DNA from: Sipunculus nudus
Lineage: Eukaryota; Annelida; Sipuncula; Golfingiida; Sipunculidae
Length of the DNA: 64,000 nucleotides
Direction of reading: 5' to 3'
NCBI GenBank assembly: GCA_026874595.1
Contig: CM049321.1
Span: forward strand, 5,758,979-5,822,978
Shown: positions 1 to 64,000 of the stretch, piece by piece
Position numbering within the stretch: position 1 is the first letter of the stretch
Layout: the number at the start of each line of letters is the position of its first letter
The notes under the pieces: generated by a model
What the model saw: only the letters and a program-made list of their open reading frames with translations
Told to the model about the DNA's origin: nothing
Databases searched by the model: none
Program-made: the position numbers and the translations under genes

Positions 1-135
1 ATATTTATGAAGGACACGAAATGCAAATCTGATAAAATCAATAAATAGTGATTTCTCAGCTCATAACTGACAAAAAAAACAGGCTTTTGGTATCTATACC
101 TAGGTTCTTATTCCGACAAACTTGATGGTTCTATT
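1..135. repeat. Left part of a host repeat split by the P-type transposon
   Basis: From about position 8, this matches the reverse complement of 18514-18390 closely, with scattered substitutions. The same repeat resumes at 13453 on the far side of the 13.3-kb transposon, so 1-135 plus 13453-13835 form one interrupted copy. No coding potential is seen. The repeat may extend left of the window. Confidence 0.85.
128..135. repeat. Left 8-bp target site duplication
   Basis: GTTCTATT lies immediately before the transposon's terminal CACAGGCACTCG and is repeated exactly at 13453-13460. An 8-bp duplication is the hallmark of the P-element and hAT superfamilies. Confidence 0.93.
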
Positions 136-477
136 CACAGGCACTCGTTTCCAGCACTAAAATGGCCTAGAAACCGTAAACACATGTCGTATGGGCGATA
201 TACCAGTTATAAAAGAACAAGGTAATGAACTCCACCGCCAAGCGGTGCAAGACAATATTTTTCACAAGTCCGAATTCCGGAGAATTATCCGCTTCACATG
301 CATGATCGCGCGCCTTTTTGTTGAAAACATCTTTATTTTCAAGAATAGTCTTCCAAAAATAAAAGTTCTCCACACTAACCGTGAATTCCAGCACGTTTTT
401 TCCAGCCGCGGCACCGTCATTTGTCATGTATACATTTACTAGTTGCGGAAGTTGACGTGATCCCGGGCTGAATGGAT
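136..477. repeat. Left terminal inverted repeat, 342 bp
   Basis: Reverse complement of 13111-13452, with a single difference near 195 (G here, T in the complement of the right copy). It begins CACAGGCACTCG and ends ...CTGAATGGAT. It is visibly richer in G+C than the surrounding DNA and contains an outward-facing 86-codon open frame (427 to 167, - strand). Transposase-binding sites would be expected in or just inside this repeat. Confidence 0.95.
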
Positions 478-620
478 TTCCCCCTGAGCTGGCCGCTGTG
501 ATTGGCTGAATGAAAAGGTAAAATATTCACCGATTAACTTTGTTAAGTGCCAGTCGTTTCCTACACAACCTTTTGGCGCACTATTCAAACAGCTGTCATT
601 GAAGTAGAAAATCAGTGAGC

Positions 621-658
621 ATGGCATGCAAACACAATCAGGACCATTATATCACTTG
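621..658 (+). CDS. Possible first coding exon of the transposase
   Basis: ATG at 621 opens 12 codons plus 2 nt (begins MACKHNQ). It ends at a weak donor (TG|GTTTGT) whose phase fits the acceptor at 3426: TG+G makes Trp and the frame continues as LHESITTKEEG. Position just inside the TIR and CCAAT box suits a first exon. There is no room for a full THAP zinc finger, which P transposases usually have at the N-terminus. The weak donor makes this tentative. Confidence 0.33.
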
Positions 659-737
659 GTTTGTATCCATAAACGTCTGTTCTATTAAATTAAACTGATT
701 TTTTTTGTAAAATATGATTGTTACACAAAACAATAAT

Positions 738-1385
738 ATTTTTTATGTATGATGTAATAAAAAAATGCAGTTATTGCCATTAGTGTTCATGTTTTCTAAA
801 AAAAATTCAGTTACCCTTAAATGACAATTGTCCAGAATTTTTTCATTCATAAAAAAATACTGTTTTAATGAAAGGCCTATGCCAAATATTATATTCAGTA
901 AAAACAGCTAATATGTATAGTGCCATTCAGGCAGACAATTAATCACATATTAAATTGATTATGCTATGATTTTAAAAGTCAATCATATTAAAACCCCTTA
1001 ATAAAAATCCCACCCTGAATAAAACTTTGCAGGGATTTTCAATGCCATCCATTTTTATATCATGTATGAAAAATGTTATATTTTCAATGATTGTTTATGT
1101 TTTCTTACCCAAAAAACCTGTTATCCTAAAATGATAATTTGTTCAGTATTTTTTATTTATTAAATTTAATTTATTATTCATGTTTTCAAAGGCCTATGCT
1201 GAATATTATATTCAGTAATAACAGCAAATATGTAGAGTGCCATGCAGGCAGGCAAATTAACCATACATTCAATTTATTATGTAATGATTTATTATGCAAT
1301 GGTTCTGAATCCCCCTTAACAAAACACCCATCCAAAAATAAAATTTTGCATGGATATTTCTGCAGTATTTTCAATGCTTCCCAAA
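738..1385. repeat. Tandem duplication of about 320 bp
   Basis: Two diverged direct copies, roughly 738-1050 and 1055-1385. Both share GGCCTATGC..AATATTATATTCAGTAA, then AGTGCCAT.CAGGCAG, and end in TTTTCAATGC. The second copy carries a C12 run just after its end (about 1394-1405). No coding function is seen. Confidence 0.75.
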
Positions 1386-2107
1386 GGTAGTAACCCCCCC
1401 CCCCCACCATACTCTTGGAGAGTTAATAAAGCACCTGCCTTACAGGGATGAATATCAACAGGGAGCCCTGATTGCAGGCCCCTAGAAAATTTATCGAAAC
1501 TCAATTTGTATTCGCTGTAGCTCCAGAACATTGTCAATGAGATTATAACTTTTCTACAAACAAAAAACGCTTTATAAACTGTCTTTCATGCTTGGACCAC
1601 TGATCTGTAGTTATTTCACCCTGATCTCCTGCATGCAGCTAAAATTAACTTTTTAAAAGAAGAAAAACATTAATAAAATGAAATATTTTAATGATTACAT
1701 GTCATTTAGGAATGAATAAAAAAACTCAAATTTCAAAGGTTTGTGAACACTGATGACCAACAAGTCTGTGCCTGCTGAGATATTTATGATATCTGAACCA
1801 TGAAAAGTGAACTTTCTTTAAGCAAAAGTGTTTTTAAACACAATGAATGTGAAGTTAGAGACCTTACAGCTAGTAAACATTCTTTTAAGGATCAACCACA
1901 GGACATCTGAGGGGGCTTTTGTTTTTCCCTGTCTCAAAAAGCAATTAATTCTTTTCAAAGATTAAAAATCACATTAGCTTTCTAACTCATTTTGTGACAA
2001 ATTTCACTTTTTCACTATTGCAAAATAAAACATTTTTGTTCTTCAGCATAGAAGAGAAACCTAGTTATTTCAAATCGACCTGCATGCACTGCTGAATGTT
2101 TTCACCT

Positions 2108-2132
2108 ACACACACACACACACACACACACA
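2108..2132. repeat. (CA)n microsatellite
   Basis: Uninterrupted AC dinucleotides inside the putative transposase intron. Confidence 0.95.
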
Positions 2133-3118
2133 TGTATCCACCTATTTATATAAAATAGTACAAGATATACATGCCTATCCAAACACAAACAAATTACCCA
2201 GTTATAGATATAAGTATAGTTTAACAGCCAAGAGAAATATGTACAAACATGGGATTTTCTTGGCAAAAACAAACAATGCATTATGTGTATGAAGCTTGTC
2301 TACATGAGGTTATGGATGTAGCTACCCTATACATCAACCTTTAATAAAATTTGCTATGTGAGCAAATTTTTAATTAACCACATACACTGAAAGGAGGGGA
2401 TGCTTGTTTTAAACACTTGATAATGTATCAAATTTACTCTTTCCTAATTTTCTGAGACTGGGTTTTCCATTTGTGATGGAATTCGGAGTTAAACTGACCT
2501 GAATTTTATATATAACCATGAATTCATTATGGAGCCAGGCATCATTTTCTTTTTGCTTACATAGCACATATATAATAAAGTATGACATATCCATGATAAC
2601 TGGAGAAGATGGGTTAAATTGCACCTCAGGCATCTATATTTTTTATTAAAATGTTTCAATATACATGTAAGGTATCACATTTTATAGCAGTTAACAATTA
2701 TTTCTAATCATAATTTAATTGAGTGTTAAAATCTGGTGTAAAATATATTAGCCTGGATTATTTATTTATTTTATGGATTCTTCTACAGCTGCACTACTTT
2801 CAGTTGTATGTATTTATCAAATCTCCACAGATAAACAACATAAGTATGTCATGTAAATTAATGTACTTACTTAAGATTGCATATAATACTGAAACAGCCA
2901 AATTAAAAATTTATTATGAAATGAGGAATATGTGAAACATTAAAAAATACCTTTTTGGTATGGTGAAGCTTGAAAATTAAATCACAATTTTTTTCCAGTT
3001 GCGATTGTAATGAAATAAACTACTTTTCATGTAAATAACTTTTTCTCAATGAGAAAAAAAAAAATTCTTTATTTGGAAGAAACATACTACTAAGATAAGA
3101 ATCCCCCCCCCCCGAAAT

Positions 3119-3405
3119 TATCTCACCTTAAAGACCTGCCTTTTATTTTCATATCTTAAGTTATTTCCAAACATTAAATTATCTCTAGATAAAAGAATAA
3201 TTCTTACCAATACTGTAAAATATTTGATATTAAAATTGTGAGTTGCAATAAAATTATCTCACCTAAATAATGCATGAAATTGTAAAGACCTGCCTTTTAT
3301 TTTCATATCTTAAGTTATTTCAAACATTAAATTATCTCTAGATAAAAAAATAATCCTTACCAATACTAAAATATCTGATAATAAAACTGTGAGTCGCCAT
3401 AAAAT
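3119..3405. repeat. Tandem duplication of about 145 bp just upstream of the transposase exon
   Basis: Copies near 3119-3254 and 3255-3405 share AAAGACCTGCCTTTTATTTTC, AAATTATCTCTAGATAAA and TTACCAATACT in the same order. The second ends about 20 bp before the splice acceptor at 3426. Confidence 0.8.
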
Positions 3406-3426
3406 ATGATATCTCTTCTGTTTCAG

Positions 3427-4516
3427 GCTTCATGAGTCAATTACAACCAAGGAGGAAGGCACCATTGTTAAAGACTTGATTTATACAAAATATCTTGCTG
3501 AATGCAAGCTGAGGGATGAAGTTGCCCTCTCAAAAGTTTTGTGTGGGAAAATATTATGTAGCCTTTTCAAGGTTGAAAGTGTTCAGATTCGCAATAATGG
3601 GAAAAATACATGGGCCTACAGAGGAGTTACATGGAAAGCAGAGGAGAGTACTGATATCAGCACCAAGCTATATCATTTTAAACTTGAGGACACTCTGAAC
3701 CAGAAACCAGACAGCTTTATTGTATTCAACCGGCAGAAAGAATTCTGGACATATGGGGAATTTACAGGTTACTTGATAAATGGAGTTAGACAGACAAAGG
3801 AAGTAACATTTAGAACAGATGGAACCTGGCAGCTTAGTGTTGGTTGTACAGCTGTTGACCCAAGTATCATAGGAATTGGACATAATGTTATTGACAAAGC
3901 TGCCAAAATACAGATGGTGTTTGATCTTGTAAGTCAATCTAAATTATGCAGGGGGCAGCTTCTTGGAAATAACAGTACCTGTAAAATTGCTGAACTGTGG
4001 AAGAGTGAAGGGTGTGAGACAACAGGTGAGAAAAGAGTGAGGACATTATCATGTACACAAGTTCTGCCATTCTCATCTTCAAGCAACACATGTCGGGCAT
4101 GTCAGACTGGCCTATGGAGAGAAAGACAGCAAGCTGGGTCAAATATATGCAAAGGAGATACCCTGACACAAGCCAAAAACACACAACAGAGAGAAAAGCA
4201 AGAGAAAAATCATATAGAGCCTAAAGATACTGATGAAATTGCAGACTGTTTAGCCAAATTACTGCCTGGAGCCAGTCCAGAGCTAAAAACTTTATTACTG
4301 TCCCAACGTAAATGTCTCTTACAAGCTGACAAAGATGCTCGAGGAAGAAGATGGGACAAGTCCATTATACAGGCATGTCTGACCTTGTGGAACAGAAGTC
4401 CTCAAGCATATGAACAGCTGAAAAATTCAGGTTTTCTTTTTCTTCCAAGCTCAAATTTGTTGCAAAGACACAAGAACCTAAAAAACAAAAACCAGGGCTT
4501 AACACAGAAGTACTAG
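3427..4516 (+). CDS. P-superfamily transposase, N-terminal part (0 frame)
   Basis: Open from the acceptor at 3426 (TTTCAG|G CTT CAT GAG) to a TAG at 4514-4516, about 362 codons. There is no recognisable THAP zinc finger. The region is mixed basic and hydrophobic, with cysteine pairs (CRGQ, CETT, CRACQTG near 4090-4120) and a lysine/glutamine-rich stretch. Its last 100 nt encode a stretch of the type seen before the catalytic core in P/THAP9 proteins (SGFLFLPS...LQRHKN, near 4430-4477). The catalytic domain continues in the -1 frame, which is open from 4414. The two frames overlap by about 100 nt and meet at a slippery heptamer at 4480-4486. This is either a programmed -1 frameshift or a single-base indel that makes the gene a pseudogene. 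A DNA-binding role for this half is inferred from family architecture only. Confidence 0.8.
4480..4486 (+). promoter_or_regulatory. Candidate -1 ribosomal frameshift site A_AAA_AAC
   Basis: In the N-terminal frame the codons are CTA AAA AAC, so the run is phased as the canonical X_XXY_YYZ slippery heptamer known from astroviruses. Slipping back one base gives CAA AAA CCA GGG CTT AAC, which leads directly into the catalytic frame. The 0-frame stop follows 28 nt later. I could not identify a convincing downstream pseudoknot by eye. A homopolymer indel is the alternative. Confidence 0.5.
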
Positions 4517-5817
4517 AATGGATGAGTGTGGAAGCTGATAAACAAAATGCTTCACGCTGTGGTGGAGTTATATTTGATGAAATGTCTATTCAACAGGACT
4601 TAACTATAGAGGTTGAAAAAGAAGGCGTAAAATTGTGTGGTCTGGTGGATACTGGCCCAGAATGTGATGCCATCAGTGTGTTAATGGATCAGACACACGA
4701 AGCTAAAGCAGCCACTCACATTTTACAGTTTATTTACCTTGACTACAGTGGTTTTCGTTTTCCTTTCCTATTTTATCCAACAGCTGGTGTGAATGCGAAT
4801 CATGTATTTATGCTATTTTGGAGATCTTTGCAAATGCTGACAAGTTGGGACTTTGTAGTTGATTATACTTGTATGGATGGGGCCAACTGTAATAGAACTT
4901 TTATGCATTTAATGCTGTCTGGTAGAGATATCTTTAGTGTTAAAAATATTTTTAATCCTGCCCATGAAATAACACTATTGATGGACTACTCCCATGTTAT
5001 CAAGCGTGTGAGAAACAACATATTCTCAAGTGGACCTGCTGAAAAGCACACAAGACTGATGGAATTAGCAGGCAAAGAAATTGTGTGGAAACATTGGGAG
5101 CAGGCCTTTTTCTGGGACCGCTCAGTAAATCCAGTCAGGATACATCCAAATCTGCTTGAAGAACACATTTTTTTAAGCACACAAACTAAAATGAGAAACC
5201 ATCTGGCAGAGCAGGTTTTGGACAGTGACATGTTAAATCTGATGTGTGAGTATAAGAAAAGTAAAGGTAATGAGGGCATTTACCTTGACTCTTCTATTAA
5301 ACTTCTCCAGAACACCAGTAAGCTTGTGGAGTTCTTTCGTGATGCCGGACCAATAAGCAGTGTTTCAGATGATCGCCTCAAAGTAAACCAAGATGTGCTG
5401 AACTGGTTTTTAGCTTGGGAGTCAGAGATCAAATCCTCAGGTGGAACAGCTGCAGAAAAAAACAGAAAACTCATGTCCCATGAGACCAGAGATGATGTTG
5501 TGTGTCTCTTGAGAGGCTTCCAGGAGCTTGTAGTTCGCAGGCTTAATAAAGGCAAAGGGTCAATAATACCAGCTGGTATAAACAGCGATGTAGTGGAGAA
5601 TATGTTTGCCCAGCAGAGAGCCACTCACCATGGGGCGAACACAAATCCTACTGTATATCAATACAAAAAAGCAGTTAATGCTTCTATCCTTGGTGCAAAG
5701 ATTGTATCAAAAAAATCAAATGCTAGTAGCACCAACACTGCAGCTCAGCCTGTTAACTTTGTGTCAAAGAGGCCACTGAATCCAAGGAAACCTTTAACAT
5801 CACTTACAAACATGTAA
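4486..5817 (+). CDS. P-superfamily transposase, catalytic part (-1 frame)
   Basis: Encodes the RNase H-like catalytic core with P-element/THAP9-family signatures. FDEMSIQ gives the first catalytic Asp (codon 4576-4578). DGANCNR carries the second Asp (4876-4878). MDYSHVIKRVRNN (from 4981) matches the family's K/MDxxHxxKxxRN block in the region of the GTP-binding insertion. VVENMFAQQR carries the catalytic Glu (5596-5598). The frame is open from 4414 with no internal stop; the first ATG is 4522. Joined to the N-terminal half the protein would be about 800 residues, close to the 751 of Drosophila P transposase. The terminal codons ATG TAA overlap a strong donor (AT|GTAAGT at 5813/5814), so the true C-terminus may be spliced to 6910. 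Confidence 0.88.
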   Translation, partial: QKPGLNTEVLEWMSVEADKQNASRCGGVIFDEMSIQQDLTIEVEKEGVKLCGLVDTGPECDAISVLMDQTHEAKAATHILQFIYLDYSGFRFPFLFYPTAGVNANHVFMLFWRSLQMLTSWDFVVDYTCMDGANCNRTFMHLMLSGRDIFSVKNIFNPAHEITLLMDYSHVIKRVRNNIFSSGPAEKHTRLMELAGKEIVWKHWEQAFFWDRSVNPVRIHPNLLEEHIFLSTQTKMRNHLAEQVLDSDMLNLMCEYKKSKGNEGIYLDSSIKLLQNTSKLVEFFRDAGPISSVSDDRLKVNQDVLNWFLAWESEIKSSGGTAAEKNRKLMSHETRDDVVCLLRGFQELVVRRLNKGKGSIIPAGINSDVVENMFAQQRATHHGANTNPTVYQYKKAVNASILGAKIVSKKSNASSTNTAAQPVNFVSKRPLNPRKPLTSLTNM

Positions 5818-5914
5818 GTATTTTTACATCTTACAAAACCAATACCAACAAGTAAAAATTCATGGAATTAATGTCCCCAGCTTTGGGATTTTGTTGATTT
5901 TCATGCTTGTTAAA

Positions 5915-6470
5915 GATGGACAGACAGTGTGACAGACAGACAGACAGAAGCCAGACACCCCAAAACAAATCCTAACCAAGGTATCGATGAGAGCAATGTC
6001 TGACCAAAATTTGAATGAAATCTGATAATATTTAGGAAAGTTATCGCACAGAAATGAAAATATGACGGACTGACAAACAGAGTGACAGACAGACAGAAAG
6101 ACAGACAGATGCCAGACACTCCAAAACCAATCCTAACCAAGGTAAGCATAAGAGCAATCACTGACCAAAATTTGAATGCAATAGGATAATATTTAGGAAA
6201 GTTATCACAAGGAAATGAAAACCTGACAGACAGACAAAGTGACAGACATACAGACAGACAGACACTCCAAAACCAATCCCAACCAAGGTATGCATGATAG
6301 CAATCACTGACCCAAATTTGGATGAAATCAGATGATATTTAGGAAAGTTATTGCACAGAAACAAAACCCGACGGACGGACAGAGAGACGGACAGACCAAC
6401 AGATGGCCAGACAGACAAACCCAAATCAGTGTCCCCAGCATAGCAGGGGACAACAAAAAGAGTGACTGGA
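5915..6470. repeat. Minisatellite with about 150-bp units and GACA-rich segments
   Basis: About four tandem units. Each has a (GACA)n-like stretch, then CCAGACAC.CCAAAAC.AATCC.AACCAAGGTA, then TGACC.AAATTTG.ATG and ATATTTAGGAAAGTTAT. Open frames rich in CLSV repeats on the - strand are by-products of the GACA motif. It lies between the two convergent transposon genes. Confidence 0.9.
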
Positions 6471-6909
6471 CGGATGGACAGACAGTAAAACTCAATCGAG
6501 TATATGCCCTACCTTTAAGCAGGGAGAAAAAAATAATAATAATGATAATAATATCTAAAATAAACAGAAATGCTTAAGGAAAGCAAGTAAATGATGATTT
6601 CATAAATGTGAGTGTACATGAATGATGAAAATTGACTCTTTTTATCTCAAAGTTTCCATATGATGCATAAACTAAATAATCGCATAAAATTTAAAAAAAA
6701 ATTTTCATATATATCATATACCCTCTGGCCCTTTTCTTGAACATGTCCTATAATTAAATATTGCTATATTTTAAGGCTGCCAAAATATTTATTCAAATAT
6801 ATGGGCAGAATACTGTAAAGAATGTTCATTTAAATTGTCACTCAAGATGCCAAGTCATTGAAATGTAAATTTTCTACTTTATTGATCATGTTTTTTACTT
6901 TTTCGACAG

Positions 6910-6977
6910 TCAATTCCCCCTCAAGAATTAGGAACATGCCCATGACCTGGAAAGCCAAGCACAACCAAGCTCTTCAG
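6910..6977 (+). other. Possible 3'-terminal exon of the transposase transcript
   Basis: Bounded by a good acceptor (TTTTTTACTTTTTCGACAG, ending 6909) and a donor-like CAG|GTATGT at 6978. Splicing from AT|GTAAGT at 5813 would extend the transposase by a few residues to a TAG at about 6929-6931. It could equally be untranslated. Confidence 0.4.
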
Positions 6978-7148
6978 GTATGTTAACTAACTTTACAACT
7001 ATGGGCCCTATCAGAAGTCTGAAAAAAATACATATGACAAATTTTTTGCAGCTATCTTTTCATTAGAAACAGATTTAATGTTGAATATGTCTCTTTAAGG
7101 ATAAATATATTATATTTACTTGAGAAAATGTAAAATAAAATCTCTTAC

Positions 7149-7232
7149 CTCATAACAGTGTCCTTTGGGTAATCTTGTCATGTAGGCATACTGGTGTTTC
7201 AGCACTTTCCACTCCTCTCTCACTGCAGTGTA
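7149..7232 (-). other. Exon-like segment downstream of the helicase gene
   Basis: On the - strand, CACTGCAG is followed by an open stretch coding for EEWKVLKHQYAYMTRLPKG and then GAG|GTAAGAG, a strong donor. It could be an alternative 3' exon of the helicase or a relic of a third gene in the transposon. No partner exon is established. Confidence 0.25.
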
Positions 7233-7424
7233 TCAGCACCAGATATTCCTCAAGTGGCTCACAAATTATTTTCCTGTGTTTATCTTCCTTGGGTGGCTTC
7301 CCAAATTATGCTTGATTTTCCTTAGTTTTGATAGTATGAAGGTCTAATAACCATAATTGTTCTCACTATTCACTTAGTTTTTGTCTACTCTTAACAGACG
7401 TAAGTTCATCCTAAAATAGATTTT

Positions 7425-10290
7425 CTATGTCTTTCTGGATGCCTTATATTGCGTACAGACAGAGCATCTCCAGATTTCATCCTCCTTCTGTACCTTCTCC
7501 CATTCTGTGTCATTAATCTCTGCACATTTGCGATGCCACCACTCATCACACTGGTCACACTGCACCCACAATTCTTCGTCATCACTGGCTTCTGGTTCGA
7601 AACACTTATGACAAAGTACTTTCTTTTTTATAGCCCTCCCTTTCCCTTTACCTTTACCCTTCCTTTTCCTGCTTGGTTTTGTGGCCTTTGAGCTTGAAGC
7701 AACTGGGTTGTTACCTGCTGATGGGCATTCAGGTAAAGGGTTGATCATACCAGGTGCATCTTTGTCTTGTATGGCCTGAACAAGTTTGTCATTTAACTTC
7801 TGCTTGGTGTCACTTTTGGTATAGTATATACCATAGGCCTCACAAATACAATGCAGATTTTTCCTGGTGAAATCTGACGTTGTAAATAAAGATGGATTTT
7901 CTGCTGTGGCTAATTTTAGTCTCAAATGGGAAGTGGATCTATGGGTGGACTTGTCTTCTGTAATATCTCTATAGGCAATTTTTCTCATTACAGTGGTTTT
8001 TTCTGATACTTTGCTCGACTTCTGGGTTATGGCTTTTCGGTGGGCATCTTTCTTCAGAAGTTTCATCTCATCTACCATGTCCTTTCTAAACTGTTTGACA
8101 TTGACTTTCATATACCTTGCAATGATGGGATGCATCAGGTCATTCACCAAGAAGTCTGGCTGTGTTGGAAATAGAGTCTTCAAGGCAGTCTTGGCATTAG
8201 GTGAACAGCTTATCATAGTCTCTGCATATTTCACTAGATCTCCTTTGTGAATATTCAGTTTTTCTTTGCTCAGTGATGTGTGAATGCAGTGTGTCAGTAT
8301 CAAAAAGAAAGTTGTGCAATCATCTGAGATGTGAAGCAGACTGTGGCGCACATTTTGTTTTCGCTCTGTTTGTTGTAGGCTTTCAATATCATTTGTGGTT
8401 TTACTGAGATCACTATACTTAATGATAAGACTGTCCAGCATCTCTACCTTTGCTCGGGCCTTAGCAACCTGGGATTTTTCCTTAGGCTTAAACAGATTAT
8501 TCACAATAAAATTTATGAGATGGTGTCTTTCCTTGGCTATACACATAGCCCCAACATAACGCACCTTGCCTCTGCCACCAGGAGACATCTCTTTCTCTGA
8601 AGATCTGGATGTGCCACCAGCTTGATCTGTTTTGACATTCTGTCTCTCATGTTGTAAAAGTTCATTCTGGATTTCTAAAAGTAGGCTTGCAGCAACATGA
8701 ATTTCAGTCTCAGAAGGTCTATTGGTCATGAAGAGTGTCTTGATGCTGCTCGTGTATTCTTCTGAGAATGGGTGCTGGTAGAATTCTCCAAAATATTGTG
8801 ACCACTGCCTGGCTGTACTCTTTTCTGTAGTTTTAAGTTTATCTTTCAGGATAGAAAGTAGTTTAGAATATTGAGATTGACACCAAATCTTTAATTTCTC
8901 AGGATCTTTTTGGATACTTGCTAAAACTGAATCAATTTCCACTTCCTTGGGTGATGATTTGCTTGTGTCAGCAACTTTTTTGCATAATAAAGATACATCA
9001 AGATTGATAGGTTCATTTTCCTCTATTCTGCCTTCTGGAGGTGAGCTGCTGTCAACTAAAGCAGATCCTTCACTTATTTCTCCCATTAGGTAGTCAAGCT
9101 CCATTTCTTCAATCTGGTTCAGCTCATTCATATCAAAGTCTGAGTCATCTGAGAGCATGCCATCTTGGTCATCTTCTTGTTCTGTGTTACTCTGGTCACT
9201 TTGACTGTCACATTCAACAAAGGATTTACAGCAATCCAAATTGTCTTGAAACCTCATTGAGGTCTGGCTGTAATATTCCTGAATTTCATGTGAAGGAACT
9301 GGGCATAAATCTGGGTTGAAGTTAAGCACCTGCAATCTGTGTGGATCCTTGGCCCGACCAAGAGCTAATGACACTTGCCCAGCTTCGAAGGCCCCTTTAC
9401 AGTCCACAACTACTGCATCCAATGTAAGTCCTTGTGACTTATGAATTGTGATGCCAAATGACAGCATCAATGGAAATTGTACTCTTGTTGCAACTGCTTT
9501 GCAGTCAACAGAAGAAAACACTTCAAAAGTATCCTTAGAAAAAATGTGCAAAATATCAATCATAGGAAAATACACAGTTATCTGTTCATTCTCCATTACC
9601 CTGACCTCACCTTGCAGTCCGTTTACCAATGAAGCCGAGTAATTTTTTATCAACATTACAGGGCACCCTGTCTTTAGAGCAAGGACCTTGGGTGCAGCAG
9701 CTCTGCGTAGTGCTTTGGCACTCCCCGTGTCATGAGACTGGTAGATTCGCTGCTCACCAGGAAATGTGTCTAACATGTCAGCATTGAAAACCTGAGCTTG
9801 AAACTTGGTTGCAAACAGGTGAACTGCCTTTACATTATCAAGAGGCCTACAGAGTGACATAAGGAACATTTCAGTGTCCTCAGACACATGGCCAGATGCT
9901 GTTTCATTTACTGCTGTAATAAGCATGTTATCAGCCTGTCGGTGAATTTCATAGAACTGCATATGGTGTGTAAATATCTTTCTCCAGATTTGACTTTTAA
10001 AGCAAAATTCACCAGTATCTTGCTGCATGACATTTGCAACTGGGGGTAGCTGCATAAAATCCCCTGTAGCCACTATCTGAATTCCACCAAAGTATGTTTT
10101 GCTGTTCCTAGAAGTCCTACAAACCAGTTCTAATTGTTGAAATATTTTTTTTGACAGCATGGACACCTCATCAATGAAGATGATGTCTGTCTGAGCAACA
10201 TTCTTTCTCACCCCAGCATACCGATCATCATGCAATACCAGCTGGACTAGTTCATCATTTGTGTAGCGACCATCTAACAAGCCTGCCCAT
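7425..10290 (-). CDS. Pif1-type helicase with SAP-like segment and PHD finger, exon 3 of 3
   Basis: Main exon of a 1022-residue SF1B helicase spliced 12773-12707, 12079-11944, 10290-7425; all phases agree and the total is divisible by three. In full-protein numbering: Walker A GQAGTGKS (23-30, exons 1-2), Walker B IDE (108-109), GDFMQLPPV (144-152), PVML...VNGLQG (278-295) and ITIHKSQG (348-355). Then come an acidic linker, a GRGKVRYVGAMCIAK block, a SAP-like segment near 880-915, a KRKGKGKGKG basic stretch (likely NLS) and a C4HC3 PHD finger (Cys961, 964, 979, 982, His987, Cys990, 1010, 1013). Pif1 helicases unwind DNA 5' to 3'; PHD fingers usually read histone H3 tails. No Rep/HUH domain is present, so this is not a Helitron. 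A role in excision, strand transfer or replication of the transposon is inference. Confidence 0.93.
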
Positions 10291-11943
10291 CTGCAAAAGG
10301 CAAAAACTCTTTTACCTTTGCAAATATAGTCATAGTATTTAATATGCTGATCTGTTTATTTACATATATATGAGATTTTACTGGCTGTTCACTGAAATGC
10401 TCTTGTGCATTGCCACAATGGTTGATTGTAATTCATCACATGGACAAACTGGATTTTATGTGATGTACAGAGAAAGACTGGGGATTACTGTCACAGTTTT
10501 GTGAGCTAAAATGGAGGTCATAAAGTGGTTAAATCATTGTGTTTATGATGTACTGTGTCAGCTAATGCTGAAGTTTTATGTTTTGACATACCGGTAATAC
10601 AATATTTACTCAGCTGATGGTAAAAAAATGACATATCTAGTCTGGAAATTTAAGCTGCTGACTAAAATATAATGACAATTCTGGGTAAAGAGGACCTATT
10701 GCATTGCATACTGCTAGATTTTAGTGCAGAGTTACTTTTTCATCAGGCTAGAAGAATGTAACCAAACACATCTAATAAAATTTTAAGTATTACTTACCAT
10801 AGGTGTAAAAAATGCAATTAAATTATTATCCATAGGTAAACAAACATTATTTAGTTCATGTGATGCTTATGATAATAATACAATTGTTATTTTAAAAATA
10901 AATTCATGAAACCAGTCTTATCTGCCTTGAGCAAACTTTTAGTGATGCTATGTGTTCTATCATCTTGTAATTTTGTTATGATTTTGCAAGCTCAGGTGAT
11001 GCTCAGAGAATGACTGTCATACCATGAAGAGTAGCTGTTGGTAAAATGAGGTACTACCTGCACTAGGTAAACTGATGGTGATGTGAAATGTAAAACTATG
11101 CTGTTTACTCTCTGGTTATACATAATAATATTTATGGTTAAAATGCTTGTCAGAAATGGAAACCTTGCAAAGGTAACTGTTGGTAATAATAAGTATTACT
11201 TGCATTTGACAATATGTATCTGTCACTATCTGATGCATTACGTGCATAGCTGTATTGTCATTATTATTTTTTTTCTAGGCAAAGCCTAGCTCAGAAAATG
11301 TCTGTCACATTTGGATATGCCATTGATGTAAATTACAGTGCTGCTTATATTCAAGTGTTGCTTGTCTTGCCAAACATGAATGCAATGAATTATGTAGAAA
11401 ATAAGCAATTTAATTGTTTTGATGTAAATAACAAAATTTCAAGTACAGATGATGTGAGAGAATGAGTATCATAGCTTAAACAATGAAAATATGAAATGTT
11501 GCTCTGCCTTGTGTAATCTTCATGCAATGTATTACCCTGAATTGTGCCACGGTAGAGTTTATGGTCTATGAATATAAACAATTACAGCTAATATGATGCT
11601 TATAAAGTCATGCATAAATTTGTGGCTAATATGAAAACATGAATGAGATAAATTGTACTTTGTAATCCAATGTGTTACAGTTTAGACTTGAAACAAAATG
11701 TTTTTTCTAAATATGTTTATTGTTAATGAAATGACTCGGTAAGGTATTTCAATCTGACATGTGGGTTCAACAGCTGGTTAGTAATGACTGTGATATATAT
11801 ATAAAATAAACTCCATTGCAGATTTTTGTTATGACTAAAACTTTCATAGCATGAGTGGGTCACTTTAATTGGGCCAAAATGTTCATGTTGTTGCAATGCA
11901 CATGTATGTGTACTATTCTGTGAAAATACAAATAGATTATTAC
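10291..11943 (-). other. Helicase intron 2
   Basis: Bounded by donor CAG|GTAATA (exon 2 end, 11944) and acceptor TTTTGCCTTTTGCAG (exon 3 start, 10290) on the - strand. It is AT-rich with diffuse, weakly repetitive TGATG/ATGAC motifs; no gene is seen. Confidence 0.8.
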
Positions 11944-12079
11944 CTGTGAACAGTTGTTGCTCCTATATTCAAATTCAGTGCTGACATCCCTGTTGTTGAC
12001 AGTATAGTGTGTTTCCTTTCCTTTGGCAAGCCTTCCACACATGCCTTAATCCAGTGACTTTTGCCTGTGCCAGCTTGGC
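11944..12079 (-). CDS. Pif1 helicase exon 2 (Walker A)
   Basis: Acceptor CTCCCTTGTTAG and donor CACAG|GTAATA. The 136 nt complete GQAGTGKSHW, then an LSTTGMSAL block (motif Ia region) and GATTVHR. It is in phase with both flanking exons. The P-loop is intact, so ATP binding should be preserved. Confidence 0.92.
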
Positions 12080-12706
12080 CTAACAAGGGAGACAGAATAA
12101 ATATCTTAATTCAAATTTTCTTGTTATTATAGCAGAGTTACATTGTAAGCTATGGGGACATGAGGAAGAATTGACCTGCTGCATGCTGCTGGACAACTGA
12201 CCAGATCTTTAGGAATGACAACTTGAATCTTTTAATTCAATGACAGTTTTTTTAAGGGCAAAGTCTGGCAAATTATTTTCTTTAATTTTGTAAGTGTGAG
12301 GGCATTATATTTTACACAAACAGATATCATTAAACAAAATCTGGATGTGTTTATAACTGCTACTGGTAAAACTGACTTTACATATGTCTTACCCTGGCTG
12401 TGTGTGATTGGTTGTGTTGGCTGGCTTTACATGACACATTTCAAACTCTGCAATGATACTGTTACTTTGTAATCATGTGGTGTGCTGTAATTTTGTTTGT
12501 TTAATTTACACCAAAAAAAGCTGTTGTTCACAGCAAAAGCCTATTTCAGAAATATATAATCAAATCATTTCCTTTGTTATATGCATTAAAATATCTAATA
12601 TCCTGTATTGTAAAAACAGTGGGTGATATTTGGGGTTTTGATAAATTAAAAATAGAATTTATAGAATAGTACTGAAAGTGTATCTTTGTAGATTTACATT
12701 CCCTAC
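12080..12706 (-). other. Helicase intron 1
   Basis: AT-rich spacer between the donor ACAG|GTAGGG (12706) and the acceptor TTGTTAG (12080). Nothing else is recognised. Confidence 0.8.
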
Positions 12707-12773
12707 CTGTCACCAGGACATTGTGACCCCTCATAACAACACTTTTGGCCTTCGCTTGTTCTTTTGACAACAT
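12707..12773 (-). CDS. Pif1 helicase exon 1 with start codon
   Basis: ATG at 12773 begins MLSKEQAKAKSVVMRGHNVL and leads into the first Gly of the Walker A loop, split across the intron (ACA G|GC CAA). An N-terminus only 22 residues before the P-loop is short but sufficient for a Pif1 helicase core. A further upstream exon cannot be excluded. Confidence 0.88.
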
Positions 12774-13110
12774 GTTGAATCAGGTGAAATGAATACTTTT
12801 TAGTCATAAAAAAATAACCAAAATCCACAACTCCTTGAGATCAGCTGATCAAGAGGTATTTAACTCTTAAAGCCATACAAAAGCCGTTCTCTTATTGGTC
12901 AGAAGTAAAGGAGGCACGTCTGGTACACGTGCTTTTGTTTACAAGTTTACATTTATCAATTTTTTATTGATCCGGTAGAAATTTAAGAAAAAGAAAAATG
13001 TCTTATGTATTTGTGTGATATATTTATAATTTGAGTGAACTGCGTTTAATTATCAATCGTCATCACACTGTAAGATAATTAACGTACTTACCACCAGTGA
13101 ATGCTGTGCT
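12774..13110 (-). promoter_or_regulatory. Putative helicase promoter and 5' region
   Basis: Upstream of the helicase ATG up to the right TIR. Contains an inverted CCAAT (CTTATTGG near 12892-12899) and a CACGTG E-box (about 12926-12931). The left subterminal region also has a CCAAT-type element at a comparable place, suggesting similar promoter layout at both ends. No clear TATA box. The start site is inferred only. Confidence 0.35.
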
Positions 13111-13452
13111 ATCCATTCAGCCCGGGATCACGTCAACTTCCGCAACTAGTAAATGTATACATGACAAATGACGGTGCCGCGGCTGGAAAAAACGTGCTGG
13201 AATTCACGGTTAGTGTGGAGAACTTTTATTTTTGGAAGACTATTCTTGAAAATAAAGATGTTTTCAACAAAAAGGCGCGCGATCATGCATGTGAAGCGGA
13301 TAATTCTCCGGAATTCGGACTTGTGAAAAATATTGTCTTGCACCGCTTGGCGGTGGAGTTCATTACCTTGTTCTTTTATAACTGGTATATCGCCAATACG
13401 ACATGTGTTTACGGTTTCTAGGCCATTTTAGTGCTGGAAACGAGTGCCTGTG
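13111..13452. repeat. Right terminal inverted repeat, 342 bp
   Basis: Mirror of 136-477 with one mismatch; ends ...CGAGTGCCTGTG. Holds the same outward-reading open frame as the left copy (here + strand, ATG near 13161 to 13421), with His replaced by Asn at one codon. Confidence 0.95.
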
Positions 13453-13460
13453 GTTCTATT
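13453..13460. repeat. Right 8-bp target site duplication
   Basis: GTTCTATT, identical to 128-135, directly after the terminal CCTGTG. Confidence 0.93.
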
Positions 13461-13835
13461 AATAAATGTTTATATCTGGCTGCCATTTTGAAATCCAAGA
13501 TGGCTGCCATCAAACTCCCGTTTTAATTACCGTTCCCATCTATGTACCACTGTTTCTCATATAGCCTAAAAAATACTTTAAAGGCCTCAGTATAGAATAG
13601 CGCCCCACATAATTAGTGATGTTGATTAAATAATACATTTTTATGCAAATTTTATGTATTTATTATATGTATGAGACGCCAATTAAAAAAGCCATTTTTT
13701 TTATTTCGACACACTTTGCAATATTTGGTATTTTGTGGCTCCGAGAAGCCAAAAAAGCATGATTTTTGTTGTTTTTACCTAAATGTTCGGGTCAACAAAT
13801 GTAAAGAAGAAATTATTTGCATGAATCATTTTTTA
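13453..13835. repeat. Right part of the interrupted host repeat
   Basis: Matches the reverse complement of 18392-18005: ATTAATAAAT, then AAGATGGCTGCCATC, CTCCCGTTTTAATTACC, TGTACCACTGTTTCTCAT and TTTTGTGGCTCC appear in the same order. No coding capacity. Together with 1-135 it forms an inverted pair with 18005-18514. Confidence 0.85.
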
Positions 13836-14690
13836 ATCAATATTGCACCCGTAAAATACATACAATAAAAGATGTTACATAGGTTCGCTATGTTTTATAA
13901 TGAGCTTTGAAAAACACTTGCCATGGTGACAAAAGGAAAGATTCCATAGCAAGGACGTAGTTCTCACACATTATCATATCCCATGGAATTGTTTACTGAA
14001 CAAAGTTTTATTTTCAACTATCATGTAAAGTGTAATCTTTAACATTCCTCAAGCAGTTGCCAATCTGACAAAGGATAATGTAAAAGTACATAGTTGTCCT
14101 GACGATACTATGTCCATTCTTATTAATTTATCTTTTTCTATTTAGAACTGCGAGGAAAATAATATACCTAGGATTGTAACCATATGCCCGTTGTTATTAA
14201 TGTTGTTTTTGGTCATGCAGGTAGATATTTGCTAAGTTTAGTCGAAGCAATTTCCTCGAATTTAGTTTGATCACTTGAGTCACTTGCTGTGTCCTCCAAT
14301 AAAGTATCTGTTTGTTCATTGCTTTCGTGAAGGCTATCATCAAGAATGCTCATAGTTCTCTGTGGAAACAATGCGCAATCAATCTTTTAACAGACTTGTA
14401 CGTTTCCATACTGAGACTACATAGCTGCTTTTGAGAAGCTTCCCCTGGAGAACAGTTTGAAGGTGGAAGGCTGCTTGGGTTTACCTTTGATTTGTTGCAA
14501 ATTCTCCATATACTTTTCCCTGCATACATGCGCTGACATATGTGCCTATTGTACATCATTTATGTTGCTTAACTTGGGCATTCCAAAGAAGGCACAAGTA
14601 TATTTTTCGTAAAGTGCAGGAAGTGTACATATCACTCAATTATTGCAACAAACCCTGTTTTTGTATATGCACAATTACCTGCTGATCATT
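13836..14690. other. Non-coding DNA inside the inverted repeat pair
   Basis: No gene recognised. A 69-codon - strand open frame at 14350-14559 lacks any family motif and is not supported as a gene. Confidence 0.5.
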
Positions 14691-14693
14691 CAT

Positions 14694-15548
14694 TATGTTC
14701 AACGTCCTTAACCGTAATGTAGGTGTCAAAGGCCAGGTCTACTTGAAGAGACATACTGTAAAGCTTGACGAATATCATCTCGGCTACCTCACCATCGGTA
14801 CTTAGCAGAATCTGCATTGGTGGAGCATGAACATAGCATCTACATGAAGCACATCTGGTTCAGCTGGTGGATTCTCACTTTCAACCATGTTTTCTATATT
14901 GTAAAGGAACTTTGCCGTATCGGTCCTGTCACATTACCATCCAAATATGCCAATGAAAGGGACACTGGTGTCAGTGGGTAGGGGTAAAGGCGTCAGTGGG
15001 TGGGTGAAAGCCTTTTCCAGGTCAATTTTAGTAATTAGCACTGAGGCAGAGCAGACGACCAAATACGTTTCTAATGCCCCGTATTTAGACCAGCTTCGTT
15101 TCTATACTAATAGTAGACCACAGGTGAAGCTACAAAGTTTGAAAATTCGGTAGTTCAAACCTTGTGGCCTTTGCTGAGAATCGATCCACGTCTGCTCACA
15201 CCAGTATTTTCCACTTCCTCTGAAGCATGGAAGCAGACCTAGCTTTATTTCACATGGGACATTTCTGCTAGTCGTCAGGCATTAGAGATATCCCTTTGTA
15301 CTGAAAAGGGCCGTCTGAAGGATAGAGATATATGTCAGAACCTTTACTCGTCTACTTTAGAACATCATTTATATGAATAGGCGCTCCGACAGAAGAGACA
15401 TTGATCGACAGGTTGAATCTACAAATACCTATGGTTAGATAGCCGAGATGACACTTGTTAAACTTTGCAATATGTCTCCTCAAGTATATTTGGTCTTTGA
15501 CACCTACATTACTCCTCCAGTTTAGGACGTTGAACTCTACATATATAG
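14694..15548. repeat. Internal inverted duplication (arms about 14694-14830 and 15368-15548)
   Basis: The left arm reads GTTCAACGTCC..AATGTAGGTGTCAAAG..., and the complement of the right arm reads GTTCAACGTCCTAAAC..AATGTAGGTGTCAAAG.... Translated, both give a related peptide (NVGVKxQxYLxRH...HLGYLTIG), so the arms are two diverged copies of one coding segment in opposite orientation. The protein family is not identified. Confidence 0.65.
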
Positions 15549-15652
15549 ATACTCTACATGTAGATGTAACTCTACACAAACAACAACATATTTCAACAGA
15601 ACCATAGGATAGGCAGAAAAAAAAAACTTTAAAACTGCATTCTGCTTGATGA

Positions 15653-16170
15653 GTGGTCACAGCATGCCAACAAGGATGTGTTGAACGATCACCAACTTAC
15701 TTTGAAATCGTAGAAAATTGTGACCCTACCACTGTCGAATGTAGAATTGTTCACCCTGAAGATATCCAAACCCTTGTCTGGCATCATACAGAGGCAGGCA
15801 CTCGGATTATGCATCACATTCAGGGTATTCGTGGCACAGACATAGCATTGAACAGTCCTGTGACAGATGTTGTCATCCTCCTGCTATATCGCGTATCACA
15901 GTTTGATAAACCCACACCATTTATATAATTAAGTTAATTAAGCACTGCCTGCTCTCCATGCATTCACAGAAACTGACAGCTTCCCTTATGAATACAGGAA
16001 AAGTGGAAGCCCTTGGTAGAATGATGGAGAACAAGGGTTTGTGATATGCTTTTGGCAGACTGGAAGAGAATCTCAGCTACTGTCCTTTCAGCCATTGACA
16101 AGTATACTGGTACAAGATACGGAATGTATATAGTAGGGAAACATGAAAATCCTTTGGATCTTTAAAGCCT
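15653..16170 (+). pseudogene. Relic of a repeat-encoded PIN-like nuclease family protein
   Basis: An open stretch to 15928 contains HHTEAGTRIMHHIQ and LNSPVTDVVILLLY. These match the (E)EADTR...SPDTDVxxLLLY signature of a protein family abundant in repetitive DNA of marine invertebrates, thought to have a PIN/FEN-like nuclease fold. Further down, in shifted frames, LHAFTETDS and GKVEALGRMMENKGL resemble the family's LHAFTGCDxxSAF...GKVxxL block. Here the Asp of EADTR is Gly and that of SPDTD is Val, and there are frameshifts, so it is inactive. The family name is from memory of the motif pattern, not from a search. Confidence 0.55.
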
Positions 16171-16646
16171 CTGCCATGTAACGTCTATGTAACGTCAATA
16201 TGGAAACGAGCAGGTCTGTAAAAAAATACGTGTGAATTCAAGGCAAGGAAACATGGCTAATTACTGACAAAGAAGGGTCATGTCATCAAGAAAACTGAGA
16301 TAGCCTTCAATAAAGAAATGAAAGAGAAGACATTTCATCCGAGGAGACTGCAAGTTGCTCAAGTTTTTTTTAAAAATTAAGTTAAGGAAGATTGATTCGA
16401 CTAAATTTTGCATATATTTCTCTTCATACATGACCAACAAAAAAAGTAATAACAACGGGAGCATGAGTGCACACATACTTGCCATATTTTCATCTATCAA
16501 CATATACCGTTTTTGACATGTTTTTTACAACTTTTGTCGGATTGGCAATTGTTTGAGAAATTTTAAAGATTACACTTTTCTTGATAGTTGAAAACAGCAT
16601 TTTTCATTTACAAATTCCATGGTAATATCGCACGGAATGTTCACAG

Positions 16647-16842
16647 GGGCGGATCCAGGATTTCGGATAAGGAGGGGACTAACACAGAAAGACTAATGAC
16701 AGACCTAAAAAAAGGTCAGGAAAAGAGGGGGGGACCAGCCCGCAAAAATCGGTCCGAAACCCTTAAAAAGGCTGCGTCGGCTAAAAAAAAAGGGGGGGGG
16801 GTCCTGACCCCCTGGACCCTCCCCCTGGATTCGCTTCTGGTT
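16647..16842. mobile_element. MITE-like element with GGGGCGGATCC-type inverted ends
   Basis: Starts CAGGGGCGGATCCAGG and ends CCTGGATTCGCTTCTG, imperfect inverted ends of about 17 bp, with G/C homopolymers inside. A related, more decayed copy is at about 27345-27500. Flanking GTTCA(C) occurs on both sides but the duplication length is unclear. Similar short elements are often hAT-derived; this assignment is inference. Confidence 0.55.
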
Positions 16843-16920
16843 CACACATCAACAGTTGTGCCATATCAGCCCTCATTTTGGTCTTCGCATCCTACATCGA
16901 GGACCGCACGGTGAGGCACT

Positions 16921-17619
16921 ATGAGGATGCAAATATTTTCAACATATATGTTAACGCTTCATTGCTTACATATACGCTGTCTTTCACTTCACATAAACCA
17001 GCCCGATCATCAGGATATTAGTATGCTTTCTAAGAACACCTACCCTGTGCGAGAAAATTACGTTTTATCGCGGCATTCTGGTAAATTCCTTTACTTATTT
17101 GTTGAATTCTATCGCATGAATGCACACACGGCTCATACCGGGCAATGGACGATAGCCAACGTGTACACGATACCGGAAATGAAGCGTTACCATAGAGACG
17201 GACTCTAGTTTAGTTTCCGAGTTTACACGTATTCGTTTTTGTTTTGTATTATCAGTGCAACAACATAGGTTAGTGCAGAAGTACATTCCCACTCAATGTT
17301 TCTATCACCACTCAAGTTAGGCTTTTCAGCAAAATATATATATGCATACTGAGTTGTGTATTCACGGCTAACATCAACAGACAAAGGTTTAACAGTAGTA
17401 TAGCAAATGACAAACGTATGACAACAGACAATTTAATGTATGGCAATAGTGGTTTTTTCCGTGTCTTCCATCCCTGCGGACTACTGAACGCCACCAGCTG
17501 AGCCATCGAGAGTGCCTTACATTAATTATTAACTAGTTTATATTAATATTGTTCTTTCCAGTAGAGTCTGGGGTCAAGATAACAAGTGTTTAGATGCTTA
17601 TAAAAAGCACATTGCACCT
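16921..17619. other. Unassigned non-coding DNA
   Basis: Short open frames on both strands carry no recognisable motif. No RNA gene or repeat is identified. Confidence 0.4.
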
Positions 17620-18004
17620 TTTCAATATTGTTATTGGAACATATTTATGGGTGCCATGTTGAACTTTATCAGAGCTCCTGCTAAACATTCCGTATTTACA
17701 TTTGTTGACCCTAAGACGCGTAAGGATAAACTGCAAAATCAAATATTGAAAAGTTGGTCAAAATTGGGGGAAATGCCTTTTTTGCTCAGTGCCTCTTATA
17801 AATCATGAATATATAACCTTGCATCGAAAGGTATTATTTAATCATCGTTATATAATCCTTTGCCGTTTTTTATGCTATTTGTAGGCTTGGTTAATTTATT
17901 TTAATACTCTAGGAGAAAATAAAAGTAAAAAATTGATGAAAACGGCAATCAAAATATGAGTTTGATGGCAGTCATCTTGGATTTCAAAATGGCCCCCAGA
18001 GAAA
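17620..18004. repeat. Diverged neighbour unit of the 18-kb repeat
   Basis: The end (17930-17992: GATGAAAACGGCAATC... then AGTTTGATGGCAG.CATCTTGGATTTCAAAATGGCC) parallels 18303-18365, and TATTTACATTTGTTGACC near 17693 parallels 18041. This is an older tandem unit of about 370 bp next to the better-preserved copy. Confidence 0.55.
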
Positions 18005-18514
18005 CCAATTTATTTAATGATTCATTCAAATAATTTCTTATTTACATTTATTGATCCAAACATTTAGGTAAAGACAACAAAAATCATGCTTTTTTCGCTT
18101 CTTGGAGCCACAAAATACCTAATATTGCAAAATGTGTCGAAGTAAAAAAAAACATCTTTTTCAGTTGATGTCCAATATATAATAAATATAAAAAATTTGC
18201 ATCAAAAATATTTTTCAATGAACATCACTAATCATGTGGGGTATTATGCTTTTTGAGGCCTTTATAGTATTATTTTCAAGCTACATGAGAAACAGTGGTA
18301 CATAGATGAAAATGGTAATTAAAACGGGAGTTTGATGGCAGCCATCTTGAATTTCAAAATGGCCACCGGAAATACCAATTTATTAATAGTACCACCAAGT
18401 CTGTTGGAATAAGAAATCTAGGCATAGATACCAAAAGCCTGTTTTTGTCATTTTTTTTTAGCTGAGAAATCACTATATATTGATTTAATCAGATTTGCAT
18501 TTAGTGTCCTTCAT
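18005..18514. repeat. Uninterrupted inverted copy of the host repeat (empty site)
   Basis: Reverse complement of 1-135 joined directly to 13453-13835. The insertion point corresponds to 18385-18392 (complement GTACTATT, 7 of 8 bases equal to the duplication), present once. This provides the pre-insertion state of the locus. Confidence 0.85.
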
Positions 18515-19969
18515 CTCTACGGGTACCCCTTTATCAGCTGTTTTATGAGAAAACGGCTACCGATAGGTTAATAAGAATTTCAGATTCGAATTCCTCATAT
18601 ATTTTTCCTATAGGCACATCCCATAAACCTTTTGCACTCAAAAACATAAATAAACTCCCCCGAGCTATCGGACCATATCGAAAGCTGTCGCAAGGATGTT
18701 GTACGAAAGAAGTTGGAGGCAAGATTATTGTCATTCCGGATTGGGTAAGACTTCACATGTCATGTTAACACCATTATCGGGCGATGAGCGTGCTACTGCG
18801 TGCATGAATTGTTGGAATCCTGAAAATTACAAGTTTATATCAATCCCGGTCATGTAGAAATAGGTTTAGTATTGAAAAGGAAAATGTCATTAACTTTTTT
18901 TGTTGTCGAGTATAGTAATGCTCGAGTCAGGTCTATTTCACAATGCAAGATTCAGCCAAGCAATGATCCAGCAAACTGCTAAATGTACCTGTAATATGCT
19001 TTAAATTTTGTAATAAACACCCCAAATATAAGATACAATCTGCTCCTCTTATGAAAGGAAGTGCTGATGCAACCATATTATAATGCTCGGCGGTTTTTTA
19101 GATATCAGCAAGGAGCAGGAACTGATTTTTTTTCGATTTCATGAAGGTGAAGGTCACTGTTTAGGGTATTTTCAGTAATGGCCTAGGCCGTCATTTGTTT
19201 TTACTATATTATTATTGTAACGTAGCTGTTTCTTGTCTATTTCCGTTATGCTAAAGGAGGACTTTTTTTATTTCAATAAGATCCGGGCATGTAACATTTA
19301 AAAAAATCATATAAATCTACTTATCAAAACATTAAAAAAATGTTGAAAAATGTTAAAAAAATTGAACACCTAGGAATTAAAAAAAAACCGCCTTTTTTAA
19401 CTTTTAATCTAAGGTACATAGATATATATATGTATATATTAATAAGTATATATGAATGGATGGAGACGGGACTGCTAATTTGGTTGCAGAATGAACCCAG
19501 TTACCTCCCTCGGTAACATGAATGTTGATACATAGGTAATTTTAGGTAATCGTAACCAAAATGAGGAGATATTTGGTACAAGGTATCAGTTTGGAGATGT
19601 CTTGTCAAATCCAAGACAGTTACGGAACGTCCATGACCGACCCCCTACACTCCCCCACCCCCATTTTCTTACAAGATTTCGCCGATAATAAGGTTTGTTG
19701 CTAGGGTAAAAGTCATTTCTTCAGCCGTCTTTTAAGAAAAGTAATAGAATGTATAAGATTTTTAGGAACTTTCGGGGAAACATCTTTATTTATTGATTTC
19801 ATCACCATTAAGACAGTTAAAGTTTCGTCAGAGGACCAACAAACAACTGGCGGTCGTGGCAATTGTCAGATTTAAGAGTACCAAATAGTACATATATTTT
19901 ATCGGAATGCTATTATAAATACTGTTGGTGTAAATAAGCATGGTGTAGTTAGCATATTCCCTTACTATA

Positions 19970-20043
<74 letters not shown>

Positions 20044-20772
20044 TTTATTTCTTCTTAAATATAGGCATGTGTAATGCCGATCACATATTTTTGACGCCAG
20101 AACCCATTTATTCGTGGACTGACTCCATCTTTATTTTATATTTCGAAAACTAACACATTGGTTAACACATACTTTTGTATTTAAATAAGTAACATATTTA
20201 ATTATGCAGATTTATGAAGAATAAAAAAATGTTTTGTGTCATTGTTCTAAAATTTGTCACTTTTATTCCCCGCTTAGTTAAAATCAAGTTTAAGAACCCA
20301 TCACAACTGTCCATTTTCTATTTCATATACTGCTAAAAGAAGAACATTGGAGCCAAAATTTAATTAATAATTTAACAAAGCATGATATGAAGCTACCATG
20401 TTAAAATATATATTAATTTCTCCTTATCAGAAAAAGTGTCAACTTTCCTTTTAAAAGGTTTCATTTATGTAAATGAATGTTTATATCGATATTACCTAAT
20501 TTTCCAAGGAGTGTCAGTGTATTAATATGGAATGTCGAGTGTGGGTTGTTCAAATTTTGAGGCGGGCTTGGAGCGATTCAAGGAGGTTTACACTCTGTGA
20601 GTGCTTTCTACTTCTGAATTGTTCACTACAAAACACGCGAACATTACACCACATTCAATACACGACCGGCCACACACTGCCACAAACAGAAGCATGAACA
20701 GTCATGTATCACACTGAAGACATTAACAAGACTTTAGCGGGTGTACCAGGGTGCTTTATTTTCATCTAGACT
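18515..20772. other. Non-coding DNA 3' of the vWD gene
   Basis: AT-rich with one compound microsatellite. A 63-codon - strand open frame (18543-18734) has no family resemblance. No exon with matching phase for the vWD gene was found here. Confidence 0.5.
19970..20041. repeat. Compound (TA)n(GA)n microsatellite
   Basis: About 20 TA units followed by about 15 GA units. Confidence 0.97.
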
Positions 20773-20830
20773 TCACCTTGTGCAAGAGAATGTGAGAATC
20801 AGAGCAAGACAGATTGCAGATTGACTCAGG
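20773..20830 (-). CDS. Tentative terminal exon of the vWD gene
   Basis: Searched as a partner for exon 7, which ends in phase 2. After ...ATTTCAAAG a 58-nt stretch (1 nt completing Asn, then LSQSAICLALILTFSCTR, stop) fits the phase. An AATAAA (complement of 20755-20760) follows 12 nt after the stop. The acceptor lacks a good pyrimidine tract, although CTAAC precedes it. Alternative or additional exons are possible. Confidence 0.25.
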
Positions 20831-20883
20831 CTTTGAAATGTTAGTTTTTGTAATCAGTTTATAATAAATGATGTCATTGTGTG

Positions 20884-20885
<2 letters not shown>

Positions 20886-20926
<41 letters not shown>
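20886..20926. repeat. (TA)n microsatellite
   Basis: About 20 TA units. Confidence 0.97.
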
Positions 20927-20927
<1 letters not shown>

Positions 20928-23014
20928 ATTAGTATTTACAATCACCCCCAGGAAACCGATTAATATCCTTTTTCTGTTTTAGAAATGCAAAAATATGTCC
21001 TAAAATTGATTCCGATTTTTATTTTTTTTTCCGGAATCTGAAGCCTAATCCGTTATGGAGATTTTATAGTGATGTTCCGAGTGACGGCCAAAGCTCCGCC
21101 CCAATGTTGAAGCAAGTGATCGGTAGAAGTCTGTTCCCTTGTCATGTGACAGTCTCATTTCTATTCAGGGCAGCTGTGAATAATAAAGAATATGAATTTA
21201 CTCATGCAATTATGCACGGTCCCTTGATTGTGAATAAAAAAATTGCCTCATTTTTAATGTATTTTTAGTCTCCTGATTCACTAAATGAATCAACGTCTAC
21301 TGAAGTTGAGGCTTCTGCATCCTGGGAAAGAGATATTGTCTGTTAAATTGGCTTTTTATCTACACATACCGTGTATTATTACCCTCTCTACTTTCATGCC
21401 TGTAGGTTCGGGTAACGTGCATTCGATGTCGGTTGATGGGGGTATATATTACGGGGTTTATCTGTGTAGATCGGGCGTCTTATTCACGAAGGCCCCCCCC
21501 CCTTCGAGAGTTGTGCGAAATAAAAGCCAATCACCGTATATAAAAGAAGACATGGTCAAATATCGAAACTAAAAATTTCGGATCTTTTAAAAATATAAGG
21601 ATTCGGTTTTTTTTCAACCCGAGTATTTATCATATATTAGAAATATATTTGTCCGACAAACTATTTTATTTGAAGTCTAATTGATTGTCTTCAAAGGATC
21701 AATTTCAAATCAAATTTTGATTTCCTGACCAGAATTTACCTGCTGATCCTATCCTTATACATATTCTATTTCGACATGTCCCGGTAATAGACCGCCTCCG
21801 TTTTATATGTATAAGGTAAACCATGTACACTCAACCCTCCTCTTTGTGAACACTATCGGGAAAGTGATTCTTTTAACCATAATAAAGGTTTTTTGGGAGG
21901 TATCCGGCTCCCTATTCTATGCTAGTTTAAGTATATACATCTGCGGAATTCTATTCCAGTTTCGAACCACGTGACAGGGCAGTAGCACACATTTCCTCTC
22001 ATTTTATGTACTGGATTCAACTAGGTCCGTTGACTGCTGGACCTGTAGGCTCTGGATTTATAATGATCCATATTGCTGTAGCATAATACCAAGGAAAAAC
22101 ATAGATGCACTCGATAAATGAGTTAAACAAACCCATATCTGAATTCTATGCATTACCCATGGACTACAGACGACGGATGTCGGGCCTGACGTTGATGTTT
22201 CCAGTAGTGTTAAGGTAGCATTATTGTCAATAAAAAATCCTAAAGTTGTTGTAAAATTAATATGAGACTATTTTAAGTATATGTTGTGTGATCCTTGAAC
22301 AGTGTTCTTTCTGAGGATATGGCTTGTAGTTTAATATAATTCCATTTAAAAGTAACCAAAATTTAAGTAGTGTTCAAAATTGCATACCTTTAAATCTTAA
22401 AATGTTGCAAAATCATTTTTAAGTTTTTTTATTTTTACATTAATTAATATCACTATTTTAAAAACCCAGTAACAGTAAGCCATATCTTAGTGCACTAAGA
22501 TTTAACTACAAGACACTATCTGAAATGTTTACTTTCTGTTTTCCTCAACTGTATATCCTTCTTGCTAAAAAATGACATTTACAAATTTTATTGAATCAAA
22601 CTTTAAAATTTCGACTTTAGGGTAGATACAAACATGATACAGGAAAACAAAAAGGAAGGAACGTTGAGATATTAGCATGTAGGTTAATATTAGTCCACTT
22701 TAAAGTAACTAACATTTAAAGGCTGCTTAAACGAGCTTATCTTGTAAAACTTCATATGTTACAACATCATGTGAATATGAGTAGCAAAGCACAAATATGT
22801 AAGACATCAGCTTGGTTTAAAAGTGTATACGTAACGAGGTCTAATATGCATGTTAACATATTTTGGGTTAAAATATGGTTATAGGTTTCTTATAAAAGAA
22901 TGATACCTTAAATTGGTTTTAAAAAATTACGACACTAATTACTGTTTCGATGAAACCGAAGTTGATGTGACTCAGGTGAGACTAGGCGTTTTAAAAGGAT
23001 AAATAAATACTTAC
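20927..23014. other. Probable intron or 3' flank of the vWD gene
   Basis: AT-rich, no recognised exon. About 21960-22070 resembles 26325-26410 (CCACGTGACAGGGC.GTA.CACAC versus TCACTTGACAGGACGCTATCACAC), a weakly repeated dispersed sequence. Confidence 0.45.
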
Positions 23015-23107
23015 TTTTCCACTTTCCAGCTATTTATGAATGTTGCCAGTCCGGTTTCGTCGTCGTTCACGTTATTACCCTCCCTGGTTGTCAGGTCGTC
23101 GTCTGGG
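23015..23107 (-). CDS. vWD-domain secreted protein, exon 7
   Basis: Acceptor TATTTTAG, donor AA|GTAAGTATT. Joins exon 6 in phase to read ...CNGNPDDDLTTREG...TFINSWKVE. NPxDDLTTRxG followed by a NSW block is the classic tail of a vWD domain (CGNxxGNPxDDL...GNSWxV). Ends in phase 2, so the gene continues to at least one more exon at lower coordinates. Confidence 0.9.
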
Positions 23108-23737
23108 CTAAAATACATCAAAATCAAATACGAAAACCGGTATGCCATGGCTTGGCGGACAGGGCGCATACTACAGCGATTATTGATAATGAAAACCTAG
23201 CCATTAAATAATGGACCTTGATGAAAAACCTGGTTCATTTATAAATAGGTGCTGTGTATGAAAATAGGACAATATGGCCATGCGATAAAAGAACAGATTC
23301 AGAGCCCAACGAAATAAAAAAAAAATAACAGTATGTTTATATTTATGCAAATAATATCAGTTCAACGTACACAATCACGGGAACTCAAATCATAAATCTG
23401 ATTCGAGTACTCAGTTTGAGTTACTCGTACTCATATACTCCGATACTCCTAACTGTAATCTGGATCCGTCAGATATCTAAGTAGAGCTGCCTACCCGAGG
23501 CGAGATGCTTTATGGATTGATGAGTTTATATCAACATTAATATTTAGGTCAAACTTTTTAAAGTTGTCCTTTTATTGTGTTCCTCAGAGAGCCAAACCAT
23601 TAAACATAATTTTTTTCTTTTTAATTTCCTTGTTCCTATTTGAGCCGAACTTGAAACATGGCTGATTAAAAATAAAAAAAAAACTGGAATACTCAGCAAT
23701 AAGTTGGTATCCTTTTAGACACTAATTTTTCGCTTAC

Positions 23738-23931
23738 TTGCCATTGCAGTTTCCACACAAGCCAGATACTAGTCCGTCGAACTGATGATCAAAGCAAATG
23801 TCGTAACAATATGGTTTAGGCGAGCAAATTCTCATAGGTACTTGCACGGAATCGCAGCAAAGAATGCCATGGATATCTATGTAGCAATCAAACTGCGTAT
23901 CCTCGTACGGAGGTAACACCTTGTTATTGTT
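23738..23931 (-). CDS. vWD-domain secreted protein, exon 6 (second half of vWD-2)
   Basis: Acceptor CTTACAG, donor AA|GTAAGC. Encodes DCYIDIHGILCCDS, ICSPKPYCYDICFD and DGLVSGLCGNCNG; the GLCGNxNG block is diagnostic for vWD domains. Starts in phase 0, matching the end of exon 5, and ends in phase 2, matching exon 7. Eight cysteines suggest a disulfide-rich extracellular fold. Confidence 0.92.
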
Positions 23932-26921
23932 CTGTAAGTAAAAGAAATACCCATGGGCATGTATTTAAGTTCCATAAAATAATTCATTTATATCAAATGA
24001 AATTCGAATCGATTATAACCTTAAAACTTGATCAATCGAGTAAAGGTAACAGCTTAGATAATCACCTATTTGGTTATGCAAGAGACATTGGGTAAGATCA
24101 GTTCAATTTATGTACAATAACAACAATGTATCCGACTGTCAAAGATCTGGCTTGGATACGCTTTCAGATACCTGTCTTCATCTAGCCCCTCTGGCGTCTA
24201 TATCATGAGTTGTGAACTCAACTGCACGTGTTAAGGTTGAAATCATTACTGACATGCGGATGCACTTTCAAGGCCCTATTTGACTGGTCAAATTTCGATA
24301 CCCTTATGGCAATGCTAAAAGTTTAATCTTAAAACAGTAACAGCTGTGGCGTGAAACAAGAGTACGCGAGTCAGTGGATTAGTTCAGCTGCCTTGTTCAT
24401 TAACTCCGCCAGGTCTAGCGGCGGGGGTTATGTTTTGGGAGGGGCTGTTTGTCGGTGTGTCTGTTTGTCTGTGACTCTTTTTGTCCGTTTACACGATAAC
24501 ATACAAAGTTCTCAACGTAGTTTGATGAAATTTAAAGGAGAGCTAGGCAATGATACAAGGTACATTTGATTAAATTTCGAGGCAATCCTTGCGTAAATAT
24601 CCCGGAATACGATCAAATGTTTTACAGGTTCTATTGCATATCTGTTTACGTAGCATATGACGATGTTGCCCTATTTTGAGTGCCAGTCGTGACTCCATTA
24701 AGGACTATGACGTGAATCAACGTAAACGTGCCGTATCCCTGAAGATTCAAGTAAATCCACATACAACATGGAGGCAACTATTGCTGTTCGTTTTTATAGG
24801 CCGGTCACTCTTGTAATAAGAAAGTAAGTGGCTTAAGCTAACCCCAACCCGACTTTGGCAATCCCAAGATAAATCTGTTGGTGTACTCTGTTTTTGGTCG
24901 CTTAACTGATGTGATCGTAAGGCGACATTTTACTGTATTGACCCTTTCTGTTTATATCGCAATCAAATTCATTTTTATATCTTATTTTGTATCTTTACCG
25001 AATTTTCAACAGTTCGTACATAGAGGATTTTCTTTAGGATACTGATAATCTTAGCTCTGAAAATAAACTTGCTGTATCTTTGACCCCAGTTAATCTAACC
25101 TGCTACCTAACTCAAGGCCAGTGATGTAAAATAAATCTGATTCCAAGTTCATATCCTTTCCCAGGCCGCTTCAGTCTAAGTCAAAGTCTGAGTCCTTGAA
25201 TTCCGAGCCCAACTGTGCCTTCTTTGAGACCGAGTCAATGGGAATCAGAGTCCAGGAACAGGTCCAATGAGAATTATTAAGTACATTAAACAACGGAAGT
25301 TTTAGATAATAATGCAAATTATTTAGTTTACAAGTGACGTATGCTTTAATTGTTAGTAAAGTTTACCTCCTGATGAGGAGATAATACTTGATTTGTATAT
25401 AGTCTTATTTGTTATAATATTCTGGTAATAGTCAACAAATGTATGTCGTTATACAACTTTTGACCTAGTTTTCTTTTCTACTGGACGCCAGATGAATTCG
25501 GATTGATTACTTGATCCTTACTTCCGAGTCCAAGTACATGTCCGACTATTGTTGTATTGCAATATATTGCGAAACGTATTAGCGTATTGCGAAACGTATC
25601 GGGATATTTTTGATTGTATTAAATTGATAGGAAAAGAATTATTATAATGACCTTGTTCAACACTTCTTTCTCTTAATTGATTAGACATATTCTCGTTAAT
25701 CAATACGTCATAGAGCAGACATGTATATAACCTTGGACGGACCTTTGATCTATAGTTTATTAGGCCGACTTGCAAGTTTCCTACTAATTATCCAAAGACA
25801 AGGTAACTTTTTTCACTTTATGTATCTTATTAATCCAAATCCATTTGAATGTCTGATTTTGTAAAAAGAATTATAATTTTATATAGTTTTAGGCACGTTT
25901 AACAAAATGTCAAAAGATATCGATATTTAAAAGTTGCATCCGGATACATAATAATGTCAAATTCCTAATATTATGAAAAATGACCCCTCTCACTATTCCC
26001 GACACTGCGTGACCACAGAGGAGTTGCATCACAACTGCTGTCTCCACCCTCAGTTATTATATATATATGTGTGTGTGTGTGTGCGTTCGTGTGTGTGTAT
26101 GCGTATGTATATGTATGTAATGCTCATAGGGTACCATACAATCTGAGTGTGGCATATGGAATCCTTCGTACACTAGAACATTTAGGTACAACATGAATCA
26201 GTTATGTTATGAAATTGAATAAAAGATACATGTTTCCTTCATTATGACACAAACTGTTATTTTTTAGGTAGTCGCCCCCATAGTTTTAATGGCAGCTTTA
26301 CTACGCTATCAACAATTGCACAATTCCATTCCGGTCTCGGATCACTTGACAGGACGCTATCACACGCTTTTTCTTATTTTATACCCCGGTTGCACTTGGG
26401 CTATATCTTCTCAGTAAGCCTGCAGAGCGCTTACCCTTGGTTGGAGCAAACCGTGAAAAAAAAATCATCGCTTCGGCTGAAATTCAAACTCACGACCTCT
26501 TGGCTAGCATCAGAGCCGTTTGACAAGTTTAGTTAAATCAAATAAAAGATCGCATATATACCTCCCAAAGGATAATGCATAAAAACGGGTGTGTGTGGTA
26601 TGCAAGCACAGGAAAATATATAGTTGGAAAGTACTATCTCGACCGTTGCCCCACAGGTGAGGTTTGCTTGCGAGAACAAAGACGAAACTATCGTAATACT
26701 GTCGCGCAGATCCTCCGATAGACATATTGCCTAATTTTACGTAGGTAGAGGATCAGTAAAAAAGTAAAATGGTGACCCAGATCCTCCAAACCGAAATAAC
26801 GTTCCAAGTAAAGTGTCTAATAGACATTCATTTAACCAACCGTTCATGTATCCATACAACCGATTAACCAACCATGAAACGAACAAATCAAGTCAAAAAA
26901 CTTAATAAAACTACATCTCAC
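23932..26921 (-). other. vWD gene intron between exons 5 and 6
   Basis: About 3 kb. Contains a GTCTGT-rich repeat at 24420-24600, degenerate GAGTC/AAGTC motifs at 25130-25260, a (TA)(TG) microsatellite at about 26056-26102, and a tRNA-like B-box relic on the - strand near 26478-26512 (GTGAGTTTGAATTTC). Confidence 0.7.
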
Positions 26922-27151
26922 CGCATTGACAGATGTATGGCCTATGCGGTATTTGCCTCCGTTTTGTTTGAAGATGATTTTCTTGGCCCAGCTGAAAAGT
27001 GGATTTCGGTGTCGTACAGTAATCATACTGATATTGAGGCTTCCATCGTCAGTTAAAATCAGATCATACGTACATACACCACTGACTCTGTATTTTTTAC
27101 CATCCGGCGTTTCCATGTGGGGCTCTCCACAGACCCTACAACATGGCCAGG
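26922..27151 (-). CDS. vWD-domain secreted protein, exon 5 (first half of vWD-2)
   Basis: Acceptor TTTTTTGCAG, donor GCG|GTGAGA. Encodes PCCRVCGEPHMETPDG, then VSGVCTYDLILTDDG and MITVRHRN. CGxPHxxTxDGxxYxxxGxCxYxL is the canonical opening of a vWD domain, and the CGEPH carries the calcium-binding type residues. Starts in phase 1, which is only satisfied if the 26-nt exon at 32830-32855 is used upstream. Ends in phase 0. Confidence 0.93.
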
Positions 27152-27639
27152 CTGCAAAAAACGAAAACATCTGTTAGAAATTACTGTTCATATTTTCTTT
27201 TTTTCAACATTCACAAAAATAGACACGAGTTTTTTTTCTTTTTAACCTACATTCAAAGGGAAGCAGCAACATTCTTTTGACGGTTTAAAAATTATATGGG
27301 TTAATATATAATGGGTTTTACAGCCACAAGCATTCGTCACAATGTGCAGGCGTGGATCCAGGATTAAAAAAGGAGGGGTCCAATCCAGGAAAACTAAGGA
27401 CAAAACCTTAAAGAAAGTTCTCCCGGGAAGGAGGGTCCAGGTCAGGAAAAATGGTCTGAAACCCTTCATAAAGGTTGAAATGGCTAAGAAAGAAGGGTGA
27501 CCCGCTTCCGATGTGGGATGGGCGGGGGGGGGGGAGGGTTATATAAAAAAAGCTCTTCCATACTGTAGTTTTAGCAAATGTTAATAAACTAGTTTTCCTT
27601 ACGAACTATCCCACTTTATTCCTTAACATCAAAACGTTT

Positions 27640-27960
27640 CGTGTGCAAAGTTTATATAAACTCCGAAGCCCCCCCCCCCCCCCATAGTGACAAGTGCGTG
27701 TGCATAAGACCCAATAACCCATAATCGTCGCTAAAAGCGTATTCTATGTACATCTGCCTGCCACCAATGACAAGAACCCCTCCAATCCTGAGTTGACAGA
27801 GCGCACCCTTTTGGAAGAAACTTCGGACAGGGTTTGGGCGCATGAGGCGGTCAGTTCAAGACGAAGATTAATAACTTTGGGCTCACAAGCACAGCTCCTT
27901 AACATTGATGCCACCGCGCACCATTCTAGATGCGATTGCAGAATCACTTTTTCTCGGTGT
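27640..27960. repeat. Dispersed repeat related to 32020-32280
   Basis: Shares CATAATCGTCGCTAAAAGCG, GCGCACCCTTTTGG and GCCACCGCG.ACCAT.CTAGAT in order with the later copy. Includes a C15 run. Open frames here are coincidental. Confidence 0.6.
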
Positions 27961-28079
27961 ATGAGCTCTTGAGAATCTTGGTGTTTAAAAAAAAGTAAAT
28001 TTTCTCACAACTGCTTCTGCAATACCATTTTCTATAGGTGCGCATGCGTGAAAAGAGAGGACCGCAAAAAGCATGATCT

Positions 28080-31000
28080 CAAAAAAATAGGTTCACAATG
28101 CTAAAACGTAAGAAAAATAATGTATGATAAAACAGAGTTGAATGAAGACCACAGATAATCAAGAAGAAGGAAAACCAAAGAAAAATGAGTAAAATAAGTT
28201 CAAATAATATGCTAAGCTATGGTCCATAGTAATGGAGAGGCCATATTGTTATAATCAAGTAAAGACAAAAAAATTATCAACTACGGACCGGAACAGTATT
28301 ATTTGCAACCATCTCGATTTAAGAAGTTCAGGATAATTTTAAAAAGTTTACAGTTACGCCGCTAAGAACATAAATAAAAGAATTAAAGACTGTAATAAAA
28401 TATCTAACAGGAACAGTTAAAGCAAACCTGAATGAGAAACAATGAACTCAAAAATCTGCTTTAAGAAATGGAGCCCCACTATAAAAAAAATGTGAAAACA
28501 AAACAATTAAAAAATAAAACAACATGAAATGCAGAAATTTTGTTATTGGAGGGAGTCAACAAACATCAAACGAAAATAAACCTAAATTAGTCGTAGAAAC
28601 CTTAAACAGGAATCCACAACCGAAAGAACCCTTACATGAAAAATAAAATCTAGCACGTCATGAGAAATGGAAAACAGAAATAACGACCAAAAAAATTTTG
28701 ATTGCTTTAAAAAAAGAGAAAAAAACCAAGGATATCATCTACTGTGGATAAAGTCACTACCATGGAAAAAGAAAGAAAATGAAAATCTAGATATCTCCGA
28801 GGATTTAACAAAACTAACAGATGAAGTACTATTTAAGTGCAGGGAAAGAAAGGATTACAACTTGACAAAATCAGTACTTACGTTCAAATGAGACGTGTGT
28901 ATAAAAAAAAGACCAAAGATGCTCGGCTACATTATTGAGGACTTGAACCATTCGGAACAAATTAAGGTAAACCTTAACAGATGCCTGCAACAAAAGACGA
29001 GTCTCTCCCGTCCATTGACAAGTAAGAACAATCATAGTCAAAAGTCAAGACTGTCAATGCAACACGACCAATTGAAGTCGACACTTTATGTCGGTGTCCC
29101 TTTACAATGACTGATAAAACTGAACAGTTAGCATAGAATATACAAAAAAATATCTCAACTGACCCAAACGTTTATTATAAAATTCTAGAAAAAATATGAT
29201 ACAAGCAATAAGTTAAACAGAAATACCATTTAAGAACAAATAATATAACAAATATAAAAAATGAATAACATTCAGACTCATCAAATCAATCAAGCATAGA
29301 GATAAACTGTACAAATCCATGCATGAGAGCTACAGCAACAGTTAGCATATAATAAGCAAAAAATAAATTTAAATTATACAACATGACCCTTAAAAAATAT
29401 ACGTGAAGCAAAGTAGCTTCACCATAAATTTAATAAGTATAAAATAAATATGAAAAACAACTTTGGGAACAATCGACGAAATAATACTAAGAAAAGAGAA
29501 ACAAATTCCATGCCCAAATACTTCATTATCAAAGGTAATAAAATAAAATATCCCAGATAAAAAAAACAAATCATTTTAATACCTTCTTCGGCATTGTTGA
29601 CAAAAAAATTGCAAAAGAAAAAAATATAACAATGATGAAATAAATTACATGAAATAAAAAAAAATTAAAATCTATTAACCTTCAAACATATAAATGAATT
29701 GAAACTCCAAAGTATAATCAATAATCCTAAACCAAAAAATACCAAAGGGTTTGATGTTATCTCTAATAATTTAATAAAAAAAGCCTGTCATAATAAAGAC
29801 ACTTGCATTAATTATAAATAAGTCACTAACAACTGACATTTTTCCTGATAAACTAAAATACCAAAAATAACCCCTATTCACAAAAAAGGAAAGCATTAAT
29901 TTACTTGCAAATATAAGCCAGTATCACTTTCACAAAGCGTTTAAAAAAAATTGAAAAAAAAGTAATGTACAATCACTTATATGAAATTTTCTTATGTGGA
30001 TTCAGAAAAAAAAAATTCAACCGAACAGGCAATATGAGAATTAGCAAATAACAAACTGAACAGGGAAACACACCCGTCTCTTTAAAACTCTACTTATCAA
30101 AGCATTTAACATATCAAGTCATAACATAGTAATTCATAAAATAGAATCATACGGCATTAAAATAAAAACACTACATTGGCTAATTAATAACCTAACAAAC
30201 AGGGTTTAATATGTTGATTTAAAACGATATAAGTCAAATGAACACCTTTTAAACACTTGAGTACCTATTGGGTCAATTTTAATTCCTTTATTATACTTTA
30301 TATTATGAATGACCTTGCAGTAACATTTTTAATTTCATTATTAAACCCCTCAACAAAATACAATAATAAAAGATGAAAACATCATCAACAATGAATCAAA
30401 GTACATTGACTGCAAAAAAACTCATTTAATGTAAAATAAAACTAAATGCATGATGTTTCACACTCAAAATAAGAACATTCAAAAAGGAAACACTGGATTA
30501 AAAATAAACAATATACCTATAGACAGGGTCTAAGATTTCAACTTTTTAGGTATTACTCTGAACAAACATATGAAATGGCCATTACACACAAGGAAAGTTG
30601 CAACAAAAAATTTGAAATGTATCGGAATCTTGAATAAATTAAGCACAATCTACTTCCACATCTACTTATAATTATATATGATACAATCATTCTATCACAA
30701 CTAATTTATGAAATTCTTATATGGGGCGTTGATATTAATAATTAAAAAAACTCTAGTAAAAGTCATAAAATAATCGCGAATAGCAAATACAATGCCCCCC
30801 CCCCCCCGAACCAGCTTTTAAATCATTAAAAATTCGAAAAAAAATTGTAACATCTTCAGACTGAAAATATCAAAATTTTTTACTTATTACTGTCATGGAG
30901 CACTACCAAAATATTTACAAACGTACTTTTTCTCAAAGACAATGACACTAGACCATGGCACAAGACATAGGGAAACCCTTGTTACAAATAAAACCAGAAC

Positions 31001-31290
31001 TAAGATAGCAGACAACTGTCTGAGAATCATAACACCAAAAGTAATAGATGGAACCGACCAAATCACTGTTGACAAAACCTTCACTCATAATCTTCAAGGT
31101 TTTATTTTCTACGCAAAACAACGTTTTATTTATTCAAATAAAGATAAATGCCTCCAGATCAACTGTAACATCTGTAAACAAAATTCGTCTTAGCCAAAAA
31201 AAATATATAAATAATAACAAACTTATTTCAGTAGGTCAAGTTGTAAATCAACCCAGTTTTCACCAAATTCCTCATTAAAATATTTAGTCT
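28080..31290 (+). mobile_element. Decayed Jockey/CR1-type non-LTR retrotransposon
   Basis: The + strand, read across many frameshifts and stops, shows reverse transcriptase landmarks in order: NTKGFDVISNNLIKKACHN (about 29730-29790), ITPIHKKG (about 29865-29890), YKPVSLS (about 29913-29933), LLIKAFNISSHNIVIHKIES (about 30090-30155), and NTLHWLINNLTNRVQYVDLK (30165-30225). Then come a PxGSIL/LYxMNDL region (30255-30315), LGILNKL...YGALI (30615-30730) and a C-terminal LPKYLQTYFLKDND segment (30900-30960). No intact endonuclease is recognised upstream. The sequence is extremely A-rich on this strand. It lies antisense to the host gene, in an intron. Confidence 0.75.
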
Positions 31291-31539
31291 AAAATATTGA
31301 GAAATGCATAATCACTTAACCTCCATATTTATGTACAATTTCTTTCTGCATGTGTCACAGGAGGCTGTTGTGTCAGCAGATAAAAATCCTTAACAACACT
31401 CTCGAGACATAATAGAAACAAAAAATACTGAAATATTAAATATATTATGTATGGATACTTTATACTCTCATAAGAACGCTTGATTTTTGGTTTGTGCTTT
31501 TTTAAGCATATCCTTAAAATTCCCTAAATATCATAAAAA

Positions 31540-32820
31540 TCCGTGGCATTCCTCGTGTGGATGGTTGAGAGATTTGCGTGTGTCATGACTGAGCCGGGTA
31601 CACTGAGCGGTGTGGTTTCGAATCAGACATCGGCCCATGCCGGACTTTAACCAAATGCCTAAAGGATATGGGGAAATTACTGGAGAATATTGTTTATTGG
31701 TTTTAGGCTTGCGCCAGCCTGAAAGTGACGTCACACCAGTAGAGGACTAGAGATGTCAGACTGTGGTAACAGCACCCCCGATCATTCCGAGGGGTATTGA
31801 GGACGTCCTCGGGGTATAAACCAGTGTTGACTGGCCATGAAGACACCGGGGGTACTTTTAATGTGCAAAAACTGGTTAGCCCATCCTTCATCGGGTGTTA
31901 GCTTGAGAACTTTGCGGGTCAACGTATTTAAGGTGGAGGCCGTCAAACCTATCAAAAAAATTAAAATATACCCTCTTCATCCTGTAATGACTCCTCTGGT
32001 TGCGCCATTTTTTCAAATTAGCAAACTATATAGACCCCCCCACCCCCACCCCAATGCGAAATGTTTCTGTACATACCACCCATAAAACCATAATTGGCGC
32101 TAATAGCGTATTCCATCTACATTTTCCTGCCACCCATGACCTGAACCCTTTCACTTCCGGATGGAGAGAGTGCACCCTTTTGGGAGACTTTGGCTAGGGT
32201 TCTGGCGCATAAGGCGGTTACTTCCATGACGCCACCGCGAACCATACTAGATGCGAAAATAGAATCATTTTCTTAACTTGCTGACCTTTCCATATGCCCA
32301 ATCTTGAAATAAAAAGTGACTTCTTACACTATTGCCTCCGATGAGAACGATTGACTTTATGTTTGTGTAGATTTAAGCATTTCCTTAAAAATGTCATTTC
32401 CCTGGCATTCCTAGTGTCATTTGTTGAATGAATAGCATATTTCACGTCTGGACAGGGTACACTGGGTGTTGTGGGTTCGAATATGACATCGGCCCATGCC
32501 GGACTTTTACCCAATGTCTTAAAGGAAATGGGAATATAAGCGGAGAATATTGTTTTCTGTGGTTTCGGGCTTACGCTGGCCTGAAAGTAACTTCACACCA
32601 GCAGAGGACGGGAGATGTCAGGCTGCTACACACGCCCAATCTCTCGGGGGGCGGGGGTGTTCTTGGGGTATAAACCAGTGTTGGCGGCTAAAAAACACCA
32701 GGGGTAGTTGCAATATGCAACCACTGGATAGCCGATCTCACATGGGGTGCTAGCTTGAGAACGTTGCAGATAAAGGTATTTAAGGTGTAGGCCGTCACCC
32801 CACCAACAAATTAAAAAAAA
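31540..32820 (+). repeat. Two direct copies of an A-tailed retroposon-like repeat
   Basis: Copies at about 31540-31970 and 32395-32820 share GGGTACACTG, TTCGAAT..GACATCGGCCCATGC, GCCTGAAAGT, CACACCAG.AGAGGAC, GGGGTATAAACCAGTGTTG, GCTAGCTTGAGAAC and TATTTAAGGTG.AGGCCGTCA. Both end in A-rich tails. A TTCGAAT motif like a tRNA B box suggests a SINE-like origin, which is inference. The spacer 32020-32280 is related to 27640-27960. Confidence 0.7.
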
Positions 32821-32829
32821 AGTACTCAC

Positions 32830-32855
32830 GTAGAGGGGGTGGGATCGTGTCGCAC
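32830..32855 (-). CDS. vWD-domain secreted protein, 26-nt micro-exon
   Basis: Acceptor TTTTCATTGTAG, donor TAC|GTGAGT. The 26 nt code for CDTIPPPL plus flanking split codons, joining GLCGNNNGE to PWPCCRVCGEPH. It converts the phase-2 end of exon 4 into the phase-1 start of exon 5, which do not otherwise fit. The proline-rich linker between two vWD domains is sensible. The A-tail of an intronic repeat ends directly at the donor. Confidence 0.82.
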
Positions 32856-32925
32856 CTACAATGAAAAGTGTAAAACATTGGATGGTTTGGATGGATGTTC
32901 AATAAGAAATATTAGGTAATGCACA

Positions 32926-32988
<63 letters not shown>

Positions 32989-35146
32989 CAGTTAGGTCCG
33001 TCATAGTACAACAGAGGTAATACATATTTAACTTTCACAATATTTAAGAAATACGCTATTTAAAAAATAAGAAAAATCGGTCTGCACCCCACAACATATC
33101 AGCCAATTTTAAGGCACTCATGTCGCTTACAATACCAGTATGAGTCACCAGCTGCTAACTGCCTTTTCCAGGAGTGTATACGTTAATCCCCGTTTGTATG
33201 GATATGTTTGTTCACAACATAACTCACACAATTTAAAAAGAATCTCATAAAAGGCATTTCGGTAAAAGGCCACTAAAAAGATTAGATTTTGAATAGTATG
33301 CTCCGTGTTTAGGAATATCTTCATTGAATAATCAAAATTATACAGTTACATGTGGGAATGTGGACCGAATAGGTTAATGCAAACACGTTTTTTTTAGCAT
33401 TAGAAAAAGGGACCCCAGCATGGCGAAGGCGTTCCTTCCTTAGGCATTAGATGTCTAATTGGATTATGTTGTTAAAACACTTTACAAAAGATAACCAGAT
33501 CGATAATGCTACAAGGTGTGCCATATTATTGTAAAAAGGAAAGATAGTCCAACATAAACTTGGGATTTATTTTCAAAATCTTAATTGCCAAAATATTTTG
33601 TTCCTTCATCATGTAGTTTTCGATAAGAAATCAGTTGAAAATATATCTTTAATGAAATTGTATAACGAAAATTTCACTAATCTTGGAACAGATTTTATGT
33701 AATATCATTTTGTCTGCAGATCAGTAATCTGCGACAATGCAGAAATGAAACTGCAGACTATAAATTAAAAAATGACAGACCAATTCTAAAATGTTAGCTC
33801 CAATAATGATGCAATATTTTTTAAATAGAAATAATAATTTCATCATCCAATCATGTCAACCTGTTTTTTAGCCATGAAACTTTTCATAGGTGACATTTCA
33901 AGGAAAAAGTATGATAGTGTATGATATATAATTTTAATTTAAAAGGGTCACATTTGGAAACAGATTACGTGTTTCAACAAGCATTTCTAAATATAATTAT
34001 ACAATTAAAATAATTAATACAATTAAAAAAATAAGCTTGATAGATGAGACAAGTAGTCCTACATTATCTTATAACTATACGAGCTTTGCTTTGAAAACAA
34101 AGTACCTCTAGCAAGATCGTGGCTTGTCACGTGACTGTACACCTTTTCAACGAGCATGCGCACTGCACGGAACGTTCTTCCGCTGTGATCCGTCATTGTA
34201 ATTTTTGTTATATCAAAATGTGTACATCCTGAATATTTCTGTAGGATTCTTACCTTTGATGATGTTATAGTTTTTTTTTAATCGGAAAGGTAAAATATAC
34301 CATATGTTCTGGCCATGGGTGGTCTTAAGTTATCCCCAACGTGAATGTTTTTCGTTGACTCGAGGGTAGTCTTTAAGACAGGTTCCACTGTACACTGGAT
34401 ATGTGCGTGTGTGCCTGTATATGTGTGAATGAGTTGTTACAATATAATCTTATCATGAACATACCATTCCGTGACATTCCAGCTTTCGCCGAATATTCTG
34501 TACGTTTCAAAGTTTCTTTCCGTGAGGACCGTGCCATTGCTCATGACCAAATCATCAGTTTTACTACAATTCAAAAGTTATATATTGCATCTCATGAAGC
34601 TCATATCCTACAAACAGTTTAAATAGTTTATTCATTCATTTATATCATTTTATTTACGTTTACATAGGAAATTGCTATGCATGAACGAGAATGTTAGAGA
34701 TCCTTATGCCTGCGAACCAATCTCTCTTTACAAAAAAGATATTTTTCTCCAGTTAAGTTTGTAAATTAAAGATAATTTATCACCTTATTATTATCCCTTT
34801 AGTAAATTGCTGTTGAAGAATGACAATGATTTAAATGTTATATTTAAATAAGAATATCTAAGTTACAAGAAAAAGGCCAATGGCAACTTTGAAACAAATT
34901 AGCATACATCATGTTGTTGTTTATTGTATCTGTAATTAAAATTTATCAACACGTAAATTAATCTATCGAAAGACATAATTGATTCGAGATTTTTTTCGTT
35001 GGCTAACACTGATGCCTGCTGTCGCGAAGAGTGAGAAATAGTGATATGATTCGAGGCCAGATGGTCTTAACTTCGGCCGTCACACATATTCTCAGGTCCT
35101 TCCTTATGGTTACAGTAAAACATACTAATGCCTGTCTTAAACTTAC
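32856..35146 (-). other. vWD gene intron between exon 4 and the micro-exon
   Basis: AT-rich intron. Contains a (TA)n(TG)n run at 32931-32989. No exon or mobile element is recognised in the remainder. Confidence 0.7.
32931..32989. repeat. Compound (TA)n(TG)n microsatellite
   Basis: TA units switching to TG units. Confidence 0.97.
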
Positions 35147-35361
35147 TCTCCGTTGTTGTTTCCACATAAACCGTTCATCGTGCTCGGATTTTGTCTCCAC
35201 TGGTCTCCTACACAGACCTTCAGATTATAAGCCCCATGCCAAAAGATGTCAACTTCCTCTGGGATAATCGTAAACTTTATGTTATCTCCTATGCTCTCTA
35301 TGCGAATGATGCCATCATCTTGGGTGGGAAAGCCCTGAATAGGGGCAACCGTGCCGTCGGG
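35147..35361 (-). CDS. vWD-domain secreted protein, exon 4 (second half of vWD-1)
   Basis: Acceptor CACATTACAG, donor GA|GTAAGT. Encodes PDGTVAPIQGFPTQDDGIIRI, then IPEEVDIFWHGAYNLKVCV and STMNGLCGNNNGE. The V-x-WxGxxxLxV strand and GLCGNNNG block identify the second half of a vWD domain. Starts in phase 0 (matches exon 3), ends in phase 2. Confidence 0.92.
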
Positions 35362-35594
35362 CTGTAATGTGAATTATATCTTGATAAAATCTACCATCCG
35401 TTTATCTGAATAAATATTTATTCACACACTGTTATTGGATTATTCTAAACATCTCAACAATTTTAAACATATGAATATTTCAATCATTTCTCCAACATTA
35501 CCTTTGAATTGTTTAGGAAGGTTCTCATCAATCCATGGTCTATGTATTGGGTGCACATAGGTAAAGGCATTGCTATACGTCGGTTTTATATCTA

Positions 35595-35596
<2 letters not shown>

Positions 35597-35660
<64 letters not shown>
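35597..35660. repeat. (TA)n microsatellite
   Basis: About 32 TA units in the vWD gene intron. Confidence 0.97.
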
Positions 35661-35662
<2 letters not shown>

Positions 35663-37215
35663 GGACATGATTGCAGTATTTGAAATTTACTTAGTAGAGA
35701 TAATAGAGAAAACCACGATCAAATCGCACACAACCTGTTCGCTTTTCTTTTATCCATCTGTTTAAAACGTGTGGTGAGCCAGCCAAAATAAACGAAACAC
35801 ATTCTACAGAGTTACCTGGCCCAAAGGCAGACGAACAAGTATTGTGTAAAGAGTTTTTCACAAATAATGAAATTCAAGAATTCAACATTCAATCAGCCAC
35901 CCATAGAAAAAAATGGTAAATAACTTGCTATAAAAAATCAACATAGTTCTCACATTTTGAGCATATTTTTAAACATGCGATTTAAACAGGTCGTTTGAAG
36001 GCAACTTAACCAAACACGAGGAATTTCTGTTCCTCAGCTTCTATTGTTTTAAATACCTTAGCATAAACGTAACGAGTAAAACGTAATGGGTGGCCGGCAT
36101 TAATATTAATATTTCTACAAAATTAGGTCAACTATGAAGTAGTAGTTTATTTGTGTTATGGCCCAGCTGAGTGTTATAATGGAAGAACTTACTTCACCAG
36201 TGTAGACATTTTTTAAAAATTTTTATTGCTATCCAGTGGTGTCAATTTATTAGAAATAAGGGGGGAGGTATATATTCCCCCATTTTTAGACAAAGATGGA
36301 TGGTAAATGTTATCCCCCGATTTAGGAAAAATTCAAATGAAAGATGGTAATAAACAGAATTATAGACTTTGATTTCATTTATGAGTAAGAAGATAGAGAA
36401 TGTTATATCAAAACCGGATTTAGGATTAACGTATACTGGAATAATAATTCTTTATTTTCTAAGAAAACCTTCTACTTAATTGTTACATATTTGAAATGTG
36501 ATTAAGTATACATATTTGAAATGTATCATAGAGACAAAAATTCACCTTAAATTTGCTATATTTACAGGCCTGTGTGTGTATTTGCGAGTGCCCCCTCCTT
36601 TCTTGGAAACTTTTTTGTATTAGTCAAACATGAACTGACAGTACACAAATTATTGCAATTGATTTTGAACTGTTAACAAAAAGTTGCCTTTAATGAATAG
36701 GAATCTCCATCTTTTCGATGTTTCAAGGGTCATTCTCGAATTGTAAATCCTTTTTTTACAATCTGATTTTTTACAATTTATACAAATATAGTATTCTGTG
36801 AGTATTTTTTTTTTATTGGAAAGAAAACATTACAGGTTACAAAAATATACTTCAAACATCATACATATAAAGACTGATAACAGTTGCAGTACAGTTGCAC
36901 AGTAGCAAAGGAATAAAACAACATGACATACACAGTTACCAAAGAGAATGAATACATACATGATACTTGCATAGAAAGTTATCGCTGTCAAATAGTTACA
37001 TGGCTCATTTAAAACTAAACATTTTTAATTTATCTTTAGGTTGGTGCAATAAGGGAGTATACTATCAACTATTCTGAAATAAAACAAAGTACGTTTGACC
37101 ATTTTCCATGATGTTTACTGAGTTTGCATCGTTTGGTTGCTATCTTAATATATATTCCATTTATGAATGATGTGAAGCCATGAAGTGTTGTTTGTTTTCT
37201 TCTGACGTCTACAGT

Positions 37216-37216
<1 letters not shown>

Positions 37217-37270
<54 letters not shown>
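37217..37270. repeat. (TA)n microsatellite
   Basis: About 27 TA units. The YIYI-rich open frames at this place are artefacts of the repeat. Confidence 0.97.
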
Positions 37271-37274
<4 letters not shown>

Positions 37275-38186
37275 AGCCAAAGAAAACATATTCAGCCATT
37301 AAACTCACTTTTCCCAAAAAGAAACTTGCTGCTTGTCAGCTCCAATGCTGGTCTATTGGAGAATTTACTCTGCATTTACTCTCTCTCTCTCTCGAGATCT
37401 CTCCGTAATATGACAGAAAACACGCGCTCACAGAAAATGTGTAAAAGGTGCATTTACTTCTATCAAAATATGCATTTTATAAAGAAAAGTATTTAAAGAA
37501 AGCCTTCTGTGTAACATATAATTTTGAATCAGGCGAAACATGGAAGATATTGTAGTTTTATACAGCTTAGAAAATCGCTGATAAACACACTTTTGACATA
37601 CTTAAATCAGTTTTCCATTTTGTAGTGCTTTTTGGTGCAATTATGTGTTTATCAGTAATATTATTATATATTTACTTTGTGCTTCTCAGGGTATTTAGAA
37701 AGGCATTTATTTCGAAAGTTAATTCGATTGGTGTAGGCTTAAGTTATTCGACCTCCTTTATAGTCTGTCTCCATATTTGTGTTATCGCTTTTAATAATCT
37801 ATTATTACTGGAAAAAATATTGTTCTGTTTCGTATTTTTATATTAGAATTGAACCTTATGCATCGCGACATTATGTCTTCAAAAGTGTTTGGATGATAAA
37901 AAATTTCACTACACCAATGATTCATCATCTCTTCCCAAAAGGGATCTTTACAAAGCGTTATATCTGTCAAAATTTCTTTTGCCAAATTACAGGTAGATGA
38001 GTATTCCCCACGTTTAAAAATCCTAAGACTTATTTGTTCCATGCATTTTAAGAGCTTTTTAAAAAAAAAAAGCGCTGTACCATATTAATTTAAATGCTGC
38101 ATTCTTTTTAGGAAGTATGAAATATACTAACGCCCGCCTGTTCTACAGATGCAATTTAAGTTTGTCTTTTTATGACACGAAGCCGT

Positions 38187-38190
<4 letters not shown>

Positions 38191-38246
<56 letters not shown>
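38191..38246. repeat. (TA)n microsatellite
   Basis: About 28 TA units within the LINE fragment. Confidence 0.97.
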
Positions 38247-38248
<2 letters not shown>

Positions 38249-39452
38249 GAGTTTCAAGTTGTTTCATAAAAGCCTTGCAAGAAGTGAGTAAAAGTGATAT
38301 ATTAACTGTGAGAGTACACAGGTTTTAATTAAAGTTATTTTTCCAATTGGGTTTAATTTCATATAGACATATATATTCCATAAAGACAAAATATATTATT
38401 TGTTTTATCACTAACTAATTTAGCCATATATTTTGAAAGGAAGCTATTTAAAACATCTGTGCTATTATTAGCAGAAGTAAAAAGCTGAACGTAAATATTT
38501 TAAATATGTTTATATTTATTTATATTTTTCTATTAAAGTTGCGTTTCTCCAGATTGATAAAATATTAAGTTTGCTTTTCTTTCCCTCATACAATCTTATT
38601 TTAATTCTAAAAATGGCTAGTTTTCTTCCTATATTCCTATTATTAGATTATATTTTGCAGATTCCAAATGATTAAAATTTAATGTTTGATTTATTCATAT
38701 TTTGCAATTTATTAATTTCTTTTTCCAATGCAGATATTTTGCATTTCATTTTTGTTTTTTCATATATGACAAGTTACTCTTTGTTGAACCTTCGATTGAC
38801 ATTTTTATAGAATTCCTGAGACGTGCGTAGTTTCTTTTTAGCGAAATCGGGATAATCAAACACAGGCGAGACATTGAAAATTAAAATTCATAAACTTTAC
38901 CCACGCGAATATGAAGTCTACCGCATTATGTTAACTGAGTCACAATATTTTAACCTTGCGAATGTGAAGACAACCACATTATAAGTCATAATTAGAATTT
39001 TACGGGCCTATAACTGTCTCCCAAAACTCTTGAATATCATATATTGGCTGTGTTAGAAATCGTGGATATTGTATCCAATGAAACATCTTGAATTCACACC
39101 AATGGTTGGTTACGGAGGTGAATAAACAAGTTGAAAATGACAAATACAGGACCGTTGGGCTTACTTTTAGAGTGTGCCTAAGTCACAGCTATAGAATATC
39201 AGCCTTATTTGAGATCTTGCCGAACAGAAAATTACAGAAGAAAGAAATAAAACTGAAATCGATGGTTTTATACCACGGGGACCTCAGGAGTTCCACCGAC
39301 AATGCAGTTTTATTATTACCACAATAAACTATTACCCCATGTAAGCCTTCCCGTCCCACGTGGGGGCGGGGAGGCATGGGGGGCTCCGTAAAAGAATAAC
39401 TGACCTGGTTCTTACATACGCTAATTATATCTGAAATAAAGTTCCGACATAC

Positions 39453-39685
39453 CAACTGGACTTCCGTGTGGTTGAGATAGTACGTCTCGCCGCCATAATG
39501 AATGATCGTGCTCTGTGCAAAGCTGACTTTAGGGTTATCTTTATGGAATTCAGGATCGACCCAGATTTGAAAGACTCCGTTTATATCAGATGCAAAATTG
39601 TACACACAGTCGCTTCTGAAATGTACACTCGGTGGATTGTCGAATTGTTTGTAGTTCCCGTTACCGCTCAACTTGCAACATATAT
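39453..39685 (-). CDS. vWD-domain secreted protein, exon 3 (first half of vWD-1)
   Basis: Acceptor ATTTTTTACAG, donor TTG|GTATGT. Encodes DICCKLSGNGNYKQFDN, then FRSDCVYNFASD, FQIWVDPEF and IIHYGGETYYLNHTEVQL. The order of aromatic/Cys blocks matches a vWD first half, but the usual CGxPHxxTFDG opening is replaced by CCKLSGNGNYKQFDN, so calcium binding may be altered. Starts in phase 1 (matches exon 2) and ends in phase 0. Confidence 0.9.
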
Positions 39686-40140
39686 CTGTAAAAAATAATG
39701 AGCTATACAGGCAGTACCAGTTCCGTCATCATAAGACAACATGTATAAACAACAGATATTCACAATAAACCCTTTTGTTAAACTTTCAAGATATTCCCGC
39801 AGAAATTGTTATCAAACTCAGTCATTGGACTGGATCACTCCTTTATTCGGATCCACGGCAACATTTAATTGATTTCAAATGTTCATTTCTATCTGAGCCA
39901 AAAGTTGATAACTGGGGCCTTTTGTTGCTGGATTATCATCACTTAAATATTATTATTATTTTTATTATTTATAAATGCTTACATTTGTGATAGTTCACTT
40001 ATGCATTTCTTAATATTTGTCATCAATATCTACTCTTCTGCGCATTATATACAAGCACCTATATTAGGTTTGAAATTGGGGCAAAAATGTAAGATGTACA
40101 GATTGAAACACAATTGTTGTGTTAAAAAAAACTAACTTAC
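39686..40140 (-). other. vWD gene intron between exons 2 and 3
   Basis: Short AT-rich intron; nothing else recognised. Confidence 0.8.
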
Positions 40141-40167
40141 CTCTTGCTCCGTGAATTGCTGCCAAAA
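40141..40167 (-). CDS. vWD-domain secreted protein, exon 2 (end of signal peptide)
   Basis: 27-nt exon, acceptor TTACTTTGCAG, donor GAG|GTAAGTT. Continues the signal peptide as FLAAIHGAR, with a likely signal-peptidase site after HGA or HG. Enters and leaves in phase 1, consistent with exons 1 and 3. Confidence 0.85.
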
Positions 40168-43100
40168 CTGCAAAGTAACGTTAAGAATTATAAACATTAA
40201 CTTTTGTCAACATGACGACAAAACATTAATGTAAAAAGGTTTTACCTATAAATTTATCTTTGGTGGTTTTGTTCTATATCCACACAGCTTAAAATTGAAC
40301 TGAAGTTAAAATAGCAAATAACAGTGGATTGCGTTTATCCGAACAAAGTCATTGTTCCAGAGATGTTCATATAAACGACGCTAAAATGTATATGGTCCTC
40401 GAAAAATAACCCTTGGTTCTATCTCACATATTATTGTTTGTTAATGCAAAGCTTATTCTCTTCTTTCTCTTTTTATGAAAATAGTTGGATAAGAATATGA
40501 TACGAAACGTATCTCTCAAAGTTGTATGATTGACAACCTGGTCACGTGAGATGATGGTTATTTCCATAGATAATATATAAACACTTTAATCTGTACATAT
40601 ATAACATTTTTATGTCCCTCTTTTGTAGCCTAGTTTGAAATTTATTATATCTCCTCGGTCATGACTGTTATAAGACTGATGGCCAAGATTCGTATGAAAA
40701 TTTCATAATTCTTAGACCAGTTTGCAGCATTCAACGTTTTGTGTCGCGACTGGTGAAAAAAGGAAAACGAATATTTTAGAGACCATGGAACAGAACTTAA
40801 ATTAACGGTGTGGTCTTATATATGAAGTTACTGATGGACAAGTACCGATGGCAACACAAATCCAGGGAGGGAGAGAAAAAAACTTTACCATAATAATTTG
40901 GCAATACATTATATTATGGGATACATCAGAAGAACACTAGAATGATCCCTAAAAAACTTCATTCAGTTACATTCAGTAAATCGCAACCTGCTAATACCGT
41001 CCAGCTAATCTGTTATGGTGGACTAGCCGAACAATTGAAACAAAAACAATGAGATCATATCCTTTGAAATGATGTATTTATGGTGATCCAAATTAAATCC
41101 AAATTTTATAGGATTCTTTCTAGGATGTGTTCCCAAAATTCTGCAAAAAAAATCACAAAATTGGGTCGGAATAGTTTTTGTTAACTTGCGGATAGACAAT
41201 CGAGCATAACGAATTTGAAAACATCGCCTCATCACCGGGTGGTCTCGGGGGACCCTCGAGATTTAGGCCTCTATGTATAGATCTATGGCCCTACGATAAG
41301 CCCAACGTATTATGGGTATTTTCTGCGCCTGATGACCAACAACCACGGTTTATAACAACATGACACATAATACACATCATAACAAAGTATTAATTGATAA
41401 GATGAGTGAAGCATTAAAAAATGTGGAATTATTTTTATAAGCGCTATGAATCTTCAGGTATGTAATGGGAACAAGGGGAAGAGTGAAACACGACGATTGT
41501 TAAGTTCACACCAGAAAGGCTACCCTTGGTCAATTTTATTATTATGTAGAAAAACTAGGCGAAACTTCCGTCATCCGAAACATGCATGAACTATGCAGAG
41601 AAATCAACGAGACAAATTCAATAATATCAATGGCATGCAGAGCGTGCCTTTTTGAATGTCATTTGATTTTAATTGTCTGGGGATGTGGTAATGACATTCT
41701 CTGCAGAACTGCATTCTGGGGCAATATAGCTACATCCTAGATACATATGGGGTAAGAATAAGAATACAGCCGAGGAGTTCGGAGTTGGTTAAGTATTATA
41801 CCTCTCGCCATCTGGCGGAGTTATAATCACAAAATAATTTGTCCAGGATAGTGACTCTGTGTCCGATTCTGTGGGTACCTCTATTTGTGGGCGGATGTTC
41901 ATGTTAATATGTCCTGTGGTAACCAGTATATCATGCAGTAGACATGTAGGAGGGGATTAAGAATGGAGTATTTAAGCTATGAGAAAGGAGTGAACACTAA
42001 TGACTTGGAACAAATTATGTGCTACCCCACAGATCTACGAAAAGGAATGTTTTATTTACTGAGATGTTATAACACATGAAACTGCTAATAATTATGGAAT
42101 GACTGGCTGCTTAATCTTAAATATGCAGCCACTTCATTTTTTTTAATCGTTATCCCGTTCGTTTTACTCCAAATTTCCTAGGCCGTTTTAGTCTTATTTA
42201 GTATGAGTTAAAGTAACCAGTAATTTTGCCGAATAATGTCACTAAGCTTGTTGGTCTCTTGTCACACTTAATGCTCCTGCATGACTAGATGATTTAAATT
42301 TTCTTATGATATACTAATTTATTTGTCATTGTTTAAGCTTACATATCTTGAAATAAAAGCTTTGTTTTATCAGATGGCATTGTCTGAAATGCAGTATTTT
42401 CCCTTAATATATTCATGGATCCTGGTGCCGAAGATCCACATTGAAACCAAGCACACTATGGAAACACATGCTGCCACCTTCCGTTCGATCATTAAACAAA
42501 TCAAATCATCATAGGGGGCTTTACTTTTCTCACACCTGGATTTCAGCACATAAACAAAATATAAATAGCGTAAAGCAATTTGTGTGATTTTTTGTATCTT
42601 GTCTGCTACCACCGTTGGGATTGCCGTGATTTTTTACATACACATGCCCAGACTTTGTCCGAAGAGATTCCACACATTTGTATGTGCAATATTTGCGTAT
42701 AAGGTTTTCACGGTCACTGGCCTATTATAACCTCCATTGGTGATCTTTTCTCGAAAGGTAACTTACAGGAGATGAGGTCTATTGTGCTCAAGGAATGTTC
42801 CCGTGGACGATAGGTGAGGACGGGGATGGGATGTTAAAATAATAATAATAACCCGAACAAAAGTGAATGCACTGACTGTCTTGCTAGATAACATTGGTCA
42901 TCTTATAGCATTCTTTTTTTTAAAGAATAGACAGCCTTTTATTTTACCTCTAATGCTATCACGAACTTTTTCGCAGCGCGATTGCCCGACCATGTGAGTG
43001 CTCAGTTTTAGTGTATGAGAATGGACATATAATTATTAAAAACACGTCTCCGTACTTTCGTACCACCATGCAAGATAACAGGTTCCTTTACTTGCAAGTC

Positions 43101-43802
43101 GACAGCCTGGAAGGGCAATTTTAAATATGGATATTCATCATAATATATTTTCTTATAAAATTTCTTTTATTTATCATACCAACTTCTCCGAAATATTCTC
43201 CGGTTAATCTACTTGCTCCAATAATATTTTTATGCATAACACCATCAATATAATGGATCTATATATTAATAGTGTGACGCGGTTGGTGTAATTATTCCTC
43301 ATATCCTCTATTACCAACGTACAGACTGCCGTCTTGTTCGACATACATATGCTCCGGGTATGTCAGAAGACATTCCAATATTTGTACCAAGACGTACTCG
43401 TTCAAACATCGAGACTAGTACACAAGGTTAAATCAAAGACAGAACACTCACGCTATACCGACAATTTCTAGAGATCTTTTGACGGTAACATTGTACATCC
43501 ATGACCCACAACGATGAAAGAATATTTGACATCAGAACAAACTGCTCGCGTCAAACCGTGCGTAAGACGGGTACCTGATATTATATAAATATTTTAATAT
43601 TATTCCTGGATCCAGATGGTGATTCGAACCACCGACAAATTTGATCAATTGTTCCTTTTATCAATGGCCAGTTATCCTAAACAAAATCTTTAATTACTTT
43701 TTTATATTTTTTTTAGAAATATTGCTAACAGAAAACAGACCATCAGGCTAACTAACAAACAAACACACAGCAATAACATGGCGGTTGTAAAAAACTACTC
43801 AC
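40168..43802 (-). other. vWD gene intron between exons 1 and 2
   Basis: 3.6 kb AT-rich intron. A - strand tRNA-like B-box (GGTTCGAATCACC, near 43620-43635) suggests a SINE relic. No exon found. Confidence 0.7.
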
Positions 43803-43859
43803 ATGACAGCACGGATAGGAGGAGGAAAGTCCCCTTGTACATCGTAGTATCGTCTGTTC
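43803..43859 (-). CDS. vWD-domain secreted protein, exon 1 with start codon and signal peptide
   Basis: Coding part 43842-43803: ATG then YKGTFLLLSVLS, a charged N-terminus followed by a hydrophobic core, interrupted by the donor T|GTGAGT. 43843-43859 is 5' untranslated, preceded by an acceptor-like TTTCTTTATTTGCTGAAG. Spliced to exon 2, the signal peptide MYKGTFLLLSVLSFLAAIHG is complete. Exons 1-4, the micro-exon and 5-7 total 1058 nt (352 residues plus 2 nt). The product is secreted with two vWD domains; extracellular matrix, mucus or shell-associated roles are possible but not shown by the sequence. Confidence 0.88.
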
Positions 43860-45323
43860 CTTCAGCAAATAAAGAAATCGGTTGAAGACAAAATTAAAAG
43901 TTGACGTTAAAATAACTATTTTGACAATTCAAACAAGATAACTCCCAAAACTGCAGAACTCTAAGGAGTTTATATACACTAACAATTATTATAAGTTTTT
44001 TTTTATTAAATGTGTGAAAATTAATTTTTTTTCTAATTATGTACCCATAATTTCTACATGCGACCTGCGACATCCAGGTTTTCATGTGTCTCCAAAATGA
44101 CATTTCTTGCGGATTCGAGAAACGGGGAGATATAAACCCTCAAAGGCATCGATCTCAGCACGAATTACAGAGATTTATATAAACATACCAAAAAAAAGAC
44201 AGAAATCACATAAACTTGATAAATCTCATAAATTTGAATTGCCAATGGAATGTCATAAGAAATTTTGAATGAACTTTGACGTCTTTGTTGTTACGGCTAT
44301 TGCTGCTTCAAGGTTGTCATATTTCACTCACAGACAAACAAGTAACCAGAAAATCATAGACTACAAATCTGCACAAGGACCCTAAAGAAACCTCTCTATG
44401 TGTTACACAGGAATTATTTGTAACGGTAAAATGGGCATAATCACATATCAGGTATGTTCGATAGAAAAGAGAGACCAGTGCTTCCTCTTTAAACTTTATG
44501 ACATCTGCCAATATTTCGAACAGTCTGTTTCCTCCTGTACATCAGTGCAAATATAATAAGCTAGCACTGTGATCGGTCTCGCCAACATTAACATAGCGCA
44601 CAATCCGCCTGATAGCTTATTCGGCGCAATTTTACAGATCAAGAGTTGTGTTTCTTTGGTTTTCCGTTTTGTATGGGACTCCTTGTTTGCACTTGTCGCA
44701 CATACGCACGATTGAACCATGGTAAGATCAAAGGTCAATTATAGAAAAAGGGCTTTCCCTAACACCAGTACCTTGTCCAGAGTCTACCATTTATTAACAC
44801 TTCGCTCCTCCCGCAGCGATTATACTCTACAGTCATCCAAGACATTCTTTTTGGTAACCGCTGCTTTGTATGGCAAGGATCTCTGGGCTTGAAAACCAAA
44901 TTGCGCACAGAGCATTGAATTCTAATCAGATCACTGAAAGCGTGGTATTGCGTTTTCCATTCAAACCCAACATTCAAAATATGCAACACCTGCTCTCGTC
45001 TGTCTGATAATACCTATTATAACATAGGTCCTTATATGAGACCAATGCTAGTTTGTGGCATGGTTTTTAATTAAATGATAGAGACCCGCATTTTAGCTGG
45101 ATTTCCAATGTAATACCACGCCCGCTTTCAGTGTCTGATTACAGTTCTTTGTGTTCACCCTTGTGTTTTAGCCTAGCAAATCTTTCCCTGAAAACAGCGG
45201 AAACACGAAAAGAAGTCTTGTTTGACTGCTGGTACATCATACTCTAAGTTTTCAAACGGGTAAATTTGAGTAATATTAATTCTGTATTTAAGTTAAATAT
45301 AATGAAACGTCTGCTCCTCTTAC
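43860..45323 (-). other. vWD gene 5'-UTR intron
   Basis: Bounded by donor CAAG|GTAAGAGG (45323) and the acceptor at 43860. Small open frames inside (for example 44759-44989, - strand) show no family motif. Confidence 0.5.
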
Positions 45324-45352
45324 CTTGTCAGTTATAGTGACTTCTTTCTCCG
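45324..45352 (-). other. Putative non-coding first exon of the vWD gene
   Basis: Ends at a strong donor (AAG|GTAAGA) and begins about 25-30 nt after a TATA box. The start position is estimated from TATA spacing only. No ATG within. Confidence 0.45.
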
Positions 45353-45376
45353 TGCTCAGGCCTAGTTCTAGAGGGG

Positions 45377-45385
45377 CTTTATATA
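45377..45385 (-). promoter_or_regulatory. TATA box of the vWD gene
   Basis: TATATAAAG on the - strand, about 54 bp before the 5'-exon donor at 45323. Its position and orientation fit transcription towards the signal-peptide exon. Confidence 0.5.
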
Positions 45386-45725
45386 TCTTCTTCATAGGCA
45401 GGCGTGGCACATTTGCGCATGCGCAACAAATAGGTGAGACAAACGTGGATCCAGGTGTGTAGTAAATTTATCACTTGTTTACTTATACGTGCGTTCTGTA
45501 TGGTTCAATATGCGATAAGACACATGGATGAATAAATATGGTTACTAATTACATTATAGCAGGCATCATGCGCAATGTTCGTGAACTCCATCCGTTCCCT
45601 GAAAAAAGGACACCTAATGAAAATTAAGCCAATATTATTTGGTAAAATGAAAATATAGTTCATCGTGTGTGGTACGTTAGAGTTAGTAAATTATGATTGT
45701 CTGGGTAAAGTGATTTGTTTTGTTT

Positions 45726-46236
45726 GACAAGGGCGGGGGGGGGGTATATCTTAAGCGCTTGTGCAGGGTTCTAATGGTAGTCCTTTGCATTGTCCCTTGG
45801 GATTATTGTCTCGGGACGGCGGTGATAATTGTCTTTGGTGGCTAGTCTGTTTTTAATTGTTTAGGGGTGGAGGGAAATGACTACGGCGGGTTATTATCCA
45901 AGGGTATTTATTCGGTTGGAGGCAATTACCTCTTGTTTGGGGTAAGTCGTTGTGGTCATTTTCGGGTTGTAATTGGCTGAGAGGTTATCGGGGGGTTTGT
46001 TGTCTCGGGGGATTGTAAGGGTGATGAGGCCAATTGACTAGGGGCAAGTTATTATCGGGGGTTATTTGTCTGGAGGAAGATAATTGCCTCGAAGGGCGGT
46101 AAGTGGGTTTGGCTTGGTGGTAATTGTTTAAGAGAAATTGTCCGGAGGGGGGGGGGGGATGGTATAATCATTAGGAGAGGTGGATTGTCCTTAACGAATT
46201 TGAGAATGACGGGGGGGGGGGGGGAGGTCAAGGGGG
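45726..46236. repeat. G-rich degenerate minisatellite
   Basis: The + strand is packed with variants of (T)AATTGTCTCGGGGG and AATTGCCTCG..GGGG, plus G10-G14 runs at 45733, 46147 and 46209. The other strand is correspondingly C-rich, in sharp contrast to the AT-rich surroundings. It lies 350-850 bp upstream of the vWD promoter. Many G-tract groups could form quadruplexes. Confidence 0.8.
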
Positions 46237-47153
46237 ACTGTAAGGCTTTCCCCTAACATGGTGTTGAAATTGAAGCATTAAAAGCACAATCTGGGCTAAA
46301 TACAAATTCTGGCCAGTGTTTCGGTATTAAACGCCTGTTGTTCTATGTTCAACAATTTTTTTCAGACCGACATTCAGTTTATTCATCAAAAGGTCATGCT
46401 TCTGAACTTGACCGTTTAACATTTGTCTTAAAGCAATTTATTATTTTGCTGTATGGAGACCGACCTGATATCAGACATGCATTTGACATGCATTAAATTT
46501 TGTAATATTTTCCATATCAAATAAAGTATACCCATGAATATCTTCAACAATGTTCCCAAATAATATAGTGTGTTGACGTTCGAAATGCAAGTCTGGAATG
46601 TGCTAGACAGCCGCCAAAGCCATACAGTAAGTGAAATTACCTTTAAATATGTCAACAAACAATTATCATGTCAACAGAAACATTCCCCTTTAGTTTCAGG
46701 GTGCTCGTTTATTAAATAACTACCTATTAACGATTTCAAGTTTCCAAGGCTGCACGGGACGGCGAATATCAAAACATCAGTTAAACTACCAATCCTTTCC
46801 GATATTCTAGACGTTTCGATTCTTAGTTAGATAAGTACATACTTATTTGTTTACGGCCCTTATATGTGATGTTTACTTCAGGTAACTGGCCGTCCTAACT
46901 TGCTGGGTTTTCTCCACGTCTGCAAAACATATAGCTGAAAAGCGTCGAATATTCTGCCATTTCGGGGGTAAGGTTTTCGTTTGGATTATCATTTCAGGTC
47001 CATGGTTTGATTGTGACAAAGTCAGCTGAATAAGACGAAAGGGATTCGATAGGATATAATGCATGCCTTTGTCCTTACGGATGTCAGTATTTTATTTTAA
47101 ACAAAGACAGGCGAAATCACAAAATCACATCTTTTCTAAAGTTATTTGAACAA
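46237..47153. other. Intergenic DNA without recognised features
   Basis: Short open frames only; nothing supported. Confidence 0.5.
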
Positions 47154-47207
47154 ATATATATATATATATCGAATGGGTTCCCCCCCCCCGCTCTACTTCA
47201 TTACATC

Positions 47208-47256
<49 letters not shown>
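47154..47256. repeat. (TA)n microsatellite pair
   Basis: Two TA blocks (47154-47170 and 47211-47256) separated by a segment with a C9 run. Confidence 0.95.
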
Positions 47257-47267
<11 letters not shown>

Positions 47268-47280
47268 CATATATTATAGA

Positions 47281-47400
47281 TGGAAAAGGTATACACAGAA
47301 AAGTGGTTCACTGCCAGTGGGATTCAAACCCACGATCTTCCGATTTCCGGTGCGGCTGCCTCAGTCCTCTTGACCATGACCGATCCCCAACCCCTCTGTT
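47281..47400 (-). mobile_element. tRNA-derived SINE copy, - strand
   Basis: Complement contains CATGGTCAAGAGGACTGAGGC (A-box region), then ATCGGAAGATCGTGGGTTTGAATCCCACTGGCAGTG (B-box region, given here as the pattern GGGTTTGAATCCC). Forms an inverted repeat with 47516-47650. The tRNA part resembles Leu/Ser tRNAs (ATGGCCGAG..CTAAGGC) with a shortened variable arm. Confidence 0.75.
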
Positions 47401-47515
47401 TCTATAAAACCATCAGTAATCCCTGCTGCATGCAAAAGTCGCCGTGCCGACACGTGTAGTGGGTGAGACTATGACGTCACTACCATGACGTCACTTCGCT
47501 GGTTCCTATAAAAGT
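47401..47515 (+). promoter_or_regulatory. Repeat segment with two CRE palindromes and a TATA box
   Basis: TGACGTCA occurs at 47472-47479 and 47486-47493, and TATAAAA at 47507-47513, just before the direct SINE copy. A related segment at 56795-56905 keeps one intact TGACGTCA (56859-56866) and one mutated (TGACGCCA, 56845-56852). The combination looks promoter-like; whether it is active is unknown. Confidence 0.45.
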
Positions 47516-47650
47516 GTACAAATACACAGAGGGGTTGGAGATCTGTCATGGCCGAGAAGACTAAGGCAGCCGCACCGCAAATCGGAAGATAGTGGGTTCG
47601 AATCCCACTGGCAGTGAAACACTTTTCTGTGTATACCCTTTCTATCTAAA
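47516..47650 (+). mobile_element. tRNA-derived SINE copy, + strand
   Basis: A-box region TGGCCGAGAAGACTAAGGC (about 47549-47567) and B box GGTTCGAATCC (47595-47605). The non-tRNA tail ACTTTTCTGTGTATACCCTTTCTATCTA is shared in part with the other copies. Confidence 0.78.
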
Positions 47651-47689
47651 AAACAATGAACCAGCATGGCTATTCATACATTAAAGTGT

Positions 47690-47754
47690 ACAAATACACA
47701 GAGGGGTTGGGGATCTGTCATGGCCAAGAGGACTAAGACAGCCGCACCGGAAAT

Positions 47755-47815
<61 letters not shown>
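47690..47815 (+). mobile_element. Truncated SINE copy running into a (TA)n array
   Basis: Repeats CAAATACACAGAGGGGTTGG, ATCTGTCATGGCC and ACTAAGACAGCCGCACCGGAAAT, then breaks into TA repeats (47753-47815) before the B box. Confidence 0.7.
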
Positions 47816-47817
<2 letters not shown>

Positions 47818-50090
47818 ATATCAGCAGGTATCATTGTAATCGTTGAAGAATCAAAACTGGATATAAAATTATATTGTAAAACATTTGAATGGAAGCATGA
47901 TTCATGATCTAACTTTTCTTATCAATACAATGACAATTTGAGAAATAACGACCTGAATAATTTTGTTTTGACCAATTGTTACTTGCAGATGAAAGTGCAC
48001 AGTAATCGAAATTGAAGTAAAGATGACTGATATTTTCATGTTTTGAAATAACTTCCAAACTACCTTATTCTTAGCAAAATATATTATCTTGAAAGTTTCA
48101 TTTAATATGAGATGCAATTTCAGATCGGGAAGCTGTGTCTACATTTAAAAATTCTATTAATTGAATGAAAGGCCAAATGACCGGATGTCATGATTTTTAT
48201 AGTATCCAAAAAGGAAATGATTTTGACATATGTTTCATATCACATTTGTTCAATTTAATTTAAGGCTATCAAATATATTTAACTTTTAATATTTGCCCGC
48301 TGGATGCCGTCCTTGTCGCATAAGTTGACGGTAGCCAAGTTGGCAAGTGGGATTACCCAAACAAGCCCCAGTTTGCCATTAGTGAATGCAACGAGGGCCA
48401 CGCTACTTTTCACTTGTCTTTTCATATTCACCATATTGCCGAGAGGAGGGGCGTAGCAAGGTTATACAGGAAAGGGGTTCTTCACTTTCTTAGTTATCCC
48501 ATAATAATTTGAGGATTAACGGGCCCGAGATTTGTTTTTTTTTATTCATAAATTGAAACATGCAGATTGTGTACAGTAAACTGAAACTATTTTTGTTTTT
48601 ATGGCTATTTGACTGATATTTACACGTTCAATTGTCATACTAAAATTTTCTAAGTAGATATTTTAGTATTGGAAGGTTTGTCCCCAATTTAACATGCAAA
48701 TAAGAAGAGGTTTGGGTCCGTACGGCAATACCCAGGAACGCCCCTGCAGAGGTAATAAATTCAGCATAAGGCATATGGAAATATCTCAAAACTTGGCGTG
48801 AGCATTGTTTCGATTTTTTTTTCAACTTTTTCATCTTCCCTGCCGACACATAAAAGTCAGCATGGGTGAGCGCTCTGCATGCTTAATGGGAAGGCTGTGC
48901 CCCACAGCCGTGTATAACTCACTTACGAGTGCGCCTTTAAAACCTCTGTGTGAGTACCCAGAATTGGGGATGATTACACATCCAGGACCCGCAGGTGCGG
49001 TAGACATCGGGCCTGGGTGACACCAGGATACAAAATAAAAAAAAATGATAGGATGATAGGAAGCCTTTTAACCTACGGAAATATGAGGTTTTGACTGGCT
49101 AAATGAGAGCAATTCTTTGGCCTGTAAATGAATTCTGGACATAATCAAGCATCCGCATATAGTATGCTTATCGGAAAGACATTTGTCTGGTCAATTGGGA
49201 GTCGTTGTGAGCCCGCAAAATGCTCGACCGGAAGCGCATTTTGGGCTGATATTTGACGTGCAACATTTATCGGCATTGGAACATAAACATTGCGATTAAA
49301 TGGCTTCGATCAGAAGATAGATTCCATATTGAACCCACGAGTATGTCGAAATATTTGGCATGACAATGTAGGGCCCACCGCCCCTATTTTTGCACGATAA
49401 GGCAAAACATGTGTCGGAAGTTTATATTTCAAATAAGCCTGATGAAACAAACTTTTTTTTCCGCACGTCTAATTCGGTGTATATGTTTCCGGCTTTAGGT
49501 GCTCAACTAGTAGTCCATTGCTGAAACATTTTTTTTTTCATATTAAAAGGGTAGCAGTATTATCATACCGTTATTAAAAGTCTTTCTGCAATTTCATATG
49601 CCCCTTTGAGTGTGAAGTTAGGACCAGCGAAAATTATCCTGTTGTCATTTTTTGTTTCCCATACCTTATTTTTCTTTAAATACTTTTTTAATGACATTTA
49701 CTTTTGTTTTCCGAGTTTAGAGCCTTGTTATTTACAATAAGCTACTCATTTGGGACTGCTATCATGCAGAAATGTAAAATACAGGTAATACTTTTTCCAA
49801 AATGGTATAATAGAATTCGCTACCAAATTCCAAAAAAATGGCTACCTAGCTCATGGATTATGATCGATCGGGGTGATATGCCAGAAACAACGGGCCAATA
49901 TAGGTTCACCCTACTGATTGACGAATGTTCTCGATTTGTGTTTGAGTGCCGATAAATGTTCGTATGGTATTTACCGGTCTTTATGGGTGATATATTGAAT
50001 TCATAATACACAATTTAGAACAGGGCAATATTTTACATATCAAATTAGCGAATATATATTAAATATTGTTTAACTTACCATGTCAACTCT
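47816..50090. other. Intergenic DNA
   Basis: No gene recognised. At 48845-49045 a more GC-rich stretch ends in AAAATAAAAAAAAATGATAGGATGATAGG, which looks like the 3' end of a retroposon, but its family is unknown. Confidence 0.45.
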
Positions 50091-50296
50091 GCACTACACA
50101 AACAAGCATGACAATACAATAGAACTTATCCGGAACTCCTGTAACATGACCCACCAGCCTGCTGGTGGTACAAACATTGCCCTGGCAGCAGTCAACCGTG
50201 ACCTGCATCAGTAGGCTGGACATAAGCTGCGCAACACATACAGCTATAAGCTTGATTCTCTTTCACCTAATTTACTAGTATAATTGAGCATGAAAA

Positions 50297-50660
50297 ATGA
50301 GAACTAAACGCTGCCAGTGGGGTACCTATAACAGTGACAGCACGTATCATTACAAGCCGCACATGGAAGCTGTGAGCTTTATACCATTCCCGAAACCGCC
50401 CAAAAAGAGAAATGCCTACTGTGGATCAAGCTGTGTGGCCGCCCCCACCACCAACTGAATGTGGACATGATAGACAGTGACAAATATGTCTGTTCAAAGG
50501 TACATGTTTATTCAGATATTATCCTTTGTTATAGCTTTAAATGTATGGCATGAACATATGACAGCTAGAAGAATTAATTTAATTTAATAACTGAAACAGT
50601 CTTGTAATTTTATACTGCCACATTTATAAAAGAAATGGCAAGGCTGTAAATAAATTCAAA

Positions 50661-50701
<41 letters not shown>

Positions 50702-51684
50702 ATTAATTATCTGAAACAGTCTCATAATTTTCCAAAGCCACATTTCTAAAATAAATGGTAAATCTGTAAGCATAATTTCTCACAAATTGATATATATATA
50801 TATATATATATAAATACTTATATGATATACATAAATTATACACATGATAATAATTCAAAATGATAATGAAATAAGTGGTGTCAGGTGATTTATGGTGAGA
50901 TTTTTTTTTCAGCATTTCCCTGGTAATATGGGGCCAAAAGAAGAACAACCAAATCCATTCCCAGCTGACCCATACGATGCTCGATTTTCATCTCCTAAAA
51001 CATCTAGAAAAAAGGCCTGCAGTGCGTACTACAGTTTTGCCAAGGACTGAAAAGAAAAAAAAGTGGACCGTAACCAGGATTACAGTCCAGATGTCAGTTT
51101 CGATCATTTCAGGACACCTGTCAGGCCAACCAGAATATCAGATAATGAGGTTCCTGATGTTTTATTGTCACTCTCGGCACCACAAGCACCTCTTGCTACA
51201 TCGTCAACATCTAAAAATACAACACTTGCTTCACCACCTACAACTACAACATAATTTACATCATCAACGCCTACAGCTACAAAAGGGGCAGAAGAAACGT
51301 CAGGTGGAAAAAAGCCTCAGAGACAAATGTTCGTCTCAGAAATATTAAAGAATGATACAAATTGTTTTATATACACAGGTGTAACAACAATTGCACACCT
51401 TGATTTTATATTCAAATGGTTGGAGCCAACAGCAACGTTTAGACTGTGGGATGGGAAATATAAAAGTACTCCTGGAAAGAAAGGTGGACTTAAAGAGCAG
51501 TGATCACTTTGTATCAAGAATACTTATTGACCTTAGTGAGGATCTGTCGAGGTTTTGACACCTGTCACCTTGCTTTTCTCTTTGGCATATCTCAAAGCCA
51601 TGTTTGCAGAAAGGGCAATCAGGGGACTGAAAACATACAGTATATTGATTGGAATCATTCCAATAAGATAAATGTACAGATTAA
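50297..51684 (+). pseudogene. Broken THAP-domain DDE transposase (ISL2EU/Harbinger-like)
   Basis: Exon 50297-50499: ATG, then RCQWGTYNSDSTYHYKPHME and FIPFPKP, a one-base frameshift, then LWIKLCGRPHHQLNVDMIDS and DKYVCSK|, followed after an intron (acceptor at 50912) by HFPGNMGPKEEQPNPFPAD. This is a THAP zinc finger (C..C..C..H, with the second Cys changed to Tyr). Further on, in shifted frames, come IYTGVTTIAHLDFIFKWL and LTLVRICRGFDTCHLAFLFG followed by ISQSHVCR, the helix-turn-helix that precedes the DDE core in DDE_Tnp_4 transposases. The catalytic core itself is absent after about 51605, so this is a deletion derivative. Confidence 0.75.
50664..50699. repeat. (TA)n microsatellite
   Basis: In the intron of the THAP-transposase relic; a second short TA run lies at 50790-50811. 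Confidence 0.95.
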
Positions 51685-51879
51685 ATAAAAAAAAACTACA
51701 ATTGCAGCTGTATTATGTAATCTCCAACAGCGTCTGGCATGATAGTATCACTGTAACTTGACATGTAAACTTATACCTTTCCAAGGAGGAATGAGAAATA
51801 GCTGTTTCTGTAAAATGATACCACTTTGCTCTGTACTTCTGTCCACCATTCAGGGTCAAAATGCACTTCAATGTTTTCT

Positions 51880-53778
51880 TTACCTTTGCAAGTATACACT
51901 ACCAGATTACATATATGTATACCTGTGACTGCCATTTTTGTCATGATCCGATAGTAATATTTATTTCCAGTTTCCCCTGTGTAGCTTTCGTTGCAATACC
52001 AGAAGCAAGTATTGCTGCCTTTGGGTGGAAATTACGTTTTGAATATAAACACTTGCATTCGATTTTGAAAGGACCACGGTGAGAACATTTAGCAATGCCA
52101 TCTGGGGAAGCACCAAGGAATGGGATATCTGAACTTATACACAAACCAGGAACATATATAGAACATTTTCTGTGGTGATACCTGTAAGCTTTAATGAATA
52201 AATTTCTAGCTTTATCTTCTTATTTTCGGCCAAGCAGCACAGCTGGTGGCAGATTAGATTCATTCAAGGTGCTACCCCTATGAAGATTGCTGCATGTGTT
52301 CTCATGGTCTTCGATGAACATATATAATAAACCTGTGATGCTGTGATCAGCCCTTTTCTCATTGCATGCCAGTCAAGGTTGTGATGCTGACCTCGGTTGC
52401 CCTCTTCTATTGTTAAGATGTCTCTCTTGCCATATGAGAGGCACTGAGAGACTGATTCATAGGTGATTTGACCACTGGTGTTGCTTTTCACATTGTAAAG
52501 CTTTTTGGGACGAGTATCCATGTTAATTTCTGGGTATGTATGCAGCTCTTCGCTCCTCTCATACCTTGCATCTAAACCACATGACACAGAGTCAATTTGG
52601 TTATTTCCTCAAAGAATGAATCAACTGACGGCAGTTTTGTGTCTTGTATCACTGGCCTATACAGCTAATCCATGGACATATTGTCGGCCTGCACTGATGT
52701 GTCTAGGCTAGTCACAGGTACCGCTTTAGTGGTTGAGACGCTGCGTCGAACCCATCTACACGTTCCTGATGTCACATTTGGCTTTTTCAATGAAATCCAT
52801 AACCTCAAACAACGTTGCACCAACATGCCGACAACAGCCGTCCATTCCCTAAATTTAAATTTATCACAGTTAAACCAATATAAGACAACATTAGTTATAA
52901 AATAAAATTAATTAAAACACAACAGGCATTTATTTTAGGCATTAAAATATTATTATGTAATTGCACTGATTTTCCTTATATGAATAAACATTGTAGTGAT
53001 GTATAATACAGACCAATTTAAAAGCATGTCCCCATTTTTAATTTCAGCTATTATAAACATGCCAAGAATTATTTTTTTAATATATTTAATAAAATATTTA
53101 CTTGTATCTCATAAAGTAATGACATGTTTTTTCAATGAATGAATGAATGAATGAATGGATGGATGGATGGATGGATGGATGAAAAAGTTATTAAACACAC
53201 TTACCCTCTTTTGCAGTTACAGTAAGCAGAGTATATGAAACTCTGAACAGGTGCACTAGTAAGTATTATCCAACACTGGTAATATAGTCTCTTAGATACG
53301 GGATCTCTGTCCCTTGTTCTGGGCTTGACATCAGCAACAAGTCCACAATTACTATCGTCTTCAGAAAAATGTACGACTCTTACATCCATGACAAATCCAT
53401 CCTGGAACATGGTATACCCTTTAAGCCTCTGGTAGTCCTGTAAGCTGGTAGGACTGTACCCATCTAATGATGTTAGGAAATTATACAGATCAAACACAGA
53501 CAAAGGGGGAAGGGATGAAGTATCACTATCAAAAGGCAATGTGCTGGGGTTTGGTTGAGTTAAATCACTGTGTGTACTAAGGTTTTTCTTTGAGCACTGC
53601 CTCACTGTCTTCTAGTAAACCATCAGGGTCAACAGTGAGACCCAGGTCTCTGGCACTGTCACACACATCCTGTAGCTCTGCTTTTTTTTAAAGTTAGCAC
53701 TGACAACCCCTCTATCTTCAGGTACTCATGTAACTCTTTAACTGATTTAGACACAAAATGTGTAGAAACAGAAGCCAT
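51880..53778 (-). pseudogene. Broken SAP-SWIM-YqaJ nuclease gene
   Basis: The start is ATG at 53778 (MASVSTHFVSKSVKEL), opening a SAP-like N-terminus (VKELHEYLKIEGLSVLTL) that breaks at an A-run near 53690, with another break near 53590. The next intact stretch (53605-53205) gives VADVKPRTRDRDPVSKRLYY and FIYSAYCNCKRG|, interrupted by a donor GTAAGT. After the intron, MDGCCRHVGATLFEVMDFIE completes a SWIM zinc finger (CxC...CxH). Then WHAMRKGLITAS (near 52355) and FLGASPDGI...KIECK (near 52110-52040) are the hallmarks of the YqaJ/lambda-exonuclease fold. Several stops and shifts make it a pseudogene. Confidence 0.72.
53134..53181. repeat. (AATG)n(GATG)n tetranucleotide repeat
   Basis: Compound array in the intron of the YqaJ relic. 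Confidence 0.97.
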
Positions 53779-53885
53779 AATACTGAGTGAAAGTAGCATG
53801 TACAGAAACAGCAGTCACTGTATACTATGACTACCGAGGGCTGCAGCAGCCACTTTCTGTACCACCAGCCTGCTTGACCCCCAGA

Positions 53886-55135
53886 TGACCCCACTCAGTG
53901 GAAAGTTCCGTAGTAGATCTATTTACCTTAATGGGTATCCATCAACACTTTGCCCTGACTTTATCATTGCAATGGCAATAGATGTGATGAATTTCTCAAA
54001 AAACTACCAAAATAAAAGAATTGTCAAACTGGTTATCCCCCTTAATCTAGACGGGAATACTCCACACCCATGACAATCTTAAAATATTAATGATAAAAAA
54101 TATACTCAACATGAATTAAATTACTGTAACTTCACGTTAAACACGTTAAATTGGCATATTTTATTTAAATGGTTTACATTTAACTTCGATATAATTTAAG
54201 ACAGACTTCCAGGGAAATTTATTAATGGTATATTAAGAAAGCTAACTACGGACAAAATCGGCTAAACAGTTAAGAAAAATTGAACCATTTCTTTAACAAA
54301 ATTTCTTTATGATTTTTTATACTAATATTCGGCGTGGTCTAACCTCCCTGCCAAATTCCTTCGTTCAGTATCTTCCTCCAATAAAAATTCACTCAAAAAT
54401 TCAGGATATGTTTTAATTTCTTATTTAAAACTTAATTCTGTCTCATTTTTCAAAAAATGTTCTTCACGTTTCATCAATCTCTAGTGTTTTAACGGCCAAA
54501 ACTTGTTCAAAATAGCCTTGATATACTGATGAAATCCCATTGTTAATGGGGTAAAATGTCTCAGTGGTACGTTTATATATGAAATTTGTCACATAGAAGA
54601 CACTTCGTTTGTTTTTTTTTATTTTATCAATTAAAAACATTTGTTTAGATTAACACGTATATTTGTCTTATTTATACTAGTTGTAAGGCCTGTCTCATCG
54701 ATACAAGTCCCCTGTGAGACGTATTGAGACATGTGTCACTTTTCGAGCAAAAATTATAAATTTGCAAATATCCATTTTATTCAATTCTAATAATATGTGA
54801 ACACATTTCCTGCTAATGACGGGAATGGTCTGGAAGTGCACACAACAAGTATCAATCCACCAGATAACAAGTCCGTCGGCAAAATGCAATATTTGCTCTG
54901 AAGTACTTTACAGAGAAATCACTTTGTGACTTCATCAGACACCGACCATCAACGCTAGTAGACATCATATCGGCAGTCTATACGCTGAAACGGACCCTTC
55001 TCTCGAAAAAGTGCCACTCCTTATGAATGCTTGCTGACGCTCCGATTGTCATCCGGCCAATCATTAATCCAAATTATACCTACAGTCAATCACTGCGCAA
55101 ATATCAATAAGGAGCACCGCCTTTGTAGCAAGGTA
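53886..55135. other. Intergenic DNA
   Basis: AT-rich, no gene or recognised repeat. Confidence 0.5.
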
Positions 55136-55139
55136 TCCG

Positions 55140-55740
55140 ATGTCCGTAAAGTGGGCCAAAATACTAGGCTGCGATAGCGTCTTCAAAAGTCTTCGCTGGT
55201 TTTGCCGCAAGGTTAGCTTGCTCTAGTCTAGTTAGCACTTCTCTGAGTGTTCTAAAATGTTTGTCCCACAATTCCACGTGTACTAGCACGTCGTCTATAT
55301 CGTCTATGCCGCAAGGTTAGCATGCTCTAGTCTAGTTAGCACTTCTCTGAGTGTTCTAACATGTTCGTCCCACATTTCCACGTGTACTAGCACGTCGTCT
55401 ATGTTGCAGATAACATTAGGCATGGCGCTGAACAACGTCCACATCATCCGGGTAAATATTGTCCCTGCCATGACTAATGCGAATGGCACTTCCCTGAACT
55501 GGTGATGTTCGTCAGGCGTTTCCAAAGCCGTTACGTCTCTAGATTCCTCCGACAACGGAATTTGCCAGCACGTTCGTCAGATCGATCTTGGAAAACCCCC
55601 TTTTTTTGCTATCTCCGTTGACAGTGTTTCCGGCTCTGGCATCGGTTGTGGATCGAATACCACCGACTAGTTTAACTTACGGTAATCGATCAGGAGTTTG
55701 ATCTTTCCGTCCGGTTTCTTCGCAATCTACCACAAACACA
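55140..55740 (-). pseudogene. Ty3/Gypsy reverse transcriptase fragment
   Basis: The - strand reads, across frameshifts, KKPDGKI..LIDYR, DPQPMPEPETL, FSKIDLTN, then the open stretch 55555-55304 with FREVPFALVMAGTIFTRMM and ICNIDDVLVH. The IDDVLVH matches the YxDD catalytic motif (Asn in place of Tyr), typical of Gypsy elements. The end of the fragment (55204-55402) is internally duplicated. Confidence 0.85.
55204..55402. repeat. 104-bp tandem duplication in the Gypsy fragment
   Basis: Copies at 55204-55298 and 55308-55402 both begin GCCGCAAGGTTAGC and run through CACTTCTCTGAGTGTTCTA to CTAGCACGTCGTCTAT, with a few substitutions. Confidence 0.9.
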
Positions 55741-55985
55741 CGTGATCGCAAAAACAGAGACAGCTTCGTATAAATTCAACCATGCTGAAATTAGCATCAG
55801 ACGAGACACATTTATGTGTATACCAACTATATACAGTGAACCAGCATGGCTATTCATACATATATATTTAATATATGCCGACACCATATACATGTATATA
55901 TACAAACACAAGTGATCGCAAAACAGAGGCAGCTTCGTAAAAATTCATCCATGCTGAAATTAACATCAGGCGATACTCGTGTGCT
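55734..55985. repeat. Direct repeat pair of about 82 bp
   Basis: 55734-55815 and 55903-55985 share ACACA.GTGATCGCAAAA, CAGAG.CAGCTTCGTA and CCATGCTGAAATTA.CATCAG. Between them lies a copy of the SINE-flank motif GTGAACCAGCATGGCTATTC. Confidence 0.8.
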
Positions 55986-56340
55986 CTCTAAAGACTACAC
56001 TGCCCCGAAATTAGTTCTGAAGAGACCGTATGTCCTTTAACCAACTATCTCACGCTTTTATCTAAACATGATATTCCATATTAATGCACAATAAATTATC
56101 AGAAGAATCATCTGGCTATTATCCCTTCTACCATATGCAACACAATACCTAAGTCACAGGTCTCTGGTCACAACACTCTCCCTTTAAATGAAAAGGCACA
56201 GTATTTACTCGATAAGCGGTATCGATCCATTTCAAGCTAAATTAAGATATTGTACAATACTGATCCGTTGCGTATTATGTGAAAAAAAATTATACAACGA
56301 TATCTATATACACTGTTTTGAGGAGAATCCGCAATAAATA
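55986..56340. other. Intergenic DNA
   Basis: No gene or clear repeat seen. Confidence 0.5.
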
Positions 56341-56344
56341 ATCC

Positions 56345-56560
56345 AAGTTCAACACTCTGGTAATCTGCTTAAAAGGGCTTGTCCATGGTCTAGTTTACCA
56401 GAAACTTCCTGTTGCTCAAAAATAACCTCTGGTAACACTAAAGCCCATCTCATTACTCTATTTTCATGCGTTGCTATTACACTTGAGAGGTTTGTGATCT
56501 GTTTGAATCTGCCACCTTAGCTTTAAGCAAGTTTTACGCATTGTCATGGACTTCCTTCCA
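56345..56560 (-). pseudogene. Gypsy RNase H fragment
   Basis: The - strand shows QTDHKPL (56502-56482), then in a shifted frame ENRVMRWALVLPEV. This matches TDHxPL...NxRIxRWALxLQ of Gypsy RNase H. It lies upstream rather than downstream of the RT fragment on the same strand, so the two are rearranged or from separate insertions. Confidence 0.7.
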
Positions 56561-56613
56561 ATCATGTTTGGGAGTACTAATGCCCTGATATTGTGTGCAA
56601 ATACGCCTACGGG

Positions 56614-56730
56614 AAGAGATTCTGGCGTAGCAAAGTAATTAAGGCACCCGTCCGGAAATCGGAAGATTGCTGGTACGATTTCCACCGTCATTGAAATGAC
56701 TTTTCTGTGTATACCATCTATATACAGTGA
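56614..56730 (+). mobile_element. tRNA-derived SINE copy
   Basis: TGGCGTAGCAAAGTAATTAAGGC (A-box region, decayed), CCGGAAATCGGAAGAT, a decayed B box (GGTACGATTTCC), then CTTTTCTGTGTATACCATCTA. Confidence 0.7.
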
Positions 56731-56794
56731 ACCAGCATGGCTATTCATATATCTATATTTAATATATGCCGACACCATATACGGCCATTAGTTC

Positions 56795-57022
56795 TCCTAT
56801 TGCATGCAAACTCGCCATGCCGACATATGTAGTTGTTAAGTCTTTGACGCCACTACCGTGACGTCACTTCGCTGGCTCTGACAAAATTGTGTATATACAC
56901 AGATGGGAAGGGAATATGGCGTAGCCAAGTGGTTATGGCACACGACCGGAAATAGGAAGATCGTGGGTTCGATTCACACTTTCAGTGAACCGTAATTACC
57001 GTGTATACCTTTTCCATCTATA
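56795..57022 (+). mobile_element. tRNA-derived SINE copy with CRE-containing leader
   Basis: Leader with GCATGCAAACTCGCC and CGTGACGTCACTTCGCTGG, then TATGGCGTAGCCAAGTGGTTA, CCGGAAATAGGAAGATCGTG and B box GGTTCGATTC, then GTGTATACC..TTCCATCTATA. It is the best-preserved A box in the cluster. Confidence 0.75.
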
Positions 57023-57140
57023 TATGTGTATATATAAATATACTAAATATACATGGCGTATATATGTGTTTATATAAATAAATACATATTTATATATATA
57101 TATATTCGTCACATATTCACATATATAATATATATTATAC

Positions 57141-57273
57141 ATATAATCTATTTGTCAATATATCATATATATATGTTATCCATGAACATTATATATATAT
57201 ATATATATATGTTTATAAATATATATATATTTATATATGTCACTGGATCCCACATATATTATATATAACTCTT

Positions 57274-57345
<72 letters not shown>
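57141..57345. repeat. Long (TA)n-rich region
   Basis: Several TA blocks, the last one (about 57279-57345) uninterrupted. Confidence 0.95.
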
Positions 57346-57348
<3 letters not shown>

Positions 57349-59360
57349 ACTGACAGTATTAAGGGAACTACGTTCTTATGTACATTAATCGGTCCTCAAT
57401 ATGTGAAAACATGCCATTCTAATCTAGGCAATATTGTTGATTATGCAAATCAACCAATATTCAAAATGTTATCTGAAAAACTTGAAATATAAGGATCAGC
57501 ACATTTTGTCTTTTAAAATCTTTAGCGGTACCCCTAATGCAGCGTTTGTAGTACGTCTTCGAAAGAGGACACAGTGATGCGATTTGGTTTGTATACGCAA
57601 AGCTGTATATTTTATATTGGAATTAAGTAATGAAACCTGAAATAGTTGTATGTTATACTCACACACGGCAGGTTGATTTCGTACAGTTACAATATAACAT
57701 TCTATAATTTTAGTTACATATGTACATATGTCAGTGCCTCTAAGTAACTTCTCTCCTCACAGTTCAGCAATCGCACAATGTACTTTAAAGTTGGTTTATC
57801 ATTTACAATAAATATAAATCTTTATTTTAATCAGTGGTTAGTCTTTGTTCGTGTGTAAAGGTGAATGCAATGAAACCAGGACTGCCACCGGATTGCCCTG
57901 ACTAAGATTGGGTCATCTGGCTCAATGCACATCTTTACAGCTCCCCTGTGTATTGCCCCTGTGTTATCGCAAGGGGAACCCTTGCAGGTAATTACCACCT
58001 ATTCTTTCGACCATTGCAGCTCTCGGGGTTGCTTGGGTCCCTGTGTAAGACACTGGGCACTCCTGATGAACATGGGCTTTGCAGTGACTGTGTTAGACAA
58101 AAAAAAATGATTTGTTAAGTTTGATGAGTTTGTTATTACTTCGAGTCATAGGAATCATGTTGATTTTTGCTTTGATTGTCGTTTGATGTCAAGTGGAACC
58201 ATGAAACGCAACAAGGCAGTCTTGATGCAGCAATTCAAATCGTTTGGGAAAAAAATAAACAAAGCACTCTACAGGCAATGTTTACAATGTTTACGGTTTT
58301 AAAAATATCTCCAGAACTTTCATAAACTAATGCCTCCCAAATGTCCGCTTCCTATGATCATTTAATTAAGAATACTAGTCTCAAAGGATGAAAAACAGTT
58401 TTGCATTGATATATTTTCATTCGACCATGCAGATATTATCATGGTAGTCCTTGGCTTATACCACATTTTGATCAATTTAAACATGCTATGTCTTGCTCTA
58501 AAATGCAGAATGAAAAATGCAGATTTTCTACGGTAATGGCAATGAAAAAAGAACGTTATGTACACACATTATACTGGTATTTTAGTGGCAGTCATGCACA
58601 TAAATGGCTGCTTATTTATTATTTATATGACAGTGCAGAAGTATGGTCTACCTTAGAGTCTTCCCAAAAATCTGTTTTTGGCATGTATTTGTTTATCATA
58701 GCAGTACTGAATGGACGGCACTGGCCTTCTTGCCTTCCTCCAACCTATAAGGCCGGTTTCCATGCACGCTGATATGTCATCGCGCTAAAATAAGCAAGCA
58801 GAATAGCATGCTGAAAAGCTTTTTTTCATGAGCTCCTTTCTACTCACTGAATCCGAACCGCTGTCTAAATAATTAATTGGCTCTATTTTCTTGTTCATCA
58901 AAACTAACAGTACTCTTTGAATACATATCTAACGTACGTATCTCGTTCTGTGAGATTATTATTTTGAAAAAAATCTGATTATTACAGCATAACATTCCAT
59001 AAAGAAATATTAGCTACGTAATATTGATATCATTAGATCAAAGTGTAATTTTTTCGATTATTTATTTTTTTTTTCAATTGGACCAACAAGCTCAGTAATT
59101 TCAGTAAGGATAATTAATGAAAAAAAAAAACGAATGAAGATATGACCAATTAACAACTCCATTATATGCATATTTGCAAGTAACAAAAAGCAAGCGTCAG
59201 TAATTCTTTAATTATTTTAAATAAACATGTAGACATATATTTTTCCTGAGAGACTCATGTAATAAGGACACTCTTTGGCGAGGCAAATTATTAACTCAAC
59301 TTTGTTTAGTACAACCAATAACATATATACAAAATGGATGCAAGTATCAGCAATATTTAT
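57346..59360. other. Intergenic DNA
   Basis: No recognised gene. 57860-58110 is a GC-richer patch ending in GACAAAAAAAAATG, possibly a retroposon 3' end; the open frames lack motifs. Confidence 0.45.
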
Positions 59361-59362
59361 TA

Positions 59363-59405
<43 letters not shown>
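59361..59405. repeat. (TA)n microsatellite
   Basis: TA units with one CA interruption. Confidence 0.95.
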
Positions 59406-60394
59406 CATAATGTACATTGTGTATTCATATACAATTTAAACTGTAAATATTTATATACAGAATATATTTATATACAGAATAAGGTCAGATATATAGATAT
59501 TTATATAAATAATGTTCTTTGCTTACATCCACTGAATGAATGTGGTTATGGAGGACTGACCTTACAATTTCCTGCTGATATGCTAGTTCTAGGTTCACTT
59601 CAGTAGAGGAACTACCACTCAGTCCCTTTTCACTGAGATCAGCTTCAGTTGTTGCGCACTTTTAATTGCCTCCGATAAATCTTTGATGCTACATTCATCT
59701 AGCACATCTTGTTGTGTTTCGCTTTCTGAATTATGAACACTGTCTGTTGGTTTGATGACCTCTTGTATCAAGCTTCTAGTTTTCAATCATCTATTTGCCA
59801 ACCTCCGCACAGGGCCAAGATCTATTGCAGAAATGAAGGGCCCCAGCAATGGCTTGTTTACTCAGAACAGTACCTGAGCGGCCTTGACTGACATTGACCT
59901 ACCTACTGTAAATCACTATCTCGGCCGAGCGGTCGTTATCCAGTCACCAAGCTATAAACATTGACTTGTTATGGCGGTACCTTGTGCGTAGTAATACCGC
60001 ATTTCCTTGAACAGACTCCCGGGCGTTTTTTCGACCCTGCTTTGACCCGTTGTCTAAACAAGGCATGACTCTATTTTAGGCCGACGTTCAATAACAAAAA
60101 ATTATCAAGCTCATCAGACAAACTAAAAAATAGAACACGCCGAAACAATGAAGGCGCAGGTCACTACGCAGGGAAACGGTTGAAACAGGGGTTGTGTTTA
60201 TGAAATTTCTAAAAATATCATAGGCATATGGGCCACGCGCATCTCCACAATATCGCACCATAATACGAATTAACGAGGAATCACAGCGAGAGATTGCAGT
60301 TGTCCACGAGAATCTGTCCGCGCGGCCCAGTACCCAGTTGTTTCATGTGACTATTCGATTTACTTTACACTGCGTGCAGTTGGTAACATAGTTT
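59406..60394. other. Intergenic DNA with an unsupported open stretch
   Basis: The - strand of 59780-59620 reads SLIQEVIKPTDSVHNS then ETQQDVLDECSIKDL, a plausible but unrecognised coding-like stretch ending at a stop. It is not enough for a gene call. Confidence 0.3.
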
Positions 60395-60790
60395 CCCTCT
60401 GAACATGGGCTGCCTCTTCCATAAACACGAAAAACTGGTAACATTGTTTTCATCGAAATACAGGGGGAGGGGGTTTGGCACTGATAACGGCATAGCGTAA
60501 TTATTGTTCATGACACTTTCTTCCCTTAAAATATTCAACTGATTCAGCTCGACACAGCGTATTCAAGCGTTTTTGACCTGGTATATACTGAACACGGGTA
60601 GCTCTTCTATTAACTGTGCACCGCTTGCTACTGGTAATTATTGGTCCCATCGAAATACAGGGGGTGGTACATATAACGACCCTGCGTAATTCATTTTTAT
60701 GGCAGTTTCCGCCTTACTTTAAACGGATTCAGCTTGACATAGCGTATTCAAGCATTTCCTACCTGGTAAATACTGCTATGTGACATTCAC
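60395..60790. repeat. Tandem duplication of about 190 bp
   Basis: Both units contain TGAACA.GGG, CTCTTC.AT.AAC, CATCGAAATACAGGGGG, ATTCAGCT.GACA.AGCGTATTCAAGC and ACCTGGTA.ATACTG in the same order. No function seen. Confidence 0.8.
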
Positions 60791-62600
60791 TGCCGGGAAT
60801 ATTACTTAAAATATAGTTGTAGACAAGTGTAAATAGTATTTTGAACTCTAAAGATTTTCTAAGAAGCAAGGTTTTGGTAACAGCGGGGACGCACTTGAAT
60901 GCGCTTCAAAATGAAAGCAAGGAGTCGAATTGGCTTGACAGTAGCTACTAACTTTCCCGCTTGACACCATGGTTTGGTGTCTTCATGCTACACAAGAAAT
61001 AAGTAACAAGGTTATTTGATCAGTACTGTTTACCATCCGTGTGGTAGCCCGTCACCGTACCAAATTGTACCGCGGTACTATTTTTACCTAGTTTGATAGG
61101 AGCGAAAGTGTTAGCTTTCTCACTGCTAACGCATTTGTGTAGCGTTTGCTAGGATCGGTTGTGGAAACAAGCGTGTACGTAAAATGAATGAATGAATTAA
61201 ACATATTATCAATACAACATAAACCGAAAAAAATATACAACAATCTATGTTCAATTTTATCGCTACATGCGCCAAGTGAAAGAAAAAAATATACATCTGA
61301 CTGCAAACATGGAAACTACCCTGACACCAGGCCTGTTAAAAAGACCGGCATTTATTTAAGCCGGAGCTTATTTTTCTTTGACACGGTTTTGTCCATACGA
61401 CTCAAAAAGGCAAGGGACTATTTAAAGCAATGATGAATGATAGCTAAGAGAATCTAGATATACTTTTTTTAAGATTTTCCTATTAAAATATCGCATTTAC
61501 TCTGATGAGATGATCGATATTTTATCTTATTTAAGCCTTCAGCTATTTTTTTTGCTGATAACATCGAAACACCCGCTCTCTTCGGCCTGAACCTTTGCCC
61601 TGTTCCATAAACGGTGTCATCAAACAAAAGGGAGTGGGTGTCACATGTTTAAGATTTGGAGTTGAATGCACAAAGCGACACTACTTTCTGGTTCGTCTGA
61701 TTAGAATTCCTTTCTCTGTGTGCACCCTTGTGAACCCAGGGACCCGTATAACCGCTGTGTTAGGAGCGTGGTGAAAGTTCAGAAGCAGAATGCTTAATAC
61801 ACTTCACCAGTTCCTAGAAATATCTTTCCCTTCGTGATGCTGTTGGTTCTAAATCCTCTAGTCTACTGCTTGGATCTTCTTTGAGTTCTTTCTTAAATAT
61901 GGTGTAGCAATATTTCTCTGCTATATTGTGTTATTTCATAGATCAGTTTGGCTTAAAAAGTAAAAATAGAATGACGTGTCAGCCAACGCAACCGAAAATG
62001 ATTTCATGCGGCTACATAGCCCAAAAATAATGCACTCCTCAACTGCGTTTCTTCATCACTGGTGCAATGTGGAGTACATAAATTACCCAACCTATAAACT
62101 ATGATTACTTTATACACAACTTTGCTATTCAACATATTTCTATTGATTTATGTTCAGTACATCTATTTGTATCTATGAAAACATTATTGTCTATTCTCAG
62201 CACTATTCGGCACCCAGGAAGTGAAAACATACACATGATAGTACACAGACCTGATGCATTATGAAGGACTGCCGCTAAATGGAAAATGTCTACCGGGATG
62301 TAAATGCTTAAATTTGCCCTGGACAAATAAATAAGTTATTGATGTTAAGCGAGTTTCATACTTTCCAGTATGGTAACTATTGATAACAGGCCTTTCAACA
62401 GGGAAAGTAATTTAAACATTGGCATGTTATCACCATAGGAAATATTTGTATTCAATCTCCTTTCTAAAAGTAACAGCTATATAATCCCAATTAACCCTTT
62501 TTAAGTGCCAAATGTATATTATGGTTTAATTGACAATAAGTTTTCTTATATCAATCTTCACATGGAGTTATGTATAGACTAGCCAATGGCGCCATCTATT
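60791..62600. other. Intergenic DNA
   Basis: No recognised gene or mobile element. ATGAATGA repeats near 61183-61195 are short. Confidence 0.45.
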
Positions 62601-62689
62601 GGTCAGAATGTAAACTAATTAAAGTAATCACAATTGAGAACGTCCTGGTCTGGCATTGACAACTGTCATCATATATTAGACAGGTCCTT

Positions 62690-63000
62690 GACATGTAAAA
62701 ACTGCCATTTTTCCGGTCAAGGTTATCTCAGTGAAATCTGGTAGTTCAAATTCAATATGGCCGCCAAAATGACTAAAATGTTATATTGAAGAATCCTATC
62801 AGGAGAAATGCAGATTTTTTCCCACCTATTTGTGATGATAATAGGAAATGACCATGAACCGATTTGTTGGTCGCCCCAGCAGAACTCTATTGCAGTTAAA
62901 TCAAATATGGCCGCCGGGAACATCACGCTTTTTGGAGAATAGCTATATCTCCTGTTCTGGCAGAGATATGACTATAAATTTGGTGTCTAGACCTAGGTTT
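62690..63000. repeat. Repetitive segment with ATGGCCGCC motifs
   Basis: Two related stretches around TTCAATATGGCCGCCAAAAT (62751) and TCAAATATGGCCGCCGGG (62902), each followed by similar TATCAGGAGA/TCAGGAGATA words. This is a type of dispersed repeat; open frames across it are not supported. Confidence 0.4.
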
Positions 63001-63046
63001 TCAGGAGATAAATTTGCCATCAATATTGAAATTACGTCATCATGTC

Positions 63047-63346
63047 ATGAGCGAAATTCGACGGCCGTCAACGGCGATGTCCGTAATCTGTTTATTGATA
63101 TTTCTTGTGATTTGCAACAGTAACAAAAAATTGACTTGCAACAGCAAAACCCAGAATAAGTGGCATAGACAGAAAGTGTTGAAGACATGCCTGGAGTCAA
63201 CAGAAGAAATAGATTTAGTTCGGTATCACTGTGTAAAGAGAATAGTGAAATGGGCTAACTGTAAATACATGCCCTTTCCACTGTGCAGAGACTTATTCAG
63301 GCTTTTGCTGCAGCAGGTCACAAATAATTATTTGGACGAGATATAG
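63047..63346 (+). CDS. Possible small secreted cysteine-containing protein
   Basis: 99 codons from ATG 63047 (MSEIRRPSTAMSV...), with an internal ATG at 63077 that begins MSVICLLIFLVICNS, a good signal-peptide core. The mature part would be about 74 residues, basic, with five cysteines (LTC, KTC, YHC, ANC, PLC) and a C-terminal amphipathic stretch. No family is recognised, no introns or neighbours support it, and the frame may be chance in repeat DNA. Confidence 0.3.
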   Translation: MSEIRRPSTAMSVICLLIFLVICNSNKKLTCNSKTQNKWHRQKVLKTCLESTEEIDLVRYHCVKRIVKWANCKYMPFPLCRDLFRLLLQQVTNNYLDEI

Positions 63347-63518
63347 ATTTTCAGGTTCATGAAAACTGTTCACCAACTTTTTCACAGTCTTTTATTCACT
63401 TCTTGTATCATGAAACACAGGGGTCCTTAACCAAGTTTATTGAGGAAAAAAACATGGCTGCCTTGTAAGGCCAAACAGTATTAGAGAGCCGGAAAGGCTC
63501 CATACAGATCATGGATTT

Positions 63519-63772
63519 TTTTCCTTATTCATTGATATCCAAGTCACTATAAACATCATCTCGGTCAGCGAATCCATGTCACTAACGTCTGGAGAAGTAT
63601 GAGGTGCTGATTCAATGTCACTCATTGTCGTAAATTTCATCAGCTCCGAGGAATCCGTAGTCACTGCGCTTTGTCGTTCATATTTGAGGCCTGCAGTGAT
63701 TTCCTGCCGAGGTAGAGGTTGTTCATCTCCTGTAATCCCATATGCATCTTTCTCATAATCGGGATGACCTGA
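63519..63772 (-). CDS. Possible exon of an unidentified - strand gene
   Basis: After an acceptor-like ATTTTATTTTCAG (- strand) an open stretch codes for HPDYEKDAYGITGDEQPLPR, then SSELMKFTTMSDIES and SPDVSDMDSLT, rich in Asp/Glu/Ser/Thr. It runs to a stop at 63519. A one-base shift near the end would give DDVYSDLDINE instead, so it may be degenerate. It resembles a cytoplasmic tail or linker; no family recognised. Confidence 0.35.
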
Positions 63773-63861
63773 AAATAAAATATGAATCTCAGACCGTTCA
63801 TTAAATCTTTAGTTTCATTGTCTTTTTTTTCTGTTACTTATCTCCCTTCGTTTTTCCCTTC

Positions 63862-64000
63862 TTTTACCCCTAGCTCTTGATCCTCCTCCTCTTGGCTTGT
63901 AAGTTGTATTTTTGCATTAACAAGGGGCAGTTCACTGCCAGTGTCTTCAGCTGCTTTTTTCTACGTTTGCATCATAATCGGCACAGCCAACGGGATAAAC
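63862..64000 (-). CDS. Possible second exon of the same gene, cut by the window edge
   Basis: The - strand open stretch AAEDTGSELPLVNAKIQLTS, then QEEEDQELG, is followed by a GTAAAA donor-like site near 63869. A possible one-base shift near 63960 separates it from CADYDANVE. Its composition and the DY..EDTGxELPL pattern echo the exon at 63519-63772 (DYEKDAYGITGDEQPL), suggesting related modules. Confidence 0.3.

Follow-up and report, generated by a model that had tools for sequence, protein, structure and literature searches.

The P element is the textbook one-gene eukaryotic transposon, and the locus described here raises the question of whether a member of the same superfamily carries a DNA helicase as a second gene, and to what end. 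The window (the entire 64,000-bp stretch of DNA that was analysed) contains an element at positions 136-13452, bounded by 342-bp terminal inverted repeats (TIRs), which a preliminary description had interpreted as a P-superfamily unit with its own helicase. That this is a two-gene unit with a P-type catalytic core is almost certain; the whole explanation, namely a P-superfamily cut-and-paste transposon whose second gene, a Pif1-PHD helicase, would aid donor-gap copying, is on balance probable.

Boundaries and insertion site

Both the 342-bp TIRs and the perfect 8-bp target site duplication (TSD) of the preliminary description were confirmed, the former by their near-identity and the latter by its presence on both flanks and by an empty site (Table 1). 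The target of the element is a dispersed repeat, interrupted by the insertion; the element-free copy of this repeat crosses the junction with a single GTACTATT, and the joined flanks of the element align with it at 431 of 503 positions. The TIRs, the 8-bp duplication and the repeat copy aligned through the junction thus fix the ends of the element as the ends of the insertion. The TIR also holds a long open frame (170-526, minus strand, 119 codons; 13101-13418, plus strand, 106 codons), neither frame having a Pfam match better than E 0.064; the 106-residue frame was rejected as a known protein, its best Pfam match (E 0.064) lying below the cut-off.

Table 1. Features of the element and its surroundings, in window coordinates unless a contig is named.
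Feature	Position	Strand	Remarks
Window	C16:5758979-5822978		Searched genome: 1.43 Gb, 153 contigs
Left TSD GTTCTATT	128..135	none	8 bp
Left TIR, first bases CACAGGCACTCG	136..477	+	341/342 bases equal to right TIR
Transposase main exon, P superfamily	3427..5817	+	Acceptor at 3427; two frames meet near 4480-4490
RFX-like (winged-helix) DNA-binding region, putative	3428..3631	+	Weak; E 0.045 in window
Transposase catalytic core	4414..5814	+	D 4576-4578, D 4876-4878, DxxH 4984-4995, E 5596-5598
Intergenic tandem array, 161-bp unit (flanking genes convergent)	5931..6415	none	
Helicase exon 3 (most of Pif1 core, helical C-terminal region, stop codon)	7425..10290	-	
PHD finger, residues ~961-1013	7455..7613	-	PF00628, 2.2e-5
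Helicase exon 2 (completes Walker A GQAGTGKS)	11944..12079	-	
Helicase exon 1 (predicted start codon)	12707..12773	-	
Right TIR	13111..13452	-	One mismatch against left TIR
Right TSD GTTCTATT	13453..13460	none	8 bp
Empty site (second copy of target repeat, element-free)	18016..18514	-	Flank alignment

The transposase

The main exon encodes an RNase H-type core (TNP-like RNase H, E 1.2e-10) that is homologous to P transposase and shows the catalytic signature given for the P superfamily in passages of PMC4168063 (D, D, E, plus a D(2)H motif), the residues being D55, D155, D191-H194 and E395 in the translation of 4414-5814. In a 51-row alignment (48 of the 65 relatives, P0122, P0123 and the window), D55 was invariant and D155, D191 and H194 were conserved in at least 90%, while the catalytic E was invariant in 8 aligned rows; the first D and the E were aligned with P transposase and the middle D was placed by eye. 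The P-type half of the P/THAP9-type assignment made earlier is therefore retained, whereas a THAP9-type N-terminus was not found: no THAP domain appeared in 4 upstream ORFs or 10 relatives, nor was it listed for the 65 relatives, and the first (5') exon of the window gene was not located. The RFX-like region was recovered in 2 of 7 members (best E 2.9e-5). The GTP-binding insertion domain PF21788 was detected in 2 of 7 members and in 4 of 10 relatives (one below the cut-off), with no report for the window, and a fold match of the modelled transposase covers the region of this domain. Searched alone against PDB sequences, the window core gave no match at E<=10, a profile being needed. hAT (Hermes) was rejected as a fold relative, its Foldseek match to the model (3.5e-4) being accompanied by a TM score of 0.23; a family missing from the fold tables is not excluded thereby.

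The transposase is not intact in the window, being broken by a frame change near 4480-4490. Programmed frameshifting was considered on account of a slippery-looking run at ~4480; nevertheless, a second copy on contig C8 (see below) keeps its frame there, making a copy-specific mutation likelier.

The helicase

The three predicted helicase exons join in frame at GT-AG junctions to give 1022 residues with no internal stop, which upholds the intact three-exon gene of the preliminary description, with splicing predicted. Of the Pif1-SAP-PHD architecture proposed for it, Pif1 and PHD were recovered by Pfam (PIF1, 3.7e-15; Pif1_2B, 1.1e-6; PHD, 2.2e-5), but a SAP domain was unlisted for the window protein at E<=1 and at E<=0.1 (for the other members the listing covered the first 25 of 75 families). 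The helicase motifs (Walker A at residue 23, DEVSM at 108) are complete and conserved among relatives. PF05970 and PF21530 occurred in 18 of 18 helicase family members at E<=0.1 and the PHD finger in 8 of 18, several of them truncated; a PHD finger was also recognised by eye in the helicase of family D (see below). The predicted structure (mean pLDDT 75.7, pTM 0.57) matches the fold of Candida Pif1 (4.9e-24), and the stretch from the helicase core to the PHD finger is helical in the model, without a nameable family.

The best 17 of 1429 helicase relatives are 30-50% identical; these 17 (of 120 listed rows), all above 300 bits, were taken into the alignment, the remaining listed relatives reaching at most 207 bits with at most 42% of the query aligned. 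Where a source is named, these 17 and the 65 transposase relatives come from bivalves, with the exception of Thiodiazotropha and Sedimenticola bacterial bins, most rows of both sets being unnamed; the bin matches are taken as host carry-over. The named bivalve genera across both proteins are Ruditapes, Saccostrea, Mytilus, Dreissena, Mercenaria, Mactra and Mya. No contaminant record was confirmed among 141 and 38 pattern matches in the genome-contig and viral-contig collections, respectively.

Other copies and related families

Matches to the 30-base end pattern of the window family (family A; up to 2 mismatches) numbered 299 and 337 in the genome, against 0 for the backward control. The first 100 of these 636 ends included 23 adjacent pairs within 30 kb. 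Of these, 21 measure 79-1799 bp, too short for transposase or helicase, and are read as non-autonomous copies. At eight loci around short-pair ends, one 660-bp pair had a TSD with one base differing, and a simple test gave no TSD at three short pairs (two identical). At C4:55650242, 55665671 and 55681105, 160-bp TIR-TIR copies lie ~15.4 kb apart, as in a tandem duplication.

An 18,936-bp pair at C8:5063691-5082626, with the TSD AGCAAGGT, is the same element as that of the window (99% identity, 63 substitutions across the alignment). Its transposase has suffered a nested insert, a 16-bp deletion and a stop, and its helicase a 1-bp insertion; the transposase is damaged in both of these copies. 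The nested insert (5.6 kb, C8:5068250-5073868) has GTTAA on both sides and is perhaps a TTAA-targeting element. At C6:10.83 Mb, a further copy, now decayed, retains parts of both genes, with no TIRs found within the 11 kb examined, bringing the long family-A copies with both genes to three. Both genes thus lie inside one mobile unit and have moved jointly, and the expectation that they occur together between the same TIRs is borne out by the window and C8 copies and, TIRs apart, by the decayed one. In the preliminary description, copies with the same TIRs and no helicase were to count as a sign of chance nesting; such copies occur, but those examined (the 79-1799 bp pairs and a 7,980-bp copy at C9:1721228 with the TSD GTGACTAC) have no transposase either.

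Three further families (B, C and D) hold both genes. Family B comprises two copies (C2, 14,567 bp; C10, 14,550 bp) that are 99.4% alike, with 371-bp TIRs and the TSDs CGTGAGAG and TATCCTGT. Family C was found at C15:37473641-37489939 (16,299 bp including a ~1.6-kb insert in one TIR; TSD TCACGGGC); the insert splits the left TIR, whose two parts each match the right TIR at 100% identity. Family D includes a 14,103-bp element on C1 (TIRs ~120 bp, 7-bp TSD ATTCGAC), another at C8:24491595-24506360 flanked by CTGGGTC, and a neighbour of the latter, ending at C8:24521078, with CACACTG flanks and an unrecognisable left TIR; the two C8 elements lie nearly head to tail (C8:24491595-24521078). In a related pair (C3:37.35 Mb and C6:30.96 Mb), the C3 member starts with CACAGGCGCTTGAATCG, with no second end recognised. 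TSDs are 8 bp in families A, B and C and 7 bp in D, and gene order is convergent in A, B and C and divergent in D. Among the four families the helicases share 26-48% identity and the transposases 35-51%; A and B form the closest pair for both proteins, and the distances of C and D rank differently in each. The two genes are hence associated in several families that diverged deeply, and in either orientation relative to each other; these families, along with the joint insertion in the window and on C8, support the P-superfamily unit with its own helicase that had been proposed.

Association of the two genes across the genome

Helicase loci (22) were defined at E<=1e-20 from 37 matches, with 48 of 396 candidates scored, and transposase loci (38) at E<=1e-10 from 58 matches, with 95 of 108 candidates scored. 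A transposase lay within 15 kb at 20 of the 22 helicase loci, against a chance expectation of 0.018, in convergent (14), divergent (5) or same-strand (1) orientation, two helicase loci on C2 sharing one transposase locus. Exceptionally, the closest transposase match to the helicase at C14:47.03 Mb is 30 kb away; a diverged helicase at C15:60.76 Mb has no transposase match (E<1e-6) and no TIR within 17.5 kb. Conversely, 19 of the 38 transposase loci had no helicase match at the thresholds used (17 of the 19 span less than 700 bp), among which the locus at C9:12.016 Mb has neither a helicase match (E<1e-6) nor a TIR within 16 kb. The pairing is therefore strong when counted from helicase loci and less complete when counted from transposase loci, among which those with a poorly preserved helicase may have escaped the count.

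Origin and selection

A tree of 39 rows (families A-D and 17 database proteins, against 8 animal PIF1 and 10 others) places the 21 transposon-type helicases on one side of a branch with support of 100/100, so that the phylogeny suggested earlier yields, for the helicase, one clade apart from animal PIF1. Within this clade only A-D are known inside elements, the 17 database helicases being grouped by similarity; the branch leading to family D is long, and the basal forks of the clade are without resolution. Most simply, the lineage gained a Pif1-PHD helicase long ago and once, and retained it as a second transposition gene; the divergent order of family D could reflect a separate capture, one origin also being allowed by the tree. 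Between families A and B, pN and pS are 0.367 and 0.821 for the helicase (934 codons) and 0.276 and 0.769 for the transposase (244 codons), ratios that can be stated only as well below 1 since pS is saturated. This comparison shows the helicase to be under purifying selection.

Possible role of the helicase

The possession of its own DNA-unwinding enzyme suggests a tool for self-copying or self-repair of the element. In the proposed mechanism, the transposase would bind the TIRs and excise the element, insertion would proceed by a staggered 8-bp cut (7-bp in one lineage), and the helicase would act at the donor gap, much as cellular Pif1 and DNA polymerase delta act together at D-loops. By driving long repair synthesis on the sister or homologue as template, the helicase would have the full 13-16 kb element recopied rather than lost or shortened, and the PHD finger may hold the helicase or element complexes at modified chromatin. 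According to the respective papers, Pif1 boosts the synthesis that Pol delta carries out from D-loops, and long gene conversions depend on it in one yeast mutant background (PMC8096244); P-element donor breaks are repaired via HR or NHEJ (PMC7776569); and excision and insertion of Harbinger-type elements fall with size, with some evidence of replication by homology-dependent repair (PMC10288884). An element of 13-16 kb would be expected to gain from a factor that assists long repair synthesis. A donor-gap role of the helicase is a serious candidate, if short of probable; it is more doubtful that the lineage is partly replicative, with the Pif1-PHD helicase making donor-gap repair resemble break-induced replication and permitting sizes several-fold that of the Drosophila P element. 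Any aid to full copying would be far from complete, since short copies are common: of the 23 adjacent pairs in the first 100 ends (636 in all), 21 are below 2 kb.

Chance nesting of an unrelated helicase-bearing transposon in a P-type transposon, the alternative named in the preliminary description, retains practically no probability: such events occur here, as the 5.6-kb insert in the C8 copy illustrates, but the presence of a nearby transposase at 20 of the 22 helicase loci, where chance would give 0.018, the insertion of the same two-gene unit twice (window and C8) and the presence of both genes in families B, C and D refute it. Host-gene capture by DNA transposons occurs, and a captured passenger, hitchhiking without benefit to the element, would agree with the 10 nonsynonymous and 6 synonymous codon differences between the window and C8 helicases, as for unselected copies. 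Such hitchhiking is nevertheless highly improbable, for helicases that share 26-48% identity between families accompany the transposase, form one clade and are under purifying selection between families.

The helicase might instead serve cut-and-paste transposition itself, opening or remodelling the ends or stripping the transpososome from the product for gap filling. Its position beside the transposase in several families is in keeping with this, and passages of a P-element review give target-site disassembly and repair as uninvestigated; however, in-vitro transposition is described there with transposase and GTP, no element-encoded helicase being named (PMC7776569), and no sequence sign marks the ends as a helicase substrate, so that such a role is considered unlikely. 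A shade less likely still is a mainly chromatin or anti-silencing factor, whose PHD finger would read histone marks while its helicase part removes obstacles of replication or silencing for the element; the PHD finger of the window protein (2.2e-5), of 8 of 18 members and, by eye, of family D speaks for it, but a pure tether would need none of the complete and conserved helicase motifs.

Relation to known systems

According to passages of PMC7776569 and PMC4168063, the RNase H-type D, D, E and DxxH core, the 8-bp TSDs, the TIRs and the internally deleted copies are shared with the P superfamily (Drosophila P element, THAP9 and Galileo), and long TIRs with Galileo. The present elements differ in size (13-16 kb against 2.9 kb), in the Pif1-PHD helicase as an extra gene, in the THAP domain (none found here), the weak RFX-like region, the CACAGG ends and one lineage with 7-bp TSDs. 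The Pif1 core is held in common with host PIF1, but the transposon-type helicases form their separate clade (100/100) and have an extra C-terminal part of ~590 residues with the PHD finger. A Pif1-type helicase is also found in Helitrons, Helraiser (7lcc) being among the sequence and fold matches of the window helicase; here, in contrast, the helicase is a separate protein with a PHD finger, inside a TIR- and TSD-bearing cut-and-paste element, while Helitrons are not known to have TIRs or a TSD.

Helicase-bearing DNA transposons are already known from passages on KolobokH (PMC9587614) and AcademH (PMC10045372). AcademH, likened here by its description in citing papers, has a TSD of 9 or 10 bp (PMC10045372) and a transposase of another superfamily, as against 8 or 7 bp here. 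KolobokH/Kolobok-1_CCri likewise combines transposase and helicase, in Kolobok-1_CCri with the helicase on the complementary strand (PMC9587614), but there a RecQ helicase accompanies a Kolobok transposase, whereas the helicase here is Pif1-type. In the literature covered (titles, abstract openings and passages), no P-type element was described as carrying a helicase, of the Pif1-PHD kind or any other. With a helicase kept through deep divergence and in both gene orders, the lineage lends itself to testing whether cut-and-paste elements gain copies through the gap repair of the host only or through repair machinery that they bring along. Furthermore, such elements are an added source of PIF1-like genes, which annotations may mistake for host genes; among the matches listed, bivalve helicase relatives are annotated as uncharacterized proteins or PIF1.

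Elsewhere in the window, a 177-aa ORF (39189-39722, minus strand) matches von Willebrand D weakly (E 0.07), and a tRNA-like Rfam match (47542-47616, 35 bits) lies near repeated stretches and is possibly a SINE.
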